Shown: positions 1-64,000 of the stretch, piece by piece
How positions within the stretch are numbered: position 1 is the first letter of the stretch
Layout of the letters: each line of letters begins with the position of its first letter
Assembly (NCBI GenBank): GCA_016192455.1
Contig: JACPUC010000003.1
Coordinates: 62,001-126,000 of the forward strand
Length of the DNA stretch: 64,000 nucleotides
Source of the DNA: Candidatus Tectimicrobiota bacterium
GTDB lineage: Bacteria; JACPUC01
Direction of reading: 5' to 3'
Notes under the pieces: generated by a model
The model's input: the letters and a program-made list of their open reading frames with translations, nothing else
Databases searched by the model: none
Told to the model about the DNA's origin: nothing
Program-made: the position numbers and the translations under genes

Positions 1-297
1 CGCCAAGGGCTGGGAGAGGACGCGCAGCCAGGTGTCATGAATCTTCTCCGGGGGAGTGCCGAGGGCCAGGGCGTAGACATCCCGCGAGGCGCCGACGAGG
101 GCGGTGCCCACCGACATCGAGGTCCCCTTGACGTTCTCGAACAGCAGCCCGAAGCGGCGGTCCTCCGGGAAGCCCTGGTAAATCCAGCGCGCCATGCAGG
201 AGACCTCCCAGCTCGGATCAACCTGCCGCTTCACCCGGCGCAGCTTGCCATTCTCTTCCAGCACCCTCAGGTAGTCGCGCAGATCCTTGTACGCCAT
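1..297 (-). CDS. UbiD family decarboxylase, N-terminal part (runs off window edge)
   Basis: Only the first 99 codons are present; the gene continues past position 1. The start at 297 is chosen because it aligns with the start of the complete UbiD gene just upstream on the same strand. Two further ATGs at 303 and 306 lie too close to the GAGG ribosome-binding site. By manual count the 99 residues differ from the neighbouring copy at 16 positions, about 84% identity, so the pair is a tandem duplication. UbiD enzymes use prenylated FMN to add or remove a carboxylate on aromatic, heteroaromatic or alpha,beta-unsaturated acids. The prFMN and catalytic residues fall in the missing part, so activity cannot be judged here. 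Confidence 0.9.
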   Translation of the reverse strand, partial: MAYKDLRDYLRVLEENGKLRRVKRQVDPSWEVSCMARWIYQGFPEDRRFGLLFENVKGTSMSVGTALVGASRDVYALALGTPPEKIHDTWLRVLSQPLA

Positions 298-437
298 CGC
301 CATCATCCTCTGCGAGAAGGTGAACCGCGTCGCCGGCTGCTGAGTGCCGCACCCCTGTCCCTCTCCCCTCCGTCCTCCGGTCATGCCACCCCCGTCCCCC
401 ACCCTCGAGGGCAGCGGCGGAGGCGGCGCCGCCAGCC

Positions 438-1919
438 CTAGCCCAGGCCGAGGAAGCGCCCCTTCTCGGAGCGCTCAAGTCGCCGGGCGTGCCAGTCGAG
501 GCTGTGCTCGACGCGCTGCGGGATGTTGAAGGCCGGCAGGTCGGTATCTTGCCAGCTCTCATACGCTTTCCAGAGCAGGTGCTTGGGGGGAAGCGAGAGG
601 TCCGTGTAGGAGTGGCCGATCTTGTGCGTGGCGTCAAGGACCATCTTGCCGCTCCTGCCCGCCGCATCCTGGGAGGGATCGAAGAACATGCAGGCATCCT
701 TGATGATCACTACGTCCGTGGCCGGGTTGATGAGAGAGTTCCAGACCCAGTCGAGATGTTGCTGGTAGCGGACATCGATGCCCGTGTCGACCAGGGTGAC
801 CATCTTGATGTGGCTCATCTCGCAGACCAGGCGGCCGACCTTCTTGGCATGGCCGCCGTAGAGCGGCGTCATCTGCACCACGGCGTGCCCCATGAGGCCC
901 CCATGGGTCTGGTTGATGGCGACGTCGGTCACCGTCTGCTCGCCGAACACATCGATGAGCTGCCAGTGGATGACGCACTCGTTCGCCTGGCCCTGGATCA
1001 TCGTGCTCTCGCTCGGCGGGCACTGGCTGGTGTAGCCGTAGTAAATCGGGTTCCGGCGGTGCGTGATGGCGGTGACCTCGAACCAGATGCGCTCCGCGGC
1101 GTGGCCCATGTAGCCGGCGAACTCGCCGAAGCCGCCCTCGACCATGCGCCCGGTGGGGTGCAGCAGCCCCTCGACGACGATCTCGGCGTGCGCCGGCACC
1201 AGGATATCGACCGTCTTCCCCCGCACCACCTCGATCGGCTCTCCCTTCAGGGCGCCGGCGACGTGCATCTCGTCCATCCCCTTCGGCAGGGCCGCCGAGG
1301 TGGCCAGGTGCACCGCCGGCTCGCAGCCGATGGCCACCGCAACCGGCGCCGCCTCGCCGCGCGCGGCGTAGGACTCGTAGTTCTGGTAACCCTGCCGGCC
1401 GGGGTTCGTGTTCAGGGTGATCTGGTTCTTCGACTGCACCTGGCAGCGGTAGGTGCCGATGTTCTGCACGCCGCTGTCGCGGTCGCGGGTGATGACGCAG
1501 GCGGTGATGCAGGGCGTCACGTCTTTCCCCGGCGTCCAGGTCGGCACCGGCAGGGAGGTGAGGTCCACCTTCTCCTTGGGGATGACCACCTCGTGCGCCG
1601 GGCCGGAATTGACGAGCTTCGGGGGCAGCGGGTTGCGCAAGGCGCGCAGCCAGGTGTCGTGGATCTTCTCCGGCGTGGCGCCCATCGCCAGGGCGTAGAC
1701 ATCCCGCGAGGCGCCGATGAGCGCCGTGCCGACGGACATCGAGCTTCCCTTGACGTTCTCGAACAGCAGCCCGAAGCGGCGGTCCTCCGGGAAGCCCTGG
1801 TAAACCCAGCGCGCCATGCAGGAGAGCTCCCAGCTCGGATCGACCTGCCGCTTCACCCGGCGCAGCTTGCCGTGCGACTCGAGCAGGCCGAGGTAGTCAC
1901 GCAAATCTCGGTAGGCCAT
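438..1919 (-). CDS. UbiD family prFMN-dependent decarboxylase
   Basis: A 493-residue protein, full length for the UbiD/BsdC/VdcC family (about 470-500). It opens with the usual MAYRDLRDYL and FGLLFENVKG blocks and carries the RRNPIYYGYTSQCPPSES segment near residue 295, matching the conserved stretch before the active site. An AGGTGA ribosome-binding site lies 6-7 bases before the ATG. The family reversibly (de)carboxylates aromatic or unsaturated acids with prenyl-FMN made by UbiX; no ubiX is in this window. A second near-identical gene follows 140 bp downstream on the same strand. Duplicated UbiD genes beside an amidohydrolase suggest catabolism of aromatic acids rather than ubiquinone synthesis. 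The substrate is unknown. Confidence 0.93.
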   Translation of the reverse strand: MAYRDLRDYLGLLESHGKLRRVKRQVDPSWELSCMARWVYQGFPEDRRFGLLFENVKGSSMSVGTALIGASRDVYALAMGATPEKIHDTWLRALRNPLPPKLVNSGPAHEVVIPKEKVDLTSLPVPTWTPGKDVTPCITACVITRDRDSGVQNIGTYRCQVQSKNQITLNTNPGRQGYQNYESYAARGEAAPVAVAIGCEPAVHLATSAALPKGMDEMHVAGALKGEPIEVVRGKTVDILVPAHAEIVVEGLLHPTGRMVEGGFGEFAGYMGHAAERIWFEVTAITHRRNPIYYGYTSQCPPSESTMIQGQANECVIHWQLIDVFGEQTVTDVAINQTHGGLMGHAVVQMTPLYGGHAKKVGRLVCEMSHIKMVTLVDTGIDVRYQQHLDWVWNSLINPATDVVIIKDACMFFDPSQDAAGRSGKMVLDATHKIGHSYTDLSLPPKHLLWKAYESWQDTDLPAFNIPQRVEHSLDWHARRLERSEKGRFLGLG

Positions 1920-2075
1920 GGCTCATCACCTCATGGAGTGGGTTCATCGAGCTGGTGCGTCCCTGTGACCGTGTACCACTTACCAAGTTCGGCGCCTCGG
2001 GTCAAGGTCAGCCGCGGCGGCCGGCGGCGCCCGCAACGCCTCTCAGCCGCTCTCTCCGCGAGCCGCCAACCCCGC

Positions 2076-2104
2076 TTGCCGAAGCGCCGACCCTCTGCTA
2101 GAGT
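2076..2104 (+). promoter_or_regulatory. candidate sigma70 promoter of the amidohydrolase gene
   Basis: TTGCCG at 2076-2081 and TAGAGT at 2099-2104 are separated by exactly 17 bp, each matching the consensus at four of six positions. The site lies about 140 bp before the amidohydrolase ATG. It is the only promoter-like sequence I see in the 327-bp gap 1920-2246 between the divergent UbiD and amidohydrolase genes; nothing else is recognisable in that gap. Confidence 0.4.
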
Positions 2105-2246
2105 CCCTCGATACCCTCTCCCGGCATGCGGCGGCAGGGGCGCGCGCGCCCGCCGGCGCTCAGGCGGTGACGCGGCGCGAGGCTGGCTCGAACGCCGGGC
2201 GGCAGAGGGATCAACGAACCTCGAGCAGGAGACGCGGGGGGAAAGT

Positions 2247-3329
2247 ATGAGCGCCCTCGACTACCCGATCATCGATTCAGATGGGCACGCCGTTGAATCG
2301 AACGCCCTCTTCGATATCTACCTCGACAAGGAGTTTCGGCACGTTGCGCCGCGCATGGTGCCCGATCCCGGCGGCGCCAACCGCATGTTCTTCGAAGGGC
2401 GCTACTGGCCTCCTTTCCCGGAAGGCGAAGGCTCGTCGCAGTTCCACGAGGAGGTGCCGGAACACCGCATCGAAGCGCTCGACGCCCTCGGCATCCAGGC
2501 GCAGGTGCTCTTCCCCTCGCGCGCCACGATCTTCCCCATCGCCCCCCACGCCAGGCTGGCGGAGGCGCTCTGCCGTTGCTACAACGACTGGCTCGGCGAC
2601 TTCTGCGGCCACAACCCGCAGCGCCTCTTTGGCATCGGCATCGTCTCCCTGCGGAACGTCGACGGCGCCGTGCGCGAGGCGCAGCGCTGCATCACCCAGC
2701 TCGGCATGAAAGGCATCGTCATCCGCCCCAACCCCGTCTGCGGGCGCAACCTCGACAACCTCGACTACGATGACTTTTACGCCGCCATGAGCGACCTCGA
2801 CGTCCCTCTCTGCGTGCACGAGACCACCGGCGTGGACGCCACCGCCGGGGGCGAGCGCTACGACATCCGCCGCCACGACCGCTACGCCTTCAACCACATG
2901 ATCTCGCACCCCTTCGAGCAGATGATCGCCTCCATGAGCCTGTTGGCCGGCGGCGTCCTCGACCGCTTCCCGAAGCTGCGCGTCGGCTTCTTCGAGGCCG
3001 GCATCGGCTGGCTGCCGTACTGGCTGGGACGCCTCGACGAGCATTACGAGCACAAGGTCCTCGGCAAGCAGTGGAGCCTCCTCACCATGAAGCCGAGCGA
3101 CTACTTCCGCCGCCAGTGCGCCATCACCTTCGATCCCGACGAGGCGACCGCCCCCTTTGCCATCCAGTTCGTGGGCAGCGAGCGCGTCCTCTTCGCCAGC
3201 GACTTCCCGCACTTCGACGCCAGCGCCGACGCTGTGCGCGAGCTGTTCGAGGGCGGCGCCCTCGACGACGCCGCCAAGCGCCGCATCCTCTGCGACAACC
3301 CGCGCGGCTTCTATAAGCTGACGGTGTGA
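2247..3329 (+). CDS. amidohydrolase 2 family metal-dependent hydrolase
   Basis: A 360-residue protein of the Amidohydrolase_2 (ACMSD-like TIM-barrel) family. The open frame extends far upstream without a stop, but the ATG at 2247 places the family's typical N-terminus (MSALDYPIIDSDGHAVE) at the protein start and has a GGGGGAAAG ribosome-binding site. Family marks are the DSDGH segment, a slightly degenerate form of DxDxH; VHET near residue 190; a His-rich middle (RRHDRYAFNHMISHP); and FASDFPHFDA near residue 315, which carries a conserved Asp. The family decarboxylates or hydrolyses ring-derived acids and uses one divalent metal. It is divergent from the UbiD pair, fitting a shared role in aromatic acid breakdown. 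The substrate cannot be told. Confidence 0.9.
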   Translation: MSALDYPIIDSDGHAVESNALFDIYLDKEFRHVAPRMVPDPGGANRMFFEGRYWPPFPEGEGSSQFHEEVPEHRIEALDALGIQAQVLFPSRATIFPIAPHARLAEALCRCYNDWLGDFCGHNPQRLFGIGIVSLRNVDGAVREAQRCITQLGMKGIVIRPNPVCGRNLDNLDYDDFYAAMSDLDVPLCVHETTGVDATAGGERYDIRRHDRYAFNHMISHPFEQMIASMSLLAGGVLDRFPKLRVGFFEAGIGWLPYWLGRLDEHYEHKVLGKQWSLLTMKPSDYFRRQCAITFDPDEATAPFAIQFVGSERVLFASDFPHFDASADAVRELFEGGALDDAAKRRILCDNPRGFYKLTV

Positions 3330-3391
3330 CCCGCGGCGTCTCCGCGGCCCCTCCCCGCGGCAGCCCGCGGCCCGCGCCCGCGGCGCCCTAG

Positions 3392-3663
3392 TATCGTGTC
3401 CCCTACGTTCCATCACCTAATCCTGAGAGGGGACCTTCTCCCCAACCGCGCCCGCGGGGGCTGATCGTAGGGGCGGGGCTTGCCCCGCCCGCAACCTCAG
3501 TCTAGGAAGGAACCGTGTCTCCTCGCGCGCCCCGGCTTGGAGGGGCGGTTCGCGAACCGCCCCTACGGGATGGGAGTGTGGGGGAGCATGGGTTCCTCAC
3601 AAGCCCCTTGCCAATGCAGCGAACAGCGCCGCAACGATGTGAGCGAACTTCTGAGACGCAACA
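3392..3663 (+). mobile_element. MITE-like element, copy A (272 bp)
   Basis: The left end TATCGTGTCCCCTACGTTCC and the reverse complement of the right end, TGTTGCGTCTCAGAAGTTCG, match at 12 of 20 positions, giving imperfect terminal inverted repeats. The element is flanked by the direct repeat CTAG (3388-3391 and 3664-3667). It contains two strong GC hairpins (3470-3490 and 3541-3564) and no credible coding region. Copy B at 10562 is the same length and differs at about five positions. The right-hand CTAG supplies the TAG stop codon of the minus-strand NIPSNAP gene. No transposase of this type is present, so the element is presumably moved in trans. Confidence 0.8.
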
Positions 3664-4281
3664 CTAGCGCAGCGGCGAGCAGGCCGCCGGCAGGCAGATT
3701 TTCACCTCTTGGCTGAGCATGAAGTCGCGCGTCTTCGGCGGCCAGTAGTCCTGCTTGCTGGCCTCGGCGCGCAGCTTGGCGCGCGCGTTGAGGTCGGGGT
3801 ACGCCCAGATGTGGATGAACTGGTTCAGGGCGCCGAACTCGCTGGTGAAGGCGGCGACAAGGGGAGAGATGGTGACCCGCTTCGGCATCACCTCGCCGAA
3901 ACGCTTCAGCACCTCCGGCAGCGTCCCCGGCCGGTAGGTGTAGGTGCGCACCTCGAAGACGCCTCCCGTCTCCTGGGGTTGCGGCTCGGGAGAGAACGGC
4001 GCGGGCTTGGCGATCATCGTGTGCTGCCGCAGGATGGTGTTCGGCGGGAACTTCGGCGGCCACTCCTGCGTCTGCCGGGATGCCAGGCGCACCTCGTCAC
4101 GCTGCTGCAGGCTTTCGTAGGGCCAGATATGAATGACTTGGTTGAGCGGCCCGATCTCGGTATGCCAGAGGGCCAGCAGCGGGGAGTAGACCGTCCGCTT
4201 CGGCAGGACCGCGGCGAAGCTGCGCTCGAACTCGGGCACCATGCCGGCGCTCAGGTCGTAGGTGCGTATCTCGTAGATCAT
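3664..4281 (-). CDS. NIPSNAP family protein, two tandem domains
   Basis: A 205-residue protein made of two NIPSNAP-type alpha/beta-barrel repeats, about residues 1-100 and 108-200. Each begins with a similar strand (MIYEIRTYDL and VFEVRTYTYRPG) and has an internal NQxIHIWxY motif, so it looks like an intragenic duplication or a fused dimer. Bacterial NIPSNAP proteins are small soluble dimeric-barrel proteins, mostly of unknown role and often near catabolic genes. The ATG at 4281 starts directly at the first domain; longer frames upstream belong to another gene. The stop codon TAG coincides with the CTAG target duplication of a MITE. The upstream glycosyltransferase gene ends 22 bp away on the same strand, so the two are probably cotranscribed. 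Confidence 0.88.
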   Translation of the reverse strand: MIYEIRTYDLSAGMVPEFERSFAAVLPKRTVYSPLLALWHTEIGPLNQVIHIWPYESLQQRDEVRLASRQTQEWPPKFPPNTILRQHTMIAKPAPFSPEPQPQETGGVFEVRTYTYRPGTLPEVLKRFGEVMPKRVTISPLVAAFTSEFGALNQFIHIWAYPDLNARAKLRAEASKQDYWPPKTRDFMLSQEVKICLPAACSPLR

Positions 4282-4303
4282 GGCAATCCTCCTTGCTGCC
4301 CTG

Positions 4304-6202
4304 CTAGCGGGCCTGCTCCGCCGCCGGGGCTGGTTCCCCTGCCGCAATCTGGGACGAACGAAGCGCCTCGCGGCCGGAAAGCTCGTGGAACTCCTCCTGG
4401 AGCCGCCGCAGCCAGGAGGCGTGGTCGGGGAAGGCGCGGAGCAGGGCCTGCGTCTCCGCGTAGAGCGGCTCCAGGTCCGTGTCGCCCCGCGCGCGCTTCT
4501 CGCGCAGCAGCACGCAGCGCGCATCCGGGTCGTTCCAGAAGACCTCGACGAGGTTGGCGATGCGCGCGATGCGCTCGTCGCGGCGTCCCAGCTTGCCGAG
4601 GACGGCGGCCAGCTTGCGCAGCACCGGCGGCACGCCGGGGCGCACCCGCAGCGAGCGCTGCCAGCCGACGGCCGCCTTGATGCGCTCTCCCTGCCGATCC
4701 CAGAGATCACCGAGGCGATCCCAGGCCGCCGCGCCGAGGATGGCGCCGCACTCCTCCAGCCGCCGCGCTGCGTCCCGCAGGTGCTCGTAGTGCGCCTGCT
4801 GCCAGGCGACCTTGAAGAGGAGGGCGTGGAAGGGATCGCGCTCGTCGACGATGGCAAGTCCGTCGAGCATCTCCTCCCGGAGCGCGCTCCCCTCCAGGAT
4901 CAGCAGGCAGTTGAAGAGGGCCTTCTCGGCATCCTCGGCGGCGTTGAGGAGGGCGAAGAGCTGCCCGAGGTTGAAGTAGCCCAGGGCGTAGTCCGGCAGC
5001 GCCTCGACCGCCGCCAGGGCATCCCGGACCGCCTGCGCCAGGAGCTGCTGCTCGATCTCCGGCTGGTTGTCGACCAGCGAGGCGAGGCAGGCGTGCAGCA
5101 CGGCCCGCGCATTCCAGGCGCGCGCCTCGCCCGGCGCCAGCTCCAGCGCCCGGCTAAGGAGTTGCCGCGCCAACTCGCAGGGCGCCACGCCCCAGGTCCT
5201 CCCCATGCGCTGGTAGACATGGTTGAACGCCTGCACCCCTTGCCAGTAGAGCTGCTGCGGCTCCGCGAGGCGTGTGGCGAAGCGCCGCGCGCCGCGCCCC
5301 CGGCCGGCGGCGCGCCCGCGCACCCCCTCGAGCAGGGCCTGGAGCGGCACGCGCGGCGGCCTCGCCAGAACGTTCGCCCGCCCCGCCGCCGCGATGCGCC
5401 GGCGCTCCTCCTCGTGGCTGAGGTAGTACTCCAGCCGCGCCTCGAAGTTCTCCTCGTTGTAAAGGACGCAGTCGACGCCGTCCGTGAAGCGCTCGCCGAT
5501 CTCCAGGTTGTCGGCTTCCATGAACAGGAGCGCCTCGCTGAGGGCGATCTCGTAGACGCGGAAGTTGAGGTCGCTCTGCAGCGACTGGTTGAAGGCGATC
5601 CTGCTGCGTCCGAGGGCGCGGTAGTAGGCGGGCGGGTCGAGCTGCTCGAAGAGCCCCACCCGCCACCTGCCGGAGAGCCGCGCGATGCGCCGCAGGTAGG
5701 CATCGCGCCGCGGGTAGACCGGCCCGTAGGCGCCGGCGAAGAAGATGTCGTAGTCCTTCTCCGGCGAGGGCCGCGCCTCGTTGAGCGGGTAGCGCGAGCT
5801 GTACACCTCCCAGGGCTCGACGTTGGGGTAGCCGAGGTCGCGCAGGAGCTGCGTGCACTTCGCACCCGCCACGATGGCGTCGAAGCGCCGCAGGTTTTCG
5901 CGCAGGCTCGTGAAGGCGCGGTTCCAATCGCAGACGATGGCCAGGGTGAAGCAGGGGCACTCATCGAGGCCGGGAGGGAAGGTGTGGTGCTCCGCCCAGA
6001 AGAAGATCAGCACATCCGGCCGCCAGGCGCCGAGCTGCCGCGCCATGGCCTCGGTGATCGTCTCGCGGTGCGGCTCATAGACGAGGTCGGCCGGCGGCGT
6101 GAGCTGCCCGGCCTCGTGGAACAGCTTGATGCTGATGTCCGCCGCAAGGCCCTGGAACATCAGGTGCGTGGGCCGGTTGAAAGGGCCGAAGAGCACCTTC
6201 AT
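4304..6202 (-). CDS. CgeB-like glycosyltransferase with helical (TPR-like) C-terminal half
   Basis: A 632-residue cytoplasmic protein. Residues 1-280 resemble CgeB/Glyco_trans_1_2 glycosyltransferases: a Rossmann-like N-terminal half, DIFFAGAYG at 152-160, and the nucleotide-sugar-binding half with RVYEIALSEALLFMEADN and DGVDCVLYNE around 215-250. From about residue 330 to 600 the protein is Ala/Leu-rich and helical with repeats of TPR character (for example YALGYFNLGQLFALL), ending in a low-complexity tail. CgeB-type enzymes modify spore surface or cell-surface glycans, and TPR tails usually recruit the acceptor. The start at 6202 is chosen because MKVLFGPFNRP is a natural domain start; the longer frame is Arg-rich read-through. 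Confidence 0.78.
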   Translation of the reverse strand: MKVLFGPFNRPTHLMFQGLAADISIKLFHEAGQLTPPADLVYEPHRETITEAMARQLGAWRPDVLIFFWAEHHTFPPGLDECPCFTLAIVCDWNRAFTSLRENLRRFDAIVAGAKCTQLLRDLGYPNVEPWEVYSSRYPLNEARPSPEKDYDIFFAGAYGPVYPRRDAYLRRIARLSGRWRVGLFEQLDPPAYYRALGRSRIAFNQSLQSDLNFRVYEIALSEALLFMEADNLEIGERFTDGVDCVLYNEENFEARLEYYLSHEEERRRIAAAGRANVLARPPRVPLQALLEGVRGRAAGRGRGARRFATRLAEPQQLYWQGVQAFNHVYQRMGRTWGVAPCELARQLLSRALELAPGEARAWNARAVLHACLASLVDNQPEIEQQLLAQAVRDALAAVEALPDYALGYFNLGQLFALLNAAEDAEKALFNCLLILEGSALREEMLDGLAIVDERDPFHALLFKVAWQQAHYEHLRDAARRLEECGAILGAAAWDRLGDLWDRQGERIKAAVGWQRSLRVRPGVPPVLRKLAAVLGKLGRRDERIARIANLVEVFWNDPDARCVLLREKRARGDTDLEPLYAETQALLRAFPDHASWLRRLQEEFHELSGREALRSSQIAAGEPAPAAEQAR

Positions 6203-6522
6203 GGGATCATGGCCTCGCAGGCTCGCATCGCCGCGGCGCCCCCTTGGTCGAGAGCCGCGGGTCGCGGCGGACGGTGAGGGATCGGGGCGCGGCGGAGCTG
6301 GCAGCGTAGCCAAGGGCGCGGCGACCCCCGCGGCCCTCGCCGCGGCAGCCTTGCCGCCCCCAAGGCTGCGCCCCGCTCTCCCCTTCCTGTCGCGCCAGGA
6401 CTGGCGTATGCTGAGAGCTCGCGCAGCCCGACCCGCGTCGGCAATCTCCGGGGAGACGACCGGCGCCGGCGCTCGAACCCCGGCGTGCAGGGCAGCTTGA
6501 ACTGAGCTGAGTGGAGATGTCC
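6203..6522. other. divergent intergenic region with a palindrome
   Basis: This gap separates the minus-strand glycosyltransferase from a plus-strand secreted protein gene. It contains the perfect inverted repeat CGCCAGGACTGGCG at 6393-6406, immediately followed by TATGCT (6407-6412), a plausible -10 box with no clear -35. The palindrome could be an operator. Nothing else is recognisable. Confidence 0.35.
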
Positions 6523-7377
6523 ATGAAACGCGGCAATCGACCCGGCAGAGGGGCGGGAACCCACGTCCTCCTCGGCGTGATCCTGCTCGGCGGTCTTCTT
6601 CTCTCAGCGCGGCAGGGCGGCGCGGCTCCCCGGGCCCCGCTCCTCAACATCTTCCCCCAGCCGCTGGTGCTCAGCGAGGCGGTGCGCGTCGGCCAGTTCG
6701 TGCGCTACCGGCAGAGCGGCGGACCGGAGCTGTTCACCTGGGAGCTTGCCGCGGTCGGCAAGGAGACCGTCGACAGCAAGGAGCAGGTGTGGCTGGAACT
6801 CCACTTCCAATACCCCAACCGCCTGCAAGGGCGCGAGATGACGATGAAGTCGCTCTACGAGGTGGAGAGCCTGCGGACGAGCCCCTGGGGTGTGCCGGCG
6901 CGCCCGAGCCAGCTCATCATGCTGCCGCCGGGGTTCACCGCGGCGCTCGCCCTGCCGCCCGGCTCCATCAGCAGCATGGTGCAGCAGATGACGGCCGCCG
7001 ACGGCGCGCCGAAGCTCGATCTGCGGGGCTACTTCGCCAGGCGCGCTGATCTCCCCGAGGAAGAACTGCGCCTGCCCGCGGGGACGTTCCGGACCCGCGT
7101 CTGGCGCGCCGTCATCGAAGGCGTGAGCGTGGCCGCCTACTTCACGCCGGAGGTGCCGCTCTCCCACCTTGCCCTGGTGACCATGCAGAGGAAGGGGACG
7201 CCCGAACCAGTGCGCGTCGAGCTCCTGGCGATGGGGGAGAGCGCCGCGACGCGCATCACCGTGCCGGTGGTCGACCGCATGCTCAGTCCGGCGCAGCACC
7301 CGGCGGCCGCGCCTGGCGCCGCGCCGTCCCCGGCGGCTCCCCGGCCCGCGGACCGCCCGGCGGGCGCCGGCAGGTGA
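6523..7377 (+). CDS. secreted hypothetical protein
   Basis: A 284-residue protein that I do not recognise. It has an Arg-rich n-region, a hydrophobic stretch (VLLGVILLGGLLLSA) and a small-residue site near GGAA, so it is probably exported. The mature part is a soluble alpha/beta domain with FVRYRQSGGPELFTWELAAV near its start, and it ends in a Pro/Ala-rich tail (about 35 residues) that looks disordered. Of the in-frame starts GTG 6511, ATG 6517 and ATG 6523, the last has the best-spaced GGAG. It stands between divergent and convergent neighbours and is probably transcribed alone. No catalytic motif is visible. Confidence 0.7.
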   Translation: MKRGNRPGRGAGTHVLLGVILLGGLLLSARQGGAAPRAPLLNIFPQPLVLSEAVRVGQFVRYRQSGGPELFTWELAAVGKETVDSKEQVWLELHFQYPNRLQGREMTMKSLYEVESLRTSPWGVPARPSQLIMLPPGFTAALALPPGSISSMVQQMTAADGAPKLDLRGYFARRADLPEEELRLPAGTFRTRVWRAVIEGVSVAAYFTPEVPLSHLALVTMQRKGTPEPVRVELLAMGESAATRITVPVVDRMLSPAQHPAAAPGAAPSPAAPRPADRPAGAGR

Positions 7378-7402
7378 GGAGCGGCGGACGCGTCGCGGCC
7401 CG

Positions 7403-8197
7403 TCAGGAACGCGCCCGCGCGGCGGCCTCGTGGTGCGGTTCGTTGCGCTCGATGATGTCCAGGATGCGCTCCTCGAACTCGACCAGCTCGGCGCGGCTGG
7501 CGCGCGTGGGGCACTGCACGTCGTAGAGCACCCGGCTCGGCTTGCCGAGGACGATCAGGCGGGAACCGATCTCGAGGGCCTCGTGGATGTTGTGCGTGAT
7601 GAGCAGGCAGGTCTTCTTCGTCTCGCCGATGAGGGTCAGGAAGACCTCCCGCAGGCGCTGCGCGGTGGACTGGTCGAGGTGCCCGAAGGCCTCGTCGGCG
7701 AAGAAGACGTCGGGCGACAAGCAGAAGGCGCGCGCGATCCCCACGCGCTGGCGCATGCCGCCGGAGAGCTCGTGCGGGTAGGCGTCCTCGAAGCCCATGA
7801 GCTCGAGCTTGTGCAGCCAGTGCCTGGCGATCTCACCTTGCTCCGCCTCGGAGTAGCCGAGGATCTCGAGCCCCACCTTGGCGTTCGCGAACGCTGTCCG
7901 CCACGGCAGCAGGCGGTCGGTCTGGAAGATCACCCCGAACTTGGCGCGAAAGAAGTCGAAATCCTGGTACGGGTCTCTGCCGAGAACGGTAATGGAACCC
8001 GCGGTCGGGTTTTCCAGCCCGAGGAGCAGGTTGAACATCGTCGACTTGCCGCAGCCGGTTTTGCCGACGATGGAGACGATCTCGCCCTCCCGCACCTCGA
8101 GCGTCAGGTCATCCACCGCCACGAAACGACTGCCGTCCACGCTGGTGAAGACGTGGCGCACATGCTCCATCTGAACCACGGGCGCGGAGGGGATCAT
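7403..8197 (-). CDS. ABC transporter ATP-binding protein (taurine/nitrate/sulfonate type)
   Basis: A 264-residue ATPase of the TauB/SsuB/NrtD group. The Walker A is GKTGCGKST, the Q-loop VIFQTDRLLPW, the signature LSGGMRQRV, and the Walker B VFFADEAFGHLD with the catalytic Glu present. The switch His is in LITHNIHEA. Its ATG overlaps the permease stop in an ATGA arrangement (8194-8197), implying translational coupling. It energises import of the ligand captured by the binding protein encoded first in the operon (order on the minus strand: binding protein, permease, ATPase). The ligand is not predictable from the ATPase. Confidence 0.93.
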   Translation of the reverse strand: MIPSAPVVQMEHVRHVFTSVDGSRFVAVDDLTLEVREGEIVSIVGKTGCGKSTMFNLLLGLENPTAGSITVLGRDPYQDFDFFRAKFGVIFQTDRLLPWRTAFANAKVGLEILGYSEAEQGEIARHWLHKLELMGFEDAYPHELSGGMRQRVGIARAFCLSPDVFFADEAFGHLDQSTAQRLREVFLTLIGETKKTCLLITHNIHEALEIGSRLIVLGKPSRVLYDVQCPTRASRAELVEFEERILDIIERNEPHHEAAARARS

Positions 8198-9030
8198 TGG
8201 ATACCCCCTTCCTTCGACGGCCGCCAGCGCAGCAAGTGCCGTTCGAGGAGGAGCAGGAGGTACTGCGTGAGGAGCAGGAAGATCACCAGGATGAGCGTCC
8301 AGGCAACGGCTTTCGGCATGTCGAAGAGCTCCTGGGCCAGCAGGAGCTTGTTGCCGATGCCGACCGTGGCGCCGACCAGCTCCGCCACGATGACGACGCG
8401 CGTGGCCAGCCCGATGTTCACCTTCCAGGAGGTCAGCACCGCCGGCAGCATGCCAGGCAGAACGAGCTTGCTGAAGAGCTGCCGGCGCGTCGGCCGCATG
8501 GCGCGCAGCATATCGTAGTAATCGCGCGAGATGCCCTTGATGCCGTCATGGATGATCAGGCTGTAGTTCGGCAGGCAGCCAGCCAGGAGGATGAAGGCGA
8601 CGCGGAGTTCGACCGGCTTGAACCAAATGATGGCGAAGATGACCCAGGAGAGCGCCGGCACCCCCATGATGAAGTGCAGGACCGGCAGGATGTACTTCTC
8701 CAGGGTGTTCGAGAACCCCATCAGCACGCCGACGATGATGCCGGCAAGGAAGGAGAGGCCGAGCCCGATGAAGATGCGCATGATCGTGCGCAGGGTATCG
8801 ACCATCAGCGTCGAGCTGCTGACGATCTCCACGAACGAGACGATGATGGTCGCGAAACTCGGCACGAGGTAGCGCGGCAGGAAGAGGGAGAGAATCTGCC
8901 ACATCACGAGGATGATGAGGACGGAGATGACCGGTTCCTTGCGGGAGGCGAGGGCGCCCCACCCGCGAGTCACGGCTCCGGCATCTTCGCTCACCGCGGC
9001 GATCTCGGCCTCAAGGGCTTTCGTACGCAT
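8194..9030 (-). CDS. ABC transporter permease (taurine/nitrate/sulfonate type)
   Basis: A 278-residue integral membrane protein with about six hydrophobic segments, for example PVISVLIILVMWQILSLFL, FIGLGLSFLAGIIVGVLMGF and WTLILVIFLLLTQYLLLLL. The EAA-type cytoplasmic loop that contacts the ATPase lies around residues 175-205 (YYDMLRAMRPTRRQLFSKLV followed by LPGMLPAVLTSWK). The N-terminal 30 residues are a cytosolic, charged extension. It belongs to the BPD_transp_1 superfamily. It sits between the binding protein gene (149-bp gap) and the ATPase gene (4-bp overlap), forming a complete importer. Confidence 0.92.
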   Translation of the reverse strand: MRTKALEAEIAAVSEDAGAVTRGWGALASRKEPVISVLIILVMWQILSLFLPRYLVPSFATIIVSFVEIVSSSTLMVDTLRTIMRIFIGLGLSFLAGIIVGVLMGFSNTLEKYILPVLHFIMGVPALSWVIFAIIWFKPVELRVAFILLAGCLPNYSLIIHDGIKGISRDYYDMLRAMRPTRRQLFSKLVLPGMLPAVLTSWKVNIGLATRVVIVAELVGATVGIGNKLLLAQELFDMPKAVAWTLILVIFLLLTQYLLLLLERHLLRWRPSKEGGIQ

Positions 9031-9179
9031 GCGCCATCACCCCTCCCGCCACGTCGCCCCCGTCGGCCCCCTCGTCCAGCGCAGCTCACTCCTGGACGAC
9101 CGCGCACCCCTCGCCGCTTCGGGAGGGGAGCCTCGCGAGCCCTCCCCGCGGCGTCCCCCCTCCTCGCCGCCGCCGGGCG

Positions 9180-10145
9180 CTACTCCTTCAGGCCGGTGTA
9201 GATGATGCCGTCGTCAGGCATCTCTTTCATGTAGCCGATTTCCAGGCCGGCCTTGAAGACGTCCTTGATCTGCTCCGCAATGGCTCCGGCGGACACCACG
9301 TCGTAGGCCAGGCGCTTCGCGCCCAGCGCCGCCTTGATGGCCGCGGGTGCGATCCCCGTCGCTCCGCTGACGATCGCGGCCGCCTCGTTATGGTGGCTCG
9401 GCACCCACCCCTCGAGGTCCTTGAAGGCGCGGTAGACCTTCTGAATGATCTCCCGGTTGCCGGCAACGAAGTCTTCATGCGCCGCCACCCCGAGGTAGCC
9501 GCGCATCGGCCGCTTGTTGTAGCGCAGCCAGTCATCCACGTACTCGATGTTACGGAAGCGCCCCGGATTCTTGTCCAGGATGTGCGAGAGATTCGGCTCC
9601 CAGACTTGCGAGGCGTCCACGCGCTTGGCCAGCAACAGCGTCCCCAGCCCAGGAGCGTTCGAGGACTGGATGCGCACCTTGTTGAGATCAACTCCCGCCT
9701 TCAAGACGAAGTAGCGGAACATCGCGTAGTTCGTCGTCACCGTGTCGGCGGCGATGGTCTTCCCCTCCAGGTCCTTGAGGGTTTTGAGGTTGGGGTCCTC
9801 CGTCAGGAGGGCGCCGTGGAGCGGCACGACGTTGAAGAGCCACACCGACTTCACGCCCTTCAGGCGGCGGTTCGCCTCGGCAAGGAGCGACGAGGAGAAG
9901 GTGATCTTGTCGCGGCCGGCGGCGAAGTCCATGTTCGCCGCCCGGCTCTGTTTGAAGAGCCATTTGATCTTCACGCCGTTCTTCTCATCGAACTTGTTGG
10001 CCGAGAGCATGCTTGCGGTGGAGTGGCCGAAGGAGGGTTTATCGAAGGAGCTGATCTCGACCTCCGGCATCTGGGCCAGGGCGGTGGGCGCCAGGAGCGC
10101 CGCGATGCTGACGAGAAGTGTAAGTATATTCACAACGCGCTTCAT
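9180..10145 (-). CDS. ABC transporter substrate-binding protein (NMT1/SsuA-like)
   Basis: A 321-residue periplasmic binding protein with a classical signal peptide (positive n-region MKRVV, hydrophobic core, cleavage after ALA near residue 24). The fold is the NMT1/THI5 or SsuA type 2 periplasmic-binding form: DLEGKTIAADTVTTNYAMF marks the hinge region. Of the two ATGs at 10151 and 10145, the inner one has a correct AGGGGAG spacing. As first gene of a binding protein-permease-ATPase operon it sets ligand specificity; relatives bind taurine, sulfonates, nitrate, pyrimidine precursors or aromatic acids. A thiamine-precursor role has no support here, because no TPP riboswitch is upstream. Confidence 0.88.
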   Translation of the reverse strand: MKRVVNILTLLVSIAALLAPTALAQMPEVEISSFDKPSFGHSTASMLSANKFDEKNGVKIKWLFKQSRAANMDFAAGRDKITFSSSLLAEANRRLKGVKSVWLFNVVPLHGALLTEDPNLKTLKDLEGKTIAADTVTTNYAMFRYFVLKAGVDLNKVRIQSSNAPGLGTLLLAKRVDASQVWEPNLSHILDKNPGRFRNIEYVDDWLRYNKRPMRGYLGVAAHEDFVAGNREIIQKVYRAFKDLEGWVPSHHNEAAAIVSGATGIAPAAIKAALGAKRLAYDVVSAGAIAEQIKDVFKAGLEIGYMKEMPDDGIIYTGLKE

Positions 10146-10561
10146 GAGCATTCTCCCCTCATGCGACCCTACGGTTGTCAAGCCGTGAAGCGACAAGGCA
10201 ACGATGCGGCAAGTGTAAACCGAGGCCGGCTCCACTGTCAATGTGCCTCCCCGCCTGCCGTGACAGGATGCGGTGGGTGGCGGCGGGCTGACGCGCTGGG
10301 GAGTGGAGAGTGCTGGGCGGGCGGCTGGCAAGGGAGGCGCCGGCATCTGTCAAGAGAGGCACGCGGCGTGACGACGAAGCCGTTGCGCTCCCCTTCTTGC
10401 GCCAGCCGCTGTCCAGCCGCACTGGCCCGACCGCGACCGGGGCAGAGGCCGGCTGGTGATGAGCTGGATCGGAGAGACGCTGGAGCCGCGAACAAGGGAA
10501 GCAGGATGGCGGCGCGCCGGCGGGGCGCCGAGGCGCGGAAATGTCTGCGGGGAGGGGCTAG
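10146..10561. other. intergenic region upstream of the ABC operon
   Basis: About 415 bp between the start of the binding-protein gene and MITE copy B. I see no coding potential with family character, no riboswitch core and no strong promoter boxes. The operon promoter is expected here but cannot be placed. Confidence 0.3.
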
Positions 10562-10833
10562 TATCGTCTCCCCTACGTTCCATCACCTAATCCTGAGAGG
10601 GGACCTTCTCCCCAACCGCGCCCGCGGGGGCTGATCGTAGGGGCGGGGCTTGCCCCGCCCGCAACCTCAGTCTAGGAAGGAACCATGTCTCCTCGCGCGC
10701 CCCGGCGTGTAGGGGCGGTTCGCGAACCGCCCCTACGGGATGGGAGTGTGGGGGAGCATGGGTTCCTCACAAGCCCCTTGCCAATGCAGCGAACAGCGCC
10801 GCAACGACGTGAGCGAACTTCTGAGACGCAACA
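10562..10833 (+). mobile_element. MITE-like element, copy B (272 bp)
   Basis: Same length as copy A and nearly identical to it, with about five substitutions, so both moved recently. It is flanked by CTAG at 10558-10561 and 10834-10837. As in copy A, the right-hand CTAG contains the TAG stop codon of the adjacent minus-strand gene, here the J-domain protein, so the insertion left the reading frame intact. The two internal GC hairpins are conserved and could act as transcription terminators for that gene. Confidence 0.82.
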
Positions 10834-11775
10834 CTAGCGGACGGCGATGAGGAGGTAGAGGTCCCCGCAGGCGGCGGGCGTGCCCCCGGGCATGCCCTTG
10901 CCGGCCAGGCGCAGCTTCGTGCCATCCCGGACGCCGGCGGGGATCTTCACTTTGATGCGCTCTTTCTGGCCGTTGCGGCGGTAAGCGATGAACTTCTCCG
11001 CGCCGCGCGCCGCTTCCCGCCTCGAGAGGGGGAGCCGGAAACTGAGATCGGCTGCGCGCGCTCCGTCGGCCCCGGCGCTCTGCGCGGCGGTTGCCACGGG
11101 CGGCGCTTCGTCAACCGTCTGCTGGTTGGCCCCCGGCGCGCTTGGCGCGCCCACCAGATAGCCGAGCGCCTTGCGGCCCAGTTTGGCGAGCAGCGACTCG
11201 CCGGGGTTGCGCGCGCCCTCGTCCTCGTCCGCCTCGAGGCGGGCGTTTCGGGCGGCGCCGCCCATCCGTCCCCCCTCGTCCCTGTCTCCGACGTGCCGCC
11301 GACCGAAGCCGGTGTTGCCGAAACGCCACGTCCTCCCCAAGGGACCGAAGATGACCCCGCCGAAGAAGATGCCGCTGCGCTTAAAGAAGAGGTTGTTGAA
11401 GAACTGCTCGTCGAAGCGGATGCCGAAGCGCTGGAACTCCCGCTGCAGCTCGGCGAAGATGTCGGCCGCTTGCGGGTTCTGGAAGATGTCGCGGAAGATC
11501 TCCTCCTGCGAGTAGGAGAAGCCGCCCGCCTGGCGGCGATCAAAGCCGGCCGCCCGCAGGTGGTCGTACTGGGCGCGTTTCTCCGCATCCATCAGCACGC
11601 CGTACGCCTCGCTGATCTCCTTGAAACGCTCCTCGGCGGCGGGGTTGCCGCCGTTGCGGTCGGGATGGTACTCGAACGCCAGCCGGCGGTACGCCTTGCG
11701 AATCTCCTCCGCTGGGGCGTTCGGCTCCACGCCGAGAATCTTGTAGTAGTCCTTCGCGGACGAGCGCGGGCTCAT
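10834..11775 (-). CDS. J-domain protein with DnaJ-type C-terminal region
   Basis: A 313-residue co-chaperone. Residues 8-75 form a J domain with the diagnostic HPD (in [10 protein letters not shown]), which stimulates the ATPase of DnaK/Hsp70. A Phe/Gly-rich middle follows, including a conserved EIFRDIF segment, then a charged linker. The last 60 residues match only part of the peptide-binding C-terminal domain ([21 protein letters not shown]). There is no Cys-rich zinc finger, so it is a type II or III J protein rather than DnaJ itself. ATG 11775 is preferred to a TTG at 11796. Its TAG stop is the target duplication of MITE copy B. Confidence 0.85.
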
Positions 11776-11953
11776 CGTTCCCTCTTCCGCGGGCAACCAG
11801 GCCGGGAGATACGAGAAATCACCCCGCCGCGCGCCTTCACAGCGACACCGGCAGCGTCAACTCACCTCCAACATAGGGATAGCCGCCAGGCCTGTCAATG
11901 AGTCGTCATGTCCACCCCGCTGCCACCGCAGCGGTTGCCGCTGGCGCGAGGGG

Positions 11954-13279
11954 TTACGCGCCGTACGCCTCCGCCAGCAGGGTGATGGGATGGACGACGC
12001 GGCAGGTCAGGCCGGCGCGCGCCACCCCCAGGCGAAGCTGCAGGAGGCAGCCGGGGTTGCCGCTGGCGATGATGTCCGGCGCGGCGGCGGCGATGTGCGC
12101 CATCTTGCGGTCGAGGATTTGCAGGGAGAGGTCGGCGTGGGCGAGGGTGTAGATGCCGGCGCTGCCGCAGCAGGCGTCGGCCTCCGGGAAATCGACCAGC
12201 TCAACTCCCTGGATCAGGCGCAACAGCTCGCGCGGCTGGCGGCTGATCTGCTGCCCGTGCAGGAGGTGGCAGGGGTCGTCATAGGCGACGCGCGCCGCGA
12301 CGGCCTTCGGCGGCCGCTTCAGCTCGAGCGCCGCCAGGAACTCGCTCACGTCGCGCACCTTCGCCGCGAAGGCGCGGGCGCGCTCGGCGTAGGCCGCATC
12401 CGCCGCCAGGAGCCGGCCGTAGCTCTTCAGGTGCGCGCCGCAGCCGGCGGCGTTGACGAGGACGGCGTCGCAGGCCAGCTCCCCGAGCTGGTCGATGACG
12501 CGCCGCGCCATGGCGCGGGCCTCCTCGCCCCGCCCCGCATGGGCGTGCAGGGCGCCGCAGCAGCTCTGCGGGCGCGGCACCAGGACGTCGCAGCCGTTGG
12601 CCCGCAGGACGCCCACCGTCGCCTCGTGGACGTCATCGAAAAGCACGTCCATGACGCAGCCGGTCAGCAGCGCCACCGTGGCCCGGCGCTCATGGCGGGC
12701 CCGATACACCGGCTTCGCCCGCAGGCTGAAGGAGCCCCCCGCCGTGGGGGGGAGCATGGCGGCGAAGTTGCGCTGTTCCGGCGACAGGAGCGCCCGCGCC
12801 GGCCCCAGGAGGAGCGGCCGCGCCCAGCGCAGCAGCGCAAAGGCGGCGCGCAGCAGCGCCGGCCTGGCAATCAGGTGGCGCAGCAGCAGTTCGCCCTGGC
12901 TCCCCTGCTGGTAGCGCTGCGGCGCCGCCCGGTAGAGGCGTTCGCGCGCCGACTCCATCAGCGCCCCGAACCGCACCCCGGAAGGGCAGGCCGTCTCGCA
13001 GGCGCGGCAGTTGAGGCAGAGGTCGAGGTGCTTGATGTAGTTGTCGGTCAAGCCGATGCGCCCCTCGGCCTGGGCGCGGATGAGGTAGATGCGGCCGCGC
13101 GGCGAGTCGGTCTCGCGGCCCAGGGCACGGTACGTCGGGCAGTGGTCGAGGCAGAGACCGCAGTGGATGCACGGCAACGCCAGGTCGATGCCGGATCCGT
13201 TCGCCTCGCCGGGCGCCGTGGTCGAGGCGGCGGCGTCGGGGAGATCGGCGCGCTCGCCGCCGGGAGTGAGGGGACCCAC
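11954..13279 (-). CDS. glcF: glycolate oxidase iron-sulfur subunit GlcF
   Basis: A 441-residue protein with two ferredoxin-type [4Fe-4S] motifs near the N-terminus (CIHCGLCLDHCP and CLNCRACETACP) and two Cys-rich CCG domains (CCGALHAHAG about residue 245, CCGSAGIYTL about residue 375). This is the layout of GlcF and related (S)-2-hydroxyacid dehydrogenase Fe-S subunits, which pass electrons from the FAD subunits to the quinone pool. It begins with GTG at 13279, one base after the glcE stop, so translation is probably coupled. Third gene of the glcD-glcE-glcF operon. D-lactate or another 2-hydroxyacid is an alternative substrate. Confidence 0.9.
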   Translation of the reverse strand: MGPLTPGGERADLPDAAASTTAPGEANGSGIDLALPCIHCGLCLDHCPTYRALGRETDSPRGRIYLIRAQAEGRIGLTDNYIKHLDLCLNCRACETACPSGVRFGALMESARERLYRAAPQRYQQGSQGELLLRHLIARPALLRAAFALLRWARPLLLGPARALLSPEQRNFAAMLPPTAGGSFSLRAKPVYRARHERRATVALLTGCVMDVLFDDVHEATVGVLRANGCDVLVPRPQSCCGALHAHAGRGEEARAMARRVIDQLGELACDAVLVNAAGCGAHLKSYGRLLAADAAYAERARAFAAKVRDVSEFLAALELKRPPKAVAARVAYDDPCHLLHGQQISRQPRELLRLIQGVELVDFPEADACCGSAGIYTLAHADLSLQILDRKMAHIAAAAPDIIASGNPGCLLQLRLGVARAGLTCRVVHPITLLAEAYGA

Positions 13280-13280
13280 G

Positions 13281-14645
13281 CTAGATGCCTCCTGCGAATC
13301 GGCCGGGGTTCATCACCCCGTTCGGGTCGTACTGCTGCTTCAGGGCGCGCATGATCGGCAGCGCCCCCCCCACTTCGCCCCAGGTCTCGCAGTGCTGCTT
13401 GAACGCCGGCTCGGCGCGCTCCAGGATGAGGCAGCCCCCCTGCGCGACGGCCCGCTGGCGCGCCCGCCGCACGCTCGCCGCGGCTTCCTCCAGGCGCTCC
13501 GCTTCGTAGAACGCCGCAAGCCGCGCCTCGCCGTTGCCGGCCTGGGCGTAGATGTAAGGGGTGAAACCGCCGGCGCGCAGATCATCCTGCACCGCCTGGA
13601 GGAAGCCGGCGAGGCCGGAGACCGGCAGGCTGGCGGCGGCGAGGAAGAACGGGCGATCGAAGGAGGCCAGCACCTTCGGGAAATCCTGGATGATGTTCCA
13701 GATCATCGTGGTGTCGAGGCCGTCCAGGACGATCCACTCGCTGCTCAGGCCGCCGGCGTGCCGCCGCGTGATCTCGTCCAGGCTGCGCTGCAGCTCGCTC
13801 TGCGTCCCCTCCAGGCCGATGAGCAGGGCGCACGTCTCCCCGGCGGGCTCGAGGTTGGCGCGCTCGGCCAGCAGGCTGAGGGCCGGCTGGTTGAGAAGGT
13901 CGAGCGCCGTCGGCACGAGGCAGGACCCGCGGATACGCCGCAGGGCCTCGCAGGCGCCGTCGAGCTCCCGCGCCATGAGGAGGAGGACGCTCTCCTTCAG
14001 CGGCAGCGGCTGCAGCTTGCACGTGCACTCGACAAGCACGCCCAACGTCCCGAAGGAGCCGATGTAGAGCTTCATGAGGTCGTAGCCGGTGACGTTTTTG
14101 ACGACCCGGCCGCCGGCGCGCGCCACCGTGCCGTCCGGCAGCACGATCGTCGTCCCCAGGACGAGGTCGCGCATGCCGCCGTGGCCGTAGCGCCGCGAGC
14201 CGACGCTGGCCGCCGCCATGATGCCGCCGATGGTGGCCTCCTCGACGAACGGCGGGTCGATGGGGAGCCATTGGCGGCTGGGGCGCAGCATCTCCTGCAG
14301 CCTCTTCAGGCGCAGCCCGGCCTGCATCGTGGCGGTGAGGTCCCCCGGCACGTGGTCGACCAGCCGGTCGAGGCGCTCCAGCCCAAGGACGAGGCCGGGA
14401 CGAGCCGGCACGTTGCCCGTCGCCAGCTTGCTGCCGCCGCCGCGCGGCCAGACGGCGACCCCGCGCGCGTTCGCCCAGCGCAGCACCGCCGCCACCTCTT
14501 CGACCGTGGCGGGGAAGACGGCCCCCAACGCCGCCACGCCGTCGACGGCGTAACCGTCGGCGCCAGTCGGGGCTACGGAGGAGAATGCCTCGGCGGGCAG
14601 CTCGCAGCGCAAGGTTGAGAGGTCCAGGGTCGTCGGGTCGGTCAT
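13281..14645 (-). CDS. glcE: glycolate oxidase FAD-binding subunit GlcE
   Basis: A 454-residue FAD_binding_4 (PCMH-type) protein. The FAD-binding half includes PRGGGSKLATGN, the ATIGGIMAAASVGSRRYGHG stretch and VVKNVTGYDLMKLYIGSFGT; the C-terminal half is the FAD-oxidase C domain. It is longer than E. coli GlcE (about 350) but has GlcE-like spacing. ATG 14645 is chosen; a GTG nine bases upstream is possible and there is no strong ribosome-binding site. It lies between glcD (30-bp gap) and glcF (1-bp gap). With those subunits it forms a membrane-associated oxidase converting glycolate to glyoxylate. Confidence 0.9.
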   Translation of the reverse strand: MTDPTTLDLSTLRCELPAEAFSSVAPTGADGYAVDGVAALGAVFPATVEEVAAVLRWANARGVAVWPRGGGSKLATGNVPARPGLVLGLERLDRLVDHVPGDLTATMQAGLRLKRLQEMLRPSRQWLPIDPPFVEEATIGGIMAAASVGSRRYGHGGMRDLVLGTTIVLPDGTVARAGGRVVKNVTGYDLMKLYIGSFGTLGVLVECTCKLQPLPLKESVLLLMARELDGACEALRRIRGSCLVPTALDLLNQPALSLLAERANLEPAGETCALLIGLEGTQSELQRSLDEITRRHAGGLSSEWIVLDGLDTTMIWNIIQDFPKVLASFDRPFFLAAASLPVSGLAGFLQAVQDDLRAGGFTPYIYAQAGNGEARLAAFYEAERLEEAAASVRRARQRAVAQGGCLILERAEPAFKQHCETWGEVGGALPIMRALKQQYDPNGVMNPGRFAGGI

Positions 14646-14675
14646 GTTCGTCACGCACGAGGGAGCGGGGGCTGC

Positions 14676-16109
14676 TCAGGCGGAAACGTTCGGCGCCTTG
14701 GCGAAGGGCCTGGTCTCGACACAGCGGCCGGGCGTGGGAAAGACCTTGCCGGGGTTGCACAGCCCCTCGGGGTTGAAGACGCTGCGCACCCGCTGCATCA
14801 GCTCGAGGTCTTGGTCAGTAAAGAACCAGGGCATCCACTCGCGCTTCTCCAGGCCGATGCCGTGCTCGCCGCTGAGCGAGCCGCCGAGATCGACGCAGAC
14901 CCGCAAAATCTCCTCCCCCGCCTTCAGGGCGCGCTCCTGATCGCCGGGCTTGCGGTCATCGAAGAGCACGAGAGGGTGCAGGTTGCCGTCGCCGGCGTGG
15001 AAGACGTTGGCGATGCCCAGGCCGTGCTTCTCGACAATGGCGTAGATGCGCCGCAGCGCCTCCGGCAGCTTGGTGCGCGGGATCACGCCGTCGTGGGTGT
15101 AGAAGCTGCGCGTCACCCGGCCCAGCGCCCCGAAGGCCTCCTTGCGCGCCTTCCAGAGCAGGGCGCGCTCGGCGTCGTCCTTGGCGACGCGCACCTCCAG
15201 GCTGCCGTTCTGCCGGCAGATGGCCTCGATGCGCTCAGCCAGCTCGTCGAGGCCGTCGCGGATGCCGTCGAGCTCGATGAGGAGCACCGCCCCCGCAGCC
15301 GCCGGGAAGCCGAGGTGCAGGTACGCTTCCACCGCCCGCAGCACGAAGTGGTCGATCATCTCCAGGGCCGCCGGGATGATGCCGGCGCCGATGATCTCCG
15401 TCACCGTGGAGCTGGCGGCATCGATGCTCGGGAAGACCGCGGCCAGCGTCTTGTACGCCTCGGGCAGGCGGGTCAGGCGGACGATGATCTTGGTGATGAT
15501 GCCGAAGGTCCCCTCCGAGCCGACGAGGAGGCCGGTGAGGTCGTAGCCGGGGCCGCGTCCCGCGCGGCTGCCGCAGGTGATCGTCTCGCCGTTCGGCAGC
15601 ACCATTTCGAGCCCCAGCACGTGGTTGGTGGTGACCCCGTACTTCAGCGTGTGCGGGCCGCCGGAGTTCTCGGCCGCGTTGCCGCCCAGGGTGCAGGCCG
15701 CCTGGCTGGAGGGGTCCGGCGCGTAGTAGAGCCCCATCCCCTGCACCGCCTGGCTGAGGCGCAGGTTCACCAGGCCCGGCTCGACGACCGCCACCTGGTT
15801 GACCTCGTCGATCTCGAGCACGCGGTTCATCCGCGCCATCTCGATGAGCACGCCCCCCTCCACCGGCAGGGCGCCGCCGCTCAGGCCGGTGCCGGCGCCG
15901 CGCGCCAGGAAGGGGACGCGCAGGCGGTGGCAGAGGCGCACCACCTCGGCGATCTGCTCGGCCGTCGTCGGAAAGACCACCGCCGTCGGCAGGGCGCGCT
16001 CAATCGTGTGGCCGTCGCACTCGTAGACCAGCAGCTCGTCCGCCGCCGAGGTCACCGCCTCGACCCCGAGCAGCTTTTCCAACGACTGGATCAGGCTTGC
16101 GGATTCCAT
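14676..16109 (-). CDS. glcD: glycolate oxidase FAD-linked subunit GlcD
   Basis: A 477-residue FAD-linked 2-hydroxyacid dehydrogenase, the expected length for GlcD. FAD-binding marks are FLARGAGTGLSGGALP and CTLGGNAAENSGGPHTLKYG; the catalytic C-terminal domain has FHAGDGNLHPL and the hallmark GEHGIGLEKR. It oxidises glycolate (or D-lactate or another 2-hydroxyacid) and hands electrons to GlcF. First gene of the operon. Together with dihydrolipoamide dehydrogenase and GrdA elsewhere in the window it hints at C2/glycine metabolism, but that link is inference only. Confidence 0.93.
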   Translation of the reverse strand: MESASLIQSLEKLLGVEAVTSAADELLVYECDGHTIERALPTAVVFPTTAEQIAEVVRLCHRLRVPFLARGAGTGLSGGALPVEGGVLIEMARMNRVLEIDEVNQVAVVEPGLVNLRLSQAVQGMGLYYAPDPSSQAACTLGGNAAENSGGPHTLKYGVTTNHVLGLEMVLPNGETITCGSRAGRGPGYDLTGLLVGSEGTFGIITKIIVRLTRLPEAYKTLAAVFPSIDAASSTVTEIIGAGIIPAALEMIDHFVLRAVEAYLHLGFPAAAGAVLLIELDGIRDGLDELAERIEAICRQNGSLEVRVAKDDAERALLWKARKEAFGALGRVTRSFYTHDGVIPRTKLPEALRRIYAIVEKHGLGIANVFHAGDGNLHPLVLFDDRKPGDQERALKAGEEILRVCVDLGGSLSGEHGIGLEKREWMPWFFTDQDLELMQRVRSVFNPEGLCNPGKVFPTPGRCVETRPFAKAPNVSA

Positions 16110-16373
16110 ACGCTAGAAGGTACGGTGAAGAAGAGGCGGTTTGCAAGTCCTTCCGGCTGCGGTGAGCGGAGGGCACGGAAGCGGGAATAGCTTGCCCCGC
16201 GTCTCAAGTTAAAGAATAATGGCGCGCAGACCGCCTCCGCCCCGGGGAGTTGCAACTCCGCCCAGGACATCGGGGAGGGCGGCGGGGTCGCCGCGGTGCG
16301 GCGACCCGGCGGCTGCTGGCCGCGATGCGGCATTACGTCCAAGCCACGAGCTCTGGAAAGGGGGGAAACGCGC

Positions 16374-17000
16374 ATGCAACCGCGCTCCGACTACTACGAC
16401 ATGCCGCCGGACAAGTGGATCAGCTTCAAGTATTGCGACCTCACGAAGCTGATCAAAATCCGCTTCAGCCGCCAGATCAGGAAGCGCTACGCGAATTTCG
16501 ACGCCGCCGTGCGCCTCGGCGAGACGGCCCCCGAGGTGGACCTGCGGGGCGACGACGGCAGGCGCTACCGGCTCTCCGAGCGCGTCGGCAAGAAGTACGT
16601 CGTCATGAGCTTCGGCGCCATCACGTGACCCCCCTACCGCGGGCAGGTGCCCGCCCTGGAGGAGATCGCGCGCGCGTACGACGACGTGGACGTCTGGCAC
16701 ATGTACGTGCGCGAGCCGCACCCGCAGGAGCGCAAGTTCAAGAAGTACTGGCCCCACAAGGACTACGAGCACCGCGTGGCGTACGCCAAGGAGATGCGCG
16801 AAGTGCTGCACATCGCCTCCCCCATCGTCATCGACGGCATGGACGAGAAGGTGCACCACGCCTACGGCAACATGCCGAACGCGGTCTACGTCATCGACAA
16901 GGCGGGCAAGGTCGTCTACAAGGCCAACTGGACCGACTCGCCGGTAATCGATCAGGTGCTCGCCCAGCTCCATGCGGAAGAGACCCCCGTGGCTCGCTAG
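16374..17000 (+). CDS. deiodinase-like / redoxin selenoprotein (in-frame TGA = Sec85)
   Basis: Two open frames, 16374-16625 and 16629-17000, lie in the same reading frame and are separated by a single TGA at 16626-16628. Read through, they give one 208-residue thioredoxin-fold protein whose active site is GAIT-U-PPYRGQVPALEEI, the deiodinase-like TUPPF pattern. Further on it has VREPHPQERK, close to the conserved EAHP of iodothyronine deiodinases and their bacterial relatives. A GC stem-loop suited as a bacterial SECIS follows the TGA. The ATG has AGGGGGG eight bases upstream. The family uses Sec or Cys for thiol peroxidase or redox chemistry; no signal peptide is seen. The TAG stop is the insertion site of MITE copy C. 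Confidence 0.85.
16639..16654 (+). promoter_or_regulatory. candidate bacterial SECIS hairpin
   Basis: GCGGGC (16639-16644), loop AGGT (16645-16648) and GCCCGC (16649-16654) form a perfect 6-bp GC stem with a four-base loop. The loop begins 16 nt after the TGA, at the short end of the distance known for bacterial SECIS elements. It contains the G/GGU character recognised by SelB in E. coli fdhF. Confidence 0.7.
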
Positions 17001-17205
17001 TGTTGGTACTCGCAAGTTCGCTCACATAGTTGCGGTGTTGCTCACTGCATCGGCAAGGGGCTTGTGCGGGACCCATGCTCCCCCACATCCCCCCATCCCG
17101 TAGGGGCGGTTCGCGAACCGCCCCTACAAGGCGGGGTGCGCGAGGGGACAAGATTCCCTGGCAGACTTCGGTTCCGGGCGGGGCAAGCCCCGCCCCTACG
17201 AAGCG
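17001..17205 (-). mobile_element. MITE-like element, copy C (one end lost)
   Basis: Begins at 17001 with TGTTGGTACTCGCAAGTTCG directly after the CTAG that ends the selenoprotein gene, then follows the same order of blocks as copy E, including both GC hairpins up to about 17203. After that it departs from the family and the other terminal repeat (GGGACACGATA type) cannot be found before 17289, so the distal end is deleted or diverged. Relative to its gene it has the same orientation as copies A and B. Confidence 0.65.
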
Positions 17206-17289
17206 GGGGGCCTGGGGGATCAAGGATGCCCCAGGGTCCCTCGCTTATAAGTCCGAAATCGCCCCTCCCGTCCTCCTGCCTTCCTCGCC

Positions 17290-19149
17290 TCAGCCCCCCT
17301 CCGCCGGCTCCAGGTAGCCTTTCCACCAGTAGTAGAGAATCCCCGCCGCCTCATGGGCCAGGGCGCCGAGCTGCTGCGCGCTGATGCCGCGGGTGTGCTC
17401 GTAGAAGCTGCTCGTGCGCACCGGCGCCGGCAGGAACCGCACCCTCGGCGCCTGCCGCTGGAAGGTCAGCATCGCCCGGCGCATGTGGTACGACGCGGAG
17501 ACGAGGAGCACCGAGCTCCAGCCGTGGGACGCGGCGAGTTCGCTGACGTAGCGCGCGTACTGGAACGTGTTGACGCCGCGCTCCTCGAGGAGGATCGCCT
17601 TCTCCGGCACCCCCAGCGACATCAGGATGCGGCGCAGGTCGCGCGTCTCGCGTTCCACGTAGCGGAAGCCGCTGACGACCACGACCGTGCCGGAGAGGCC
17701 GCGCGCATAGAGCTCGCCGGCGGCGTGGGCGCGCTCGAAGGTGCTGGTGCCAGGCCGTCCCGTCTCGCCGACGCCGCCGGCGAGCACGACGATGGCGCTG
17801 CTCGGTTGCGGCGGCGCCGCCATCAGCAAGGGGCCGGCAAGCCGCCAGACGAGGGGCGACTCGAAGATCACCAGGTAGAGGAGGAGCAGCGCCGCCAGCC
17901 CCTGGGCGGTGCGCGCGTAGGTGCGCCGGACCACCTGGCGCATGCGGCGCTGCCAGGTCTTGGCGCGCTCGTGGCGGAGCTGCTCGAGGCGGGCGGAGAT
18001 GAGCACGGAGAGCGCCTCCATGCGCCGCGGCCAGTGGTAGGTCTGGGCGATGGCGCGGCGTCGGCTGCGGCGCTCGGGGGTATCCTGGGCCAGCTCCGCC
18101 GCAATGGCCGCGACGAAGGCGGGCGCATCACCGGCGAGCGACAGGAGGGGGCCGTGCTCGTCGCGGAAGGCGCTGACCTCCGGCAGCGGCGTGGAGACCA
18201 CCGGCAGCCCGAAGGCGAAGTACTCCGGCAGCTTGGCGGGGAAGACGTTGTCGGTATAGGCGCTGCGCGCGTAAGGGATGAGCGCCACGTCGAAGGCGGC
18301 CAGGTACGCCCCCAGCTCGGCGTGCGGGCGCTCGCCCAGGAAGTGCGCGTTCGGCAACCCCGCCAGCGGCCCGGGGTCCGCTTGCAGCGGCCCCACGAAG
18401 ACGAACGACCATTGCGGCGCCTGCCGCGCCGCCGCCGCCAGGAGGGCGAAATCGACGTGCTGGTGGATTCCCCCGACGTAGCCGATGATCGGGCGCGGCA
18501 GGCGCGCCAGCTCCGCCGGGGGCTCGGCGGGACCAGCGAGGTGCTCGAGGTTGACGCCGTAAGAGAGCTGGTAGGTCTCGCCGTTCTCCCGCAGCGAGTC
18601 CCGCGCCAGACTGCGCGAGTTCGTGATGACGAGGTCGGCGGCGCGCAGCATGCGGCGCTCGAAGGACTCGATGCGGCGCGCCTGCGGCGAGCTGCTGCGG
18701 AAATCGTCGGCGCGGTGGTAAAGGAGGAGCTTGCCGTCGAGGCGCCTGGCCAGGTTCAGGGCCAGGGGGGTGGGCAGGAACGACCAGACGATGGGGTTGG
18801 CGAAGCCGAGGGACTTCATCCAGCGGCGCACCACCCGCCAGATAACGGCGCCGTTGATCCAGCGGGCCAGGCGCGAATAGGGGAAGGGCAGCAGGAGAGG
18901 CGACAGGATGTAGAGGTTCTCGGACTCCTGCCGCACGCCGGCGTAGCTGCGCCACCAGTTGCGCAGGCGCTGCTTCAGGCGCGGCAGGTCCGCGAGGCGC
19001 GGGCGGCGCACCCCGGTGTTCTCGATGTAGAGCACCCGGTTCCCGGCCTGGGCCAGGCGGGACATGATCTCCTGCTGCCCCTGCCAGAGAAAGTCCCAGT
19101 CAATGGAGGAGATGCAGACGATATCGTGGTTCTGCACGGTGCTGGTCAT
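17290..19149 (-). CDS. glycosyltransferase group 1 fused to DUF218/YdcF-like domain
   Basis: A 619-residue two-domain protein. Residues 1 to about 415 are a GT-B glycosyltransferase: LLYHRADDFRSSSP, IGYVGGIHQHVDFALLA, and the nucleotide-sugar site with PYARSAYTDNVFPAKLPEYF followed by GLPVVSTPLPE. A single hydrophobic segment (about 428-455) follows. The C-terminal 150 residues are a DUF218 (YdcF/SanA/ElyC-like) domain with SAIVVLAGGVGETGRPG, VVVVSGFR and VSASYHMRRAMLTF. DUF218 proteins act in envelope biogenesis with unknown chemistry. The fusion suggests that both steps work on one surface or lipid-linked glycan. A second glycosyltransferase gene is 68 bp upstream on the same strand. Confidence 0.82.
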   Translation of the reverse strand: MTSTVQNHDIVCISSIDWDFLWQGQQEIMSRLAQAGNRVLYIENTGVRRPRLADLPRLKQRLRNWWRSYAGVRQESENLYILSPLLLPFPYSRLARWINGAVIWRVVRRWMKSLGFANPIVWSFLPTPLALNLARRLDGKLLLYHRADDFRSSSPQARRIESFERRMLRAADLVITNSRSLARDSLRENGETYQLSYGVNLEHLAGPAEPPAELARLPRPIIGYVGGIHQHVDFALLAAAARQAPQWSFVFVGPLQADPGPLAGLPNAHFLGERPHAELGAYLAAFDVALIPYARSAYTDNVFPAKLPEYFAFGLPVVSTPLPEVSAFRDEHGPLLSLAGDAPAFVAAIAAELAQDTPERRSRRRAIAQTYHWPRRMEALSVLISARLEQLRHERAKTWQRRMRQVVRRTYARTAQGLAALLLLYLVIFESPLVWRLAGPLLMAAPPQPSSAIVVLAGGVGETGRPGTSTFERAHAAGELYARGLSGTVVVVSGFRYVERETRDLRRILMSLGVPEKAILLEERGVNTFQYARYVSELAASHGWSSVLLVSASYHMRRAMLTFQRQAPRVRFLPAPVRTSSFYEHTRGISAQQLGALAHEAAGILYYWWKGYLEPAEGG

Positions 19150-19217
19150 CCACCTGAGAAAGCCCGCAGGCCGCAGCGGTAGACGGCCCGGCTGGCTTGC
19201 ACGAGGCCGGCGTTCCT

Positions 19218-20384
19218 TCACGTCCCGGTTGGCGACACTCCCCACACCTCGCACATGCTTGTCGCGCACCTCCGAATGCCGAAGACGCTCGCGGGAAAGG
19301 CTTCCGGGGCGCGATGGCGCTGTGCCGCCAGGTTGGCATCGGCACGGAGCTCTTCAGCCCGCCGCGCCCACGCCTGATCGCTGGCCGTCAAGGACAGCGA
19401 TACCACCCAGGGGAAGTGGGCGGCGATCTCCTGCACTGACGCCAGGTCGCTGGCGAGCACCGGCAGGCCCGCGGCACAGGCCTCCAGCACGACGCCTGGC
19501 AGCCCCTCTGCCAGGGACGGGAAAAGCAGAAGGTCGGCCGCCAGCAGCAGCCGCGCCACGTCGCCGCGCTCACCGGCCATCACCACGAGCCCCTCGAAGC
19601 CGCGCCTCGCGACCTGCTCGCGCAGGCGCACCTCTACCTCGTTGCCACCGCGGCCCACCAAGAGCAGGCGCGCCGCGGGTTGCTGCTTCACCACGTGGCC
19701 GAAGATCGCCAGCACCCGGGCGTGGTTCTTAGCGGGAGCCATGCGGCCGACGTGCAGGTAGAGGGGGCAGTCCGCCTGGAAGCCAAACTCACGGCGCACC
19801 CCCTCATGGTCCGCCGGCTGCGCGAAGGCGCCGCTCTCCACGCCGTCGTAAATAACCCGGCAGCGCGTATCGGAGCGCCAATCCGGTCGCCACGCCGCTG
19901 CCATCGCCGCCTCGCTGACGGCCAGGATGTGGGTGGCGTGGTGCTGAATCCAGTGGCGCAGGAGCCGTCGCCGCAGGACACGCAGAGGACCGTCGACGTG
20001 GTGATCCTGCGTGTCGCGGAGATGGGCGACACGCACCGGCACCCCTTCCCTGCCCGCCAGCCGCAGGAGGTAGCCGGAAAAATAGAACAGATGAGCATGG
20101 ACGACGTCGAAGCGTTGCCGGCGAAGCAGCCGCTGGAACTGCCACGGAAAGGTTGCCCCCATGGGGCATGGGTGGATAATGCCGCCCAGGTTGCGGACGT
20201 CGGCCTCCAGGGACCCGCCACCCCGTCCGTCCGGCATACCGGGAAGGCCGCTAATGGTGCAGACGTGAAACTGCACGCCGGGGCAGGCCAGCTGCCGCAT
20301 CAGCTCCAGGGTGCGCAGCTCGGCACCGGCCCGTTCCAGGCGTCCCAAGACGTGGCAGATCTTCCGTGGCGCTGCCTGCCGCAT
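19218..20384 (-). CDS. glycosyltransferase family 4 type
   Basis: A 388-residue GT-B enzyme. The N-terminal half has the acceptor-side sequence KICHVLGRLERAGAELRTLE and FDVVHAHLFYFSGYLLRLAG. The C-terminal half has LYLHVGRMAPAKNHARVL and the donor-site block LFPSLAEGLPGVVLEACAAG with the EGLP..VLEA Glu motif. It is cytoplasmic and probably transfers a hexose from a nucleotide sugar to a lipid-linked acceptor. It is the upstream partner of the glycosyltransferase-DUF218 fusion, the two likely forming a small surface polysaccharide operon. It is transcribed divergently from the uspA-like gene, with 169 bp between the start codons. Confidence 0.87.
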   Translation of the reverse strand: MRQAAPRKICHVLGRLERAGAELRTLELMRQLACPGVQFHVCTISGLPGMPDGRGGGSLEADVRNLGGIIHPCPMGATFPWQFQRLLRRQRFDVVHAHLFYFSGYLLRLAGREGVPVRVAHLRDTQDHHVDGPLRVLRRRLLRHWIQHHATHILAVSEAAMAAAWRPDWRSDTRCRVIYDGVESGAFAQPADHEGVRREFGFQADCPLYLHVGRMAPAKNHARVLAIFGHVVKQQPAARLLLVGRGGNEVEVRLREQVARRGFEGLVVMAGERGDVARLLLAADLLLFPSLAEGLPGVVLEACAAGLPVLASDLASVQEIAAHFPWVVSLSLTASDQAWARRAEELRADANLAAQRHRAPEAFPASVFGIRRCATSMCEVWGVSPTGT

Positions 20385-20441
20385 GCTGCCCCTTGCGAAA
20401 CCAGGATCGCGGCTGTTCCACGCAGTGCTCAGTCGCCCGTT

Positions 20442-20470
20442 TTGACTGGGCCGGGCCGATTCCTTACAAT
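20442..20470 (+). promoter_or_regulatory. sigma70-type promoter of the uspA-like gene
   Basis: TTGACT (20442-20447), a 17-bp spacer and TACAAT (20465-20470) are each one base from consensus. Transcription would start about 75 bp before the ATG at 20554. This is one of the best promoter matches in the window. Confidence 0.7.
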
Positions 20471-20553
20471 ATCATGCTCAGATGCCCATGGCGCGACATT
20501 CGTGGTGACCCGTGCCAGCAACTGCCCGGCCGCGGGGGAGGGGAGACGGCACC

Positions 20554-21006
20554 ATGACGTTTCGTTCAATCCTCGTTCCGACCGACTTCTCAGAGAATGC
20601 CCGTCAGGCCTTGCAGCTCGCCCTCTTCTTCGCCGCCGCCAAGGGTACGGTTCTGCACCTCTACCACGTGGTGGACAGCCGCGTGCTCGAGGTGGCGGAT
20701 TTCGGCGGCGCGGTGCGGGAGAGCCTCTTGGAGGGCGCCCGCAAAGAGATGGAGGCGTTCGCGGCGGAGGCCGCGGGCCGGCGGGTGGTGGTCCAGAGCC
20801 GCGTCAGCGAAGGGTTCGCCGCTCCCTTCGTGGCCATTGTCGAAGAGGCGCGGCGCCTCGGCGTGGACCTGATCTGCATGGGGACGCATGGGCGGACTGG
20901 GCTGAAGCACGCCTTGCTCGGCAGCACGGCCGAGAAGGTGGCGCGGAAAGCTCCTTGCCCGGTCCTCACGGTGCGCCTCGCGGAGCACAAGTTCGTGCAT
21001 CCTTAG
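20554..21006 (+). CDS. universal stress protein (UspA family)
   Basis: A 150-residue single-domain Usp protein. It begins FRSILVPTDFSENARQAL and ends with the ATP-binding signature G-2X-G-9X-GS (GTHGRTGLKHALLGS) followed by a conserved PCPVLTVR. That signature places it in the ATP-binding MJ0577-like class rather than the non-binding UspA class. It is a cytoplasmic dimer with a general stress or signalling role. ATG 20554 has a GGGGAGGGGAG ribosome-binding site. It is transcribed alone from the promoter at 20442; MITE copy D lies downstream. Confidence 0.92.
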   Translation: MTFRSILVPTDFSENARQALQLALFFAAAKGTVLHLYHVVDSRVLEVADFGGAVRESLLEGARKEMEAFAAEAAGRRVVVQSRVSEGFAAPFVAIVEEARRLGVDLICMGTHGRTGLKHALLGSTAEKVARKAPCPVLTVRLAEHKFVHP

Positions 21007-21098
21007 CCCGAGGTTCGGCTCCGGCGCGCCAGGGGGCGCGGCGCTCAAGAAAGGGAAGAGGGCCGGCTCTGAGTTGCCGCGACGGGCCGATGGAGCAG

Positions 21099-21298
21099 TA
21101 TCGTGTCCCCTAAGTTCCACCACCTAATTCTGAGAGGGGCCCTTGTCTCCTCGCGCACCCGCAGGGGCTGATTGTAGGGGCGGTTCGCGAACCGCCCCTA
21201 CGGGATGGGGGTGTGGGGGCGCATGGGTCCCTGATAAGCTCCTTGCCAATACAGCGAGCAAAGCCGCAACTAGGTAAGCGAACTTGCGAGACGCAACA
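21099..21298 (+). mobile_element. MITE-like element, copy D (200 bp)
   Basis: The ends TATCGTGTCCCCTAAGTTCC and GCGAGACGCAACA match the family. It is flanked by GCAG at 21095-21098 and 21299-21302, which shows that the 4-bp repeat is a true target duplication and not part of the element. It is shorter than copies A and B because one of the two GC hairpins (the GGGGCGGGGC one) is missing. It lies between the uspA-like gene and the metallo-hydrolase gene and touches neither. Confidence 0.75.
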
Positions 21299-21413
21299 GC
21301 AGGACAGTGAATCGCTCGCGGGGTTGCGCCGCGCCCGGCCCGCGCCGTGCCGCCTCAGCCCCTCGGGTCAGCTCCTCGCCGCCCAGCCGATCTGCAAGGG
21401 AGACGCGCCGCCC

Positions 21414-22052
21414 ATGGAAATGTACGACAGCCCGCGCATGGAAATTCGCAAGATCACGGTCGGCCCCTACAGCAACAACGTCTATGTCCTCATCTGCAAA
21501 GCAACCAGAAAGAGCGTCATCATCGACGCCTCCTTCGAGGTGCCCCGCATCGTCGAGGCGGCCGCCGGCAGCACCGTGCAGGCAATCCTGCAGACGCATT
21601 GCCATATGGACCACGTCGCCGGCCTCGACGAGCTGAAAGCCACGACCCAGGCGCCGGTCGGCATCCATCCGCGGGACGAGGAGCAGTTCCACCTGCGGGG
21701 CGACTTCCAGCTCGAGGACGGCGCAACGATGCGGTTTGGGGAGTGCGCGCTGCGGGTCATGCACACCCCCGGCCACTCCAAGGGCGGCCTCTGCTTCCTC
21801 CACGAGCCACACTGCTTCTGCGGCGATACCGTCTTCCCAGGCGGACCCGGCAAGACCTGGAGCGCCCGCGACTTCGACTCGCTGCTGCAGAGCATCACCA
21901 AGCGGCTCTACGTGCTTCCCGATGACACCATGCTCTACCCCGGCCACGGCCTCAACACCACCATCCGCGAATCCAAGGCGGAGTATGCCGTCTTTGCCGC
22001 CAAGAAGCGGAGCGCGCCGGTGTACGGCGACGTGCTCTGGAGCCAGAGCTAA
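21414..22052 (+). CDS. metallo-beta-lactamase-fold hydrolase (glyoxalase II-like)
   Basis: A 212-residue protein with the full metal-binding set: THCHMDH (HxHxDH) around residue 65, the third His in MHTPGHSKG, the bridging Asp in FCGDTVFPGG, and the last His in LYPGHGLNT. It therefore binds two metal ions like glyoxalase II and related thioesterases or persulfide dioxygenases. No signal peptide is present. Three in-frame ATGs (21414, 21420, 21438) are possible; AAGGGAGA lies about ten bases before the first. The neighbouring plus-strand MarR gene has its own promoter, so this gene is probably a separate transcript. The substrate is unknown. Confidence 0.88.
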   Translation: MEMYDSPRMEIRKITVGPYSNNVYVLICKATRKSVIIDASFEVPRIVEAAAGSTVQAILQTHCHMDHVAGLDELKATTQAPVGIHPRDEEQFHLRGDFQLEDGATMRFGECALRVMHTPGHSKGGLCFLHEPHCFCGDTVFPGGPGKTWSARDFDSLLQSITKRLYVLPDDTMLYPGHGLNTTIRESKAEYAVFAAKKRSAPVYGDVLWSQS

Positions 22053-22128
22053 GCCCGCCGCCGGGGCCGCGCCGGCAAGGCGGCGGCGCCCCGCGGAGGC
22101 GTGACCGGCTGGCGGGGCGGGCGCCAGG

Positions 22129-22157
22129 TTGACTCTCTCTCGCCCGCGTGCTATCAC
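22129..22157 (+). promoter_or_regulatory. promoter of the marR-like gene
   Basis: TTGACT (22129-22134) and TATCAC (22152-22157) are separated by exactly 17 bp. The start of transcription would fall near 22164, just before the palindrome at 22169-22188. Confidence 0.55.
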
Positions 22158-22168
22158 GCCTACGGTTA

Positions 22169-22188
22169 ATTGTTCGATAGCGAATCAT
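22169..22188. promoter_or_regulatory. candidate MarR operator (imperfect palindrome)
   Basis: ATTGTTCGATAGCGAATCAT is a 20-bp imperfect palindrome with 14 of 20 symmetric positions. It is AT-rich against a GC-rich background, as is usual for MarR sites. It overlaps the predicted transcription start of the marR-like gene, the position expected for autorepression. Confidence 0.5.
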
Positions 22189-22273
22189 TTGCTGCCCCGC
22201 GGCGTTTTCGGCTGCCTCGATGCCGCGCCTCGAGCCGTGTTCCCCGCCGGCAGCAGCACCTGGTGGATCACCT

Positions 22274-22729
22274 ATGACCGGTCTCGATAGCTGTATCGGC
22301 TTCCTGGTGAACAACCTGGCGCGCCAGTTCAAGAAGGGGATGAACGAACGGCTGGCGCCGTATGAGATCACGGTGGCCCAATGGACGATCCTGGCTCGTC
22401 TCTGGGAGCAGGACGGCGTCACCCAAAAGGACCTTGCCAAGAGCCTGCAGCTCGAAGGCTCGACCATCGTCTGGCTCATTGACAAGCTTGAGAAAAAACG
22501 CTTCGTGGTTCGCAAGACGCTGCCGGCCGACCGTCGCAGCACGCAGATTTTTCTTACCCCCGCCGGCAAACGTCTGCGCGACGAGCTTCCCGCCTTTCAC
22601 GTGGGTCTCGACGAGATCGCCACCGCCTCGGCCAGCGCGGCGGAGGTGGAAGGGTTCTACAAGCTGCTGCGCTTGATGTCGGTGAACCTCAGGAACTACC
22701 AGCCCGCGGAGCAGCTCAACGATGAGTAG
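22274..22729 (+). CDS. MarR family transcriptional regulator
   Basis: A 151-residue winged-helix regulator. The recognition region spans about residues 40-75 (VTQKDLAKSLQLEGSTIVWLIDKLEKK) and the wing is VVRKTLPADRRSTQIFLTPAG, with the conserved DRR. The N- and C-terminal helices form the dimer interface. MarR proteins bind short palindromes and are released by aromatic or oxidant ligands. A promoter with an overlapping palindrome lies about 100 bp upstream, so it probably represses itself. No obvious target operon follows, since 22730-23290 holds no gene. Confidence 0.9.
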   Translation: MTGLDSCIGFLVNNLARQFKKGMNERLAPYEITVAQWTILARLWEQDGVTQKDLAKSLQLEGSTIVWLIDKLEKKRFVVRKTLPADRRSTQIFLTPAGKRLRDELPAFHVGLDEIATASASAAEVEGFYKLLRLMSVNLRNYQPAEQLNDE

Positions 22730-23290
22730 CAAGCCCCTGGCAGGGGAGTGGTTGCGGCGCCGCCACGCCGAGCCAACCGATTCCCTCCTCGCCCGGGCAA
22801 CCGGAGAAGCACCCGGTCCGCGCAATGCCGGCGACGAGCGTCCGACGGCATTCCCCCACCAGCGCCGCAACTCCTCGCCACGGAGCGCGCCGTCGGCAGG
22901 CGTCCACAATCTCAGCATGCCGCCGCCGGCAGGCCCGAGCCGCGCCGTTGGTCCGGACGCCACGCGGCTGCCATGGTTGAACCCGCCTGACGTCGCATTC
23001 CTCGACTCAGGCGCGACTGCCGCTGTCTGATTTTTTGACGCAGCACGGAGCTTGCTTACCCCCCCCCGCCAGCGCCTTCGGGGGAGGCAACCGAGCGAGG
23101 CAGCAGCGGCCGCGCGGCTCTCCCAGCCTGCCGCGGACCGCCCCGATCCCAGCTCCCCGCCATGGAGCGAGGAGTTGGCACCCTTCTTGCTGCCCTCCCA
23201 GCCTGCATTCCCATCACATCCCTGAGCTCACCAGGCAGGATGGAGGCCGCCGCATCCTCGGGCGCATCGACGAGAGGAGAGGTTGCGCGC
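22730..23290. other. 561-bp gap without a recognisable gene
   Basis: Several overlapping short open frames occur but none has domain character, a consistent ribosome-binding site or codon bias; they are products of high GC. A C/G-rich stretch near 23060 is low complexity. A promoter for the HDOD gene is expected toward the right end but is not evident. Confidence 0.35.
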
Positions 23291-24160
23291 ATGGAACCGA
23301 GACTTGCCGCAGATGAATTGCGCCGTCACATCGTGCGGACGAAACGGCTCCCCACCATTCCCATCGTGCTGTCGAAAATCCTGGACTTGATTGAAGACGT
23401 GAACTCCTCGGTTTTCGATCTCGAAGAGGTGATCTCGCACGATCAGAGCATTGCCGCGAAGGTGCTCGGCCTGGCCAACTCCGCCTTCTACGGGTTTGGG
23501 CGCAAGATCGACACGATCTCCCAGGCCATCATCGTGATCGGCTTCAATGCCGTGAAGAGTCTCGCCATCGGGGTGAGCATTTTCGACAAGTTCTACAACA
23601 CGGTGCAGGGGACGCTGCTGGACCTCAACGGGCTCTGGATGCACTCCGTCGCCACCGCCGAAGGTACGCGCCTCATCAGCGAGCGTTTGCGGCGCGGCAA
23701 TCTGGAGGCCTCGTTTATCTGCGGGCTGCTGCACGACCTGGGCAAGGTCGCCTTCATCTCCATCCTGCCGAACGACTACCAGGAGGCCGTGGCGGAGTCG
23801 CTGCGGCTCAACCGTCGCCTCTACGAGGTGGAGCAGGAAGCCTTCGGGGTGGCGCACGATACCCTAGGCTCCTGGGTGGCCGAGCGCTGGCATCTCCCCA
23901 GCGACCTCGTTCGCTGCCTGCACGAGCACCACAACCCTTCCTACGCCGGACAGGATGCCGAGCTGGTCCATACCGTCGGCGTGGCGGATTACCTCAGCAA
24001 GAAGCTTGGCCTCGGCTCAAGCATTGATCCGGTCCTCCAGCCGCTGGCCTCGAACTCCCTGCGGGTTATCGGGCTGACGGTGGACCAGCTCGCCGGCATC
24101 GAGGCGGCGTTGCTCGAGCAGCGCGGGAGGATCGAACAGTTTTTCGCCATTCTCAAGTAG
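23291..24160 (+). CDS. HDOD domain signalling protein
   Basis: A 289-residue cytoplasmic protein. Residues 20-220 are an HDOD domain: LPTIPIVLSKILDLI, the ISHDQSIAAKVLGLANSAFY block and the FICGLLHDLGKVAF segment, which retains an HD pair. HDOD proteins are HD-GYP relatives, mostly without phosphodiesterase activity, and act as adaptors in signalling, motility or stress control. AGGAGAGG precedes the ATG. The gene lies directly upstream of a soluble histidine kinase on the same strand (313 bp apart), and HDOD proteins often partner with such kinases. The gap 24161-24473 contains a TAGAAT box at 24172 without a clear -35. Confidence 0.88.
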   Translation: MEPRLAADELRRHIVRTKRLPTIPIVLSKILDLIEDVNSSVFDLEEVISHDQSIAAKVLGLANSAFYGFGRKIDTISQAIIVIGFNAVKSLAIGVSIFDKFYNTVQGTLLDLNGLWMHSVATAEGTRLISERLRRGNLEASFICGLLHDLGKVAFISILPNDYQEAVAESLRLNRRLYEVEQEAFGVAHDTLGSWVAERWHLPSDLVRCLHEHHNPSYAGQDAELVHTVGVADYLSKKLGLGSSIDPVLQPLASNSLRVIGLTVDQLAGIEAALLEQRGRIEQFFAILK

Positions 24161-24473
24161 CCACCATGGGGTAGAATGACCACACGCGGGAGGGATGTTC
24201 CATGGTCGTGCGGCAGGTGGCGGGGACCGCCGCGGTACGGGCGGGAGGGCGAATGATGCGGCCGCATGCGTCGCGGCCCTGCGTCGGGACCACCCCCCGA
24301 AGCTTGGCCGCCGAAGGAGGGATCGTCGCGCCGCGCCGCCCTCTCCCTGAGGATCTCCGCGGCGGCGCCGCGGCAGGCCCTCTCCCGCTCTCCCCGAGGC
24401 AGCCGCGTGCGCCGCGCCAGCTCCGGCGGTCGACGCCGCGCCCCGTCCTCCCCCGCGCTGAAAGCCTGCGCAC

Positions 24474-26309
24474 ATGAGCGAGTTCCTTGCTGATCTTGAC
24501 GAGGTGCTGCGAGCGGTTCGCGCCGGCACGCTGCAGGCGCGGCTCACCTCCGCCGCCTATGCGGAGGAGGAGCAGGCGCGCGCGGCAGCCCTGAACGCGC
24601 TTCTCCGGCAGCTCGAGAAGACCACCATCAACAAGGAGACGTACGCGAAAGCGCTGCGTCAAACCCTGCAGGAACAAGATGACCTCCTGGCCGCCCTGAC
24701 GACCTTCCGCCGCTTCAGCCACCTGTTGACCTCGAACGTCCCCCTGCCGGACCTCTGCCAGCAAGCGGTGCGCATCATCGTCGAAGAGCTGGACCTGGAG
24801 AACTGCAGCATCCTCCTCGCCAATGAAGAGCGCACCCACCTGCGGCTGGCGGCGGCGTTCGGCCAGGCCGACCGCTTCCGGCTGCCGCTGGAATCGAAGT
24901 CGTACAACAGCCTGCTCAGTATCGAGATGGGGGTCGGCATCGCCGGCCAGGTGGCGCTTTCGCGCCTGCCGCGCTTCGTTACCGATGTGCAGGCCGACGA
25001 GTCGTTCGCCTTGCTGAGCAGCCGGGTGCCCCTCGCGTCGATCCTCTGCCTGCCGCTCGTCGCTGATGACGAGCTCATCGGGGTCCTCAACCTCAGCCAC
25101 GCCAATTTCGCCTCCATCACCAAACACCAGGAACGCTTCTTCACCATCACCGCCGACCTGCTGGCGACCCTCCTGCGCCGCTGCCAGCTCGCGGCGATCA
25201 TCGAGGAGGGCAGCCGTATCGAGCTGAACCAGGCGATGCGGCGCGAGGCGCTGCTCGATCAGGCGGCGCACGAGTATGTCCTCCTCCTCGACGCCGACGG
25301 CCGGATCGTCTATTCCAACAGCATGGCGCGCCGGTACCTCGGCCAAGAGCAGGCCGACCTTGTTGGGCTGCGCTTCGGAGACCTGCCGGTGCTGCACGCC
25401 ACCTCGGTGGCCCGCCATGAGGCGGCCGTCGAGGCGGTCACGACTGGCGTCCTGGCGGCCCCCTACGAGGTGGAGCTGCGCCTGCCCGGCAGTCCCGTCC
25501 ATATCATCGAATTCCGCCTCACCATTGCCGGCCGGGCGGAGGATGGCAGCGTCAACGTGTTGGCCATCGGCCGCGATGTCACGGAGCGCAAGCTCCTCGA
25601 AGCCCAGGTGCTGCGGGCCGAGAAGTTGGCCTCCATCGGCACCCTCGCGGCCGGCATCGCCCATGAGATTCTCAATCCCCTGCATATCATCTCCATGAGC
25701 ACCCAGCTTCTCGAGCAGGAGGATCGTAATCCCGCGGTGCGCAAGGAGAGCTACGCCTCGATCACCCGTCAGGTTGATCGCATCACCAAGATCGTCCGCG
25801 GCATCAAGTCCTTCGCCCAGCTGCAGGGCCCGAAGACGCGCGCCATCAGCCTGCTCGACGTCGTCGATCAGGCGGTTGATCTGCTGGCGCACGAGTTCCG
25901 CTCCCACGGCATCCAGGTGAGCCAGGACCTTGCTCGTACCCTCCCCCCCGTGCTGGCGGACTACGATCAGATTCTGCAAGTCCTCGTCAACCTCTTCACC
26001 AACGCGCGCGATGCCATGCCGCATGGCGGCGCGATCACCATGTCCTCCAGCGCCGCCACCCTGCGTGGCGAGCCGATGGTGCGGCTGCATATCACCGACA
26101 CCGGCACGGGCATCCCCCCCGAGGTGAAGGATCGCATCTTCGATCCGTTCTTCACCACCAAAGACCTCGACAAGGGCACCGGCCTGGGGCTGTCGATCTG
26201 TCACGGCATCATCGCCGAGCATCGGGGCGAGCTGGTCGTGGAGAGCACCGTCGGCAAGGGCACCACCATTATCCTCGCCCTCCCCCTGGCGGAGTCCACG
26301 GAGCCCTAA
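24474..26309 (+). CDS. soluble sensor histidine kinase (GAF-PAS-HisKA-HATPase)
   Basis: A 611-residue cytoplasmic kinase with no membrane segments. An N-terminal coiled coil (about 1-70) is followed by a GAF domain (about 85-240), a PAS domain (about 255-380), a HisKA dimerisation helix with phosphoacceptor His397 in GIAHEILNPL, and a HATPase domain with an N-box (VNLFTNARDAM), G1 (DTGTGIP), F-box (FDPFFTTK) and G2 (GTGLGLS). All catalytic boxes are intact. It belongs to the HK4/NtrB-like group that phosphorylates a separate response regulator; none is adjacent. The PAS or GAF ligand is unknown. The HDOD gene upstream may act in the same pathway. Confidence 0.92.
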   Translation: MSEFLADLDEVLRAVRAGTLQARLTSAAYAEEEQARAAALNALLRQLEKTTINKETYAKALRQTLQEQDDLLAALTTFRRFSHLLTSNVPLPDLCQQAVRIIVEELDLENCSILLANEERTHLRLAAAFGQADRFRLPLESKSYNSLLSIEMGVGIAGQVALSRLPRFVTDVQADESFALLSSRVPLASILCLPLVADDELIGVLNLSHANFASITKHQERFFTITADLLATLLRRCQLAAIIEEGSRIELNQAMRREALLDQAAHEYVLLLDADGRIVYSNSMARRYLGQEQADLVGLRFGDLPVLHATSVARHEAAVEAVTTGVLAAPYEVELRLPGSPVHIIEFRLTIAGRAEDGSVNVLAIGRDVTERKLLEAQVLRAEKLASIGTLAAGIAHEILNPLHIISMSTQLLEQEDRNPAVRKESYASITRQVDRITKIVRGIKSFAQLQGPKTRAISLLDVVDQAVDLLAHEFRSHGIQVSQDLARTLPPVLADYDQILQVLVNLFTNARDAMPHGGAITMSSSAATLRGEPMVRLHITDTGTGIPPEVKDRIFDPFFTTKDLDKGTGLGLSICHGIIAEHRGELVVESTVGKGTTIILALPLAESTEP

Positions 26310-26698
26310 CCCTACCCGCCGCCGCGACCGAAGCTCCGCCGCTTCCCGCCAAGAGGCCTCGGGCGCCGCGCGCCGGCCGCCACCTCTGCCACCCCAGCAT
26401 CGATGCCGCGAGGGACCCTCGCCCATCTCTGCGCCCCAGGGCCGCCGCCTCGCGCTGAGTGGGGGCGTGGGGGGCCAATGATCCCCCGCGAATCTGTTTG
26501 CTTGGCCGCTGAGGGAGAGAGGGGGATTGCCCTGAGTCCTCACCGCCCTTATGCTGAGCATGGCGGCGGCGCGAGGGCTGGCGGGTTTCCCCTCGGGGAG
26601 GGTGGTAGACTCGCGCGCGGCGCGGGGGCGCGTCGGCGGGGGGGGTACACCTGCCTGCGCAGCCGTCCGCAAGCGTGCCAGGAGCTGACGTATTCTAG
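26310..26698. other. 389-bp gap before MITE copy E
   Basis: No coding region, promoter or RNA structure that I can support. It ends in CTAG (26695-26698), the left target repeat of MITE copy E; here the CTAG is not a stop codon of any recognisable gene. Confidence 0.3.
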
Positions 26699-26972
26699 TG
26701 TTGCGTCCCACAAGTTCGCTTATCTATTTGCGGCGTTCCTCGCTGTATTGGCAAGAGGCTTGTAAGGGACCCATGCTCCCCCATGCCCCCATCCCGCAGG
26801 GGCGGTTCGCGAACCGCCCCTACAAGGCGGGGTGCGCGAGGGGGCGCGGCTCCCTCGCAGACGTAGGCGCCGGGCGGGGCAAGCCCCGCCCCTACGATCC
26901 GCTCCTACGGAGTGCGCGGAGGAGACAAGGTCCCCTGTCAGAATTAGGTGGTGGACCTTATGGGACACGATA
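26699..26972 (-). mobile_element. MITE-like element, copy E (274 bp)
   Basis: Runs from TGTTGCGTCCCACAAGTTCG to GGGACACGATA with both internal GC hairpins, in opposite orientation to copies A and B. The flanks are CTAG on the left and GTAG on the right, so the target duplication has one mismatch. A second, diverged element starts four bases after its right end. Confidence 0.75.
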
Positions 26973-26976
26973 GTAG

Positions 26977-27162
26977 TGTTACCTCACAAAAGTTCCATTC
27001 TTACTCTTAATTCGACGCCTTCTTCGTGCTATGCGGGAGGGGGAGTTTTGGGGGGGCCCTTGCTCCCCTACGCTCCCAATCCGCGCGAGCTGCGTAGCAG
27101 ATCGCGTAGTCGGGGTGCGCGAGGGGGCGCGGCTCCCTCGCAAAGTTATATGATCTAATCTG
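26977..27162 (-). mobile_element. diverged MITE-like element with alternative hairpin, copy F
   Basis: Starts TGTTACCTCACAAAAGTTCC immediately after the GTAG that ends copy E, and contains a different central hairpin (GCGAGCTGCGTAGCAGATCGC) and the shared block GGTGCGCGAGGGGGCGCGGC. The far end is not well defined; CTGAGAAACAGCACACG near 27160 may be a decayed terminus. It belongs with copies G and H to the second hairpin subtype. Confidence 0.5.
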
Positions 27163-27245
27163 AGAAACAGCACACGAAGAAGCCGGCAGGCCCGTGATCA
27201 ACGGGGCGGAGCATCGGCGCCCGCCGGCAACCTGCGAGGAGCGCC

Positions 27246-27629
27246 ATGGAAGAGAAGGCGAAACGCTACGGCGAGGAGGCGATCGAACGCGCCCAGCTCG
27301 AGAGCATCCCGAACCTCTACCCGGATCGGGACTACGAGATCAGCATCAGTTGTCCGGAGTTCACCTGTCTCTGCCCGATTTCCGGCTACCCCGATTTCGC
27401 GGTCATCAGCATCACCTACGTGCCCGACCAGCGCTGCGTCGAGTTGAAGTCGCTGAAGCTCTACATCAACAAGTTCCGCAACCAGCACCTCTTCCACGAG
27501 CAGGTGGTGAACCTCATCCGCGACGACCTCGTGCAGGCGTTGCAGCCGCGGCGTTTGAGCGTGGAGGGCGACTTCAACCGCCGCGGCAACATCAAGACCA
27601 TCATCCGCAGCCATTACCCAAGCGCGTAG
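27246..27629 (+). CDS. queF: NADPH-dependent preQ0 reductase QueF
   Basis: A 127-residue T-fold enzyme of the short YkvM type. The nucleophilic Cys and catalytic Asp lie in [16 protein letters not shown], and the QueF signature follows as [14 protein letters not shown]. It reduces the nitrile of 7-cyano-7-deazaguanine to the amine preQ1 in queuosine biosynthesis. GAGGAG precedes the ATG by five bases. No other que genes or preQ1 riboswitch are nearby. It stands alone between MITE-like elements and a convergent flavoprotein gene. Confidence 0.93.
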
Positions 27630-27704
27630 CTCCGCGCCTCCGCCGGGGCATCGCCGCCGCCTCCCCGTCGCCGCCCGCCGCGGAGCAAGCGAGCCCCCGT
27701 CGGC

Positions 27705-28229
27705 TCAGGGCGCCAGCACCTTGGCGGTGAGATCCGCGACGCGGCGACCGAGTTCCCGCGCCACCGCGCATTCCGGCTCGCTCGGCCCGGTGCTGCCGCG
27801 CGGCGTCGTGGCGGCGGCGCCATAGCAGGAGCCGGCGGTCATGGCATGAATCTCCGGCACCCCGACGACGTACATGCCGTGGTGGATGAGCGGCGTCAGC
27901 AGCGACATGAGCGCCATCTCCTTGCCGCAGTGCAGCGTGCCGCTGGTGCAGAAGGCCGCCCCCACCTTGCCGATGAGCTTGCCCTGCAGCCAGATCTCCG
28001 GCGCCCAGGTCTCGACGAACGCCTTCATCTTGGCGCTCATGCCCCCAAAGCGGTTCGAGGAACCGAGAATGATCGCGTCGGACCCCACGCATTCCTGGGC
28101 CTCGGCCTCCTCCACCCGGCGCAGCACCACGTCGGCGGCATCCACCTCCTTGGCGCCCTCCGCCACCTCCTTGGCGAGCTTCTCGGTGTTGCCCTGCGGT
28201 CCACTGTGATAGACGATCAAAATCTTCAT
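27705..28229 (-). CDS. flavodoxin-like NAD(P)H:quinone oxidoreductase (WrbA type)
   Basis: A 174-residue flavodoxin-fold protein. The FMN phosphate loop is VYHSGPQGNTEKLA, with IILGSSNRFGGMSAKMKAF and the AAFCTSGTLHCGKE region matching WrbA-type quinone reductases. It is slightly shorter than WrbA (about 200). It likely reduces quinones by two electrons and protects against redox stress, in the cytoplasm. It is convergent with queF and divergent from the substrate-binding protein gene downstream. Confidence 0.85.
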   Translation of the reverse strand: MKILIVYHSGPQGNTEKLAKEVAEGAKEVDAADVVLRRVEEAEAQECVGSDAIILGSSNRFGGMSAKMKAFVETWAPEIWLQGKLIGKVGAAFCTSGTLHCGKEMALMSLLTPLIHHGMYVVGVPEIHAMTAGSCYGAAATTPRGSTGPSEPECAVARELGRRVADLTAKVLAP

Positions 28230-28380
28230 GCTCTCTCCTCGTGCGACGTGCCCCAGAATATGTCATAGTGGCGCTCCCGGCGTTTCCACCAAGCGCCGCC
28301 CCGTGTCCCGCGTTTGCCGCCGGCCGCCGGCCGCAAGCGACCGTGATAGAACCCTCCGTGGAGTTCAGGAGGTTGTACCC

Positions 28381-29262
28381 ATGTCACCGGAGCTGATCAA
28401 GATCAAAGCGTTCCCGACCGGCATGCGCCTGCATGAGTACGTCGCCCTCGAAGAGGGAATGTACCGCGACGAAGGGCTTGACGTCGAGATCATGTGGGAG
28501 GTCCTGCGGGGCCAGATGGCGCGCTGGAAGAATGCGTACAAGGAACGTCCCCAGGACATCCCCTTCACGACCGGCGAGGTGAGCATCGGCTCGGCCTGCA
28601 TGTGGGGCACGATCAGCAACGCCGGCGCCGGCATGGGGAAGTTCGTGCCGGAGGTGCACGGCGTCTCGCCCTGGGGCATCTACGTCCGCCCCGACTCCCG
28701 CATCGCCGCCCCTGAAGACCTGAAGGATGTGCCGATCGCCGTCGGCCTGCGCGCCGGCAGCCACTTCAACGTGCCGTACCACCTCGAGCGCTACCTCCCC
28801 CTGGAGCGGATCAAGCCGGTCAACGTCGGCGGATTCGGCGCCCGCCTGAAGGCCCTGGTGGACGGCGAGTTCGAGGCCGCCAGTCTGCTGCCGCCGCAGC
28901 TCGATATGGCGGAGCAGCTCGGCATGCGCCAGGTGCTGGGCGGTGAGTTCAAGACGCTCTGGTGGGTGGACGAGCGCGTTCCGGTGCAGACGTTGCGGCG
29001 CTACTTCCGCGCCCTCACCCGCGCCGAAGAGGCGATCAGCGCCGAGCCGCGGCGCTACCTGCACCTCTGGAAGCACAGCAACCCGCCGGAGTTCCAGGAC
29101 CACCCTTGGGACTATAACCGCTTCAGCCGCGGCGAGCGCTTCGTGCCCGAGCCCCTGTCGCGGCAGGAGTTCGAGGCGATCATGGAGATGGTGCGGCGCT
29201 GGGGCCTGGACGACTACCTAAAGGAGCGCAGCTTCGACAAGATTGCCCTGAGCATCGCCTGA
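28381..29262 (+). CDS. NMT1-like substrate-binding protein without signal peptide
   Basis: A 293-residue type 2 periplasmic-binding-fold protein similar to ABC solute-binding proteins of the NMT1/SsuA group (ALEEGMYRDEGLDVEIMWE at the N-terminus, PEDLKDVPIAVGLRAGSHFN at the hinge, LKALVDGEFEAASLLPPQ). It lacks a signal peptide or lipobox, and the start is well supported by AGGAGG eight bases before the ATG at 28381, so it may be cytoplasmic. Some relatives are enzymes or regulators rather than transport proteins. No permease or ATPase gene is adjacent. The ligand is unknown. Confidence 0.75.
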   Translation: MSPELIKIKAFPTGMRLHEYVALEEGMYRDEGLDVEIMWEVLRGQMARWKNAYKERPQDIPFTTGEVSIGSACMWGTISNAGAGMGKFVPEVHGVSPWGIYVRPDSRIAAPEDLKDVPIAVGLRAGSHFNVPYHLERYLPLERIKPVNVGGFGARLKALVDGEFEAASLLPPQLDMAEQLGMRQVLGGEFKTLWWVDERVPVQTLRRYFRALTRAEEAISAEPRRYLHLWKHSNPPEFQDHPWDYNRFSRGERFVPEPLSRQEFEAIMEMVRRWGLDDYLKERSFDKIALSIA

Positions 29263-29527
29263 ACCCCCAGGGCGCAAGCGGCGATTCAGCCCTACGGCGG
29301 GAGACGATTCGTGCCATGCTCAAGTCCCAACCTTTGGGTTGCGCGTGGTGACTCCGAAGCAGTGTTGAATCTTCAGCATTTGCAGCATCTTACCCCAAAG
29401 GGTGGTTCTTTCCCCAGAGCAGAATCGCTCGGGCTAGGTTCTTGTGAGACGGAGCGCACCATCTCCCCCGCCCAATGGCTATCGGGAATGCGGCACCCAT
29501 TGAAGGCATCGCTTTTGGTGAGTCACC

Positions 29528-30289
29528 GTGGAGCATCTCAGAGAGTACTACGATCACCGTTATCGCGAAGGCTACCGGAACGTGCTGGCGGGCGCTGAAC
29601 GGGCGCGGAGCAAAGCCCTGGTCCACGTTCTGTCAAAGCTCCTCCGGGTGTCGCAGAGTGCCAGGGTCTTGGACTACGGCAGCGGGAGTGGTCTGCACAT
29701 TGCCACCTGGCGCTGTGTCTTTCCACAGGCCGACCTCTACTTTTGCGATATCAGCCCGGTTGCCCTGACCAAGCTGTGTGCCGCCCATCCAGAGTACCAC
29801 GCCCACTGCGCGGAAATCACCGAACGGGGAGCCTCATTCGCGGACCGCAGCTTCGATGTGGTAGTGAGCGTTGAGGTCATGGAGCACGTGGCATCCACCG
29901 CTGCTTACCTTCACGATATCTATCGGCTACTTAAGCCCAATGGGACGTTTGTGTGGACGACGCCGTGCGCCAATCGCGGCTCGATTGAACACCTGTACAG
30001 CCTCGTCACCGGCCAGATCGAGGCTACCCCGGAAGGTTTCAGGCGATGGAGGTGGGAGGACCCATCACATCTGCGCCGACTGCGTAGCCGGGAAGTGCGG
30101 CAGCGCCTGCAAAGGGTCGGCTTCACCGATATCGGATTCCGGTTTCGCGCCCACTTCTTCTCTTTCGTGTGCGGCTACGGCTTTCGGGGCCCGCTGCGTG
30201 GGATTGGCCAACGGCTGCTGTTCCTCGACTATGCGTTGTTTCGCAGGCTTCCCAATGGTGCCTCGATGATCGGCTTCGCCAGGAAATAG
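29528..30289 (+). CDS. SAM-dependent methyltransferase
   Basis: A 253-residue class I methyltransferase. Motif I is VLDYGSGSGLHIA, and the post-I acidic segment, SFDVVVSVEVMEHV and the LLKPNGTFVWTTP strand follow in order, as in UbiG/Methyltransf_11 proteins. The C-terminal 60 residues are aromatic-rich (FRAHFFSFVCGYGF) and may contact the acceptor or membrane. The start is GTG at 29528. Base composition is somewhat less GC-rich than its neighbours, and it is followed by an IS630 remnant, so acquisition by transfer is possible. The substrate cannot be predicted. Confidence 0.85.
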   Translation: MEHLREYYDHRYREGYRNVLAGAERARSKALVHVLSKLLRVSQSARVLDYGSGSGLHIATWRCVFPQADLYFCDISPVALTKLCAAHPEYHAHCAEITERGASFADRSFDVVVSVEVMEHVASTAAYLHDIYRLLKPNGTFVWTTPCANRGSIEHLYSLVTGQIEATPEGFRRWRWEDPSHLRRLRSREVRQRLQRVGFTDIGFRFRAHFFSFVCGYGFRGPLRGIGQRLLFLDYALFRRLPNGASMIGFARK

Positions 30290-30415
30290 CGTCCAGGGCC
30301 GCGCCCATCCGTCTGCGCGCGACATGGCGGCACGAGGGTGCTCCAAGGGTGTCGTGACTCATCCGACTCACCTGTACTTAGTTGCGTTATTTCATTTTAC
30401 GTGCTCTATGCAAGC

Positions 30416-30706
30416 ATGAACAACTCATCCTTCCCCGTCACGTTGAGTCAGGACGAACGGCAGACCCTGGAGTATTGGCTCCGCATGAGCACCACGGAGC
30501 AGCGCCGGGTGCTGCGCGCCAGCACCCGGGCGCTCGGGGTGAGCACACCAACCAACACGAAGTGGCGACGGCGCTTCGCCACGGAGCGTCTGGCTGGCTT
30601 GCAGGACGCGCCGCGGCCGCTTTTCCACGGCTGGGGCGATTCCTCCTTGCTGTTCTCTCTTCCTTCTCCTCATAATACGATATCTCATACGCTCTCCGCG
30701 GCGTGA
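30416..30706 (+). pseudogene. IS630-family transposase remnant
   Basis: The first 68 codons match the N-terminal helix-turn-helix of IS630/Tc1-type transposases: LSQDERQTLEYW, EQRRVLRAS, RALGVSTPTNTKWRRRF and LAGLQDAPRP. About 15 residues normally between RVLRA and the next helix are missing, an in-frame internal deletion. After about 30619 similarity stops and an unrelated sequence leads to a stop at 30706. The whole DDE catalytic domain is absent, so it is inactive. It does not look like the source of the CTAG-targeting MITEs, since IS630 elements duplicate TA. Confidence 0.65.
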
Positions 30707-30792
30707 CGGCGGCGCGGCCCGCCCCCCCAGTGGCGCCCGCCGTGCCATCCCGCGGTGGTCGCAAGACAGGCGACCGACAGGGAGGAGACGTC

Positions 30793-32211
30793 GTGCCAGC
30801 ATCGCAACCCCCGCAGTCCCAACCCTATGATGTGGTCGTGCTGGGCGCCGGGCCGGGTGGGTACTCGGCGGCCATTCGCGCCGCGCAGCTCGGCAAGTCC
30901 GCGGCGGTGGTCGAGCGCGACAAGGTCGGCGGCGTCTGCCTGAACTGGGGCTGCATCCCCACCAAGGCCCTCATCCGCAACGCCGAGGTGCTGGGGCTGG
31001 TGCGGCGGGCCGGCGAGTTCGGCATCAAGGTCGGCGGCATTGAAGCCGACTTCGGCGCCGCCGTGGACCGCAGCCGCCGCGTCGCCGGCAAGCTGGCGAA
31101 GGGCGTCGAGTACCTCCTGAAGAAGAACAAGGTGACGCTGATTCCAGGCAGCGGGCGCTTCCTGGGGCCGCGCGACATCGCCGTCGTCGGCGCCGATGGC
31201 GCGCAGACCGCGGTCCTGCGGGCGCAGCACGTCATCATCGCCACCGGCTCCCACGCCAAGAGCCTGCCGGGGGTGGAGGTCGACGGTCGGCGGGTGATCA
31301 CGAGCACCGAGGCGATGCTGCTGCGCGAGCTGCCGGAGTCGATGATCATCCTGGGGGGCGGCGCCGTGGGCGTCGAGTTCGCCTATGTCTTCAGCATGTA
31401 CGGCGTGCAGGTGACCATCGTGGAGATGCTGCCGCACATCCTCCCCGGCGTTGATGAGGAGATCAGCACCGGCCTGGAGCGCTCCTTCGCCAAGCGCAAG
31501 ATCGTGCTGCGCAGCGGCTGGAAGGTGGAGGGAGCCACGGTCGAGGCGGCCGCGGCGCGCGTGCGTGTCTCCAAGGCGGGGCAAATGGACGAGCTGCGGG
31601 CGGACGTCGTGCTGATGGCGGTGGGGCGGGGCGGCAACACCGAGGGGCTCGGGCTGGAGGCGGCGGGGGTCGCGGTCGAGAGGGGCGTTATCGCGGTGGA
31701 TGGCTTCTGCCGCGCCAGCGTGCCCCACATCTACGCCGTCGGCGATGTCAACGGCCCGCCGCTGCTGGCGCACGCCGCCGCCGCGGAGGGGGTGCTGGCC
31801 GCCGAGCACCTGGCGGGAACGTCGCCCCGGCCCCGCGACCCGGCGCGGGCGCCGAGCTGCGTCTATTGCCAGCCGCAAGTGGCGAGCCTGGGCCTGACGG
31901 AGGCGCAGGCGGCGGCGGAGGGCCGCGCCGTGAAGATCGGCCGCTACCCCTTCATGGCGAACGGCCGGGCGCAGGCGGAGGGGGACTACGAGGGCCTGGT
32001 GAAGCTCATCGCCGACGCCGCCAGCGGCGCCCTCCTCGGGGCGCATATCCTGGGACACAGCGCCGCCGAGCTGATCAACGAGATCAACGGCTTCAGCACC
32101 CTGGAGGCGCCGGTGGCCCGGCTCGGCCACACCATCCACGCCCATCCCACCTATGCCGAGTCCCTCATGGAGGCGGCCCTCAGCATCACCGGCGAGGCGA
32201 TCAACATCTAA
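30793..32211 (+). CDS. lpdA: dihydrolipoamide dehydrogenase (E3)
   Basis: A 472-residue FAD/NAD-dependent disulfide oxidoreductase. The FAD site is VVVLGAGPGGYSAAIRAAQ, the redox-active disulfide CLNWGCIPTK, the NAD site IILGGGAVGVEFAY and the C-terminal catalytic His-Glu HAHPTYAES, all intact. It reoxidises lipoyl groups of 2-oxoacid dehydrogenase complexes or the glycine cleavage system. The GTG at 30793 has GGAGGAG just upstream, so I prefer it to the longer frame. No E1/E2 or gcv genes are adjacent. A repeat element (copy G) follows the stop. Confidence 0.92.
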   Translation: MPASQPPQSQPYDVVVLGAGPGGYSAAIRAAQLGKSAAVVERDKVGGVCLNWGCIPTKALIRNAEVLGLVRRAGEFGIKVGGIEADFGAAVDRSRRVAGKLAKGVEYLLKKNKVTLIPGSGRFLGPRDIAVVGADGAQTAVLRAQHVIIATGSHAKSLPGVEVDGRRVITSTEAMLLRELPESMIILGGGAVGVEFAYVFSMYGVQVTIVEMLPHILPGVDEEISTGLERSFAKRKIVLRSGWKVEGATVEAAAARVRVSKAGQMDELRADVVLMAVGRGGNTEGLGLEAAGVAVERGVIAVDGFCRASVPHIYAVGDVNGPPLLAHAAAAEGVLAAEHLAGTSPRPRDPARAPSCVYCQPQVASLGLTEAQAAAEGRAVKIGRYPFMANGRAQAEGDYEGLVKLIADAASGALLGAHILGHSAAELINEINGFSTLEAPVARLGHTIHAHPTYAESLMEAALSITGEAINI

Positions 32212-32231
32212 GGGAGCGAGGGGGCGAGGGG

Positions 32232-32400
32232 CGCGTCTCACGAGTTCGCAAAGAAAAGTTATGGATGGCACGTAGCATTGAGAGGAAGATTTCTTGTGGG
32301 GGACCCATGCTTCCCCACGCCCCCATTTCCCGCGAGCTGCGTAGCAGCTCGCGTAAGGGGGGTGCGCGAGGGGGCGCGGCTCCCTCGCAGAAATATGGGA
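32232..32400 (-). repeat. MITE-like repeat with alternative hairpin, copy G
   Basis: Starts GCGTCTCACGAGTTCGC, like the TGTTGCGTC end of the MITEs, continues with GGGGGACCCATGCTTCCCCA as in copies C and E, but then carries the hairpin CGCGAGCTGCGTAGCAGCTCGC (22 bp arms and loop, 32330-32353) in place of the GGGGCGGTTCGCGAACC one. The block GGTGCGCGAGGGGGCGCGGC follows. The outer end is not defined and no target duplication is visible. Confidence 0.6.
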
Positions 32401-32509
32401 TGAAGATGAGGCGCGGCCCTGGATGGGGTATACTGACTGCCGGGTGCGGGCCGGCGCCGCGACGCGGTACCGGGCACAAGGCGCTGACTTCGAGTGTGGA
32501 GAGGAACGC

Positions 32510-33055
32510 ATGAAGCCGGAGGAGACCACCAAAGCCGACCCGCGCAAGGGCGCCGATGTTCACCTCGTCCACCCGCGGGAGCTGCCGGGGCGCCCGGAGA
32601 AGCCGCGCGCGCGGCGTTGCTGCCTGGCGCGCGCCTTCCTCGATCCTCTTCTGGGAGCGCCGTGGGATGAGGCGGAGTTCCTCAACCGCGACCTGGAGCA
32701 CGAGCGCGCCATGGCCGAGCTCTACCGCCGCAACGCCGGGCGCTTCCGCATCCGCGGCCTGCAGGCGGGCCTGCTGAAGCTGGCGCAGCTTGCGGAGCGA
32801 CAGGTGGAGGCCCTGGAGCATCATCTGCGCCTCCATGGTGGGGAGCCCAGCGGCACGCCGAGGGAGGTCCCCCTGCACCACAATCCCCTCGAGGTGCTCG
32901 GGCAGCTCTGGGAGATCGAGGTCGATCAAGCCCAGATTTACCGCGAGCAGATGAGCGGCTGCGACGAGGGGCCCACAAAGCGCCTGCTCGCAACGCTCTC
33001 CGAGACGAAGCAGCGCCAGACGCGCGACATGCGCGGCCTCCTCGGTTCCTTCTGA
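32510..33055 (+). CDS. hypothetical helical protein
   Basis: A 181-residue protein that I do not recognise. After a charged 45-residue N-terminus it is almost entirely helical, with Glu/His-rich amphipathic helices (for example EFLNRDLEHERAMAELYRR and LAQLAERQVEALEHHLRLHG). Several Glu-x-x-His-type spacings are compatible with a ferritin-like or DUF2383-type four-helix bundle, but I cannot confirm metal ligands. There is no signal peptide. GAGGAAC precedes the ATG, and a near-consensus -10 box TATACT lies at 32429. It is transcribed in the same direction as the following thyX gene. Confidence 0.6.
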   Translation: MKPEETTKADPRKGADVHLVHPRELPGRPEKPRARRCCLARAFLDPLLGAPWDEAEFLNRDLEHERAMAELYRRNAGRFRIRGLQAGLLKLAQLAERQVEALEHHLRLHGGEPSGTPREVPLHHNPLEVLGQLWEIEVDQAQIYREQMSGCDEGPTKRLLATLSETKQRQTRDMRGLLGSF

Positions 33056-33099
33056 GGCGGCCCACGCGAGCCGCACGCGGCTCGCGCGAACAGGGTCCA

Positions 33100-33245
33100 G
33101 GGATCAATGATCCCGCGGAACAATGTTCCGGCGGGGGCCCGGGGCGGAGCCACCGGCCCTCCATCCGTGTCCATCAGTGGTTCGCCTTCCCCCGCGTCCT
33201 TTCGCAAAGAAGGGCCGCCCATGCCGTTCCTCGGAACAATGTTTC
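33100..33245. repeat. cluster of short palindromes upstream of thyX
   Basis: GGGATCAATGATCCC (33100-33114) and GGAACAATGTTCC (33117-33129) are adjacent perfect palindromes. A one-base variant of the second, GGAACAATGTTTC, is at 33233-33245 just inside thyX, and an exact third copy is within thyX at 33705-33717. Between them, 33161-33183 carries CCATCCGTGTCCATCAGTGG, half of the palindrome found at 48123-48189. Whether these are protein-binding sites or decayed mobile repeats cannot be told. Confidence 0.5.
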
Positions 33246-34795
33246 TCTCCGCCGCTCCCGAAGTGAAGCTGGTGCGGGCTTTCCAGGAGCCGTTCCGCAA
33301 CGCCGTGGCGACGGCGCGCACCTGCTACTCCGGCTCCGGCATCATCGCCGACCCGGAGCTGGACGAGCGCACCACGCGCATCGCCCAAAGCATCTACGCC
33401 GCCGGCCACCACACCACCCTGCAGCACGCCCACTTCCAGTTCACGCTGGCCAACGTGTCGCGGCACTTCCTCTGGTCCTTCCTGCACAGCCACCCCTTCT
33501 ACAACTCCGAGCAGGTCAGCCAGCGCTACGTGCGGGTGAAGCCGGAGACCTTCGCCGTGCCGCCGCTGGAGGGGCGCTGCCTGGACATCTACCTCGAGGC
33601 GGTGCGACGGCAGCAGCAGCGCTACGAGGCGCTCATCACGCTGCTCGAGCCGCTGGTGGCGGAGGCCTACTACGGCATCTTCCCGGCCCGCCGCAAGCGC
33701 CCCCGGAACAATGTTCCGCGCGCCCAGCGCGACGTGCGCAAGAAGGCCCAGGAGATGGCGCGCTACGTCCTGCCGGTGGCCACCTTCGCCTACCTCTACC
33801 ACACCGTCAGCGGCATCACCCTGCTGCGCTATTATCGCCTCTGCCAGGAGGGGGACTGCCCGCTCGAACAGCGCCTCGTCGTCGGCGCCATGGTCGAGGA
33901 GCTGCTCAACTTCGACCCGAACTACCGCCTCATCCTGGAAGAACCCCTCGAGGCGCTCCCCTACGAGGAGCCGGGCGCGGCCTCGCTCGGCCCACGCCGC
34001 ATCGATTGCCAGCGGGCGCGCGAGTTCACCGCCGAGTTCGACGCAGCCCTCGGCGGCCTCTGCTCGCGCCTCATCGACGCCAAGCCGGAGAACGAGCCCA
34101 TCTTGGCGGACGCGGTGCGCGGGGTGCTGGGGCTGAGCCGCGGCCGCCTCTCCGACGACGCGGCCATCGCCCTCGTCCTCGACCCGGCGCGCAACCCGAT
34201 CCTCGGCGAGACCCTCAACCTCACCACCCTGTCAAAGCTCAGCCGCGCCCTCTCCCACCCGTCCTACACCTTCCGCAAGAAGCTCAGCCATACCGCCGAC
34301 TCGCAGAACCAACGCCACCGTATGACGCCGGCCTCGCGCCCCTGCCTGGCGGCGCACTTCACGGGCGAGCCGGACTACGTGACGCCGCCGCTGGTGCGGC
34401 GCGACGCGGCCGCCGCCGACCTCTACCGCACGAGCATGGAGGAGAGCTGGCAGGCGATGCGCCAACTCCTCGACGCCGGCACACCAGCGGAGTTCGCCCT
34501 CTACCTGCTGCCGAACGCCACGGCGGTGCGCTTCACGGAGTCCGCCGACCTCCTGAACCTGCACCACAAGCACGCCATGCGCCTCTGCTACAACGCTCAG
34601 GAGGAGATTTGGCAGGCCTCGGTGGAGGAGGCGCGGCAGATCAGCCAGGTCAACCCGCGCATCGGACGCTACCTCCTGCCACCCTGCACCCTGCGCGTCA
34701 TGGCCAAAACCCGCCCCATCTGCCCCGAAGGCGACCGCTTCTGCGGCGTCAAGGTCTGGTCCCTCAAACTCGATGACTACCAAAGGGTGATTTGA
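33221..34795 (+). CDS. thyX: FAD-dependent thymidylate synthase, double-length ThyX
   Basis: A 524-residue protein, about twice the usual ThyX length (220-250). The N-terminal half has RH at 81-82 and SEQVSQRYV at 96-104, an expanded version of the RHRxxSxxxxSxR motif with about eight extra residues. The C-terminal half has a second block, QNQRHRMTPASRP, near 362-374, and ends with the ThyX-like LLPPCTLRVMAKTRP region. This suggests a fused tandem ThyX that makes dTMP from dUMP with FAD, NADPH and methylene-THF. ATG 33221 has AAGAAGGG seven bases upstream; the longer frame to 33107 runs through palindromic repeats. One GGAACAATGTTCC palindrome is inserted in frame at codons 162-166. Confidence 0.82.
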   Translation: MPFLGTMFLSAAPEVKLVRAFQEPFRNAVATARTCYSGSGIIADPELDERTTRIAQSIYAAGHHTTLQHAHFQFTLANVSRHFLWSFLHSHPFYNSEQVSQRYVRVKPETFAVPPLEGRCLDIYLEAVRRQQQRYEALITLLEPLVAEAYYGIFPARRKRPRNNVPRAQRDVRKKAQEMARYVLPVATFAYLYHTVSGITLLRYYRLCQEGDCPLEQRLVVGAMVEELLNFDPNYRLILEEPLEALPYEEPGAASLGPRRIDCQRAREFTAEFDAALGGLCSRLIDAKPENEPILADAVRGVLGLSRGRLSDDAAIALVLDPARNPILGETLNLTTLSKLSRALSHPSYTFRKKLSHTADSQNQRHRMTPASRPCLAAHFTGEPDYVTPPLVRRDAAAADLYRTSMEESWQAMRQLLDAGTPAEFALYLLPNATAVRFTESADLLNLHHKHAMRLCYNAQEEIWQASVEEARQISQVNPRIGRYLLPPCTLRVMAKTRPICPEGDRFCGVKVWSLKLDDYQRVI

Positions 34796-34849
34796 GGATA
34801 GAGGGAAGAGAGAGAGGGGGGGGAGGGGAAAAAGGAAGAAAAAGGCGAG

Positions 34850-34920
34850 GGAGCCGCGCCCCCTCGCGCACCCCACTCGCGCGAACTGCGTAGCAGTTCG
34901 CGGGGGGCAGCAAGGGCCTC
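34850..34920 (+). repeat. partial MITE-like repeat with alternative hairpin, copy H
   Basis: An inverted copy of the block shared by copies F and G: GAGGGAGCCGCGCCCCCTCG followed by the hairpin CGCGAACTGCGTAGCAGTTC. No terminal repeats are visible. It marks the boundary between the GC-rich thyX side and the AT-richer gene that follows. Confidence 0.5.
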
Positions 34921-34963
34921 TTTTTCATAACAAGGGCATTTGCTCGGAGAGAAGGAACGTACT

Positions 34964-35992
34964 ATGGATTTTCTGGCACAAGAGCAAACGGTCAGGGAAG
35001 CACTCCAAACCATATTATCTAACCTTACACTTATTTTATCGCAAGACTTGGTGCGAACAAATGAACTAGGCACTGAGCTAGATTTCAGCGATGGACTTAA
35101 AGTATTTGATCGCACACTTGCACTTTTTAGATCTCTCCAAGACGCCAACCTAGACAATGTGCCTCTTCAACGCTTGCAGGAATTAAAGTCGTTAGCAGAC
35201 GAAGCATCTCAACACTTCAAGGATGTTCAAACCTTCAGCTCAGCAGGACAAGATAAACCCAAACAAGCTAGGGATCAGCGTATTCGGGCAATAGCGGAGC
35301 AATATAATAATCAATTTCAGTCAATTTCGCCCATTATTGCTTATTCGGTAAGGAAGGGGACAGACTTTCAAAGGTTAGAAGAAGATGCGCGGAAAACCGT
35401 GGCTGAAGCTAAGGAAATCCGCGATGGTATGGAAAAAGAGAGTAAAGAGTGGCTAGCGCAAATTGAAGATACTCAAGAGAAAGTGAGAAGGGCGGCTGCA
35501 GAAGTGGGTGTAGCCCAACATGCCATTCATTTTTCTGAAGAGGCTATAAAGTATAGAAAGCAAAGTATCGGGTGGCTTATTGTAACTGGATGTTTATCCT
35601 TAATTACTATATTATACGGTTTGTATAACGCTTGGAATTATACTTGGCTTTTTAAGAGTGGGCCTTCGATATTAACTACTGAGCAAACCATACAAATAGC
35701 CATGTCGAAGCTAGTAGTTTTCGCAGTTCTCTATTATGGGCTAATCTGGTCTGGAAGAATTTACAAGGCTCAGCGGCACAATTATGTGATAAATCGGCAT
35801 AGGCAAAATGCTTTAAGCACGTTCGAAACATTTGTGAAAGCGGCCAGTGATGATGGGACGAAAAACGCTGTTCTTATCCAAGCTACGCAATCAATATTTT
35901 CTCCTCAAAACTCTGGGTTTTTGTCTAAGGATTCGGAGCCTTCAGCGTCCCCTAAGATTCTGGAAATAATTAGAAATGCAATACGAGGATAG
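34964..35992 (+). CDS. AT-rich coiled-coil membrane protein of unknown function
   Basis: A 342-residue protein that I do not recognise. Residues 1-200 are soluble and helical, with a long charged coiled coil (about 135-200, for example KTVAEAKEIRDGMEKESKEW). Two hydrophobic segments follow at about 207-230 (WLIVTGCLSLITILYGLYN) and 250-272 (KLVVFAVLYYGLIWSGRIY), then a C-terminal cytosolic tail. The codon use is clearly AT-rich against the GC-rich surroundings, a sign of recent transfer. The ATG has GAAGGA eight bases upstream. The layout resembles membrane-anchored sensors or effectors encoded beside other alien genes, but no enzymatic motif is present. Confidence 0.7.
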   Translation: MDFLAQEQTVREALQTILSNLTLILSQDLVRTNELGTELDFSDGLKVFDRTLALFRSLQDANLDNVPLQRLQELKSLADEASQHFKDVQTFSSAGQDKPKQARDQRIRAIAEQYNNQFQSISPIIAYSVRKGTDFQRLEEDARKTVAEAKEIRDGMEKESKEWLAQIEDTQEKVRRAAAEVGVAQHAIHFSEEAIKYRKQSIGWLIVTGCLSLITILYGLYNAWNYTWLFKSGPSILTTEQTIQIAMSKLVVFAVLYYGLIWSGRIYKAQRHNYVINRHRQNALSTFETFVKAASDDGTKNAVLIQATQSIFSPQNSGFLSKDSEPSASPKILEIIRNAIRG

Positions 35993-36186
35993 GGGCAGTA
36001 ATTTTCTTGTGTCCGTAAAGGTTGGCCTCGGGTTAAAGATTTAAGTACCTTCTGCAAACTACGTGGCCAGATTGGCCGGACGGACCTCCACGGATAGCCG
36101 GTAACGCGGGGGAAACCGAATCGATTCCAAGCCACATCTCCACCGCCACAACCCTCCAAATGAGCTAAGCACCCGTCGCTTTTCCC

Positions 36187-36459
36187 CTAGTGCTCATACC
36201 CCAGCCACCTGTTGAAGTTGTAGGCAACACTGATGCGGCCGAGGTGGGTGAAGGCCTGCCGAAAATTGCCCAGGGCTTCGCTCCGCAAGCTCATCGTCTC
36301 GCCATAGAGGCCGGGGTGCTTGGCACAGCCGGGCATCTCCTTGAAGGTGAGGCGCTTCATCCAGGCATCCGGCGCGCGTGAGCGCCTTGACGAGCTGGTA
36401 TGTGCACATGCTGAAGGTTCCCTCGCCTCCCCCCAGGTGTTTTTACCACCACGCCCCAT
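36187..36459 (-). pseudogene. unidentified ORF fragment
   Basis: The last 57 codons (from about 36357) read as a plausible protein tail, MKRLTFKEMPGCAKHPGLY through GRISVAYNFNRWLGYEH, ending in TAG. Upstream of that the frame becomes Ser/Arg-rich shadow sequence. A neighbouring frame (SMCTYQLVKALTRA) may hold the preceding part, implying a frameshift. I do not recognise the family; a transposase tail is one possibility. It lies in the gap 35993-36474, which otherwise shows nothing. Confidence 0.3.
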
Positions 36460-36474
36460 CCACTGCCTCCCCCC

Positions 36475-37860
36475 TCACCCCCTCCTCAAATTCCCATACC
36501 TTAGCAGGGCGTGGGTGGCGTGGGCGGCTTCGTCGGGGGTGTGGAAGACGGGGACGCCGACGGCTTGCAGGGGGGGCGCTTCGTGGCGCATCTCGTCGGC
36601 GTCGGCGAGGTAGTTGACGACGACGGGTTTGCGGTACATCTCGCAGAGGCGCCGCAGGCCGTCGGTGGGGGCGCGGAAGTGCTTGTGGACGTTGAAGATG
36701 AACAGGTAGGCGTCGGCGAAATCGGCCTGGAAGAGGACTTCGGCGGCGTCGCACCAGGGGCGGGCGGAGGCGCCGGGGCTGGAGAGGTCGATGGGGTTCT
36801 GCAAGAGGACGAGGCCGCCGAGCTTGACGGTGCGGTCGAGGGTGTCGATGAGCGGTTGCCCCAGCTCCGGCAGGGGCCAGCCGTGCCGCGCCAGGATGTC
36901 GGCGGCGATGATGCTCGGGCCGGAGGTGTGGGTCATGACGCAGACGCGCGGGCCGCGCGGCAGGGGCGCCAGGGCGAGGGCCTTGCACGCGGCGACGAAC
37001 TCGCTCGAGCCGCCGACGGCGACGGCCCCGCTCTGCCGCAGGGCGGCGTCCCACAGCTCGCGGGCGCCGGCGATGCCGCCGGTGTGGGTAAGGGCGGCGG
37101 CGCTCGCCACGTCCGTCGAGCCGACCTTCCAGACGACCACCGGCTTGCGCGCCAGCGCCCGGCGCACCGACTCGATGAAGGCGCGGGCCGTGCGCACCCC
37201 CTCGATGACGACGCCGATGACCGTGGTGGCGTCATCCTCGGCGAGGTAGTCGATGTAGTCGTGGAACTCGAGCACGGTGCGGTTGCCGACGCCGACGAAG
37301 GTGCTGATGCCGACGCCCGCGGCGAGGAAGGCGCAGAGCACGTTGACGCCGGTGCCGCCGCTCTGCGACAGGACCGCCACGCCGCCCGCCGGCAGCTTCT
37401 TCGGCCAGAAGGTGGCGTTCAGCGGCAGGTGGGGGTTGTGGAAGCCCAGGGTGTTCGGCCCGATGAGGAGGATGCCGAGCTCCTCCGCGACGCGGCGCAG
37501 CTCGTCCTCGAGCGCCTGGCCGCCGCCGCCCGACTCGCCGAAGCCGGCGGACATGCAGAGGACGCTCCGTATGCCCAGCTCGCCGCACTCCCGCAGGGCG
37601 GGGATGATCTGCTCCTTGCGCAGGGCGATGATGACCAGGTCGATGGGCGCGCCGACCGCCCGCAGCGAGGCGAAGCAGCGCTGCCCGTGGATGACCTCGT
37701 ACTTCGGGTTGACGAGGTAGACCGGGCCGGGGAAGCCGCTGCCGAGGACGCTGTCCACGGCGCTGTAGCCGACGCTCAGCGAGCGCGACGAGGCGCCCAG
37801 GATGGCGACGCTGCGGGGGTTCAGGGTGCGGCGGAGGAGGTCGCGGCGGTCGTGGTCCAT
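36475..37860 (-). CDS. NDP-forming acyl-CoA synthetase / CoA-binding protein (AcdA-like)
   Basis: A 461-residue protein. The N-terminal CoA-binding Rossmann domain starts NPRSVAILGASSRSLSVGYS; two succinyl-CoA-ligase-like domains follow, with VAVLSQSGGTGVNVLCAFLA and the THTGGIAGARELWDAA block containing the His phosphorylated in ADP-forming acetyl-CoA synthetases (about residue 255-260). It corresponds to the alpha subunit only; no ATP-grasp beta domain or gene is visible nearby. ATG 37860 is preferred because it fits the family's short lead-in; a TTG at 37941 is possible. It likely interconverts an acyl-CoA with free acid and ATP, or only binds acyl-CoA. Confidence 0.82.
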   Translation of the reverse strand: MDHDRRDLLRRTLNPRSVAILGASSRSLSVGYSAVDSVLGSGFPGPVYLVNPKYEVIHGQRCFASLRAVGAPIDLVIIALRKEQIIPALRECGELGIRSVLCMSAGFGESGGGGQALEDELRRVAEELGILLIGPNTLGFHNPHLPLNATFWPKKLPAGGVAVLSQSGGTGVNVLCAFLAAGVGISTFVGVGNRTVLEFHDYIDYLAEDDATTVIGVVIEGVRTARAFIESVRRALARKPVVVWKVGSTDVASAAALTHTGGIAGARELWDAALRQSGAVAVGGSSEFVAACKALALAPLPRGPRVCVMTHTSGPSIIAADILARHGWPLPELGQPLIDTLDRTVKLGGLVLLQNPIDLSSPGASARPWCDAAEVLFQADFADAYLFIFNVHKHFRAPTDGLRRLCEMYRKPVVVNYLADADEMRHEAPPLQAVGVPVFHTPDEAAHATHALLRYGNLRRG

Positions 37861-37963
37861 GGCCAACGGGTCCAGCGGCAAGGGTGCGGAGGCGGGCCGC
37901 GCCGGGGCGGCGGTTGATCGCGCAGGTGTAAGTATAGCCAACGCGACGGCGGAGGACAGCAGC

Positions 37964-38074
37964 TCAGGCCAGCTTCAGGATGCGGCGCGCCGCGTCGCGG
38001 CTGAGGTTGGCGCGGGCGGTGGCGCCGAGGCGCGGCAGGATGTGCGTGTGGATGTCGATCTTGCTACCGCTCAT
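37964..38074 (-). pseudogene. amidohydrolase gene collapsed to 36 codons
   Basis: The short frame begins MSGSKIDIHTHILPR, the exact metal-binding start of Amidohydrolase_2 proteins. It continues directly into NLSRDAARRILKLA, a typical C-terminus of the same family, and then stops. About 300 residues between the two are missing without loss of frame, so this is a precise internal deletion. The remainder of the gap 37861-38369 shows nothing else apart from the candidate terminator at 38343. Confidence 0.55.
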
Positions 38075-38342
38075 GGGGGGCTCACGAGGACGAAGGCCGA
38101 TGCCGGGGGGTAGCGCGTCCCGGCTCCTCGCCATGCCTTGCCAGGGAAGCGCCGCGAGGCAAGCTCCCTGGCGGCGGGCGGAGAGACGCCTTTCGCCGGA
38201 GAATCTCGAACCTTCGCACAGCACTACCGTTGTTTCTTCGTTGCCACGCGCATGCGGCCTTTCCCCGTCTCCCCCCCTTCCTGCCTCAACCACATGGCGA
38301 GAGATGCTCTGTTCATAGTATTCTCATAGCATGTAAAATGAA

Positions 38343-38360
38343 GACTCACAATCTAGAGTC
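38343..38360 (-). terminator. weak candidate terminator
   Basis: On the minus strand GACTC, an 8-base loop and GAGTC form a 5-bp stem followed by TTCATTTT, about ten bases beyond the stop codon of the membrane-protein gene that ends at 38370. The stem is short, so this is tentative. Confidence 0.3.
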
Positions 38361-38369
38361 ACCTTGGCT

Positions 38370-39419
38370 TTAACGTCGCCGGCCAATTTCCACATAGTAT
38401 CTGGTTAACCCCATTGTATCACACCATGCTCTTATGCTATTAACGAGCAAACAGAATGTTACTAACACGGTGACGTAGTACCACCACTGGTGAACCCTCC
38501 ATGGCAGTCCAACTGGTTCCAAAATCCATCTCAAAATAGCCATGCAGACAACCAATCCCAGAAATGAATGGAAAGAAGTATAGAAGCTCGTCATGCGGCG
38601 AATTGTCCAGTCGTTCATTTTTTTTTCCATATAGCAATGGTTATGAATTGCTACTGGATACAAGTCATGCCGGTAGCCACTCAGCGCCCACCAGATTGCG
38701 GTCGCTGCAAGAATTCCCATGAACAACGTTAATGTCATACTTACGCCCCCCTGCCAAAACACGAAGAAATTACCAACAATACCTAATGCAATACCATCCC
38801 TGCAAAGCCTCCACTTCTTCTGCTTACCTTCAACGGCCTCTTGTGGCGTAGTGGTTCCTGGTTGGACAGTGCTTGTTTGCCCCCGATGCGTCACACGTCT
38901 GCCATTTAGAACTGCAAGCGCAACCCTCATATAGATAGCGGCCACAATGAGGCTTCCTATTACCCACCAACTTATTTTACTTACACGAAAGTACCACCAC
39001 GAGAAAACAATGAAAAAAGCAGATAGAATCATAACAAGCTTCCACCAGTCACCTCCATCACTTTCCGGCGTTATCGTTCCTTGCCTACCAGCGATTCTTC
39101 TCCTGATAACCGCTAGAGTGCCGTCATCTACAACAGCTTCATATTCGAAGCCGCCTAGAATGCCTACTAGTGTCAACAAAGCGATGCTGATAACGCTTAA
39201 TAAGTAACCAAGGGTTATCGTTAAGGCACCTCCAGCCACGAGAGCGGCTAATACACTTCCTAGAATAGTTTCGGCATGTGCTCCACTTGCAACAAGATAG
39301 TCTATCCATTTAGGAATTGGATTTTCTAAATTAAAGGAAGTAGTTGAAATTGCCGCAAGCGCAAAAATCATGACTACAATAGGCGGAACGATGAATCTGG
39401 GGCGACGGATATCATCCAT
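38370..39419 (-). CDS. AT-rich multi-pass membrane protein, unknown function
   Basis: A 349-residue protein with about eight hydrophobic segments, beginning with FIVPPIVVMIFALAAISTTS and ending with a pair near WWYYVTVLVTFCLLVNS. A charged cytosolic loop of about 50 residues (about 175-225) separates two halves. I do not recognise the family and see no conserved transporter motif. ATG 39419 is chosen for its AGGGGAG eight bases upstream; a GTG at 39428 overlaps that site. Codon use is AT-rich like the upstream thiaminase-like gene 124 bp away on the same strand, so both probably arrived together and may function together. Confidence 0.68.
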   Translation of the reverse strand: MDDIRRPRFIVPPIVVMIFALAAISTTSFNLENPIPKWIDYLVASGAHAETILGSVLAALVAGGALTITLGYLLSVISIALLTLVGILGGFEYEAVVDDGTLAVIRRRIAGRQGTITPESDGGDWWKLVMILSAFFIVFSWWYFRVSKISWWVIGSLIVAAIYMRVALAVLNGRRVTHRGQTSTVQPGTTTPQEAVEGKQKKWRLCRDGIALGIVGNFFVFWQGGVSMTLTLFMGILAATAIWWALSGYRHDLYPVAIHNHCYMEKKMNDWTIRRMTSFYTSFHSFLGLVVCMAILRWILEPVGLPWRVHQWWYYVTVLVTFCLLVNSIRAWCDTMGLTRYYVEIGRRR

Positions 39420-39543
39420 TATGTTCACTCCCCTAAGGGATATACATCTTAGCCTGATTGTCTACTTTAAGAAAAACGATGGATGCAATGCGAAGCCGGC
39501 AATGAAGTATTCGATTGCCCCTTCCGTTACTCTCCCCTTTTCA

Positions 39544-40902
39544 CTAAGGGTCGATGATTGACTCTAAATCAGACCTCCCGCCGGTCGAGACGGGTCTAAC
39601 ACCGTCCTCTAATTCTTCCAGAAGAATACGATCAACTCCATTGAATTCAGAATACCAGCGCGGATATTCCCTGGCTCCTTTTACAATACTTTTTATCGCT
39701 TCATAGTGTTTATCCTCAATGATGCGGTCGACTGTAAAGGCACTCTTTGTCGCAGGAATCAGGTATCGGGGCACCGTAGATGTGCCCTTCTTGCCCATTA
39801 CAATCCACTCGTAGGTTTCCTCGGCATGTATATACTTCACGAAGGCTACGGCGGCCTTTTGGCACTTATCTCCACACTTTCTGTTTAATACAAAAGCGTC
39901 CACCATAAATACGTGACTATTCCTTTCCCCAAGTGGGAGTGGTGCGATATAGATGGGCTCCGCCGTGTCCTTCTTGACGTTATTGTGCTTCTTGACGTTA
40001 TGAAGACTTTCAAAATATCCGAAGATGGCCTTAACTTTATGATCTGCGAACTTAGACTCAGCCTTGTAAGGCTCCTCTTCAAATGAACCATCTAAACACT
40101 GACTTGGTTCTTCCGGATGTTTCCTACACTGAGACGCAAACTTACGGAGCGATAACAGGACATTCCGAACATATGGTGCGGACCTTCTCCGCAAGATAGC
40201 GCGAATAGCTGAGTCAATGTTTTCTGTCCGGGATTCATCAGCATCAGACCATGCCTTGACATAAAGAGTCGGTAAGCGCCATTGTCCAACCATGTTCCCA
40301 GCTAGATTGGGAATATCCTTAGTATTTAATTGTAGCGTGTCGATAAGTATATCAAGGCTTTGTGCCTTTGCGACTTTTTCGTCGCGAGCTAGAATGAAAT
40401 AGCCACATAACCAGTGAGGCACGCCGTAAAGCCTTCCATTTATGATGGAAGCCGATCTCCCCGCTTGGTACCAATCAGTTTGATCAAGCCCAGGCGCCTC
40501 CCAGGGTGCTATAATGTTGCGCTTATAGAGCTCACCGAGTAACATGGTATCCACTTCTACAACATCGTAGCCACCGTTTTCTGGACGGGTTGTTAACCAT
40601 TGAGCGAGCTTGTTAAGGTCATAATGATAATCTTCGTTGGGCTTGATGGGTCTTAAGTCTAAGCGTATAGAAGGGTGTGTGCTGTTAAATTCGTCGATGA
40701 TGGTGGACCGTAGTTTCTCATAGTTATCACTATCGCTATCTGGGATGTATGGATAAAGGGCGACTCGTAGAACTACTTTTTGGTTCTTATAGTCAAGAAA
40801 ATAAAAAACATTTAGTGCGACAACGACGAAAGCGTAGAATGCAATTCCAACGAATGCAATTGCACGACCTAACCGGAAAGTGACCTCACTGGCGCCGGGC
40901 AT
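39544..40902 (-). CDS. membrane-anchored thiaminase I-like protein
   Basis: A 452-residue protein. Residues 14-36 form a membrane anchor, and the rest is an extracytoplasmic periplasmic-binding-type fold. It resembles thiaminase I (thiamine pyridinylase): VLRVALYPYIPD at the start of the fold, YDVVEVDTMLLGELY, and GRLYGVPHWLCGYFILA, where Cys166 corresponds to the family's nucleophilic Cys. Thiaminase I replaces the thiazole of thiamine by an external nucleophile; relatives without activity are also known. No thiamine genes are nearby. A good promoter lies 84 bp upstream. The low GC content suggests transfer. It is encoded upstream of a multi-pass membrane protein. A plain solute-binding role is the alternative. 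Confidence 0.6.
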   Translation of the reverse strand: MPGASEVTFRLGRAIAFVGIAFYAFVVVALNVFYFLDYKNQKVVLRVALYPYIPDSDSDNYEKLRSTIIDEFNSTHPSIRLDLRPIKPNEDYHYDLNKLAQWLTTRPENGGYDVVEVDTMLLGELYKRNIIAPWEAPGLDQTDWYQAGRSASIINGRLYGVPHWLCGYFILARDEKVAKAQSLDILIDTLQLNTKDIPNLAGNMVGQWRLPTLYVKAWSDADESRTENIDSAIRAILRRRSAPYVRNVLLSLRKFASQCRKHPEEPSQCLDGSFEEEPYKAESKFADHKVKAIFGYFESLHNVKKHNNVKKDTAEPIYIAPLPLGERNSHVFMVDAFVLNRKCGDKCQKAAVAFVKYIHAEETYEWIVMGKKGTSTVPRYLIPATKSAFTVDRIIEDKHYEAIKSIVKGAREYPRWYSEFNGVDRILLEELEDGVRPVSTGGRSDLESIIDP

Positions 40903-40985
40903 AAAGTAACCTACTTATGTCTGTTAGAGATGCATAGAGGATGTGCTCAGTATAACTACACAGTATACGCAACGCCAGAATAGGC

Positions 40986-41014
40986 ATAGTATCTTCTGAT
41001 TCTGGTACTGTCAA
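40986..41014 (-). promoter_or_regulatory. sigma70 promoter of the thiaminase-like gene
   Basis: On the minus strand TTGACA (41014-41009), exactly 17 bp, then TACTAT (40991-40986). The -35 is perfect consensus. The start of transcription would be roughly 75-80 bp before the ATG at 40902. It likely drives the two AT-rich genes as one operon. Confidence 0.6.
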
Positions 41015-41129
41015 GAGTTTTGCGTAGAAGAGCGTAGGAGAGGGCGTTTCTCGTGTTTCACCCACTGGGCGGTGAGGCGCTGATCTCCCACCCCTGCTTA
41101 TTTCAGGCAAGCTCAGCTTCGCGCCTCCC

Positions 41130-42278
41130 TCACCGTTTCGGCAGGTTGAGGCCGCGCATGGCGATGGCGTTGCGTTGAATCTCCGGCGTGCCGCCGCCGA
41201 TGAGGTAGAAGGGGATCGTCCGGTAGGTCTTCTCGAAGAGGCCCTCGGCGCCGTGGCTGTTGCTGCGCCGCAGACCCGCCAGGCCGTCGACCTCCATGCC
41301 GAGATCGGACATCTCGTAGATGAGCTCGGAGGTCGCCAGCTTCGAGAGCGAGGCTTCCCAGAAGAGGTCCTCCCCCTGATCCTGGCGCCAGGCGATCTGG
41401 TAGTTCATCCAGCGGCAGGTGAGGATTTCGGCCCGGAGCTGCGCCAGGCGGTGCGGCACGCGGGAGCCGGCGGCGGGCGGGGAGGTCATCACCTTGCGGT
41501 GCATGATGTCGTAGCCGCGCATCAGGAAGCCGACCTTGCCGATGGCGGAGCGCTCGAACCCCAGCGTCGTGAGGATGTGGTTCCAGCCGGTGTCCTTGCG
41601 TCCCAGGAGGTTCTCCGCCGGCGCCTCGACGTTGTCGAAGAAGCACTGGTTGACGCGCCAGCCGGCCATGCTCCAGAGGGGGCGGATGGTGATGCCGGGG
41701 CTGCGCATATCGACGACGAAGAGGGAGACGCCGTCGCGCGTGCCCACCTTGTCCGGCTGCGTGCGGGTGGCGACGAGGGCCATGTCCGAGCGGTGCGCGC
41801 CGCTGGTGAAGATTTTCTGGCCGCTGAGGCGGTAGGCGCCGCCGGCAGGGACGGCGCGGAGCTGCAGGTTCATCAGATCGCTGCCGGCTTCCGGCTCGGA
41901 GAGGCACCAGCAGCAGGTCACCTCGCCCGCGGCGATGCGCGGCAGGAAGCGGGCGCGCTGCTCGTTGTTCCCATAGGTGGCGATAGACTGCCCGACGAAG
42001 ACGACCGAGCCGGTGTAGGCGCCGAGGGGGGCCAGGGCGTAGTTCATCTCCTCGTAGAAGATGGCCATATCGACGTTGCTGCGTCCGCGTCCGCCCAGCT
42101 TCTCCGGCCACTGCATGCCGACGTAGCCGGCGGCGGCCAGCTTCTTGTGGAAGATCGGGCTGTAGCTCTCGTCCTCCTTGCTGAGGTCGGCATAGATCGC
42201 CTCGGTGAGCTCGCGGGCGATGAAGGCGCGGACCTCCTGGCGGAACTCGTCATGCTGCGGCTCGAAGGTCAGATCCAT
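41130..42278 (-). CDS. acyl-CoA dehydrogenase
   Basis: A 382-residue flavoprotein with the three-part acyl-CoA dehydrogenase layout: an N-terminal helical domain, a beta-barrel with CCWCLSEPEAGSDLMNLQ and RLSGQKIFTSGAHRSD, and a C-terminal helical domain ending EIQRNAIAMRGLNLPKR. The FAD-binding and substrate-cleft signatures are intact; the catalytic base position near GLFEKTYRTI varies among subfamilies. It oxidises an acyl-CoA to the trans-2-enoyl-CoA and donates electrons to ETF. It is the downstream gene of a pair with another acyl-CoA dehydrogenase (39-bp gap); such pairs often form heteromers acting on steroid or branched side chains. Confidence 0.92.
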   Translation of the reverse strand: MDLTFEPQHDEFRQEVRAFIARELTEAIYADLSKEDESYSPIFHKKLAAAGYVGMQWPEKLGGRGRSNVDMAIFYEEMNYALAPLGAYTGSVVFVGQSIATYGNNEQRARFLPRIAAGEVTCCWCLSEPEAGSDLMNLQLRAVPAGGAYRLSGQKIFTSGAHRSDMALVATRTQPDKVGTRDGVSLFVVDMRSPGITIRPLWSMAGWRVNQCFFDNVEAPAENLLGRKDTGWNHILTTLGFERSAIGKVGFLMRGYDIMHRKVMTSPPAAGSRVPHRLAQLRAEILTCRWMNYQIAWRQDQGEDLFWEASLSKLATSELIYEMSDLGMEVDGLAGLRRSNSHGAEGLFEKTYRTIPFYLIGGGTPEIQRNAIAMRGLNLPKR

Positions 42279-42317
42279 GGCACGTTCCTCTGTGGCGGGG
42301 GCGGCCGGATTGCCCCG

Positions 42318-43430
42318 TCAACCGGCAAGGGGGGCAGCCATGAAGGGGCCCGCGTCGAGGAGGATGCGCTCCTGCTCGCAGGCGCTCCCCAGCCACACCT
42401 GCAGGTGCTTGGCGCGGCGGTAGAAGAGCTGGATGTCCGTATCGACGATGAAACCGTAGCCGCCGTAGGCCAGGTCCGCGATCGTCGTCACCTCCTGGGC
42501 GGCGCGTCCGGTCACCAGCTTCGCGGTGGCGGCCTCGACGCGGCAGGGCTGCTCGCGGGCCGCCACGGAGGCGGCGTACAAGGTGGCGGCGCGCGCCTTC
42601 TCGAGGGCCGTCTTGGCGTTGGCCAGCTTATGCTGCAGGGCCTGGAAGGCGCCCACCGGGCGGCCGAACTGCCGCCGCTCGCCGACGTAGCCCACCGCCA
42701 ACCGCAGGGCCTCCTCCATCATCCCCACGCCCCAGGCGGCGACGCAGATTTTTCCGCGATCGAGGGCGGCGTCCCAGCGTGCGCGCACCTCGCCCCCCTC
42801 GCTCCACTGCGCCTCGGGGAGCCGCGCCTCCTTGACGTGCAGCGCCGCCGCCGTTGAGCAATCCTGCAAGGCGCAGGCTTCCTGCTCCACGGTCGCCTCC
42901 TTGAGATCGAGGAGGGCGAGGGCGAGGCGCTCTCCCTGGGGCGCCGGAAGGAGGACGTAACGCGCCCCATCGACGTGCGGCACGAAGGACCATCTCCCGG
43001 CCAGGCCGGCGCCGCCGCCGGTCGGCTGCACCGCCAGGTCCGTCAGCCCCTCAAGGTCCCACGCCGCGGTCGCCAGCTCCTTGCCCAGCAGCACGGCCCG
43101 CCACCAGGCGGGCGGAGAGGCGCCGTCCCGAGGCGCCAGGAGGGGGAGCGCCAGCGCCACGGTCTCCAGCAGCGGCCCCGGCACCAGCCGCCGCCCCGCT
43201 TCCTGGAAGAAGATGATCACGTCGAGCCAGTTGCCGCCGGCGCCGCCGATCTCCTCCGGGAAGGCCAGGCCGAACATGCCGAGCTCGCCCATCTGGGCGT
43301 AGAGGCGGCGGTAGGCGCTCGCCCCCTCGCGCTCGACGCGGCGGATGAAATCGGGGCTGCACTCCTCCTGGAAGAACTCCCGCACCGTCATCTGCAGGAG
43401 CTGCTGGCCTTCCGTCAGATTGAAGTCCAT
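42318..43430 (-). CDS. acyl-CoA dehydrogenase family protein (second subunit)
   Basis: A 370-residue acyl-CoA dehydrogenase-like protein. The start MDFNLTEGQQLLQMTVREFF and the C-terminal stretch QFGRPVGAFQALQHKLAN are typical. The middle barrel is degenerate and lacks the usual CxTEPxAGSD segment seen in its partner, suggesting that it is a non-catalytic or FAD-sharing subunit of a heteromeric enzyme like the FadE26-FadE27 type. ATG 43430 has GAGGGAG about nine bases upstream; a longer frame begins at 43475. It is the first gene of the pair. Confidence 0.88.
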   Translation of the reverse strand: MDFNLTEGQQLLQMTVREFFQEECSPDFIRRVEREGASAYRRLYAQMGELGMFGLAFPEEIGGAGGNWLDVIIFFQEAGRRLVPGPLLETVALALPLLAPRDGASPPAWWRAVLLGKELATAAWDLEGLTDLAVQPTGGGAGLAGRWSFVPHVDGARYVLLPAPQGERLALALLDLKEATVEQEACALQDCSTAAALHVKEARLPEAQWSEGGEVRARWDAALDRGKICVAAWGVGMMEEALRLAVGYVGERRQFGRPVGAFQALQHKLANAKTALEKARAATLYAASVAAREQPCRVEAATAKLVTGRAAQEVTTIADLAYGGYGFIVDTDIQLFYRRAKHLQVWLGSACEQERILLDAGPFMAAPLAG

Positions 43431-43654
43431 GCGCGCCACTCCCTCGTAAGGCGGTTCTTGGCTCGGTGGTGGCATCCCAGGCTCGCCCGCGAGCCTGACG
43501 CAGCGCCAGGGAATTGCCGGGTGGAAGGCATTGTGCCAGATTCACCCAACCGCCGCAACGACCTTCCCCCGCCATGCCGCGGGGTTCGACAGCTCCGCCG
43601 GAACCGCGCCGCGGCGGCGCTGGATGAGACTGTTGGGAAGACGCCGGGGGGAAG

Positions 43655-43927
43655 CTACCCCGCATTTTCTTCGGGGCGCACTTGGCCGTCCTCTTCCACC
43701 ACGATGCCGCGGCCTTCGGCAAAGGCGCGCAAGCAGTCCGCGCAGAGGCAGCCGGCATACCGCCGGGAGATTTCGGTGAGGACCGATGCGGAAACGGGGA
43801 CGTAGGCGCACCAGCAGCCGCCGCAGCGAAACGCCGCGCCGCAGGCGGGGCAGACCTTCTGCCGCGTCCCGTCGCTCTGGGGAGGACGCTGAGGAGGCGC
43901 CGCTTCTGGAGGGTTGGGTGTCGGCAT
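43655..43927 (-). CDS. cysteine-rich CWC family protein
   Basis: A 90-residue protein with a Pro-rich 24-residue lead. The core reads CPACGAAFRCGG-CWCAYV, then YAGCLCADCLRAF, the spacing of the cysteine-rich CWC family, probably a small zinc-binding domain. The function of the family is unknown. It stands alone between the acyl-CoA dehydrogenase pair and an empty 449-bp gap. Confidence 0.75.
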   Translation of the reverse strand: MPTPNPPEAAPPQRPPQSDGTRQKVCPACGAAFRCGGCWCAYVPVSASVLTEISRRYAGCLCADCLRAFAEGRGIVVEEDGQVRPEENAG

Positions 43928-44376
43928 ACGCTTCGGTCAACCTTACTGTGAGGGGGGGTAGGAAGCCGGGCGATTGATCCCCGCGGGCGAGGTGCGGCAT
44001 GCCCGGCGCGACGTCGCTCCGCGGCCTGGTGGTCCAGGCGGGGACTTCGTTTCCAAGGGGCGAGGGCAAGGTGGATCGCCGGGCTCCCGCGAGGGAACGA
44101 TTTCAGCCCGGCGCGCCCCTGCCGCGTCGAGTGCGCTCCCATGCAGCCCCTACATGCCATATCCGCGCCCCGGAGGCCAGCGGTTTTTGGCGGCGCCGCG
44201 CGGCAGGCGCGGCGGCCGCGCCGCCCGCGAAGAGAGCTTGCGCGGCAGCCTCTCCCTCCCTACCATACACGTTGAGACCATCATCAGGTTCGGGACCGGC
44301 GGCAGATCGAGACGCGGCCCTGCGAGGGAGAGCGCCGCGAGTCCCAAGGTTGACCACGCGGGAGTGAAGGAGGCGC
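43928..44376. other. 449-bp gap without recognisable features
   Basis: Short frames on both strands have no domain character. TTGACC occurs near 44350 but has no matching -10. I see no repeat or RNA structure. Confidence 0.3.
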
Positions 44377-44583
44377 ATGCGGGCAAGGTTGACGACGGCC
44401 AGCAACGCCGAGGTCCGCGCCTTTCTCAATAAAGTGGGAGAGCTGGAGCTGACCGAGCGGCTCGTCTTTACCTTTGGAGGATTCCAGTTTTCCCAGCCGA
44501 TTGCAAATCGCCAGGACGCAGCCGGCAGCGTCGTCATCACCGACGACAAGGGGAGGAACTACACCTTTCAGCTCATCGACTGA
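44377..44583 (+). CDS. small hypothetical protein
   Basis: A 68-residue protein that I do not recognise. It has mixed helix and strand character (NAEVRAFLNKVGELELTERL, then VITDDKGRNYTFQLID), is soluble and has no Cys. AAGGAGG lies three bases before the ATG. Coding is likely because of the strong ribosome-binding site and the natural residue composition, unlike the Arg-rich shadow frames around it. Confidence 0.55.
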   Translation: MRARLTTASNAEVRAFLNKVGELELTERLVFTFGGFQFSQPIANRQDAAGSVVITDDKGRNYTFQLID

Positions 44584-44765
44584 CGGCGCTGCGGGCGCCT
44601 CGCCGTCGCGGGGCGGCAGGGCCGCGCGGGCCGACGAGACCAAGGTCGGTCGCGAGTCGCTCCGCCCACGTCGAGCCGAGGATGGCGGGCCACGACCCAG
44701 GGCGGGGGACGCCGGGAACCGCGGCGCCATTGTCTGGGACCATGCAGCTTGAGGAGGGGAGAGCG

Positions 44766-45773
44766 ATGGAGCGGACGAACCGTGCGCTGAGTCGTCGTCA
44801 GGTGCTGAAGATGGGGGCCGCGGCGGGTCTGTCCCTTGGCGCCCTGCCGTTGACGCGCCTTGCCGCGCGCGCCGCGCAGGGGAGGCTGCGCCTGGGCTAC
44901 ACTCGCTTCTGGACGGAACCGCCGATCTTCGTCGGCATGAAGAAGGGCTGGTTCGACACGCCTGAGCTGAAGACGGAGTTCACCCATATCCCCGCCTCGA
45001 TGCGGCAGATCGAAGCTATTGTCGCCGGCGACCTGGATGCGGGGATTGTCTCGGGGAGCGCCGTGATGATCGCCGTCGAGCGCGGCCTGAAGGTCAAAGG
45101 CATTATCGACCACAACAGCTACAAGTATAACGACGGCCTGCCCGTTGCTTGGGTTGTTCCCGCCAACTCTCCGATCAAGTCGGTGAAGGACCTGAAGGGA
45201 AAGCAGATCGCCATCAGCAGCTACGGATCGGGCCTCGATGTCCGCACCCGCAGGCTCTTGCTCGACCATGGCATCGACCCGAAGACCGAGGCCCAGCTTC
45301 TCGAAATCCCCATGCCCAAGGCGGTCGCCTCAATCCTCACCGGACGCCTCGACGCCTCCTGCTTCCCGCCCTCCTTTTACTGGGACCTGCCGAAGGAGAA
45401 AATCCGCATCCTCGAGAACATGTGGTACCACGCCGAGTCGCGCGCCCACCGCGTGCCCAACTTCTTCATCGTCATGTCCGATGACTACATTGCCAAGCAG
45501 CGGCAGACGGCGGTGGCCTTCGCCAAGCAGTTCTTGAAGGCGGCGAACTTCTGCAACGACAACCCGGCCGAGGCGGACAGCATTTGGTCGGAGTGGGCCA
45601 AGGGCAAGCGGACGGTGAAAATCCTTTACATCCCGCGGGACGGGCGGATCGACGCCGAGGGCGCCCAGGAGGAGGCCGACATGATGCTCAGCTTCGGCTA
45701 CATGAAGCGGCGCGTCGATCTCAAGAAGGAAGCCCTGGACTACAGCATCATCGACGCCGCGCTGAAGGGGTGA
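44766..45773 (+). CDS. NMT1-like substrate-binding protein with Tat-type signal
   Basis: A 335-residue ABC solute-binding protein. The N-terminus SRRQVLKMGAAAGLSLGALP is a twin-arginine-type signal (RR followed by a hydrophobic run, cleavage near ARAAQG), so it is exported folded. The mature domain is SsuA/NMT1-like: FVGMKKGWFDTPEL, SVKDLKGKQIAISSYGSGLD and AVASILTGRLDASCFPP. GAGGAGGGGAG precedes the ATG. No permease or ATPase is adjacent; it could work with the orphan permease encoded at 50590-51369 or another importer. The ligand is unknown. Confidence 0.86.
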   Translation: MERTNRALSRRQVLKMGAAAGLSLGALPLTRLAARAAQGRLRLGYTRFWTEPPIFVGMKKGWFDTPELKTEFTHIPASMRQIEAIVAGDLDAGIVSGSAVMIAVERGLKVKGIIDHNSYKYNDGLPVAWVVPANSPIKSVKDLKGKQIAISSYGSGLDVRTRRLLLDHGIDPKTEAQLLEIPMPKAVASILTGRLDASCFPPSFYWDLPKEKIRILENMWYHAESRAHRVPNFFIVMSDDYIAKQRQTAVAFAKQFLKAANFCNDNPAEADSIWSEWAKGKRTVKILYIPRDGRIDAEGAQEEADMMLSFGYMKRRVDLKKEALDYSIIDAALKG

Positions 45774-45946
45774 GGCGGGCGCAACGGCGCTGGCATTCTC
45801 TTGGCCGGTCTGCCGCCGGCCGCGGCAGATGCCCCGGCGGCCAACCTCAAACGACCAACGGGCGAGCCGTCCCACCGGCCCGCCCGTTCGTCTCTACCTC
45901 TTCTCTGACTCCGTCCCGCGCCGGGCTGCCGGGGGGCCTACGGCGC

Positions 45947-47035
45947 CTACCGGAAATGCTTCCCCTCGCTCACCAGGTTCTTCGCGGGAATGCGCACACG
46001 GCGTTCGGGGTCGGCCACCACAGTGCCGATGCGCCAGCAGCCCCGGCCGCGTTCTTTCAGCAACTCCAGGGCAAGGTCGGCGTCCCCCTCCGCCACCACG
46101 GCGCAGAAGCCCACCCCCATGTTGAAGACGCTGTGCATCTCGGCGTCGCTGATGCCGCCGGCGCGCTGCAGCAGCGGGAAGACCGGCGGCGGCTCCGGCA
46201 GGGCGTCGAGGACGAAGCCGACCGCCGCCGGCACACGCGCCAGGTTCAGAAAGCCGTCCCCGGTGATGTTCAGGTACGCCTTCACGTCCACGCCGCTGTC
46301 GAGCAGGGAGAGCGCCTCCTGCACGTAGATGGCGGTCGGTTCGAGGAGCTCCTCGCCGAGCGTCCGTCCCAGCTCGTCGAGGCGCCGGCCAACGTCCCAC
46401 CCTTGCTCGCTGAAGCAGATGCGCCGCGCCAGGGTCATGCCGTTGCTGTGGACGCCGGTGCTCGCCAGGCCGATGACGGCGTCGCCGGCGGCCAGGCGGT
46501 CGCCGGTCATCAGGTGCGCCAGGGTAACGAGGCCGATGCACGTGCCCACCAGGTCGAAGCCGCGTTCGTTCGGGCCGCCCATGATCAGGTCGCCGAGTTG
46601 CGCCGTCTCGCCGCCGGGGATGCTGATGCCCGCCTGGCGCGCCCCTTCGGCCAGGCCCTTGGCCAGCTCCACCATCACCTCCTCATCGTACCGCGCCAGG
46701 GCGATGTAATCGACCAGGGCGAGCGGCCGCGCCCCCACGCAGAGGAGGTCATTGACATTCATCGCCACGCAGTCGATGCCGATGGTGTCGTAGCGCTCCA
46801 TGAGCTGCGCGATGATCGTCTTTGTCCCCACCCCGTCGGTGCTGATGGCCATGCCCATGCCGTTGCCGAGGTCGATGACGTTGGCGAAGTAGCCGAGGTC
46901 CATCACCGGCCTGCCGACGCTGCCGCAGTAAGCGAAGGTGGCGCGCAGCAACCGGCTGAACTGCTGCTGCCGCTCGCTGCCGCCGATCGGCAGGACCCCG
47001 GCGCGCTCGTAGGCAGATTCGCTTCGTTCGCTCAC
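45947..47035 (-). CDS. purM: phosphoribosylformylglycinamidine cyclo-ligase (AIR synthetase) PurM
   Basis: A 362-residue AIRS/HypE-fold enzyme. Signature blocks are ISTDGVGTKTIIA, IGIDCVAMNVNDLLCVGARP, SIPGGETAQLGDLI and GLASTGVHSNGMTLARR. It closes formylglycinamidine ribonucleotide to AIR in purine synthesis. The usual HITGGG segment reads NITGDGFLNLARV, so it is a divergent member. The GTG at 47035 has AGGAG seven bases upstream. It is not SelD, although that protein has the same fold: the N-terminal Cys/Sec-containing segment of SelD is absent. Confidence 0.85.
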   Translation of the reverse strand: MSERSESAYERAGVLPIGGSERQQQFSRLLRATFAYCGSVGRPVMDLGYFANVIDLGNGMGMAISTDGVGTKTIIAQLMERYDTIGIDCVAMNVNDLLCVGARPLALVDYIALARYDEEVMVELAKGLAEGARQAGISIPGGETAQLGDLIMGGPNERGFDLVGTCIGLVTLAHLMTGDRLAAGDAVIGLASTGVHSNGMTLARRICFSEQGWDVGRRLDELGRTLGEELLEPTAIYVQEALSLLDSGVDVKAYLNITGDGFLNLARVPAAVGFVLDALPEPPPVFPLLQRAGGISDAEMHSVFNMGVGFCAVVAEGDADLALELLKERGRGCWRIGTVVADPERRVRIPAKNLVSEGKHFR

Positions 47036-47160
47036 CGTAACGCTCCTGTCGCCCGCGGTGCGGATCGTGCTCCCGTATCGCCCTGCCCCCGCCGTCCGGT
47101 CACCAGGCGCGAGTTGCCAGCCCGCCGCGCATCGCCTACAATCGCCCCGCATGCCGGCAC

Positions 47161-47188
47161 GTAGGGGCGGTTTGGGAGCCGCCCCTAC
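47161..47188. repeat. solo GC hairpin of the MITE type
   Basis: A 28-bp inverted repeat, GTAGGGGCGG ... CCGCCCCTAC with loop TTTGGGAG, the same hairpin that lies at the centre of the MITE-like elements but without their ends. It lies in the 335-bp gap 47036-47370, which otherwise shows only an AT-rich TTTACTATACC near 47267 that might be a -10 region. Confidence 0.55.
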
Positions 47189-47370
47189 CAATGAGGCAGC
47201 GCGCGTTGCCTGCGGGGCTGCGCTGCTACGACAGTGGCGTCCCGCATCGTGCCGGGTTTACTATACCAGCAGGCAGGTTGCTTGGCGAGGCGGGGCGGCC
47301 GGCGAGCGCGGCATCCCGCGGCCACGCATGCGCCTCCTGTCTCGCGACGCTCCAGAACAGGGAAGAGCCA

Positions 47371-47892
47371 ATGGCGATCTACGAGCTTGACGGCAAGCGC
47401 CCGCGCCTGGGCGCGAACTCCTACGTCGATCCCTCGGCCAGCGTGATCGGCGACGTGGTCATCGGCGACGGCGTCTACATCGCGCCTGGCGCGGTGCTGC
47501 GGGGCGACTTCGGCCCCATCGTCATCGGCGACGGCACGAACATCCAGGACCACTGCCTCTGCCACGGCGAGGTCGATGCCCCGGTCGTCATCGGCAAGCG
47601 CAACCACGTCGGCCACCGCGCCATCATCCACTGCGCCACCGTCGGCGACGCCTGCCTCATCGGCATGGGCTGCATCATCCTCGATGGGGCGGTGGTCGAG
47701 GATCGCTGCATCATCGCGGCGGGCGCCCTGGTGACCAAGGGGAGCCGCGTGCCGAGCGGCAGCCTGCTCATGGGCATGCCGGGGAAGGTCGTGGGGAAGG
47801 CCAGCGAGGCCCAGCTCCTCGAGGTGCAGCGCGGCGCCAGCCACTACCAAGGCCTCGTCGAGCGCTACGCCTCGCTGAAGCGGCTTGATTGA
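47371..47892 (+). CDS. gamma-carbonic anhydrase-like left-handed beta-helix protein
   Basis: A 173-residue hexapeptide-repeat protein of the PaaY/CaiE/YrdA gamma-CA group. The beta-helix repeats run from about residue 12 to 125 (for example VIGDVVIGDGVYIAPGAVLR), with HCLCHG, GKRNHVGHRAIIHCATVG and GMGCIILDGAVV carrying the His metal ligands. The C-terminal helix packs on the trimer. Members are trimeric metalloproteins, some with carbonic anhydrase activity and some acting as thioesterases. The start fits MAIYELDGKRP. It is transcribed alone. Confidence 0.9.
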   Translation: MAIYELDGKRPRLGANSYVDPSASVIGDVVIGDGVYIAPGAVLRGDFGPIVIGDGTNIQDHCLCHGEVDAPVVIGKRNHVGHRAIIHCATVGDACLIGMGCIILDGAVVEDRCIIAAGALVTKGSRVPSGSLLMGMPGKVVGKASEAQLLEVQRGASHYQGLVERYASLKRLD

Positions 47893-48053
47893 CGACGCCC
47901 CGCCCCGGCCGCTCGTCGAGACCTCACCCCTCCTTCCCCGCCAGGCGCCGCACCCTTCCTTTCATGCGGACTGCTGAGAGAAAAGAACCTCGAAGTGGTT
48001 GATTTGACGTGGCGGTGAGGATGCCGTTTGGGCGGCCGGTGTCCTTTACCCCT

Positions 48054-48189
48054 GCGTTCTCTGCGCCTCTGCGGTTTAATGGAGTGCACCGCGGAGACGC
48101 AGAGAGCGCGGAGAAGGTAGGGGAAGGAACCGCTGATGGACACGGATGCACACAGATATCAGTGTCCATCCGTGTTCATCAGTGGTTCT
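48054..48189. repeat. pair of long imperfect palindromes
   Basis: The first palindrome (48054-48110) pairs GCGTTCTCTGCGCCTCTGCG with ACCGCGGAGACGCAGAGAGC. The second (48123-48189) pairs GGAACCGCTGATGGACACGG with CCGTGTTCATCAGTGGTTC around ACACAGATATCAGTGT. Sequences of this kind (CTCTGCGTCTCTGCGG and ACACGGATGNACACAGAT) recur, as I recall, in genomes of unrelated phyla. A 23-bp half-copy of the second is at 33161-33183. The surrounding gap 47893-48358 holds no gene. Confidence 0.6.
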
Positions 48190-48202
48190 TTGCATCCCGG
48201 TG

Positions 48203-48230
48203 GTAGGGGCGGTTCGCGAACCGCCCCTAC
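48203..48230. repeat. solo GC hairpin of the MITE type
   Basis: A perfect 28-bp palindrome, arms GTAGGGGCGGTTCG and CGAACCGCCCCTAC, identical to the hairpin inside the MITE-like elements A-E but with no element ends around it. It lies 13 bp after the ACACGGATG palindrome. Confidence 0.6.
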
Positions 48231-48358
48231 GGTCGATGGCATGGAAGCCTGCTGAGAAAGAAGTGTCCGCTTACTTTCATGACCTTGCGGGTGGGCCGCA
48301 GGCCCATGGGGAACTGCTTGGAAGCGCCAGCCACCCAGTCCTGCCTCACCCCCGCCCC

Positions 48359-49426
48359 TCAGAATTGCAGCAGGGCGCCCTCGGCGCAGAGTCCGGGGCC
48401 CAGGGCCGCCATCACCCCCAGCTCGCCGGGACGGGGGGGATCGCTGCCCAGGACGCGCTCCAGAACGAAGAGCACCGTGGGGGACGACATGTTCCCGTAG
48501 TGGTAGAGGATGTGCTGCGACGCCGCGAGCTGGTCGTCCCGCAGGCCGAGGTGATGCTTGATGCTCTCGATCACCCGCACGCCGCCGGGGTGCAGCACCC
48601 AGCGCGCCACCCTGCTTGCCTCCACGCCCCGCGCATCGAGGAGGCGCTTCACCAGGTCCTGCACCACCGGGCCGCTGATGGTGCGCAGCTCCTTCGACAG
48701 GCGAATGCGATGCCGCCCATCGATGGTGTCGAAGCCCACGTGGCCGAGGTACTCCGGGTACAGCGCCGAGGCGAAGCCGAGGACGGTGGCGCCGCGGCTC
48801 TCGGGCGCGGCGGCGGGGCGCGCCCGAGAGCCGCTCGGCGCCAGCAGGGCCGCGGCGGCGCCGTCGGCGCAGAGGGCGTTGCCGATGACCGTCTCCAGGG
48901 AGGCGTCCTTGTAATAGGCCGCGGAACAGACCTCCACGGCCACCGCCAGGGCGGGCCCGCCGTTAGCCCGCGCGAAGTCGCCGGCGCGTTGCAGGGCCGG
49001 CAGGGCGCCGGCGCAGCCGTGGCCGACGATATCGGTATGTTGCAAGTGGTGCGGGAACTCGAGGGCGCCCATGAGGCGCGCCGAGAGTCCCGGGCAGACA
49101 TAGCCGGTGCTCGTCGCGACGGCGAGGAACTCGACCTGCCGCGGCTCGATGCCGGCGCGCCCCAGGCAGCGCTCAATCGCCTCTTTGGCGAGGCTGACGC
49201 TCCCCTCCGTGAACCGCCGGAGGAGGAAGTTGGGGTCTTCGTACGAGGGCGCCGTCTCGGCGTTGACCCTGTACAGGTGGCGGTAGCCGATCTCCGTGTT
49301 CAGGAAGAACTTGCGGATGGCGGCGCTGCGGTAGCCGATGAGCTCGTAGACCTCCTGCTGGCTGAATCGTTCCGCCGGCACGGCAACGCCGAGGTGGGTG
49401 ATGCGCGCCTGAACGTCACCACGCAT
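48359..49426 (-). CDS. type III polyketide synthase (chalcone/stilbene synthase family)
   Basis: A 355-residue thiolase-fold enzyme. The catalytic triad of type III PKSs is present: the nucleophilic Cys in VGHGCAGALPAL, His in WVLHPGGVRVIE and Asn in HYGNMSSPTVLF. It condenses an acyl-CoA starter with malonyl-CoA units; bacterial members near a methyltransferase often make alkylresorcinols or alkylpyrones that enter membranes. Its start overlaps the upstream methyltransferase gene by 11 bp, so the two are translationally coupled. The chain length and starter cannot be predicted from sequence alone. Confidence 0.92.
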   Translation of the reverse strand: MRGDVQARITHLGVAVPAERFSQQEVYELIGYRSAAIRKFFLNTEIGYRHLYRVNAETAPSYEDPNFLLRRFTEGSVSLAKEAIERCLGRAGIEPRQVEFLAVATSTGYVCPGLSARLMGALEFPHHLQHTDIVGHGCAGALPALQRAGDFARANGGPALAVAVEVCSAAYYKDASLETVIGNALCADGAAAALLAPSGSRARPAAAPESRGATVLGFASALYPEYLGHVGFDTIDGRHRIRLSKELRTISGPVVQDLVKRLLDARGVEASRVARWVLHPGGVRVIESIKHHLGLRDDQLAASQHILYHYGNMSSPTVLFVLERVLGSDPPRPGELGVMAALGPGLCAEGALLQF

Positions 49427-50267
49427 GCTGCTCTCCAGCCTGGGATGAGGAGGCCGTCCCCACGGGTTCGGCGGCGAATCCCATCGGCGGGGGCGGGCGC
49501 CGCAGGGTCAGGACCGCCCGATACGGAAAGTGCCGGTGCAGGACGTAGCCCTCGGCCGCCAGCGCCGCGGCGAGGCGGCGCCACTCCGCGGGCGAGAAGC
49601 TGTTGCGCACCGAAGCCGGGCCGTCGGCGCGCGTCAGCCGATTGCGCGTCGTCGCGCGCACGATCGCCTGCACGCCGCGGTACGGCAGCCAGTGGCGCAC
49701 GAGGTCCTCGACAATGACGGCGCGCCGCGCCAGGCGCGCCAGGCTGCGCAGCAGCGCCCTTCCCTCCCCGTCCTCGAAATGGTGCAGCGCCTGGGAGCAG
49801 AGCACCACATCGACGCTGCCGTCGCGCAGCGGCAGGGCGCGCGCATCCGCCCGCAGGAGCCGCACGCCGGCGGCGGGCAGCCCTGAGCTGGTCGGCCGCG
49901 CGGCTCCATGCAGGAGCTCCCTGGCGGCGCGCAGCACCAACGCATTGGCATCCAGGCCGATGCAGGTGAGACGCAGGCCGCGCCGGGCGCCCCACTTCGC
50001 CAGGTGCTGCGGGATGTCCGCCGATCCCGTGGCGAGGTCGAGGATCGTCCAGCGCCGCCGCGGCTCGGCCAGGAGCAAGGGCGCCAGGTGGCGCATGAGG
50101 AACCGGCGGCCCCCCAGCCAGCGGTTGTAGCGGCGGATGTCCAGGAGGTTCTCGTAGAGCTCGGGATAGGAGGAGAGGGGCTGGTCGATGAGCTCAGGCA
50201 GCCGGGCGCGCCCCGCCTCCCCCCCTCCCTCTCTCGCCCCCAGCCGCGCAAGCAGACGGTGAAACAT
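49416..50267 (-). CDS. SAM-dependent methyltransferase partnered with type III PKS
   Basis: A 283-residue class I methyltransferase. Motif I is TILDLATGSADIPQHLA, followed by CIGLDANALVL and GSVDVVLCSQALHHFEDGEG. It is Arg-rich and soluble. It overlaps the type III PKS gene by 11 bp (first gene of the pair), so it probably methylates the polyketide product. A ubiE-like quinone methyltransferase is less likely because of this coupling. The N-terminal 45 residues (RARLPELIDQPLSSYPELYE) are typical of methyltransferases next to bacterial type III PKSs. Confidence 0.86.
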   Translation of the reverse strand: MFHRLLARLGAREGGGEAGRARLPELIDQPLSSYPELYENLLDIRRYNRWLGGRRFLMRHLAPLLLAEPRRRWTILDLATGSADIPQHLAKWGARRGLRLTCIGLDANALVLRAARELLHGAARPTSSGLPAAGVRLLRADARALPLRDGSVDVVLCSQALHHFEDGEGRALLRSLARLARRAVIVEDLVRHWLPYRGVQAIVRATTRNRLTRADGPASVRNSFSPAEWRRLAAALAAEGYVLHRHFPYRAVLTLRRPPPPMGFAAEPVGTASSSQAGEQHAW

Positions 50268-50589
50268 CCAGGCCCCCTCCTCCCAGCCCGGGCGCAGGCG
50301 CGACCCACGGCGGGCTCGCGCGCGCAGGCCGGCGCCGCGCCGGGGTTCGCCCGCGGTCTTCGTCGGCAGTCGGGGTCGATGGCGGGGAGATCACCCACCT
50401 GCCTGCCGCCTCGCCGGCCTCGGCGGAGCAGACAGGGCGGAGTCGGGGTGCGCCAGGTCTCCGCAACGCTCTGCCGCCGCGGCCGCCCGACCGCGCTCAT
50501 CCCACCCGGTGGGTTCGGCGGGCGGCGCCGGCGGTTCAGCCGCGAGCGGACGGCGCAGCAAGGAAGCAGGCAGGCAGGGGCGCGGCACG
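50268..50589. other. 322-bp gap without recognisable features
   Basis: Only GC-rich shadow frames are visible. The promoter for the PKS operon should lie at the left end but no good boxes stand out. Confidence 0.3.
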
Positions 50590-51369
50590 CTACGTCGTTG
50601 CCGCCAGGTTGATCTCAGGACGCCAGCTCGTCAAGCGCTTCTCGAAGAATTTGAAGATGCCCATCTCCAGCACCAGCATGACGAGCGCGAAGCCGACGGT
50701 CCAGGCGAGCACCAGTTTCATCGAGAAGAGCTCGAAGGCGTAGTTGATCATGAAGCCGACGCCGTTGCTCAACCCCAGCATCTCGGAGAGCACCACGACC
50801 TTCCAGGAGAGGGCGAAGCCAAAGCGCAGGGCGGCGAAGAGGTAAGGGACGAGCTGCGGCAGGATGATGCTGAAGATGATCTGCGGCTTGCTCGCCTGGA
50901 AGGCCTGCCCCATCTCGATGAGGTCCTTGTCCAGCGCCTTCGTTCCCTGCCACACGTTGATCGTGATGATGGGAGCGATGATGATGAAGATGGCGAACCA
51001 GGCCGCCAGGTCCGAGATGCCGAACCAGAGCAGGGCGATGATCGACCAGGCCAAACCGGGGATCGTCAGGCCGACGAGGATCGCCTCCTCGAAGTACCTC
51101 TCGGCGAGGCGGTTCACGCCCATCATGATGCCGAGCCCCAGACTGACGAGGAAGGCCCAGATGAAGCCGACGATCACCCGCACCAGGGTATGGTACATGT
51201 GGAAGAAGAAGCTGCCGTCGGCAAAGAGCTTGTACACCTCGCCGAGCACGATGAAAGGACCGGGGATGAACGCGGGGGGGAAGAAGAAGGAGATGATCTG
51301 CCAGACGAGGATGATGGTGGCGAACATCGACAGGCGGACAAGGTGATGCTTGCTTGTTGAGGTGCGCAT
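50590..51369 (-). CDS. orphan ABC transporter permease (taurine/nitrate type)
   Basis: A 259-residue integral membrane protein with about six hydrophobic segments (for example FATIILVWQIISFFFPPAF, LAWTVGFALVMLVLEMGIF) and the EAA loop at about DLIEMGQAFQASKPQIIFS. It is homologous in layout to the permease of the complete operon at 7.4-10.1 kb. ATG 51369 or 51387 could be the start; both have AGGAG nearby. No binding protein or ATPase gene flanks it, so it must share these with another system or is a relic. Confidence 0.87.
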   Translation of the reverse strand: MRTSTSKHHLVRLSMFATIILVWQIISFFFPPAFIPGPFIVLGEVYKLFADGSFFFHMYHTLVRVIVGFIWAFLVSLGLGIMMGVNRLAERYFEEAILVGLTIPGLAWSIIALLWFGISDLAAWFAIFIIIAPIITINVWQGTKALDKDLIEMGQAFQASKPQIIFSIILPQLVPYLFAALRFGFALSWKVVVLSEMLGLSNGVGFMINYAFELFSMKLVLAWTVGFALVMLVLEMGIFKFFEKRLTSWRPEINLAATT

Positions 51370-51888
51370 GCTCTCCTGCTCCTCCATGCGTGCGTCGTGG
51401 GGAGCGTCGGCGCCCCTGCCGGGAGCGCCCGTAGTCGGGGCGGCGCCCCGCGAGTTCTTCGTCAGGGCGCCCCCTGGCGCTGCCGCTCCTCACCGCCGGC
51501 GCAGCCGCAAGCGCCCAGCCACCCTTGCGGCGCGGTGATTCTTCCCCGCGCAACCACAGGACGATGTTCCATCGCTCAGGCTCGTCGCCCCCGCATGAGC
51601 CCTGCTCCTCTCCGACCCTGCCCGGCGCCCCCGCTCACCCTGGCGGCCGACGCCGCGTCCGCCCGGTCGGGACGCGCCATGACGCCGCCGTCGCGGGAAC
51701 GCTCTCCGCGCCTCAAGGCCTCTTTCGGCTCGCCACTTTCACTCACTATACGGAAGCGGCGCGAGCAGTGTCAATTCTCTATCCTGGGGCAAGCGGCGCC
51801 CTCGCCGGCAAAGAGCCTGCGCACCGGACGGCGCCGGCGGCGCAGCGGCGGCGGCCGGCGATGACCGGCGAACGAGGCCGCCCAGCCG
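51370..51888. other. 519-bp gap without recognisable features
   Basis: High-GC shadow frames only; no repeats of the window's families. A short AT-richer stretch near 51735-51780 could hold the permease promoter but no convincing pair of boxes is present. Confidence 0.3.
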
Positions 51889-52119
51889 CTAGCGGTTGGC
51901 GCGCTGCAGGCCCCGCACTGCTTCGGCCAGGCGTTCCAGCGCCTGCGCCTGCCGACTCGTGGCCTCGGAGATGCCCTTCACCGCATCAACGAGCGCCTGC
52001 GACAGCCCGAAGGAAAACTGCGCCTCGGCGGGCCGCGGACCACCCCGCGCCAGCAGGTTGGCCACCAGGGCGAGGAAGATGAGGGTCAGGAGCGCCTGCG
52101 TCAGACGGCTGCCGTGCAT
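51889..52119 (-). CDS. small membrane-anchored or secreted protein
   Basis: A 76-residue protein. The N-terminal LTQALLTLIFLALVANLLA is a signal peptide or anchor, followed by an AQFSFGLS segment and an amphipathic helix (EATSRQAQALERLAEAVRGL) with coiled-coil character. AAGGAG lies six bases before the ATG. I do not recognise it. It is the last gene in a same-strand series after grdC, grdA and the cupin gene, and may be cotranscribed with them. Confidence 0.6.
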   Translation of the reverse strand: MHGSRLTQALLTLIFLALVANLLARGGPRPAEAQFSFGLSQALVDAVKGISEATSRQAQALERLAEAVRGLQRANR

Positions 52120-52267
52120 ATCGATCTCCTTGCCATTGAGGTGCGGCGATGCGCTTGCGCGCCCCCGGCGGCCGCCGGCGGGCATGCAGGCCGCGCCGGG
52201 CGCCCCGCCGCCACCGCGCGGGGCGTGTGCCGGGCCGGCTCGAAGGCCGCCTGGGCGGAGTCCCGTT

Positions 52268-52693
52268 TCAGGGGGGCGAGCCGCCGAGCAGGTGGCAGAG
52301 CTCGACGTCGGGGTGCGCGGCATCGTAAGGCTGGTCGTAGTACGACAGGAGGTAGATGACGTGCTCATCGATGTTGCGCACGGCGTGGCCAAGGCCGGCG
52401 GGAATCTCCACCACGGTGAGCTCCGCGGCCGAGAGCTCGAACTCCTCCCCGCCGTCGGCACCTTCGACGCGCCAGGCGGAACGCCCGCCCCACACGAAGA
52501 TCAGCTCATTCAGGCGCCGGTGCCGGTGGTTGCCGCGCACCGCGCCCGGCGCGATGGAGGCCAGGTGGAGGTGGCCGAACGGCCCGGCCGCGTACTGCGG
52601 CGGGATGGGGTTGACGACCCAGCCGCGCGCATCGACGAAGTGGCCGGCGCCGAGGCTGTGGCGTGTCACCCTGCGCCAGGCGGCCTTCGCCAT
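52268..52693 (-). CDS. single-domain cupin protein
   Basis: A 141-residue cupin. Motif 1 has the metal-binding His cluster in GNHRHRRLNELIFVWGG and motif 2 lies in VVEIPAGLGHAVRNIDEHV, whose GLGHAV supplies a further His. It resembles the WxcM/FdtA-like sugar isomerase cupins and polysaccharide-associated cupins, but without the linked sugar genes the assignment stays general. It lies 120 bp downstream of grdA on the same strand. Confidence 0.72.
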   Translation of the reverse strand: MAKAAWRRVTRHSLGAGHFVDARGWVVNPIPPQYAAGPFGHLHLASIAPGAVRGNHRHRRLNELIFVWGGRSAWRVEGADGGEEFELSAAELTVVEIPAGLGHAVRNIDEHVIYLLSYYDQPYDAAHPDVELCHLLGGSPP

Positions 52694-52813
52694 CTCCCCT
52701 CCGTTTCGGCGCTCAGGCCGAACCCACCCGAGACACAGGGCGCGGCCCCCGGCGGCTCCCGCGTCCCGCTGTCCTCGCCCTTTTCACCCCCGCGCACGGG
52801 CGCCCCGCGAGCG

Positions 52814-53272
52814 CTACCCGGCGCCGCCGCGGAACCCTCCCAGGGTGGTGCTCAGCTCCGCGCTGTCATAGAGCATCGCGTACATGCCGAGCTTCTCCTC
52901 GTAGAGGGCGCTCGGCACCTCATCCTTCAGAGCGGCTTCAAGGATGTGGAAGACAGGGAGTCCCAACGAGACCCCCGCCAAGGGCCCGGCGTAGGCGGGG
53001 TCGCCACTTGTCACCGTCTCCGCGGCGATCTTGATGGCTTCCAGTTCGCCCGCCCCCAGGACCACCACCAGGTCCGCAGCGCCGTGTTCATCGACGAGCT
53101 GCTTGATGGTGCCCTGGTTCTCCAGGTCCATGGCGCCGGCCGCCGTTCAGACGAAGCACTCGGTGGTCTGGTACACGACCTCGGCGCCGGCCGCCGCGGC
53201 AAGCTCGGCAATCACCGGCCCGGGAACGCCGTCGCGCTCGCCGATGGCGATAACCTTCTTCCCTTTCAGCAT
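52814..53272 (-). CDS. grdA: glycine/sarcosine/betaine reductase selenoprotein A (TGA = Sec42)
   Basis: Read from ATG 53272 through the in-frame TGA at 53149-53147, the gene gives a 152-residue protein that matches GrdA along its length. It begins [19 protein letters not shown] and has the redox motif ECFV-U (Cys39-x-x-Sec42). [12 protein letters not shown] and [18 protein letters not shown] follow, also diagnostic. GrdA carries the carboxymethyl-selenoether intermediate from protein B to protein C in amino-acid Stickland-type reduction. GGAAGGAGAG precedes the ATG. Without the Sec reading, gene finders start at Met48 and lose the active site. grdC is 76 bp upstream; grdB and grdD are absent from the window. 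Confidence 0.9.
53113..53126 (-). promoter_or_regulatory. candidate SECIS hairpin of grdA
   Basis: On the minus strand CCTGG, loop AGAA and CCAGG form a 5-bp stem whose loop starts after 25 nt from the TGA and has G as its second base. Both fit known bacterial SECIS rules, but the stem is short and lies within a conserved coding stretch, so it is only a candidate. Confidence 0.5.
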
Positions 53273-53348
53273 CGTTCGCTCTCCTTCCTAGCTGGGGTAT
53301 CCGCGTGGCGCGCCGTGGCGCCCGCGCTTGCCTCCTTCCACCGCCTCC

Positions 53349-54812
53349 CTACGCGACCTCCTCCCGCGCCTCCAAAATAAACGACATGCCGTCGGCAAGC
53401 TGCGTCATGCGCCCGAGGAAGAGACTGCCCTTGGCGATGAACATGGCGCGTCGCAGCCGGCCCTCCCGCAGCGCCGGCAGGGCGTGCGCCACGTAGGGCA
53501 CGGCGGCGGGCACGTGCCCCTGGGTGGGCGCGAAGCCGACCATGCCGCGCCGCGCCACGAAGGCGTCGATGTCGCCGCGTTCGATCTCGCCGCGCATGGC
53601 CGCGATGGCCGCCAGCATGCGGTAGTTGGCGCGCGGCACGTTGCCGCTCCCCGCCGGCTCGGTGATCTCCGGGTTGTGCAGCTCGACGGCGTAGCGATCG
53701 ACGTCGCACAAGCCCAGCCCATGGCGCCGCAAGGGCTCGACCACGAGGGCCTCCAGCATCCCCTGCGGCGAGGCGCCGTAGCTGACGTTGTGCTTGCCGA
53801 CCGCATCGAGCCGGAGCCGCGGGCTGCGGCCATCATCAGGGCCCACCCAGAAGGCCATGGCGGCCAGGCAGTCCTCCAGGATGGGCATCTCCTTCTCGAG
53901 GTGCCCCATGCACTTCATGCCGAGCTTCGCCAGCGAGCCGCCCCCCACCACCACGACGTTCTCGAACACCCCGGCCTGCACGAGCGCCGCCGCGTGCACG
54001 AGGGCATACACCGGCCCGGCGCAAAAGGCCTTCACGTCCGAGCCCGAGGCGTTGACGCAGCCGACCTCCTCGGCGATGGCCTTGGCGAGGTTGCCGCCGC
54101 CGCGGTTATAGCGGTCGCCCACCGCCTCCTCGGAACAGCTCAACAGGTAGCTCACCGCGCCCGGCTCGACCTCCAGCCGCTGCAGGAGATGGCGCAGGGC
54201 GAGGGCGCCGGAGGCTTTCGTGGCGAGGTTTTCCAGCAGCACCTCGCACCAGAGGCTGGGGTCGATCTCGTGCGCGCGGCGGATGCAGCCGACGACCTCG
54301 CCGCCGTGCTCGAGCGGCATCGCCGCGCCGCGCTCGATCTGCGCCAGGATGGCGGCCAGGTCGCGGCCCTTCGGTTTCGTTCCCCCGGCGCCCTCGCCGG
54401 CGCCCGCCGCCGCCAACAGGGGGTGCTCACGAAGCTGCGGCTCGGCCTGGCGCAGGAACTCCTCGCGCAGCCACAAGAGATCGAACTGGTCGGCGCGCCT
54501 CAGGAGGCAGTAGAACTCCTCCTCCGGCATGATCTCGCCGAAGGCGCCGAAACGGCGCGCCTCGGGCACGGGCTTGGCGTACCAGGGGCGATCGGCCTCC
54601 TTCAGCGCCTCCGGGGCCGCGTTGCCAAGGAAGACCTGGTTGGGCAGGTAGGCCAGGGCGGCGGCGTAGTCCCGCAGCCGCGGCCGCAGGCGCGCCAGCA
54701 GCTCGCCGTTCGACTGCTGCACCTCGCGGAACGGCTTCGAGCCGTAGCGCACCAGGTTCGGCATGTGCGCCAGAACCAAGGCAGCCTCTCGAATGACGGG
54801 GAACGTTCTCAT
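53349..54812 (-). CDS. grdC: glycine reductase complex component C, subunit GrdC-like
   Basis: A 487-residue thiolase/KAS III-like protein, close to the length of clostridial GrdC (about 510). It has NAAPEALKEADRPWYAKPVP in the N-terminal region and the SGSDVKAFCAGPVYALVHAA block with a likely nucleophilic Cys. The C-terminal domain includes AVELHNPEITEPAGSGNVPR and TQGHVPAAVPYVAHA. In glycine reductase, GrdC with GrdD takes the acetyl group off GrdA and yields acetyl phosphate. It lies directly upstream of grdA on the same strand. No GrdD (PlsX-like) gene is seen. ATG 54812 is preferred to a TTG at 54851. Confidence 0.85.
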   Translation of the reverse strand: MRTFPVIREAALVLAHMPNLVRYGSKPFREVQQSNGELLARLRPRLRDYAAALAYLPNQVFLGNAAPEALKEADRPWYAKPVPEARRFGAFGEIMPEEEFYCLLRRADQFDLLWLREEFLRQAEPQLREHPLLAAAGAGEGAGGTKPKGRDLAAILAQIERGAAMPLEHGGEVVGCIRRAHEIDPSLWCEVLLENLATKASGALALRHLLQRLEVEPGAVSYLLSCSEEAVGDRYNRGGGNLAKAIAEEVGCVNASGSDVKAFCAGPVYALVHAAALVQAGVFENVVVVGGGSLAKLGMKCMGHLEKEMPILEDCLAAMAFWVGPDDGRSPRLRLDAVGKHNVSYGASPQGMLEALVVEPLRRHGLGLCDVDRYAVELHNPEITEPAGSGNVPRANYRMLAAIAAMRGEIERGDIDAFVARRGMVGFAPTQGHVPAAVPYVAHALPALREGRLRRAMFIAKGSLFLGRMTQLADGMSFILEAREEVA

Positions 54813-54917
54813 CTTCAGCTCATGGTCTGCTGCATCAGCGTTGCGCGGCAAGCCTCGGGTTGAGGGGCGCGGCCACCCTTCTCACTCCAGCACGCCGCGC
54901 CCCAAGGGAGAGCGAGC

Positions 54918-56141
54918 CTAGGCCAGCACTCGGTGCACGGAACGGCGCGGCGTCGGCAGGGCGGGCAGGGTCGGGTAGCCGAGGCGGAAGATCATCAGCG
55001 GCTTCCATCTCGGCTCGCCGATGAGCTCCTCCAGCGCCTTGCCGATGGTGGGCTCGACGCCCAGCACCGCTTCGCGCTCGGCGCGCTCGATGGCCTGGTT
55101 CATCGGCTGCATGGCGAGGTCCTGGGTGGTTCCCCACAAGTGCAGGCGCTGCCAAAGCCTGCCGCAGCGCAGCCAGCGTGCCGCCTCCGTCGCCCGCACC
55201 CCGCCGCCGCCGCTGGCGCCGCGAGGCGTCAGCTCGCCTCCCAGCCCCGCCAGAACCCCGAAGACGCTCGCCGTGGCCGTCTGCCGCTCGCGCGTCGCCC
55301 GCTGCCACAAATCCCGCACCCTCGCAGGGTCCGGCGTCGGCAACCACTTCGCCAGCGCCCGCTCCTTGGCGGAGAGGCCGAGGGCGTCGACCGTCAAGCC
55401 GTCCGCGAAGGCCTGCATTTCCCGCCAGCGGAAGCGCTCCCACTGCGCGCTGGCGCGCATCACCTCGTCGTCGCGGCGCATCGCCTCGGTCGCCCGCACC
55501 ATCACCTCGGCGAGGCGCCGACGTTTGCCCTCCTCGGCGAACCAGAAGAGCATCAGCTCAGGATCATCGTTCAACCCTCCGAGCGCCTGGAGGGCCGCCT
55601 GGGAGACCGGCCGCGCCATGTCGTAGGGGGCGCGATTGGTGTGCCGGCGCGGGATGGCGGCGTGCAGGGTCGCGGCCGGCGAGCGGCTGCCGGTCGGAGC
55701 GGCGGGAGCTCGCGTCAAGCCGATGGCGGCGGCGTGCTCCAAGCTGGCGGCATCGGGGAGATAGGCGACGTTGGCCAGAAACCCGTCAACCTGCGCCGCC
55801 AGGTGCAGGTTTTCGAGTGCGCAGCCGAGGCCGAGGTAGAGCTCGCGACGGAAGGGATCGAGCGGCCCGAGGCTGCGGCGCGGATCGGCAAACAGGTCAA
55901 GGCGCGAGGCGCTGAGGCGAAAGAGCCAGGGCTGGGTGTTGTGCGGGTTCGCCGCCAGGATGGCGGCGCGCACGTAGACCAGGGGTCCTTCACTGGGGTC
56001 GCCGCGCCAGGTGCTCCAGGGCTCGTAGGCGGGACCCCGGCCGGTGCTGAAGACGCCTCGGTCGGAGGCGCGCCAGACGCCGCCGCCCGCCGCCAGCACC
56101 AGGACCGCACCGGCCCCCTTGAGGATCGTCCTGCGCTTCAT
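54918..56141 (-). CDS. Acg-family FMN-binding protein (nitroreductase-like)
   Basis: A 407-residue protein of the Acg/TM nitroreductase-like family known from mycobacterial Rv2032. A Tat-like N-terminus (MKRRTILKGAGAVLVLAAGG) suggests export or a membrane anchor. The FMN-binding halves follow, with ILAANPHNTQPWLFRL near residue 65 and RRHTNRAPYDMARPVS near residue 175; the C-terminal segment ends EPRWKPLMIFRLGYP. Acg proteins lack typical nitroreductase activity and may store FMN. GGAG lies eight bases before the ATG. It is upstream of grdC on the same strand (105-bp gap). Confidence 0.8.
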   Translation of the reverse strand: MKRRTILKGAGAVLVLAAGGGVWRASDRGVFSTGRGPAYEPWSTWRGDPSEGPLVYVRAAILAANPHNTQPWLFRLSASRLDLFADPRRSLGPLDPFRRELYLGLGCALENLHLAAQVDGFLANVAYLPDAASLEHAAAIGLTRAPAAPTGSRSPAATLHAAIPRRHTNRAPYDMARPVSQAALQALGGLNDDPELMLFWFAEEGKRRRLAEVMVRATEAMRRDDEVMRASAQWERFRWREMQAFADGLTVDALGLSAKERALAKWLPTPDPARVRDLWQRATRERQTATASVFGVLAGLGGELTPRGASGGGGVRATEAARWLRCGRLWQRLHLWGTTQDLAMQPMNQAIERAEREAVLGVEPTIGKALEELIGEPRWKPLMIFRLGYPTLPALPTPRRSVHRVLA

Positions 56142-56576
56142 CAACGGCGCTCCGCGCCAGCCCGCTCCCACCTTCGGAAGGCGGGGCGGCCCAGCCTCGA
56201 CTTCGCATACCGCTTTGCCCCCAAACCATGGTAGCATCACATGATCGCCGTGGCGGGTCAACGGCGAAACAGGGTGACCGAAGGTCGGGCTGCCTCAGTC
56301 GCCGCGCGTGCGCCTCAGGCGGAACCGCCGCCGGCTGGTCGGGAGCATCCGGGAAGGGATTCATCGCGCCGCGGGCGGGCACACTGCGCGTGGGGCCGGC
56401 TGATCAGCCGCGGTGATCGGCCGGCTTGATGCTCCGCAGCTTGCCTGCGTGCCGATGGCGCGGCGCGGCGCCAGAGGGCATGCAGCCGAGATGAGGGACG
56501 GTCTCCGGAGAGGGGCATGGCGAAGAAGGGAGCGTGACGCGGCACCACCACCTTGGCCAGGGAAAGGGGGAGGGCT
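56142..56576. other. 435-bp divergent gap
   Basis: Separates the minus-strand Acg-like gene from the plus-strand DoxX gene. Both promoters should lie here, but I see no good -35/-10 pair. No repeats. Confidence 0.3.
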
Positions 56577-57008
56577 ATGTTGAAAAACATTTTCGGGAAT
56601 TGGCGCAACGCGGTGCCGGTTTACATGCGCGTCGTGCTGGGGGTGGCGTTTTTCCTGTATGGCTATCAGAAGGTCTTCCGGATCGGCTTCGCGGGGATGA
56701 CGAAGTACTTCGCCACCGTCGTCGGGTTCCCGGTGCCGATGCTCTTCGGCTTCGTGGCGAGCTACCTCGAACTTCTCGGCGGCATCGCGCTCATCATCGG
56801 CTTCCAAACCCGCTGGGTGGCGCTGCTCTTCTGCATTGAGATGCTGGTGGCGATCTTCGGGCGCCACATCACGTACGGCTTCTTCTATGGCCCTCCCAAC
56901 AACCAGGGCTTCGCGAACGTCCTCAACCTCTTGACCATGTCGTTGACGTTGCTCATCCTCGGCTCCGGGCGGTGGTCGGTTGATAAGGCCAAGGGCTGGG
57001 ATGAGTAG
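56577..57008 (+). CDS. DoxX family membrane protein
   Basis: A 143-residue four-helix membrane protein of the DoxX/SURF4 group: VYMRVVLGVAFFLYGYQKVF, then MLFGFVASYLELLGGIALII, VALLFCIEMLVAIFG and LLTMSLTLLILGSGRWSVD. The R-x(11)-G-K/Q-type pattern of helix 1 and the SYLELLGG motif are typical. DoxX proteins act in redox or thiosulfate metabolism; most are of unknown role. AAAGGGGGAGGG precedes the ATG. It is convergent with the DUF255 gene. Confidence 0.88.
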   Translation: MLKNIFGNWRNAVPVYMRVVLGVAFFLYGYQKVFRIGFAGMTKYFATVVGFPVPMLFGFVASYLELLGGIALIIGFQTRWVALLFCIEMLVAIFGRHITYGFFYGPPNNQGFANVLNLLTMSLTLLILGSGRWSVDKAKGWDE

Positions 57009-57146
57009 AGGGCAAGATTGACGGCAGGCTCGCCGCTCCCGCGCGGGGGAGACCAAAAGCCGCGCCGAGCGCGCGGGAGCGGCGGCAGGCGGCGCCTTTC
57101 GCGGTGCGGGAGCGGCGGGGCGAGGGTGCGCGCCGCCGCGGCGCGC

Positions 57147-59213
57147 TCAGTCGAGGAGGCGCGCCAGCGCCGCGGCAGAGTGCACCGGGGCCGAGCAGGC
57201 GAAGCGGTGGCAGACATAGGCCGTGGGCTTGCCGTCGACCTGCCCCTTCCCCGCCAGCGCGGCGGGCAAGCGCGCGCCATTCGGGTCGGCGGGGTCGAGG
57301 CAGACCAGCCAGCGGTTCGGCAGGTAGCGCTGCCGCACGACCTCGAGCATGGACCGCACCGCGGCATCGTCCCGCCCGCCGACGATGACGATCTGCCGCG
57401 GCGTATCGAGGTAGAGGTGCAGGGCGCAGAGCATGTTCCCGAACCCGAAGGGGTTCTGCAGGAACTGCTCGCGGTAGAGGCGGAAAACGCCCTCGGCCAG
57501 GCTGCGGAACCGCTCCTCGCCGGTCAGGGCGTGGAAGCGCAGGAGGTTCTGCGCCGCCACGGAGCTGCCGGACGGGATCGCTTGGTCGGAAGCGCTCTTG
57601 GTGCGCACGATGAGCGGCTCGTGATCCTTGCCGGTGAAGAAGAAGCCGCCGGCGTCCGCATCGTGGAACTGGGCGATCATCGTCTCGTTGAGCTGCGACG
57701 CCAGGCTGAGGAGATCGCCGTCGCCGGTCGCTTCGTAGGCATCGAGGAGGGCGCCGACGACGTAGGCGTAGTCATCCAGGTAGGCGTTGAGCTTGGCGCG
57801 TCCCTCTTTGTAAGTGCGCAGGAGGAGGCCGTCGCGCAGCATCGTCTCGCGGATGAAGCGCAGGGCGCGCAGGGCGATCTCCAGGTAGCGCGGCTCGTCG
57901 AGGAGGCTGCCGGCGCGCGCGCAGGCGCTGATCATCAGGCCGTTCCAGGCGGTCAGCGCCTTCTCGTCGCGCCCCGGCCAGACGCGCCGGCGGCGCGCCG
58001 CGAAGAGCTTGGCGCGCGCCCGCGCCAGGACAGCCTCGGCGTCCTCCGTGGGGATGCGGAAGAGCTTGCCGAGCTGCTCGACGGTGAGGGTGCGATGCAG
58101 GATGCTGGCGCCGTGCTCGAAGTTGCCCTGCTCCGTGACGTCGTAGAAGCGCGTGAAGAGCTGCCGCTCCTCGTCGTCGAGCAGCTCGGCCACCTGCCGC
58201 GGGGTCCAGACGTAGAACTTCCCCTCCTCGCCCTCGCTGTCGGCGTCCTGGGTTGAGTAGAACGCCCCGCTGGCGGCATCGAGCATCTCGCGGCAGACGT
58301 ACTCCAGCGACTCCACCGCCACGCGGCGCAGCTCGGGGTCGCTGGTGAGCTGGAAGGCATCGAGGTAGAGCTTGATGAGCAGGGCGTTGTCGTAGAGCAT
58401 CTTCTCGAAGTGCGGCACCAGCCAGTGGCTGTCCACCGCGTAGCGATGGAACCCGCCGCCGAGCTGGTCGTAGATGCCGCCCCAGGCCATCTTCTCGAGG
58501 GCCAGGAGGACCATGCGCAGGTAGCGCTCCTCGCCGCTGACCTGGGCGTAGCGCAGGAAGAACTCCAGGCTCATGGGGTTGGGGAACTTCGGCTGAGTGC
58601 CGAAGCCGCCGTGCAGGGAATCGAAGACCTGGGCGAGACGCTCGGCGGCGCTCCGCAGGAGGTCGTCGCCGAGCTCGCCGGGCGCCGCCAGGGGGGTGTT
58701 CTGGCGCTGCAACGCGGCGGTGATCTGCTCGACGCTCTGGAGAATGTCCTCGGGCTGCTCGCGGAAGTGCCGGGCGATCGCCAGGAGAAGGCGCGGGAAC
58801 CCCGGTCGGCCGTAGCGATCCTCGGGTGGAAAGTAGGTGCCGGCGAAGAAGGGCTGCTGCTGGGGCGTCAGGAACATCGTCAGCGGCCAACCGCCGCCGC
58901 CGGTGATCATCTGCGCCACCGTCTGGTAAATGTGGTCGAGATCAGGCCGCTCCTCCCGGTCCACCTTGACGTTCACGAAGTGCTCATTCATCAGCGCGGC
59001 GATCTCTTCGTTTTCGAACGATTCATGCTCCATCACGTGGCACCAGTGGCAGGCGGAGTAACCGATGCTGAGGAGGATCGGTTTGCCCTCGCGCTTGGCC
59101 TTGGCCAGGGCCTCCTCGCCCCAGGGGCGCCAGTCGACGGGGTTGTGCGCGTGTTGCAGGAGGTACGGGCTGGTCTCGCCGGCGAGATGGTTCGTGAAGC
59201 GATGGGCTGGCAT
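57147..59213 (-). CDS. thioredoxin domain-containing protein (DUF255/YyaL, SSP411 family)
   Basis: A 688-residue protein. The N-terminal DUF255 thioredoxin-like domain (1-165) contains the family start [14 protein letters not shown] and the redox motif CHWC (55-58) in [15 protein letters not shown]. The remainder is an (alpha/alpha)6 barrel like N-acylglucosamine 2-epimerases ([48 protein letters not shown]), without known catalytic residues for sugars. The function is unresolved across life; a redox or quality-control role is suggested. Full length. It lies near the redox genes DoxX, Acg and grdA. Confidence 0.92.
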
Positions 59214-59678
59214 CGTGCGACCTCGGGGTGAACATTCTAATTAATAGATACTATTAGGAGCGCAGCGGCTGCCGGGGGAACTCCGTCAGAGCCGACGCGT
59301 GACCCCCCCTTGGAGAGGCGCCGCCAGCGCGCCGCCGGGGAGGTGGCGCCGCGCCGCCGTCCCTCGCGGACCTTCAACGGGAGGACCGTGGTGAGAAGGG
59401 CTGGCCGCCTCGCTCCGCGCCATGAGCGCAATATAGGAAAAGGTTCGCGCCATGCCGAGAAGAATTCCTCCTGTTGGCGGGCCCCCTGCGCGGCGCCCTG
59501 AAGGGTGGCCCGCGCGCCGCCCCTTGCCTGGTGAGGCTTGCGAGGCAGGGCGACTCCGCAGACCATCCCGCAGCCCGTTCAGGGGAAACGCGGTGGAGAG
59601 CGGAGGGAACGGTCTCGCGGCGCGCGCGGCAGCTCTCGCCCCCGTCGAGCCGCGGGGGCCTCGCTGAGGGATAGAACC
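59214..59678. other. 465-bp divergent gap
   Basis: Lies between the minus-strand DUF255 gene and the plus-strand kinase. TTCTAATTAATAGATACTAT (59235-59254) is conspicuously AT-rich in this GC-rich context and, lying 20-40 bp before the DUF255 ATG, is the probable promoter region of that gene. The rest is GC-rich shadow sequence. Confidence 0.4.
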
Positions 59679-62600
59679 ATGGAGGGCACGGACAAGCAGT
59701 TTGGAGAGCGGCCCCAGAGCTTCACCTCCGCGGAGTACGAGGTGCTGCAGCGCGTCGTCGAGGCTGCCAGCTCCCTGACCCTCGAGACCCTCCTGCGCCA
59801 TGCGCTGGCCGAGGTGGTGGCGGCGCTGGGCGGCTTCGGCGGGGCGGTGCACCTCATCGAGGGGGAGTACCGCACCCTGCAGGCGCAGATGGGCGAGGTG
59901 AGCGAGGAGTTCCTGCGCCGGGTGCAGAAGCTGGGGCGCGAAGAAGGCATCGCCGGGGAGGTGGTGCGGACGGGTCGTCCGATTGTCCTCGAAGATGTCT
60001 CGAAGGACCCGCGCCGATCCGTTGATCTTCTCCGTCAGGAGGGCATCCGGGGGTACGCCTGCGTGCCCCTCATCGCCGGCGAGCGCGTCTTGGGCACCCT
60101 GGTGGTGGCGGCGCGGGAGAGCCGCATCATCGCCGACGCCAAAGTAGAGCTCCTGGCCGCCGTGGGGCGCCAGGTGGGCCTCGCCGTGGAGCGCGCCCGC
60201 CTGCACGAGCAAGTGAAGCAGCACGCCGCCAACCAGCAGGTGCTGAACAAGCTCGCCCTGCAAGTCTCGGGCTCCCTCGACGAACAGGAGACCTTCCGGG
60301 AAATCGTGCGGGCCCTGGGAACCTTGCTGAACGTGCCGGAAGCTTCCGTCTACACCTATGACGCGGAGCGCGAAGTCGTCTTCTTCCGGGCCGGGCTCTT
60401 CCCCGATCCGACCGATTCGCGCCACAAAGAGTTCCGCCCCGGCGAGGGGCTCATCGGCGCCGTCCTGAAGGAGCGCCGGCCGCTGGTGGTGCCGCGCGTC
60501 GCCGAGTCGCCGGCCTGGCTCCCGGTGGGGCTTGCCGACCAGGCGAGGTTCGTCTCCTTCGCCGGCATGCCGGTGCTGCTGCGCGGCGAGCCTCTCGGCG
60601 TGCTCTCCATCCTCACCACCAGCGAGCGCCGCTTCGCCCCGGAGGAGATGCAGCTCCTCGGCGATTTCGCCCAGCACGCCGCCATTGCCATGCAGAACAC
60701 CCGCATGGTGACGCAGCTCCGCGACAGCGCCGACTCCCTGCGGCAGCTCGCGAAGCGCCAGGAGGTCCTGCAGGCGGCGGCGGCCGAGCTGGTAGGGAAT
60801 GTGGCGTCGGGCGAGGTGATCCAGCACATTCTGCAGGGCGCCGGCGAGCTCCTGAAGGCGGAGTTCGGCCACGTCGCGGTGTGCCATTGGGACAGCCGCG
60901 AGCTCGAGCTGCTGGCCGCCACGGGGATGCTCGCCGCGCACGTGGGCGCGCGCTACCCCCTTGCCGGCAGCCTCGGCGGCGAGGTCGCCGAGCGGGGCTC
61001 CTGCCAGGTGTTCAGGCGCGACGAGGTGAAGGCGCGCGGCTTCTTTCAGACCCATCGCCGCGGGCAGCCGATGGAATCGCTCATCTTCGTGCCGCTGCGC
61101 GTCGCCGACAGCGTGCGCGGCGTGCTGGGGCTGGCGCGTCCCCTCGGGCGGCCCCCCTTCAACGAGGAAGACCTGCTCCTCCTGAAGAGCTTCGGGAACT
61201 ACGCCGCCGCCGCGCTGCACGCCGCCGACCTCCTGCGCGACAGCCGGGCCAGCCGGGCGCGGCTCGAGCACCTCATCGAGGCCGCCGGCGACGTCATCAT
61301 CGCGGTCGATCGCCAGCTCCGCATCGTCACCTGGAACAAGGCGGCCCAGTCGGTCTACGGCTACACCGCCGCGGAGATGCGGGGGAAGCCGATCTTCACT
61401 CTCTGGCGGCGGGTGACGGAGGAGGCGGTGCGCTTCCATGAGCGCGTGCTGGCGGGCGAGACGGTGCGCGACATGGAGGTGTCCTGGAAGCACAAGGACG
61501 GCAGCCGCCGGCATGTCCTCTACACGCTGTCGCCGATCTCCGATGGGGCAGGGCAGCCAGCCGGGATCATGGGGGTGGGGAAGGATATCACCGAGCGCCG
61601 CCGCATGGAGCTGGCGATGCAGCGGCACAATCGGGAGCTGATCGCCCTGCAGGAGATTTGCAGCACGATTTCGGCCGCCCTCGATCCGCAGGCCGTGTTC
61701 ACGTGCGTCGTCGAGCATGGCGCCGCCCTGCTGAACGCCCGCGCCTGTTTCCTGCGCCTGCTGTCGAGCGACGGCGCGCGGCTCGACTGCTTCGTCTCCT
61801 CGGGACAGGCCGAGCCCATCGAGCTGGAGCCGATTCCGCTGCCGGGGTCCATCTCCGAAACGCTCTTCAGCACGCGGCGCGGCGTGCGCATGTCCTGGGA
61901 CGACATGCGGGCGCGAACGTGCGCCCACCCTCAGCTCGGCGGCAAGGTCCCCCCGCAGCACCTGATGATCGCGCCGCTCCACCTCGGCGAGCAGATTCTG
62001 GGCACCATGTCGGTGCGGCGCAGCAGCGAGCAGCCGATGTTCGAGGCCTCGGAGCTGGCGCTCCTCGAGCTCCTCTGCGCCCAGGCCGCCGTCTCCATCC
62101 GCAATGCCCAGCAGCATGAGACCCTCGAGAAAGCCGAGGCGCGGCTGCGCGATCTCTACGACCACGCGCCCGACCTCTACCACTCGCTGGACCGCAACGG
62201 CGCCATCCTGGGCTGCAACCAAACCTATGCGGATACCCTCGGCTACACCAAGGAGGAGCTCATCGGCAGCTCCTACCTCGACCTCGTGGCGCCGGGGGAG
62301 CGCGAGGAGGCGCTCAGCAACGTGCGGAACATCTTCGGCAGCGCCACGCCGATGCGCATCGAGCGCACCATGGTGCGCCGGGATGGCTCCACCTTGACGG
62401 TGGAGGTGAAGCGCCGGGCGGTCCTCGACGCCAGCGGCAACGTCGTGCGCACCGACACCCTCCTGCGCGACATCAGCGACCGCAAGCGGGCGGAGGCGGC
62501 GCTGCGCGCCAACGAGCTGCGCACCGGGCTCATCCTCGATAACGTCATGGACGCCATTGTCACGACCGACCGCGCCTGCGCCATCATCTCGTTCAACCGC

Positions 62601-64000
62601 GCCGCCGAGCGCATCTTTGGGTACAACGCCGCCGAGGCCATCGGCCAGAACGTCATCAGCCTCCTGCTGGCGCCGCGCCTGCAAGCCGAGTACGCCGCGC
62701 ACCTGGCCAACTACCTGCGCACGGGGGAGCGCCGCGTCGTGGGACACCCGCGGGAGACCGAGGGACAGCGCCGCGACGGCTCGATCTTCCCGATGGAGCT
62801 GGCCGTCTCCGAGCTCGAGCTGGACGGGCACCAGCTCTTCATCGGCATCCTACGCGATATCAGCGAGCGCAAGCAGGCCGAAGCGGAGCGGCGGCACTTG
62901 CAAGCGAAGATGCAGCAGTCCCAGAAGCTGGAGAGTCTCGGCGTGCTGGCGGGGGGGATTGCGCACGACTTCAACAACCTGCTCATGGGTGTCATGGGTC
63001 ACGCCAGCCTGGCCCTGATGGAGCTCCCTCCCGAGTCGCCGGCGCGGCAATCCATGCAACAGGTGGAGACGGCGGCCCGCCGCGCCGCCGAGCTGACCAA
63101 CCAGATGCTGGCGTACTCGGGGAAAGGGCGGTTCATCGTGCAGCCACTCAACCTCTCCAAGCTCGTCGAGGAGATGGCGCATCTGCTGCAAACAGTGATC
63201 TCCAAGAAAGCCGTGCTGCGGTTCGACCTGGCGAAGGACCTCCCCCCGGTCGAGGTGGATGCCACGCAGGTCCGCCAGGTGGTCATGAACCTCATCACCA
63301 ATGCCTCCGACGCCCTCGACGGCGCCACCGGGGTGATCACCCTGCGGACGGGCATCTTCGAGGCCGACCGCGCCTACCTGTCGCGGACCTACCTCGATGA
63401 GGAGCTGCCCGAGGGCCGCTACGCCTACATCGAGGTCGCCGATACCGGCGCGGGCATGGACCACGACACGGTCGCCAAGATCTTCGATCCCTTCTTCAGC
63501 ACCAAGTTCACCGGCCGCGGCCTGGGACTCGCCGCGGTGCTCGGCATTGTGCGCGGTCACCAAGGAGCGATCAAGATCGACACCAGAAAGGGCGTCGGCA
63601 CGACGATCCGCATCCTGCTCCCCTGTCAGGACCGCGCCGCCGAGGCCGGCCTTCCCGAAGAGCCGAAGCCCGCGGCAGGCTGGCGCGGCAGCGGCGCCAT
63701 CCTGGTGGTTGATGACGAGGCCGCGGTGCGCTCCATCACCCAGCGCGCCCTGGAGAAGTTCGGCTTCACCGTCCTCACCGCCGAGGATGGCCGCGAGGGG
63801 GTCAAGCTCTTCCGCGCCCACGCCGACGAGATCGTTGTGGTGCTGCTGGACATGACGATGCCGAACATGAACGCCGATGAAGCCTCGCGCGAGATGCGCC
63901 GCATCCGACCGGCGGTGCGCATCATCCTGTCCAGCGGCTACACCCAGGATGACGTCGCCGCGAAGTTCCCCAGGGACGCCCTGGCGGGGTTCATCCAGAA
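59679..64000 (+). CDS. multi-GAF/PAS hybrid histidine kinase (C-terminus beyond window)
   Basis: At least 1440 codons, open to the window edge. ATG 59679 leads into GAF1 (about 20-170), GAF2 (about 190-345), GAF3 (about 360-515), PAS1 (about 530-650), GAF4 (about 655-810), PAS2 (about 820-940) and PAS3 (about 945-1070). A kinase core follows with phosphoacceptor His1096 in GIAHDFNNLLMG, an N-box (VMNLITNASDAL), G1 (ADTGAGM), F (FDPFFSTK) and G2 (GRGLGLA). A receiver domain starts near residue 1338 (ILVVDDEAAVRS), with phosphoacceptor Asp1391 in VVLLDMTMP. No membrane segments are seen, so it senses cytoplasmic signals. The AHDFNN H-box is typical of hybrid kinases with a C-terminal receiver. 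The C-terminal end is missing. Confidence 0.93.
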   Translation, partial: MEGTDKQFGERPQSFTSAEYEVLQRVVEAASSLTLETLLRHALAEVVAALGGFGGAVHLIEGEYRTLQAQMGEVSEEFLRRVQKLGREEGIAGEVVRTGRPIVLEDVSKDPRRSVDLLRQEGIRGYACVPLIAGERVLGTLVVAARESRIIADAKVELLAAVGRQVGLAVERARLHEQVKQHAANQQVLNKLALQVSGSLDEQETFREIVRALGTLLNVPEASVYTYDAEREVVFFRAGLFPDPTDSRHKEFRPGEGLIGAVLKERRPLVVPRVAESPAWLPVGLADQARFVSFAGMPVLLRGEPLGVLSILTTSERRFAPEEMQLLGDFAQHAAIAMQNTRMVTQLRDSADSLRQLAKRQEVLQAAAAELVGNVASGEVIQHILQGAGELLKAEFGHVAVCHWDSRELELLAATGMLAAHVGARYPLAGSLGGEVAERGSCQVFRRDEVKARGFFQTHRRGQPMESLIFVPLRVADSVRGVLGLARPLGRPPFNEEDLLLLKSFGNYAAAALHAADLLRDSRASRARLEHLIEAAGDVIIAVDRQLRIVTWNKAAQSVYGYTAAEMRGKPIFTLWRRVTEEAVRFHERVLAGETVRDMEVSWKHKDGSRRHVLYTLSPISDGAGQPAGIMGVGKDITERRRMELAMQRHNRELIALQEICSTISAALDPQAVFTCVVEHGAALLNARACFLRLLSSDGARLDCFVSSGQAEPIELEPIPLPGSISETLFSTRRGVRMSWDDMRARTCAHPQLGGKVPPQHLMIAPLHLGEQILGTMSVRRSSEQPMFEASELALLELLCAQAAVSIRNAQQHETLEKAEARLRDLYDHAPDLYHSLDRNGAILGCNQTYADTLGYTKEELIGSSYLDLVAPGEREEALSNVRNIFGSATPMRIERTMVRRDGSTLTVEVKRRAVLDASGNVVRTDTLLRDISDRKRAEAALRANELRTGLILDNVMDAIVTTDRACAIISFNRAAERIFGYNAAEAIGQNVISLLLAPRLQAEYAAHLANYLRTGERRVVGHPRETEGQRRDGSIFPMELAVSELELDGHQLFIGILRDISERKQAEAERRHLQAKMQQSQKLESLGVLAGGIAHDFNNLLMGVMGHASLALMELPPESPARQSMQQVETAARRAAELTNQMLAYSGKGRFIVQPLNLSKLVEEMAHLLQTVISKKAVLRFDLAKDLPPVEVDATQVRQVVMNLITNASDALDGATGVITLRTGIFEADRAYLSRTYLDEELPEGRYAYIEVADTGAGMDHDTVAKIFDPFFSTKFTGRGLGLAAVLGIVRGHQGAIKIDTRKGVGTTIRILLPCQDRAAEAGLPEEPKPAAGWRGSGAILVVDDEAAVRSITQRALEKFGFTVLTAEDGREGVKLFRAHADEIVVVLLDMTMPNMNADEASREMRRIRPAVRIILSSGYTQDDVAAKFPRDALAGFIQ

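Follow-up and report, generated by a model that had tools for sequence, protein, structure and literature searches.

The bacterial insertion sequence IS630 inserts into the TA of 5'-CTAG-3' (Tenzen 1990/1991, as related in passages of PMC2170065 and PMC6811581), and IS870 of Agrobacterium vitis, a member of the IS630 family, is described in a passage of a citing paper (PMC6471742) as having a transposase stop codon that is made by the target. Both are autonomous. The MITEs examined here resemble IS630 in their CTAG target, a likeness drawn from the published description as opposed to a sequence comparison, and resemble IS870 in having CTAG at both ends. However, CTAG ends the ORF of IS870 itself, whereas the MITEs are gene-free and reside on the stops of host genes, and similarity between the ends of IS870 and those of the MITEs is weak (7-11/20). 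Cut-and-paste transposition of ISY100 and Tc1-mariner elements involves duplication of a TA target, as here (excerpt of PMC2170065); nearly all ISY100 insertions are reported to be at TA, and that excerpt mentions no need for CTAG, whereas the present MITEs favour CTAG. MITEPsy1 of Pseudomonas syringae is a bacterial MITE that inserts at CTAG or YTAA; it is 100 nt in length, is described with a 4-nt duplication and possibly stems from ISPsy2 (perhaps IS5), and the excerpted text notes no residence at stop codons (PMC3189936). The literature that was searched yielded no report of a MITE or insertion sequence located at a stop codon, which is not proof of novelty. CTAG targeting (IS630), the target-supplied stop (IS870) and the rarity of CTAG in bacterial genomes are already published, and what is added here is the residence of MITEs on host stops. 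In combination, these three published facts account for the ability of a mobile element to multiply in a compact genome and to contact conserved genes while leaving them intact, and they provide a simple, testable rule for predicting the positions of such MITEs in other genomes.

MITE copies in the window and their target

The window (the whole stretch of 64,000 nucleotides that was analysed) is from a 4.46-Mb MAG comprising 31 contigs, which is 88% complete. Searches with copy A of the window and with a second consensus revealed tens of copies of two MITE families in the MAG, F1 (~274 bp) and F2 (~195 bp), whose members are short, multi-copy and gene-free, with terminal inverted repeats and a target duplication. 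Identity between the left and right ends is 13/20 within F1 and 15/20 within F2.

Three F1 copies in the window lie flush with the 3' ends of genes. Copy A (3391-3664, minus strand) is a G...C element with TA duplicates at 3389-3390 and 3665-3666, contained within CTAG flanks at 3388-3391 and 3664-3667, and it adjoins the TAG stop (3666-3664) of a minus-strand NIPSNAP gene (PF07978; 3664-4281). Copy B (10561-10834, minus strand), with TA duplicates at 10559-10560 and 10835-10836 and CTAG flanks at 10558-10561 and 10834-10837, adjoins the TAG stop (10836-10834) of a minus-strand DnaJ-domain (J-domain) gene (PF00226, PF01556; 10834-11775); A and B are 98% identical, with CTAG at both ends of each. 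Copy C (17000-17202, plus strand) is truncated at its far end, covering profile positions 2-200 of 272, and follows a plus-strand T4 deiodinase/redoxin-like gene (PF00837; 16374-17000), the TAG stop of which (16998-17000) is part of a CTAG at 16997-17000. The proposal in the first-pass annotation that each of these copies abuts a CTAG whose TAG is the stop of the neighbouring gene was borne out at all three. The deiodinase/redoxin-like gene has an in-frame TGA that is read as Sec in the prediction, making its product a probable selenoprotein. Elsewhere in the window, copy D (F1 with an internal deletion; 21095-21302, minus strand) has GCAG on both sides and is not at a stop, and copy E (F1; 26695-26976, plus strand) is intergenic, likewise away from any stop, with CTAG and GTAG flanks. 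An F2-family MITE (26977-27174, plus strand) directly follows E on its right side, the two elements sharing the GTAG as a single 4-mer. This tandem arrangement (26695-27174) would fit a second insertion into a CTAG that the first had regenerated.

Flanks across the genome are mostly CTAG or one-base derivatives. The CTAG on the far side of A and B had been recorded previously as a 4-bp duplication of the target; it is indeed present at both copies, but the duplicated target is TA, each CTAG flank consisting of an outer target C or G, the TA duplicate and one inner base that is the terminal base of the element. Duplication of all 4 bp was rejected since duplication of TA better fits the outer and inner bases and matches the IS630 relatives. 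In F1 flanks, the TA on the stop side and the outer C or G are retained, and insertion at CTAG with TA duplication is the rule for this family; the exception is the right end of F2, which often reads TG. Because the inner flank base belongs to the element, the G of the stop is the terminal base of the element and the G of the target is on the far side. Where the far end of a stop-flush copy is resolved, the target base there nearly always corresponds to G, and TAG therefore existed before insertion.

Copies A-C are very probably non-autonomous MITEs that were mobilised in trans by an IS870-type transposase of the IS630 family, with insertion at CTAG and survivorship explaining their residence on stops. 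Such a transposase would cut at the terminal repeats (G-TGTTRCGTC... / ...C), and the element would then enter the TA of CTAG, with duplication of the TA. An element that starts with G and ends with C would rebuild TAG on whichever side faces the gene, such that insertion at a native C|TAG stop should leave the protein unchanged. The same terminal bases could feasibly have the opposite effect if the element entered coding DNA, since the G of the stop is an element base and any in-frame TA would become TAG upon insertion, truncating the gene. That the present stops arose in this manner is scarcely credible, given the far-side G that marks a pre-existing TAG and the Pfam domains that reach the C-terminus of the adjoining proteins, to position 65/66 in a cold-shock protein and to the last residue (161/161) in YajQ of a Nitrospira MAG. 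Indeed, stop-flush genes are mostly full length as judged by Pfam, including those for malate dehydrogenase, RelA/SpoT, AtpD, the cold-shock protein, SDR, Rrf2 and others, in agreement with the earlier expectation that the gene is unharmed; the stop-flush genes at loci L060 and L032 had no Pfam match.

CTAG availability and residence on TAG stops

Statistics were derived from 759 kb of merged stretches, picked mostly around MITE copies and representing a non-random part of the 4.46 Mb, in which 597 genes were called with a home-made codon-usage script. Profile matches were tabulated with their flanks and neighbouring genes, and insertions were counted if they had a traceable end and a score of at least 45. 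Within these stretches CTAG occurs at 0.15 of the expected frequency, with a density of 0.096/kb in called genes versus 1.08/kb in intergenic DNA, i.e. 11-fold lower in coding sequence. When CTAGs in MITE flanks were left out, 61 were located at stops, 172 in intergenic and 51 in coding DNA; TAG stops represent about a quarter (61/233) of the MITE-free non-coding CTAGs because the word is very rare and nearly absent from genes. The earlier suggestion that CTAG is preferred, being a word that is rare in coding DNA and for which stops form a large share of the remaining sites, agrees with these counts. Since CTAG is near-absent within genes and common at TAG stops, over a third of the insertions with a traceable end (25/68) lie exactly on a TAG stop, as do 19 of the 38 for which both ends were resolved. 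None of the 68 insertions was flagged within a called gene, compared with 51 of 284 background CTAGs (p=1e-5), and divergent regions hold 1 of 40 insertions compared with 32 of 159 background CTAGs (p=0.004). Insertions in coding CTAGs and in divergent promoter regions have presumably been purged by selection, which would leave stops and 3' intergenic sites.

The size of the stop excess over the non-coding background varies with the subset counted, several countings having been tried, with an odds ratio of 1.64 (p 0.095) for all copies and of 2.8 (p 0.004) for two-ended copies (19/38 versus 61/233). With divergent regions excluded, the excess for all copies is not significant (OR 1.24, p 0.55), whereas a mild excess stays for two-ended copies (OR 2.2, p 0.04). 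The association with stops mostly follows the availability of CTAG and tolerance of insertion, with a small residual excess on top. The two-ended values, with and without divergent regions, would favour recognition of stops or gene 3' ends as such by the transposase or by host factors, for example via coupling to translation termination, beyond the requirement for CTAG. Recognition of this type appears highly improbable, however, as C precedes TAG more often at occupied stops (17/27) than in other TAG-ending genes (66/204; p=0.003), the 27 stops in this count taking in two stop-flush copies that are absent from the 25/68 count. Furthermore, all 27 scored stop-flush copies are on TAG despite 84 called TAA stops that also contain TA, and plain intergenic sites hold at least half of the insertions.

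In copies A, B and C the TGTTGCG/TGTTGG end is the stop-side end (3/3), and the first-pass annotation had accordingly proposed a common orientation, with possible selection for the hairpins as terminators. The shared orientation holds for these three copies but not for the family; tabulation of orientation across the 759 kb gave five F1 copies with the TGTT end at the stop versus six with the other end. The elements do place strong GC palindromes directly past the stop, and retention of the hairpins to end transcription of the gene upstream would be in keeping with the frequency of insertions at stops (25/68) and with the orientation of F2, which leans 11:3 (p=0.057). Nevertheless, a terminator function of this kind is quite improbable. 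The even orientation of F1 argues against it, as does the disappearance of the all-copy excess when divergent regions are excluded, and no intrinsic terminator (a GC hairpin followed by a T run) was detected in copy A, the copy that was scanned. Moreover, one MITE copy, observed at the ends of contigs C1 and C22, is situated between atpD and atpC, and another separates an ABC-2 permease gene from a co-directional ABC ATPase gene that has its start codon a few bases beyond the element.

In the youngest F2 clade the right dinucleotide is TG in 8 of 12 copies and the left is TA in 11 of 12, and on the non-stop sides of F2 copies the dinucleotide is altered in 1 of 7 left ends versus 10 of 12 right ends (p 0.006), with the outer C or G mostly retained. 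The TG is at odds with a simple TA duplication. With TG at that end, an F2 element inserted facing right would abolish the stop, and this may underlie the weak orientation lean.

Parental element and copies in other genomes

Scanning of species genomes with the left-end pattern matched nine stretches. One of these (L141) is a complete IS that has a G-TGTTGCGTCTCAGAAATTCG end and is flanked by CTAG at either side. The last codon of its 362-aa HTH and DDE_3 transposase is CAC, followed by a stop that is formed by TA and the target G. Among eight plasmid relatives of this transposase, seven (L152-L158) end the ORF at CACTAG, and in the other (L159) the ORF stops earlier and CACTAG lies further downstream. 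A matching 5' end with CTA is present in seven of the eight, and was not found for L156; the layout at both ends is L141-like in six. In IS870 itself (L174), CTAG is present at both ends and the transposase stop is supplied by the CTAG target. The F1 left end is identical to the L141 3' end at 19/20 positions, a value that is conditioned because L141 was found by that pattern. The F2 right end, which is independent of the search, gave 13-15/20 against L141, L152, L153 and L175 (15/20 for L141 and L152), and the F1 right end gave 11-12/20 against L141.

A DDE_3 transposase with an HTH located between ends of this type was observed in L141 and its annotated relatives, and the search of the 88%-complete MAG revealed no transposase with ends that match. 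The trans-acting source may lie outside the assembled part, and membership of the family does not depend on a matching transposase in the genome. The single DDE_3 protein of the MAG (C6:221623-222036; L150, L151) is a different IS630-family transposase with ACTAAGTTGC-type ends, its preceding HTH part being in another frame, as if by frameshift. It was rejected as the parent of the MITEs since its ends look different. Additionally, IS481, IS701, IS5 and piggyBac/IS1380 were considered as parents and were dropped once the IS630-type element had been found. A scan of viral contigs gave no match. Empty sites were not seen directly, since the relatives detected were related at domain level at best; in 40 other genomes the only matches were weak ones to DnaJ.

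In a Nitrospira MAG, each of the three full-length copies has its right end against a stop; these stops belong to the genes for YajQ and a malic enzyme and to an ORF without a Pfam match. The latter two stops now read TAA because the end base of the element is T. An Acidobacteria MAG has six copies, of which one is clearly flush with the stop of a gene resembling that for glycerol-3-phosphate dehydrogenase. It is possible, if somewhat short of probable, that TAG stops are a general refuge for MITEs of the IS870 type in different phyla, where specificity for CTAG would allow the element to rebuild the host stop as it builds that of its own transposase, and copies would accumulate 3' of conserved, even essential, genes.

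Several minor features of individual copies were also observed. The central hairpin is modular, with identical arms and differing palindromes (GGGGCGGTTCGCGAACCGCCCC, GCGAGCTGCGCAGCAGCTCGC and others) in F1 and F2 copies and in L142, L143, L144 and L149, and some of the palindromes are found outside MITEs also. The copies at C1:364704-364913 of the MAG (G000; L104) and C22:69-269 (L101) represent the same MITE after the AtpD C-terminus, with near-identical immediate flanks. Their central palindromes differ and the AtpD sequences diverge further out, and these may be paralogous loci, strain variants or an assembly artefact. At the ABC transporter locus (L043; C6:200194-200383), the right end of the element contributes an AGGAG-like sequence immediately ahead of the ABC ATPase start codon.

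Follow-up and report, generated by a model that had tools for sequence, protein, structure and literature searches.

The window is a 64,000-nucleotide stretch of DNA that contains a forward-strand gene with an in-frame TGA (Table 1). The frames on both sides of this codon are in phase, and the coordinates and the 208 residues given for them by a sequence-only reading were confirmed on the sequence. The joined translation carries FGAITUPPY and YVREPHP, and the T-U-PPY and REPHP motifs and the position of Sec85 named in that reading are all present. Its 6-bp hairpin with an AGGT loop is also in place, with its first base the 11th after the TGA. The start Met is common to the window gene and its close genes (five in all; M.PRSDYY). 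Two further long ORFs cover the same stretch, one antisense (268 aa) and one in a different frame (259 aa). An open frame alone is little proof because GC-rich DNA leaves long frames open by chance on both strands; homology raises this gene above chance, with a Pfam match, a full-length orthologue that has the same TGA, and dN/dS values. Standard annotation is expected to end the gene at the TGA, and the active half would be lost. Window neighbours include glycolate-oxidase-like genes, DnaJ, and a glycosyltransferase-DUF218 gene. The glycolate-oxidase-like set lies upstream on the opposite strand (11954–16109, −), is GlcD/E/F-like by gene order, and includes two genes with FAD-oxidase Pfam matches. 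A 659-aa ORF (17290–19269, −) joins a glycosyltransferase domain to a DUF218 domain.

Table 1. Features of the deiodinase-like gene and its surroundings in the window.
Feature	Position	Strand	Basis or remark
Selenoprotein gene, 208 codons plus TAG stop	16374–17000	+	T4_deiodinase family, Redoxin fold; TGA almost certainly translated as Sec
In-frame TGA, putative Sec85 codon	16626–16628	+	Kept in relatives at the equivalent codon
N-terminal extension, residues 1–48, clade-typical	16374–16517	+	Alignment of nine clade members and model
Residues 110–117, MYVREPHP	16701–16724	+	Alignment to DIO3; invariant in 9/9 clade members
Purine-rich stretch GGAAAGGGGGGAAA upstream of start codon	16355–16368	+	Putative ribosome-binding site, by eye
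SECIS-like hairpin GCGGGC-AGGU-GCCCGC	16639–16654	+	Synonymous conservation, loop conservation, partial covariation, fold stability

The TGA almost certainly encodes selenocysteine, which would make the gene product a selenoprotein. A full-length orthologue with 70% identity and a TGA at the same codon is present in a contig titled Acidobacteria. Of 396 genomes drawn from the phylum of this contig, 153 gave some match at E ≤ 0.001; full-length orthologues (69.7%–73.1% identity) were present in four, each with the TGA. These four genomes fall in one order, from which 18 genomes were sampled. A second draw of 386 genomes included the host, and the others were related to it only at the domain level, as listed. 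Matches at E ≤ 1e-10 were found in 14 of these genomes, and two besides the host have full-length relatives, with two copies apiece. The phylum of those two genomes (hereafter the second phylum) has matches at E ≤ 1e-25 in 17 of 18 genomes, with the TGA present in 38 of 40 among the matches listed. Of the other two, one is a weaker paralogue; the second is a fragment that matches only up to model position 87, close to the expected Sec position. A pattern-based search placed a TGA at the catalytic codon in 29 of the 29 loci given. The catalytic position is Sec in all nine aligned members of the clade that holds the window protein (described below).

Homologues with Sec at position 85, which the sequence-only reading called for, were therefore found in both the Acidobacteria-titled group and the second phylum. 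The same TGA in independent genomes excludes an assembly error. Values of dN/dS after the TGA are 0.07–0.14 in all three comparisons of the window gene with orthologues (dS saturated), and before the TGA they are about 0.13–0.16 in two of the three, with dS undefined in the third. Purifying selection past the TGA indicates that the part after it is translated.

The host genome (4.46 Mb, 88% complete) has the full Sec machinery that the same reading had proposed to look for. It includes tRNA-Sec (75.5 bits; ARAGORN also calls the locus tRNA-SeC), SelA (596 bits; its gene adjoins selB), SelB (366 bits), and SelD (389 bits), and selD has an in-frame TGA of its own (VAGUAAKLGPGDL). Other genes of this genome end normally at TGA, glcD and selA among them, which rules out genome-wide recoding. 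With the machinery present and TGA ending other genes, TGA would be read as Sec at selected sites only.

Just 3′ of the UGA, the hairpin has a small apical loop with a G, as in bacterial SECIS elements, and synonymous conservation together with some compensatory changes supports this putative assignment. The codons that form it (CGC GGG CAG GTG) show no difference in any of the 36 pairs compared among the five close genes, against a gene-wide baseline of 701 identical pairs among 1,319 same-residue codon pairs. Synonymous sites in codons 36–44 are equally conserved for no evident reason, which counts against the hairpin reading. A synonymous scan of eight genes, covering codons −30 to +24 around the TGA, had its top five-codon windows starting at +2 and +3 (97/112 each versus 457/800), and these overlap the hairpin. 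An AGGT loop is present in 25 of 26 distinct sequences. Numbered from the outside, pairs 4 and 6 are invariant, pair 2 is C-G in 24 and G-U in two, and pair 3 is C-G in 14, G-C in three, G-U in two, and unpaired in seven. Pair 5 is formed in 21 sequences and the outer pair in only seven, and the hairpin is imperfect in the second phylum. Five sequences with a 3′ arm of GGCCGG or GGCTGG fit the register poorly, and four of them fold in a shifted register. In 33 Sec genes the stretch after the TGA folds more stably than stretches elsewhere in the gene (mean z −1.04), and the corresponding stretches in 10 homologues without Sec do not (mean z +0.55). The window's own stretch has a z of −1.63 and a rank of 0.06, a stability that is not extreme. 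Rfam at gathering thresholds gave no match anywhere in the window.

That the TGA is a true stop, with the downstream half a remnant or a separate gene, is extremely improbable. TGA does work as a stop for other genes of the host, but this reading has to contend with the identical TGA in independent genomes, the selection maintained downstream, the complete Sec decoding set, and the conserved hairpin.

The protein matches the Pfam T4_deiodinase family (PF00837) with 54.5 bits against a cut-off of 27, and the Pfam Redoxin and AhpC-TSA models are also above their cut-offs. The NCBIfam deiodinase_rel model (106.9 bits) is under its cut-off of 250, and the ResA model matches weakly (32.7 bits versus a cut-off of 170). 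Every one of the nine members of its clade reaches PF00837 at E ≤ 0.001, and among solved structures mouse DIO3 and DIO2 are nearest in sequence. An AlphaFold2 model (pLDDT 85.5, pTM 0.83; 43-row alignment) is confident apart from residues 1–20, and within residues 1–48 it has a disordered tail followed by two helices at 23–44. Cys21, in this extension, is the sole cysteine of the window protein. The top Foldseek ranks were DIO3 and DIO2. Using VIA, Z was 20.5 for DIO2 (157 aligned, 2.1 Å) and 19.6 for DIO3 (164 aligned, 3.3 Å), with ResA (ResA-type chains, Z 18.9) and peroxiredoxins close after. Together with the tree, the Pfam, structure, and PDB sequence matches bear out the term deiodinase-like at the level of family and fold. 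The likeness to the EAHP motif that had also been pointed out holds in part, as the block is present (REPHP) but reads EPHP where the animal enzymes have EAHP.

Residue roles in DIO3 were taken from the sections of PMC7506546 used here, and positions were mapped via the alignment to DIO3. DIO3 Thr169, Sec170, Tyr197, Glu200, and His202 correspond to Thr84, Sec85, Tyr111, Glu114, and His116, the last three within MYVREPHP, and all five are kept in nine of nine clade members. The position of Ser167 is Ala82 in all nine; the Ser167-to-Ala change costs DIO3 over 90% of its activity, as reported in those sections (PMC7506546). Trp207 is Lys121 in the window protein. The Arg275 position, placed by eye beyond the end of the DIO3 alignment, is Trp186 in 9/9, and Arg275 is described in the same sections as not conserved across DIO types (PMC7506546). 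The window protein shares with DIO2 and DIO3 the fold, T-U-P-P, and the Tyr/Glu/His network. It differs in the three replaced residues, in EPH for EAH, in an N-terminus without a membrane anchor visible by eye, and in its separate tree clade. On these sequence comparisons it is not an animal-type deiodinase.

Peroxiredoxins and ResA/TlpA redoxins share the thioredoxin/redoxin fold with the window protein, and their active-site motifs are PxxxT/SxxC and CxxC, respectively. In contrast to the former, the window protein has FGAITU, with Thr directly before Sec, Ala at −3, and Met at −7; in contrast to the latter, it has U-P-P-Y and no CxxC. The motif is UPPY, UPPF, or UAPY across the clade.

A tree of 61 rows united the window protein and its four acidobacterial-group orthologues in one group (100/99), and these five with four copies from the second phylum in the clade of nine (100/98). 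DIO2 and DIO3, whose rows are fragments on a long branch, cluster instead with six other Sec proteins of the acidobacterial-group set (95/95). These six (L035, L036, L040, L042, L043, and L052) group with the mouse enzymes, several have a hydrophobic N-terminal stretch (by eye), and by sequence they may be closer to the source of animal deiodinases than the window protein is. A further clade (L044, L047, L048, and L049) has Ser replacing Sec (SS-P/S/A-x-F) and is sister to a Sec clade (94/86). Two longer Sec proteins (L038 and L041; 459 and 508 aa) have C-terminal EF-hand-like DxDGDG repeats (by eye). Tandem deiodinase-like pairs occur at four loci: L094 (G533:C1:369295-370383), L039/L062 (G331:C233:4851-6000), L063/L067 (G219:C111:5707-6846), and L064/L068 (G235:C231:1-1045). 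The first copy is without Sec and the second has the TGA, an order that is the same in 4/4 across two groups, and the catalytic residue of the first copy is Ser/Asp or Thr where read (L094, L039, and L064). Each pair may combine a Sec enzyme and an inactive partner.

For this protein the host and the acidobacterial-group genomes share 69.7%–73.1% identity, versus 61.6%–65.1% for RecA. SelB identity is 41% (one genome), and the host genome, which is 88% complete, yielded no rpoB. These values are no more than suggestive of horizontal transfer. A plasmid or phage origin was rejected, with one distant plasmid match (25% identity), no phage match, and no viral-contig relative with this query. Neighbours at the acidobacterial-group loci are a phosphodiesterase, a dioxygenase, and a protein with a sub-threshold DUF3347 match. 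No neighbours are common to the window, these loci, and the second phylum, for which ORFs were compared by eye.

On balance we favour a PF00837 reductase that uses one Sec, with a peroxide-like compound as the likeliest substrate. The hairpin 11 nt downstream of UGA 16626 would recruit the SelB/tRNA-Sec complex, leading to insertion of Sec85. This residue is predicted to start helix 86–101 beside the Thr84/Tyr111/Glu114/His116 network, as in DIO3, and would serve as a selenolate nucleophile. It would attack an electrophilic substrate, the selenium would become oxidised, and an external thiol, thioredoxin or a low-molecular-weight one, would then reduce it. As judged from the alignments, a one-Sec catalytic cycle with an external thiol reductant is probable. 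The domain is Cys-free in most of the clade, which probably leaves Sec85 as the sole redox residue, and 19 of 26 distinct clade members are without Cys in the counted region, which places a resolving Cys outside the general mechanism. A peroxide or similar small oxidant is our tentative guess at the substrate class, with an organohalide or other electrophile less likely. The missing peroxiredoxin motif weakens this guess, and any peroxidase activity would be of another type.

A reductive dehalogenase, working as animal deiodinases do, would have Sec85 attack an aryl or alkyl halide at its halogen and release halide, and a thiol would be the terminal reductant. This reading draws on DIO2 and DIO3 as the closest solved folds and on the retained Sec, Thr, Tyr, Glu, and His of the DIO3 network. 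We consider it unlikely, as Ser167, Trp207, and Arg275 of DIO3 are Ala82, Lys121, and Trp186 here (roles in the sections of PMC7506546 noted above), the window protein is outside the clade that holds DIO2 and DIO3, and neighbours at the compared loci give no hint of a substrate or of halide metabolism. The missing substrate-site residues are evidence against thyroid-hormone-like substrates. A broader proposal is a Sec subfamily with a mostly Cys-free domain, near-universal and multi-copy in one small phylum and sparse elsewhere, that dehalogenates environmental organohalogens by deiodinase chemistry; this is quite unlikely.

The closeness of ResA-type chains to DIO2 and DIO3 in structure, the weak NCBIfam ResA match, and the cis-Pro-like Pro168, retained in nine of nine clade members, would also suit a ResA/TlpA-type thiol-disulfide reductase with its first Cys replaced by Sec. 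This reading is quite unlikely given an active site without a second Cys, a counted region that is Cys-free in most clade members, and an N-terminus without a visible secretion signal (by eye). A resolving role for Cys21 throughout the clade was rejected: the other four aligned members carry Leu or Ile at that position, and most members are Cys-free in the counted region. Within the window's subclade, a two-residue enzyme in which Cys21 on a mobile tail resolves oxidised Sec85 would fit a lone cysteine kept in five of five close genes just past the low-confidence tail, but the Leu or Ile elsewhere in the clade leaves it very unlikely.

A 2005 paper (PMC1088965) described bacterial deiodinase-like selenoproteins with Sec or Cys and a bacterial SECIS and proposed a redox role for them, and such proteins are tabulated in PMC2398784, PMC9312934, and PMC13188914. 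A UxxC motif is listed in the tables of PMC13188914 and PMC9312934, and none is given in the 2008 table (PMC2398784). A literature search on bacterial deiodinases returned the 2005 paper, reviews, and unrelated works, and one on deiodinase-like proteins in Acidobacteria returned nothing relevant. The window protein agrees with the reported proteins in Pfam family, thioredoxin-fold active-site Sec, a SECIS right after the UGA, and a proposed redox role. It differs from the tabulated UxxC in that UPPY or UPPF occurs without a second Cys, and its clade is separate, with an N-terminal extension, GAIT-U, and EPH. UxxC is also missing in 28 of 33 Sec rows; the placement in PF00837 stands because the motif is a table entry and not a strict criterion. 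By sequence, this is a new and distinct branch of an already known bacterial deiodinase-like family, a subfamily and not a family because such selenoproteins have been in print since 2005. It comprises many natural Sec enzymes on a deiodinase chassis without the hormone-binding residues, and in most members Sec is the only redox residue in the domain. The subfamily is a clean system in which to ask what the deiodinase chassis does beyond thyroid-hormone metabolism and which chemistry is older, dehalogenation or peroxide reduction.

Follow-up and report, generated by a model that had tools for sequence, protein, structure and literature searches.

A grdC-grdA pair in a Tectimicrobiota genome as the probable core of a GrdD-less, selenocysteine-dependent reductase

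The adjacent grdC and grdA genes in the window, the 64,000-nucleotide stretch of DNA analyzed here, appear to be the substrate-independent core of a selenocysteine-dependent reductase that functions without GrdD and in which GrdC would transfer its acyl group to CoA, a reading to which, taken as a whole, we assign a probability of about 0.6. Its components differ in strength: the identity of the two genes and their assignment to the GrdD-less type are, judging from sequence comparison, very likely correct, and the chances that acetyl-CoA is the product of the GrdD-less reductase are about even. The pair is not an orphan but the core of a GrdD-less reductase branch that is widespread and little noticed; GrdEBCA clusters as such have been published already.

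Both genes lie on the same strand (Table 1), as the first-pass annotation had recognized, and both products pass their family cut-offs. GrdC comprises 487 amino acids when read from the ATG at 54812 and 500 in the longest frame, which starts with a TTG at 54851 and underlies the residue numbering used throughout; it matches NF040746 with 646 bits (cut-off 450) and is 60% identical to the GrdC of locus L051. The region assigned to the pair had been given as starting at 52268, which is where the cupin gene, and not grdA, ends. The frame obtained with translation table 11 (52814-53131) is only the second part of grdA, downstream of the UGA; read through this codon from the ATG at 53272, GrdA has 152 amino acids, with selenocysteine at residue 42 in the CxxU motif typical of the glycine/sarcosine/betaine reductase complex, and matches NF040748 with 198 bits (cut-off 130) and PF04723 with 199 bits. 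The hairpin that follows the UGA (-17.7 kcal/mol, z = -1.54, with 15 of 200 shuffles as good) is at most suggestive of a bacterial SECIS element. Hairpins are present after each UGA, including those in the three grdB genes described below, with weak z-scores (-1.00 for a shorter grdA stretch; -0.17, -0.25, and +1.27 for grdB).

Table 1. Coordinates of the features discussed in the text; those without a prefix are positions in the window
Feature	Coordinates	Strand	Basis or remark
grdC, protein C beta subunit, probable GrdD-less type	53349..54812	-	NF040746, PF19364 + PF08545
grdA, glycine reductase complex selenoprotein A	52814..53272	-	UGA=Sec translation, PF04723, NF040748
Selenocysteine codon (in-frame UGA), CFVUTAA motif	53147..53149	-	codon 42 of grdA
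Hairpin, candidate bacterial SECIS	53106..53131	-	just downstream of grdA UGA, RNA folding
DpgA/type III polyketide synthase-like gene	48359-50267	-	beside a methyltransferase
GrdB-like protein, 295 aa, with in-frame UGA	L009:10603-11487 (G000:C25)	-	LLCCFPLUPACHQS
Frame split by a single TGA	L008:15464-15980 (G000:C5)	+	...TGIGD*GSCSSSSV...; a few kb after a GrdE-GrdB pair
Tandem GrdC-like frames, Chloroflexi contig	L096:2510-4457		52% and 43% identity to window GrdC

In the window, tblastn recovered neither GrdB, GrdE, or GrdD nor TrxA or TrxB, so the description of the pair as devoid of these partners holds locally; at the scale of the genome, it fails, because three GrdE-GrdB pairs reside on other contigs. 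The genome to which the window belongs (G000; 4.46 Mb, 31 contigs, 88% complete) contains three full matches to PF07355, the GrdB family, on contigs C31, C30, and C5, and a partial one on C25. Each full match is preceded by a GrdE-like frame of 422-434 amino acids, and the GrdB frames stop at a UGA beyond which they continue as UGTSTRC, UGTGVRC, and UGTGVRC, as in related loci, so that protein B is represented by three pairs of GrdE-type and GrdB-type proteins with UGA at the selenocysteine position. The genome also encodes tRNA-Sec (contig C8, 75.5 bits against a gathering score of 47) and SelB (contig C23, 366 bits, cut-off 242). There is no sign of a complete grd operon elsewhere, of which the pair would be a fragment: a tblastn-type search of the genome recovered one GrdC only. 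The conjecture that the missing parts are located elsewhere is thus correct for grdB and grdE but not for grdD, for which neither NF040747 nor PF02504 gives a match in this 88% complete genome; of the two subunits of protein C, GrdC was found and GrdD was not, and of the genes described as missing, grdD alone remains. The PF02504 model matches in 8 of 14 control genomes; with zero PF02504 matches, PlsX likewise was not found in G000. Two further frames on the grdB contigs deserve mention: the short GrdB-like protein that accounts for the partial match on C25 is, from its in-frame UGA, a possible further selenoprotein, and the split frame on C5 resembles a UGSC-motif selenoprotein.

The absence of GrdD is a property of a large group of loci. 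We scanned genome contigs with an alignment of four GrdC sequences and took the best 80 of 509 confirmed matches, a sample that is biased toward the window GrdC. By tblastn, 37 of these loci are classical, GrdD coming after GrdC, and no GrdD is present in the other 43. In 33 of the 43, grdA directly follows grdC, which confirms that the adjacency seen in the window is conserved (in six it does not despite sufficient room, and four are at a contig edge), compared to none of the 37 classical loci. Among these best 80 of 509, the record names of the GrdD-less loci include Myxococcota, Thermodesulfobacteriota, Nitrospinota, Chloroflexota, Rokuibacteriota, Pseudomonadota, Bacillota (mainly Bacillaceae and relatives), Actinomycetota, and Bipolaricaulota. 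Whole-genome searches yielded GrdD (NF040747) over the cut-off in 0 of 42 GrdD-less genomes versus 6 of 6 classical controls; the weak matches (up to 38 bits), which occur in controls as well, are taken to be PlsX. Of the 43 loci, 40 contributed a genome, which together with G000 and G094 (locus L020) makes 42; L072 and L079, whose bins were already represented by L067 and L125, were omitted, as was L096. The latter contains tandem GrdC-like frames, the second of them cut by the contig end, with no GrdA seen.

The other neighbors of the pair have not traveled with it. The Acg-type protein on one flank (NF047509, 210 bits, cut-off 199) and the cupin-like protein on the other were correctly identified, but in the survey of the best 80 of 509 loci, these two, the small protein, DoxX, and a type III polyketide synthase like the one in the window were each found in none, DUF255 in one, and an ABC permease, as a weak match, in one (L114); none of them qualifies as a conserved partner. 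The proposal that DUF255 and DoxX supply electrons is accordingly unsupported; TrxA is present in 16 of the 43 GrdD-less loci among the best 80 of 509.

The distinction between the two types of loci extends to the proteins themselves. After the last shared motif, GrdC continues for 6-26 residues in 43 untruncated GrdD-less proteins versus a tail of 39-54 residues, helical in appearance, in 31 of 38 measured classical proteins (a count that does not include L124) and fusion to GrdD in the other seven; the tail tracks the presence of GrdD, indicating that GrdC itself differs with GrdD. The natural fusions, 837-871 amino acids long, come from classical loci L082, L084, L088, L093, L094, L102, and L118; in the predicted structure of the L093 protein (pTM 0.63), the relative placement of the two parts is unsure. 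In a GrdC tree built from columns other than those of the tail, a single branch with SH-aLRT support of 99 separates 45 GrdD-less from 38 GrdD-containing sequences, although in this unrooted tree, obtained by a quick method, loss and gain of GrdD are indistinguishable. The GrdA tree shows the same split (41 versus 30 rows, SH-aLRT 96), and on either tree, one change suffices to explain the distribution of GrdD. The selenocysteine UGA is retained in all 71 GrdA sequences from the best 80 of 509 loci, which were collected by extension of tblastn matches because regular expressions (54 matches for GrdA, 36 for GrdB) missed variants. Class-specific residues of GrdC, conserved in at least 80% of the sequences, include K39, V244, R247-Y248, K274, K313, H392, and A473, in place of T, C, M-N, R, N, Q, and G, respectively, in the classical class. 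Several of these are gains of positive charge, which suggests, as far as sequence can tell, an anionic partner of the GrdD-less GrdC. The earlier proposition that the pair serves a different acyl transfer in a non-clostridial organism therefore receives partial support in the form of a coherent GrdD-less branch, and the difference in the final step is what we infer.

The fold of GrdC provides the main mechanistic argument for CoA as the acceptor. The AlphaFold2 model of the window protein (mean pLDDT 90.8; a loose loop, 245-252, holds R247-Y248) adopts the KAS III/thiolase fold, with OleA, SpoVAD, a T1-like thiolase, and FabH aligned over 260-291 residues at Z of about 21-23 and rmsd of 3.3-5.4, and FabH in complex with acetyl-CoA, as well as MvaS with an acetylated cysteine and CoA, are among the closest solved structures in a Foldseek search. 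C277 aligns with the catalytic cysteine of FabH, so that GrdC combines the thiolase fold and the catalytic cysteine of FabH-like enzymes. Unlike this similarity of predicted fold and cysteine position, sequence identity to the KAS III/thiolase enzymes is low (9-19%), GrdC contains large N-terminal insertions, and the cut-offs of two FabH families are not reached (34 versus 249 bits and 26 versus 292); in these fold and profile comparisons, no condensation chemistry is evidenced. H392 and H446 might, as a conjecture, form a thiolase-like catalytic pair; hhalign left H392 unaligned, and the C-terminal GrdC profile matched SpoVAD alone, weakly. Enzymes of the KAS III/thiolase fold move acyl groups between their cysteine and CoA thioesters, and although a shared fold does not by itself establish function, it is for this reason that CoA is considered the most likely acceptor here.

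The reaction could then proceed as follows. Each GrdE-GrdB pair would bind a different substrate of the X-CH2-COO(-) type; the selenocysteine of GrdB would attack the carbon, expelling X, and the carboxymethyl group would move to the selenocysteine of GrdA, where it would be reduced at the CxxU pair with electrons from thioredoxin, forming an acyl (acetyl) thioester on C277 of GrdC. In the classical system, GrdD carries the thiol that forms acetyl phosphate; because this subunit is absent, GrdC would most likely pass the acyl group directly to CoA, in the manner of KAS III/thiolase-fold enzymes working with acyl-CoA. The leading candidate, therefore, is a GrdD-less form that resembles the classical complex up to the acyl-GrdC step and ends with acetyl-CoA.

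The substrates appear to differ from glycine. The GrdE alignment column that holds a cysteine in 25 of 27 classical sequences does so in only 9 of 36 GrdE from GrdD-less loci among the best 80 of 509; we presume this cysteine to be the pyruvoyl-forming one. In G000, this position is occupied by R, G, and G in the three GrdE, which thus lack the pyruvoyl cysteine of glycine reductase proper. The same holds for FarE and the betaine protein GrdI, according to the passages available from PMC10838667, and by this analogy, the GrdEB modules of G000 likely act on a non-glycine substrate. Sarcosine reductase is not indicated, the scores being 335-388 bits against a cut-off of 800 for NF040794 and 195-274 against 780 for NF040793, and the three GrdB score best or near-best with sarcosine, glycine, betaine, or general models, far below the specific cut-offs. 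The genomic surroundings vary: an isochorismatase-family hydrolase precedes the pair on C31, HyuA/HyuB (nearest to caprolactamase models, below cut-off) precede the one on C30, and an AMP-dependent acyl-CoA ligase follows the one on C5; a route from hydantoin via an N-carbamoyl intermediate to a sarcosine-type compound would be a guess. In the Bacillales loci L058, L061, L062, L070, and L125, a transporter cluster recurs that we read, from its sequence, as possibly of the BCCT type, which would fit betaine. The GrdB motif UGTCTRC also varies in GrdD-less loci (UGTS, UGTG, UGTCNRC, and, in two Dehalococcoidia, UGTSTRSG), such that the cysteines beside selenocysteine often are lost. These features could mean that the transferred group is not acetyl at all, the GrdEB modules of G000 using other alpha-substituted acids and GrdC releasing a different acyl product; the missing pyruvoyl cysteine, the UGTS or UGTG motifs, and the diverse neighbors are compatible with this scenario, but the unchanged motif and fold of GrdA and the preference of the three GrdB, even below the cut-off, for sarcosine, glycine, and betaine models make it unlikely.

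The complement of enzymes that handle acetyl phosphate bears on the fate of the acyl group. AckA exceeds the cut-off in 36 of 37 classical genomes (6/6 and 30/31) versus 14 of 42 GrdD-less ones (partial in G209 and G215), Pta in 6 of 6 versus 14 of 42 (borderline, near 24 bits, in G200 and G217), and PduL in 4 of 6 versus 5 of 42; all three are without a match over the cut-off in 21 of the 42, among them the 88% complete G000, versus none of the six classical genomes. Fisher tests that ignore kinship give p = 7e-10 for AckA and p = 0.03 for the joint absence, with the AckA contrast confounded by taxonomy, given that the classical set is mainly Clostridia, and with incomplete metagenome-assembled genomes in both sets. 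The rule is not strict, as GrdD-less Bacillaceae do carry AckA and Pta. The missing outlets would suit a GrdC that hydrolyzes its thioester to acetate, making the reductase an electron sink or a detoxification device without energy conservation, and indeed, no recurrent acetyl-phosphate or CoA gene adjoins the clusters; nevertheless, thiolase-fold enzymes normally shield the thioester, and the class-specific positive residues hint at an anionic partner, so we regard hydrolysis as improbable. That GrdC alone acetylates phosphate, or that another acyltransferase, such as Pta, has replaced GrdD, is quite unlikely: despite the occurrence of Pta noted above, in at least 21 of the 42 genomes, with no AckA, Pta, or PduL over the cut-off, acetyl phosphate would have no common outlet, and no replacement gene recurs beside grdC-grdA. 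An ordinary clostridial-type glycine reductase with scattered genes, its GrdD missed through the incompleteness of the genome, is highly improbable and largely refuted, for, even though the scores of GrdC and GrdA exceed the cut-offs of the ordinary families and grdE and grdB do sit elsewhere, GrdD is missing from 42 of 42 genomes, the GrdC tail, the class residues, and both trees set the GrdD-less type apart, and the GrdE of G000 lack the aligned pyruvoyl cysteine. Transfer from GrdC to CoA accordingly remains the reading that we favor.

The clostridial system consists of GrdA, GrdB/F/H, GrdE/G/I, GrdC, and GrdD. The system in G000 shares with it the CxxU motif of GrdA, a GrdC above the family cut-off, and GrdE-GrdB pairs with selenocysteine in GrdB, but differs in the lack of GrdD, acetate kinase, and the C-terminal tail of GrdC, and in the position of GrdA behind GrdC rather than between GrdE and GrdB. 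The closest published relatives are the GrdEBCA clusters with SelA, SelB, and TrxA in Lost City metagenome-assembled genomes, for which acetyl phosphate was assigned as the product (PMC9469722, available passages); judged by the name alone, with its order E-B-C-A and no GrdD, these evidently belong to the same branch, although the passages leave GrdD unremarked and, in contrast to these clusters, the core in the window stands apart from GrdEB. The fluoroacetate reductase FarEB of Cloacibacillus, as described in the passages available, is a GrdEB-type module without pyruvoyl cysteines operating on a shared GrdA/C core (PMC10838667), but the glycine reductase of its host is listed there as grdABCDEX and hence is classical, unlike that of G000, the GrdE of which match the FarE model more weakly (146-194 bits, cut-off 675). 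GrdA and GrdB have been known in Deltaproteobacteria since 2006 (PMC1794560), both protein C subunits have been reported in Desulfovibrio, a classical system outside Firmicutes (PMC7547702), glycine reductase subunits have been analyzed in Desulfobacterota (PMC12827605), and a recent review has glycine reductase yielding acetyl phosphate via GrdC (PMC13188914), each according to the portions of these articles that were available. In the literature within reach of our search, which left most subscription journals and preprints outside, we found no statement on the absence of GrdD from such clusters.

Genome papers routinely infer acetyl phosphate and substrate-level ATP formation from the presence of grdA and grdB. 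If the GrdD-less form works differently, this inference would fail for about half of the loci (43 of 80, in the query-biased best 80 of 509), among them those of many uncultured lineages and of Bacillaceae that look aerobic. It is conceivable, at somewhat worse than even odds, that there exists a second, phylogenetically deep form of glycine reductase, spread over at least nine named phyla, which dispenses with GrdD and in which GrdC makes acetyl-CoA itself. Should this be the case, the GrdD-less reductases would offer a small, testable system for acyl transfer from a selenoprotein to a ketosynthase-fold protein, as well as a possible direct step from glycine to acetyl-CoA of relevance to the reductive glycine pathway, and cleavage of C-N (or other C-X) bonds would feed central metabolism directly, without acetyl phosphate.
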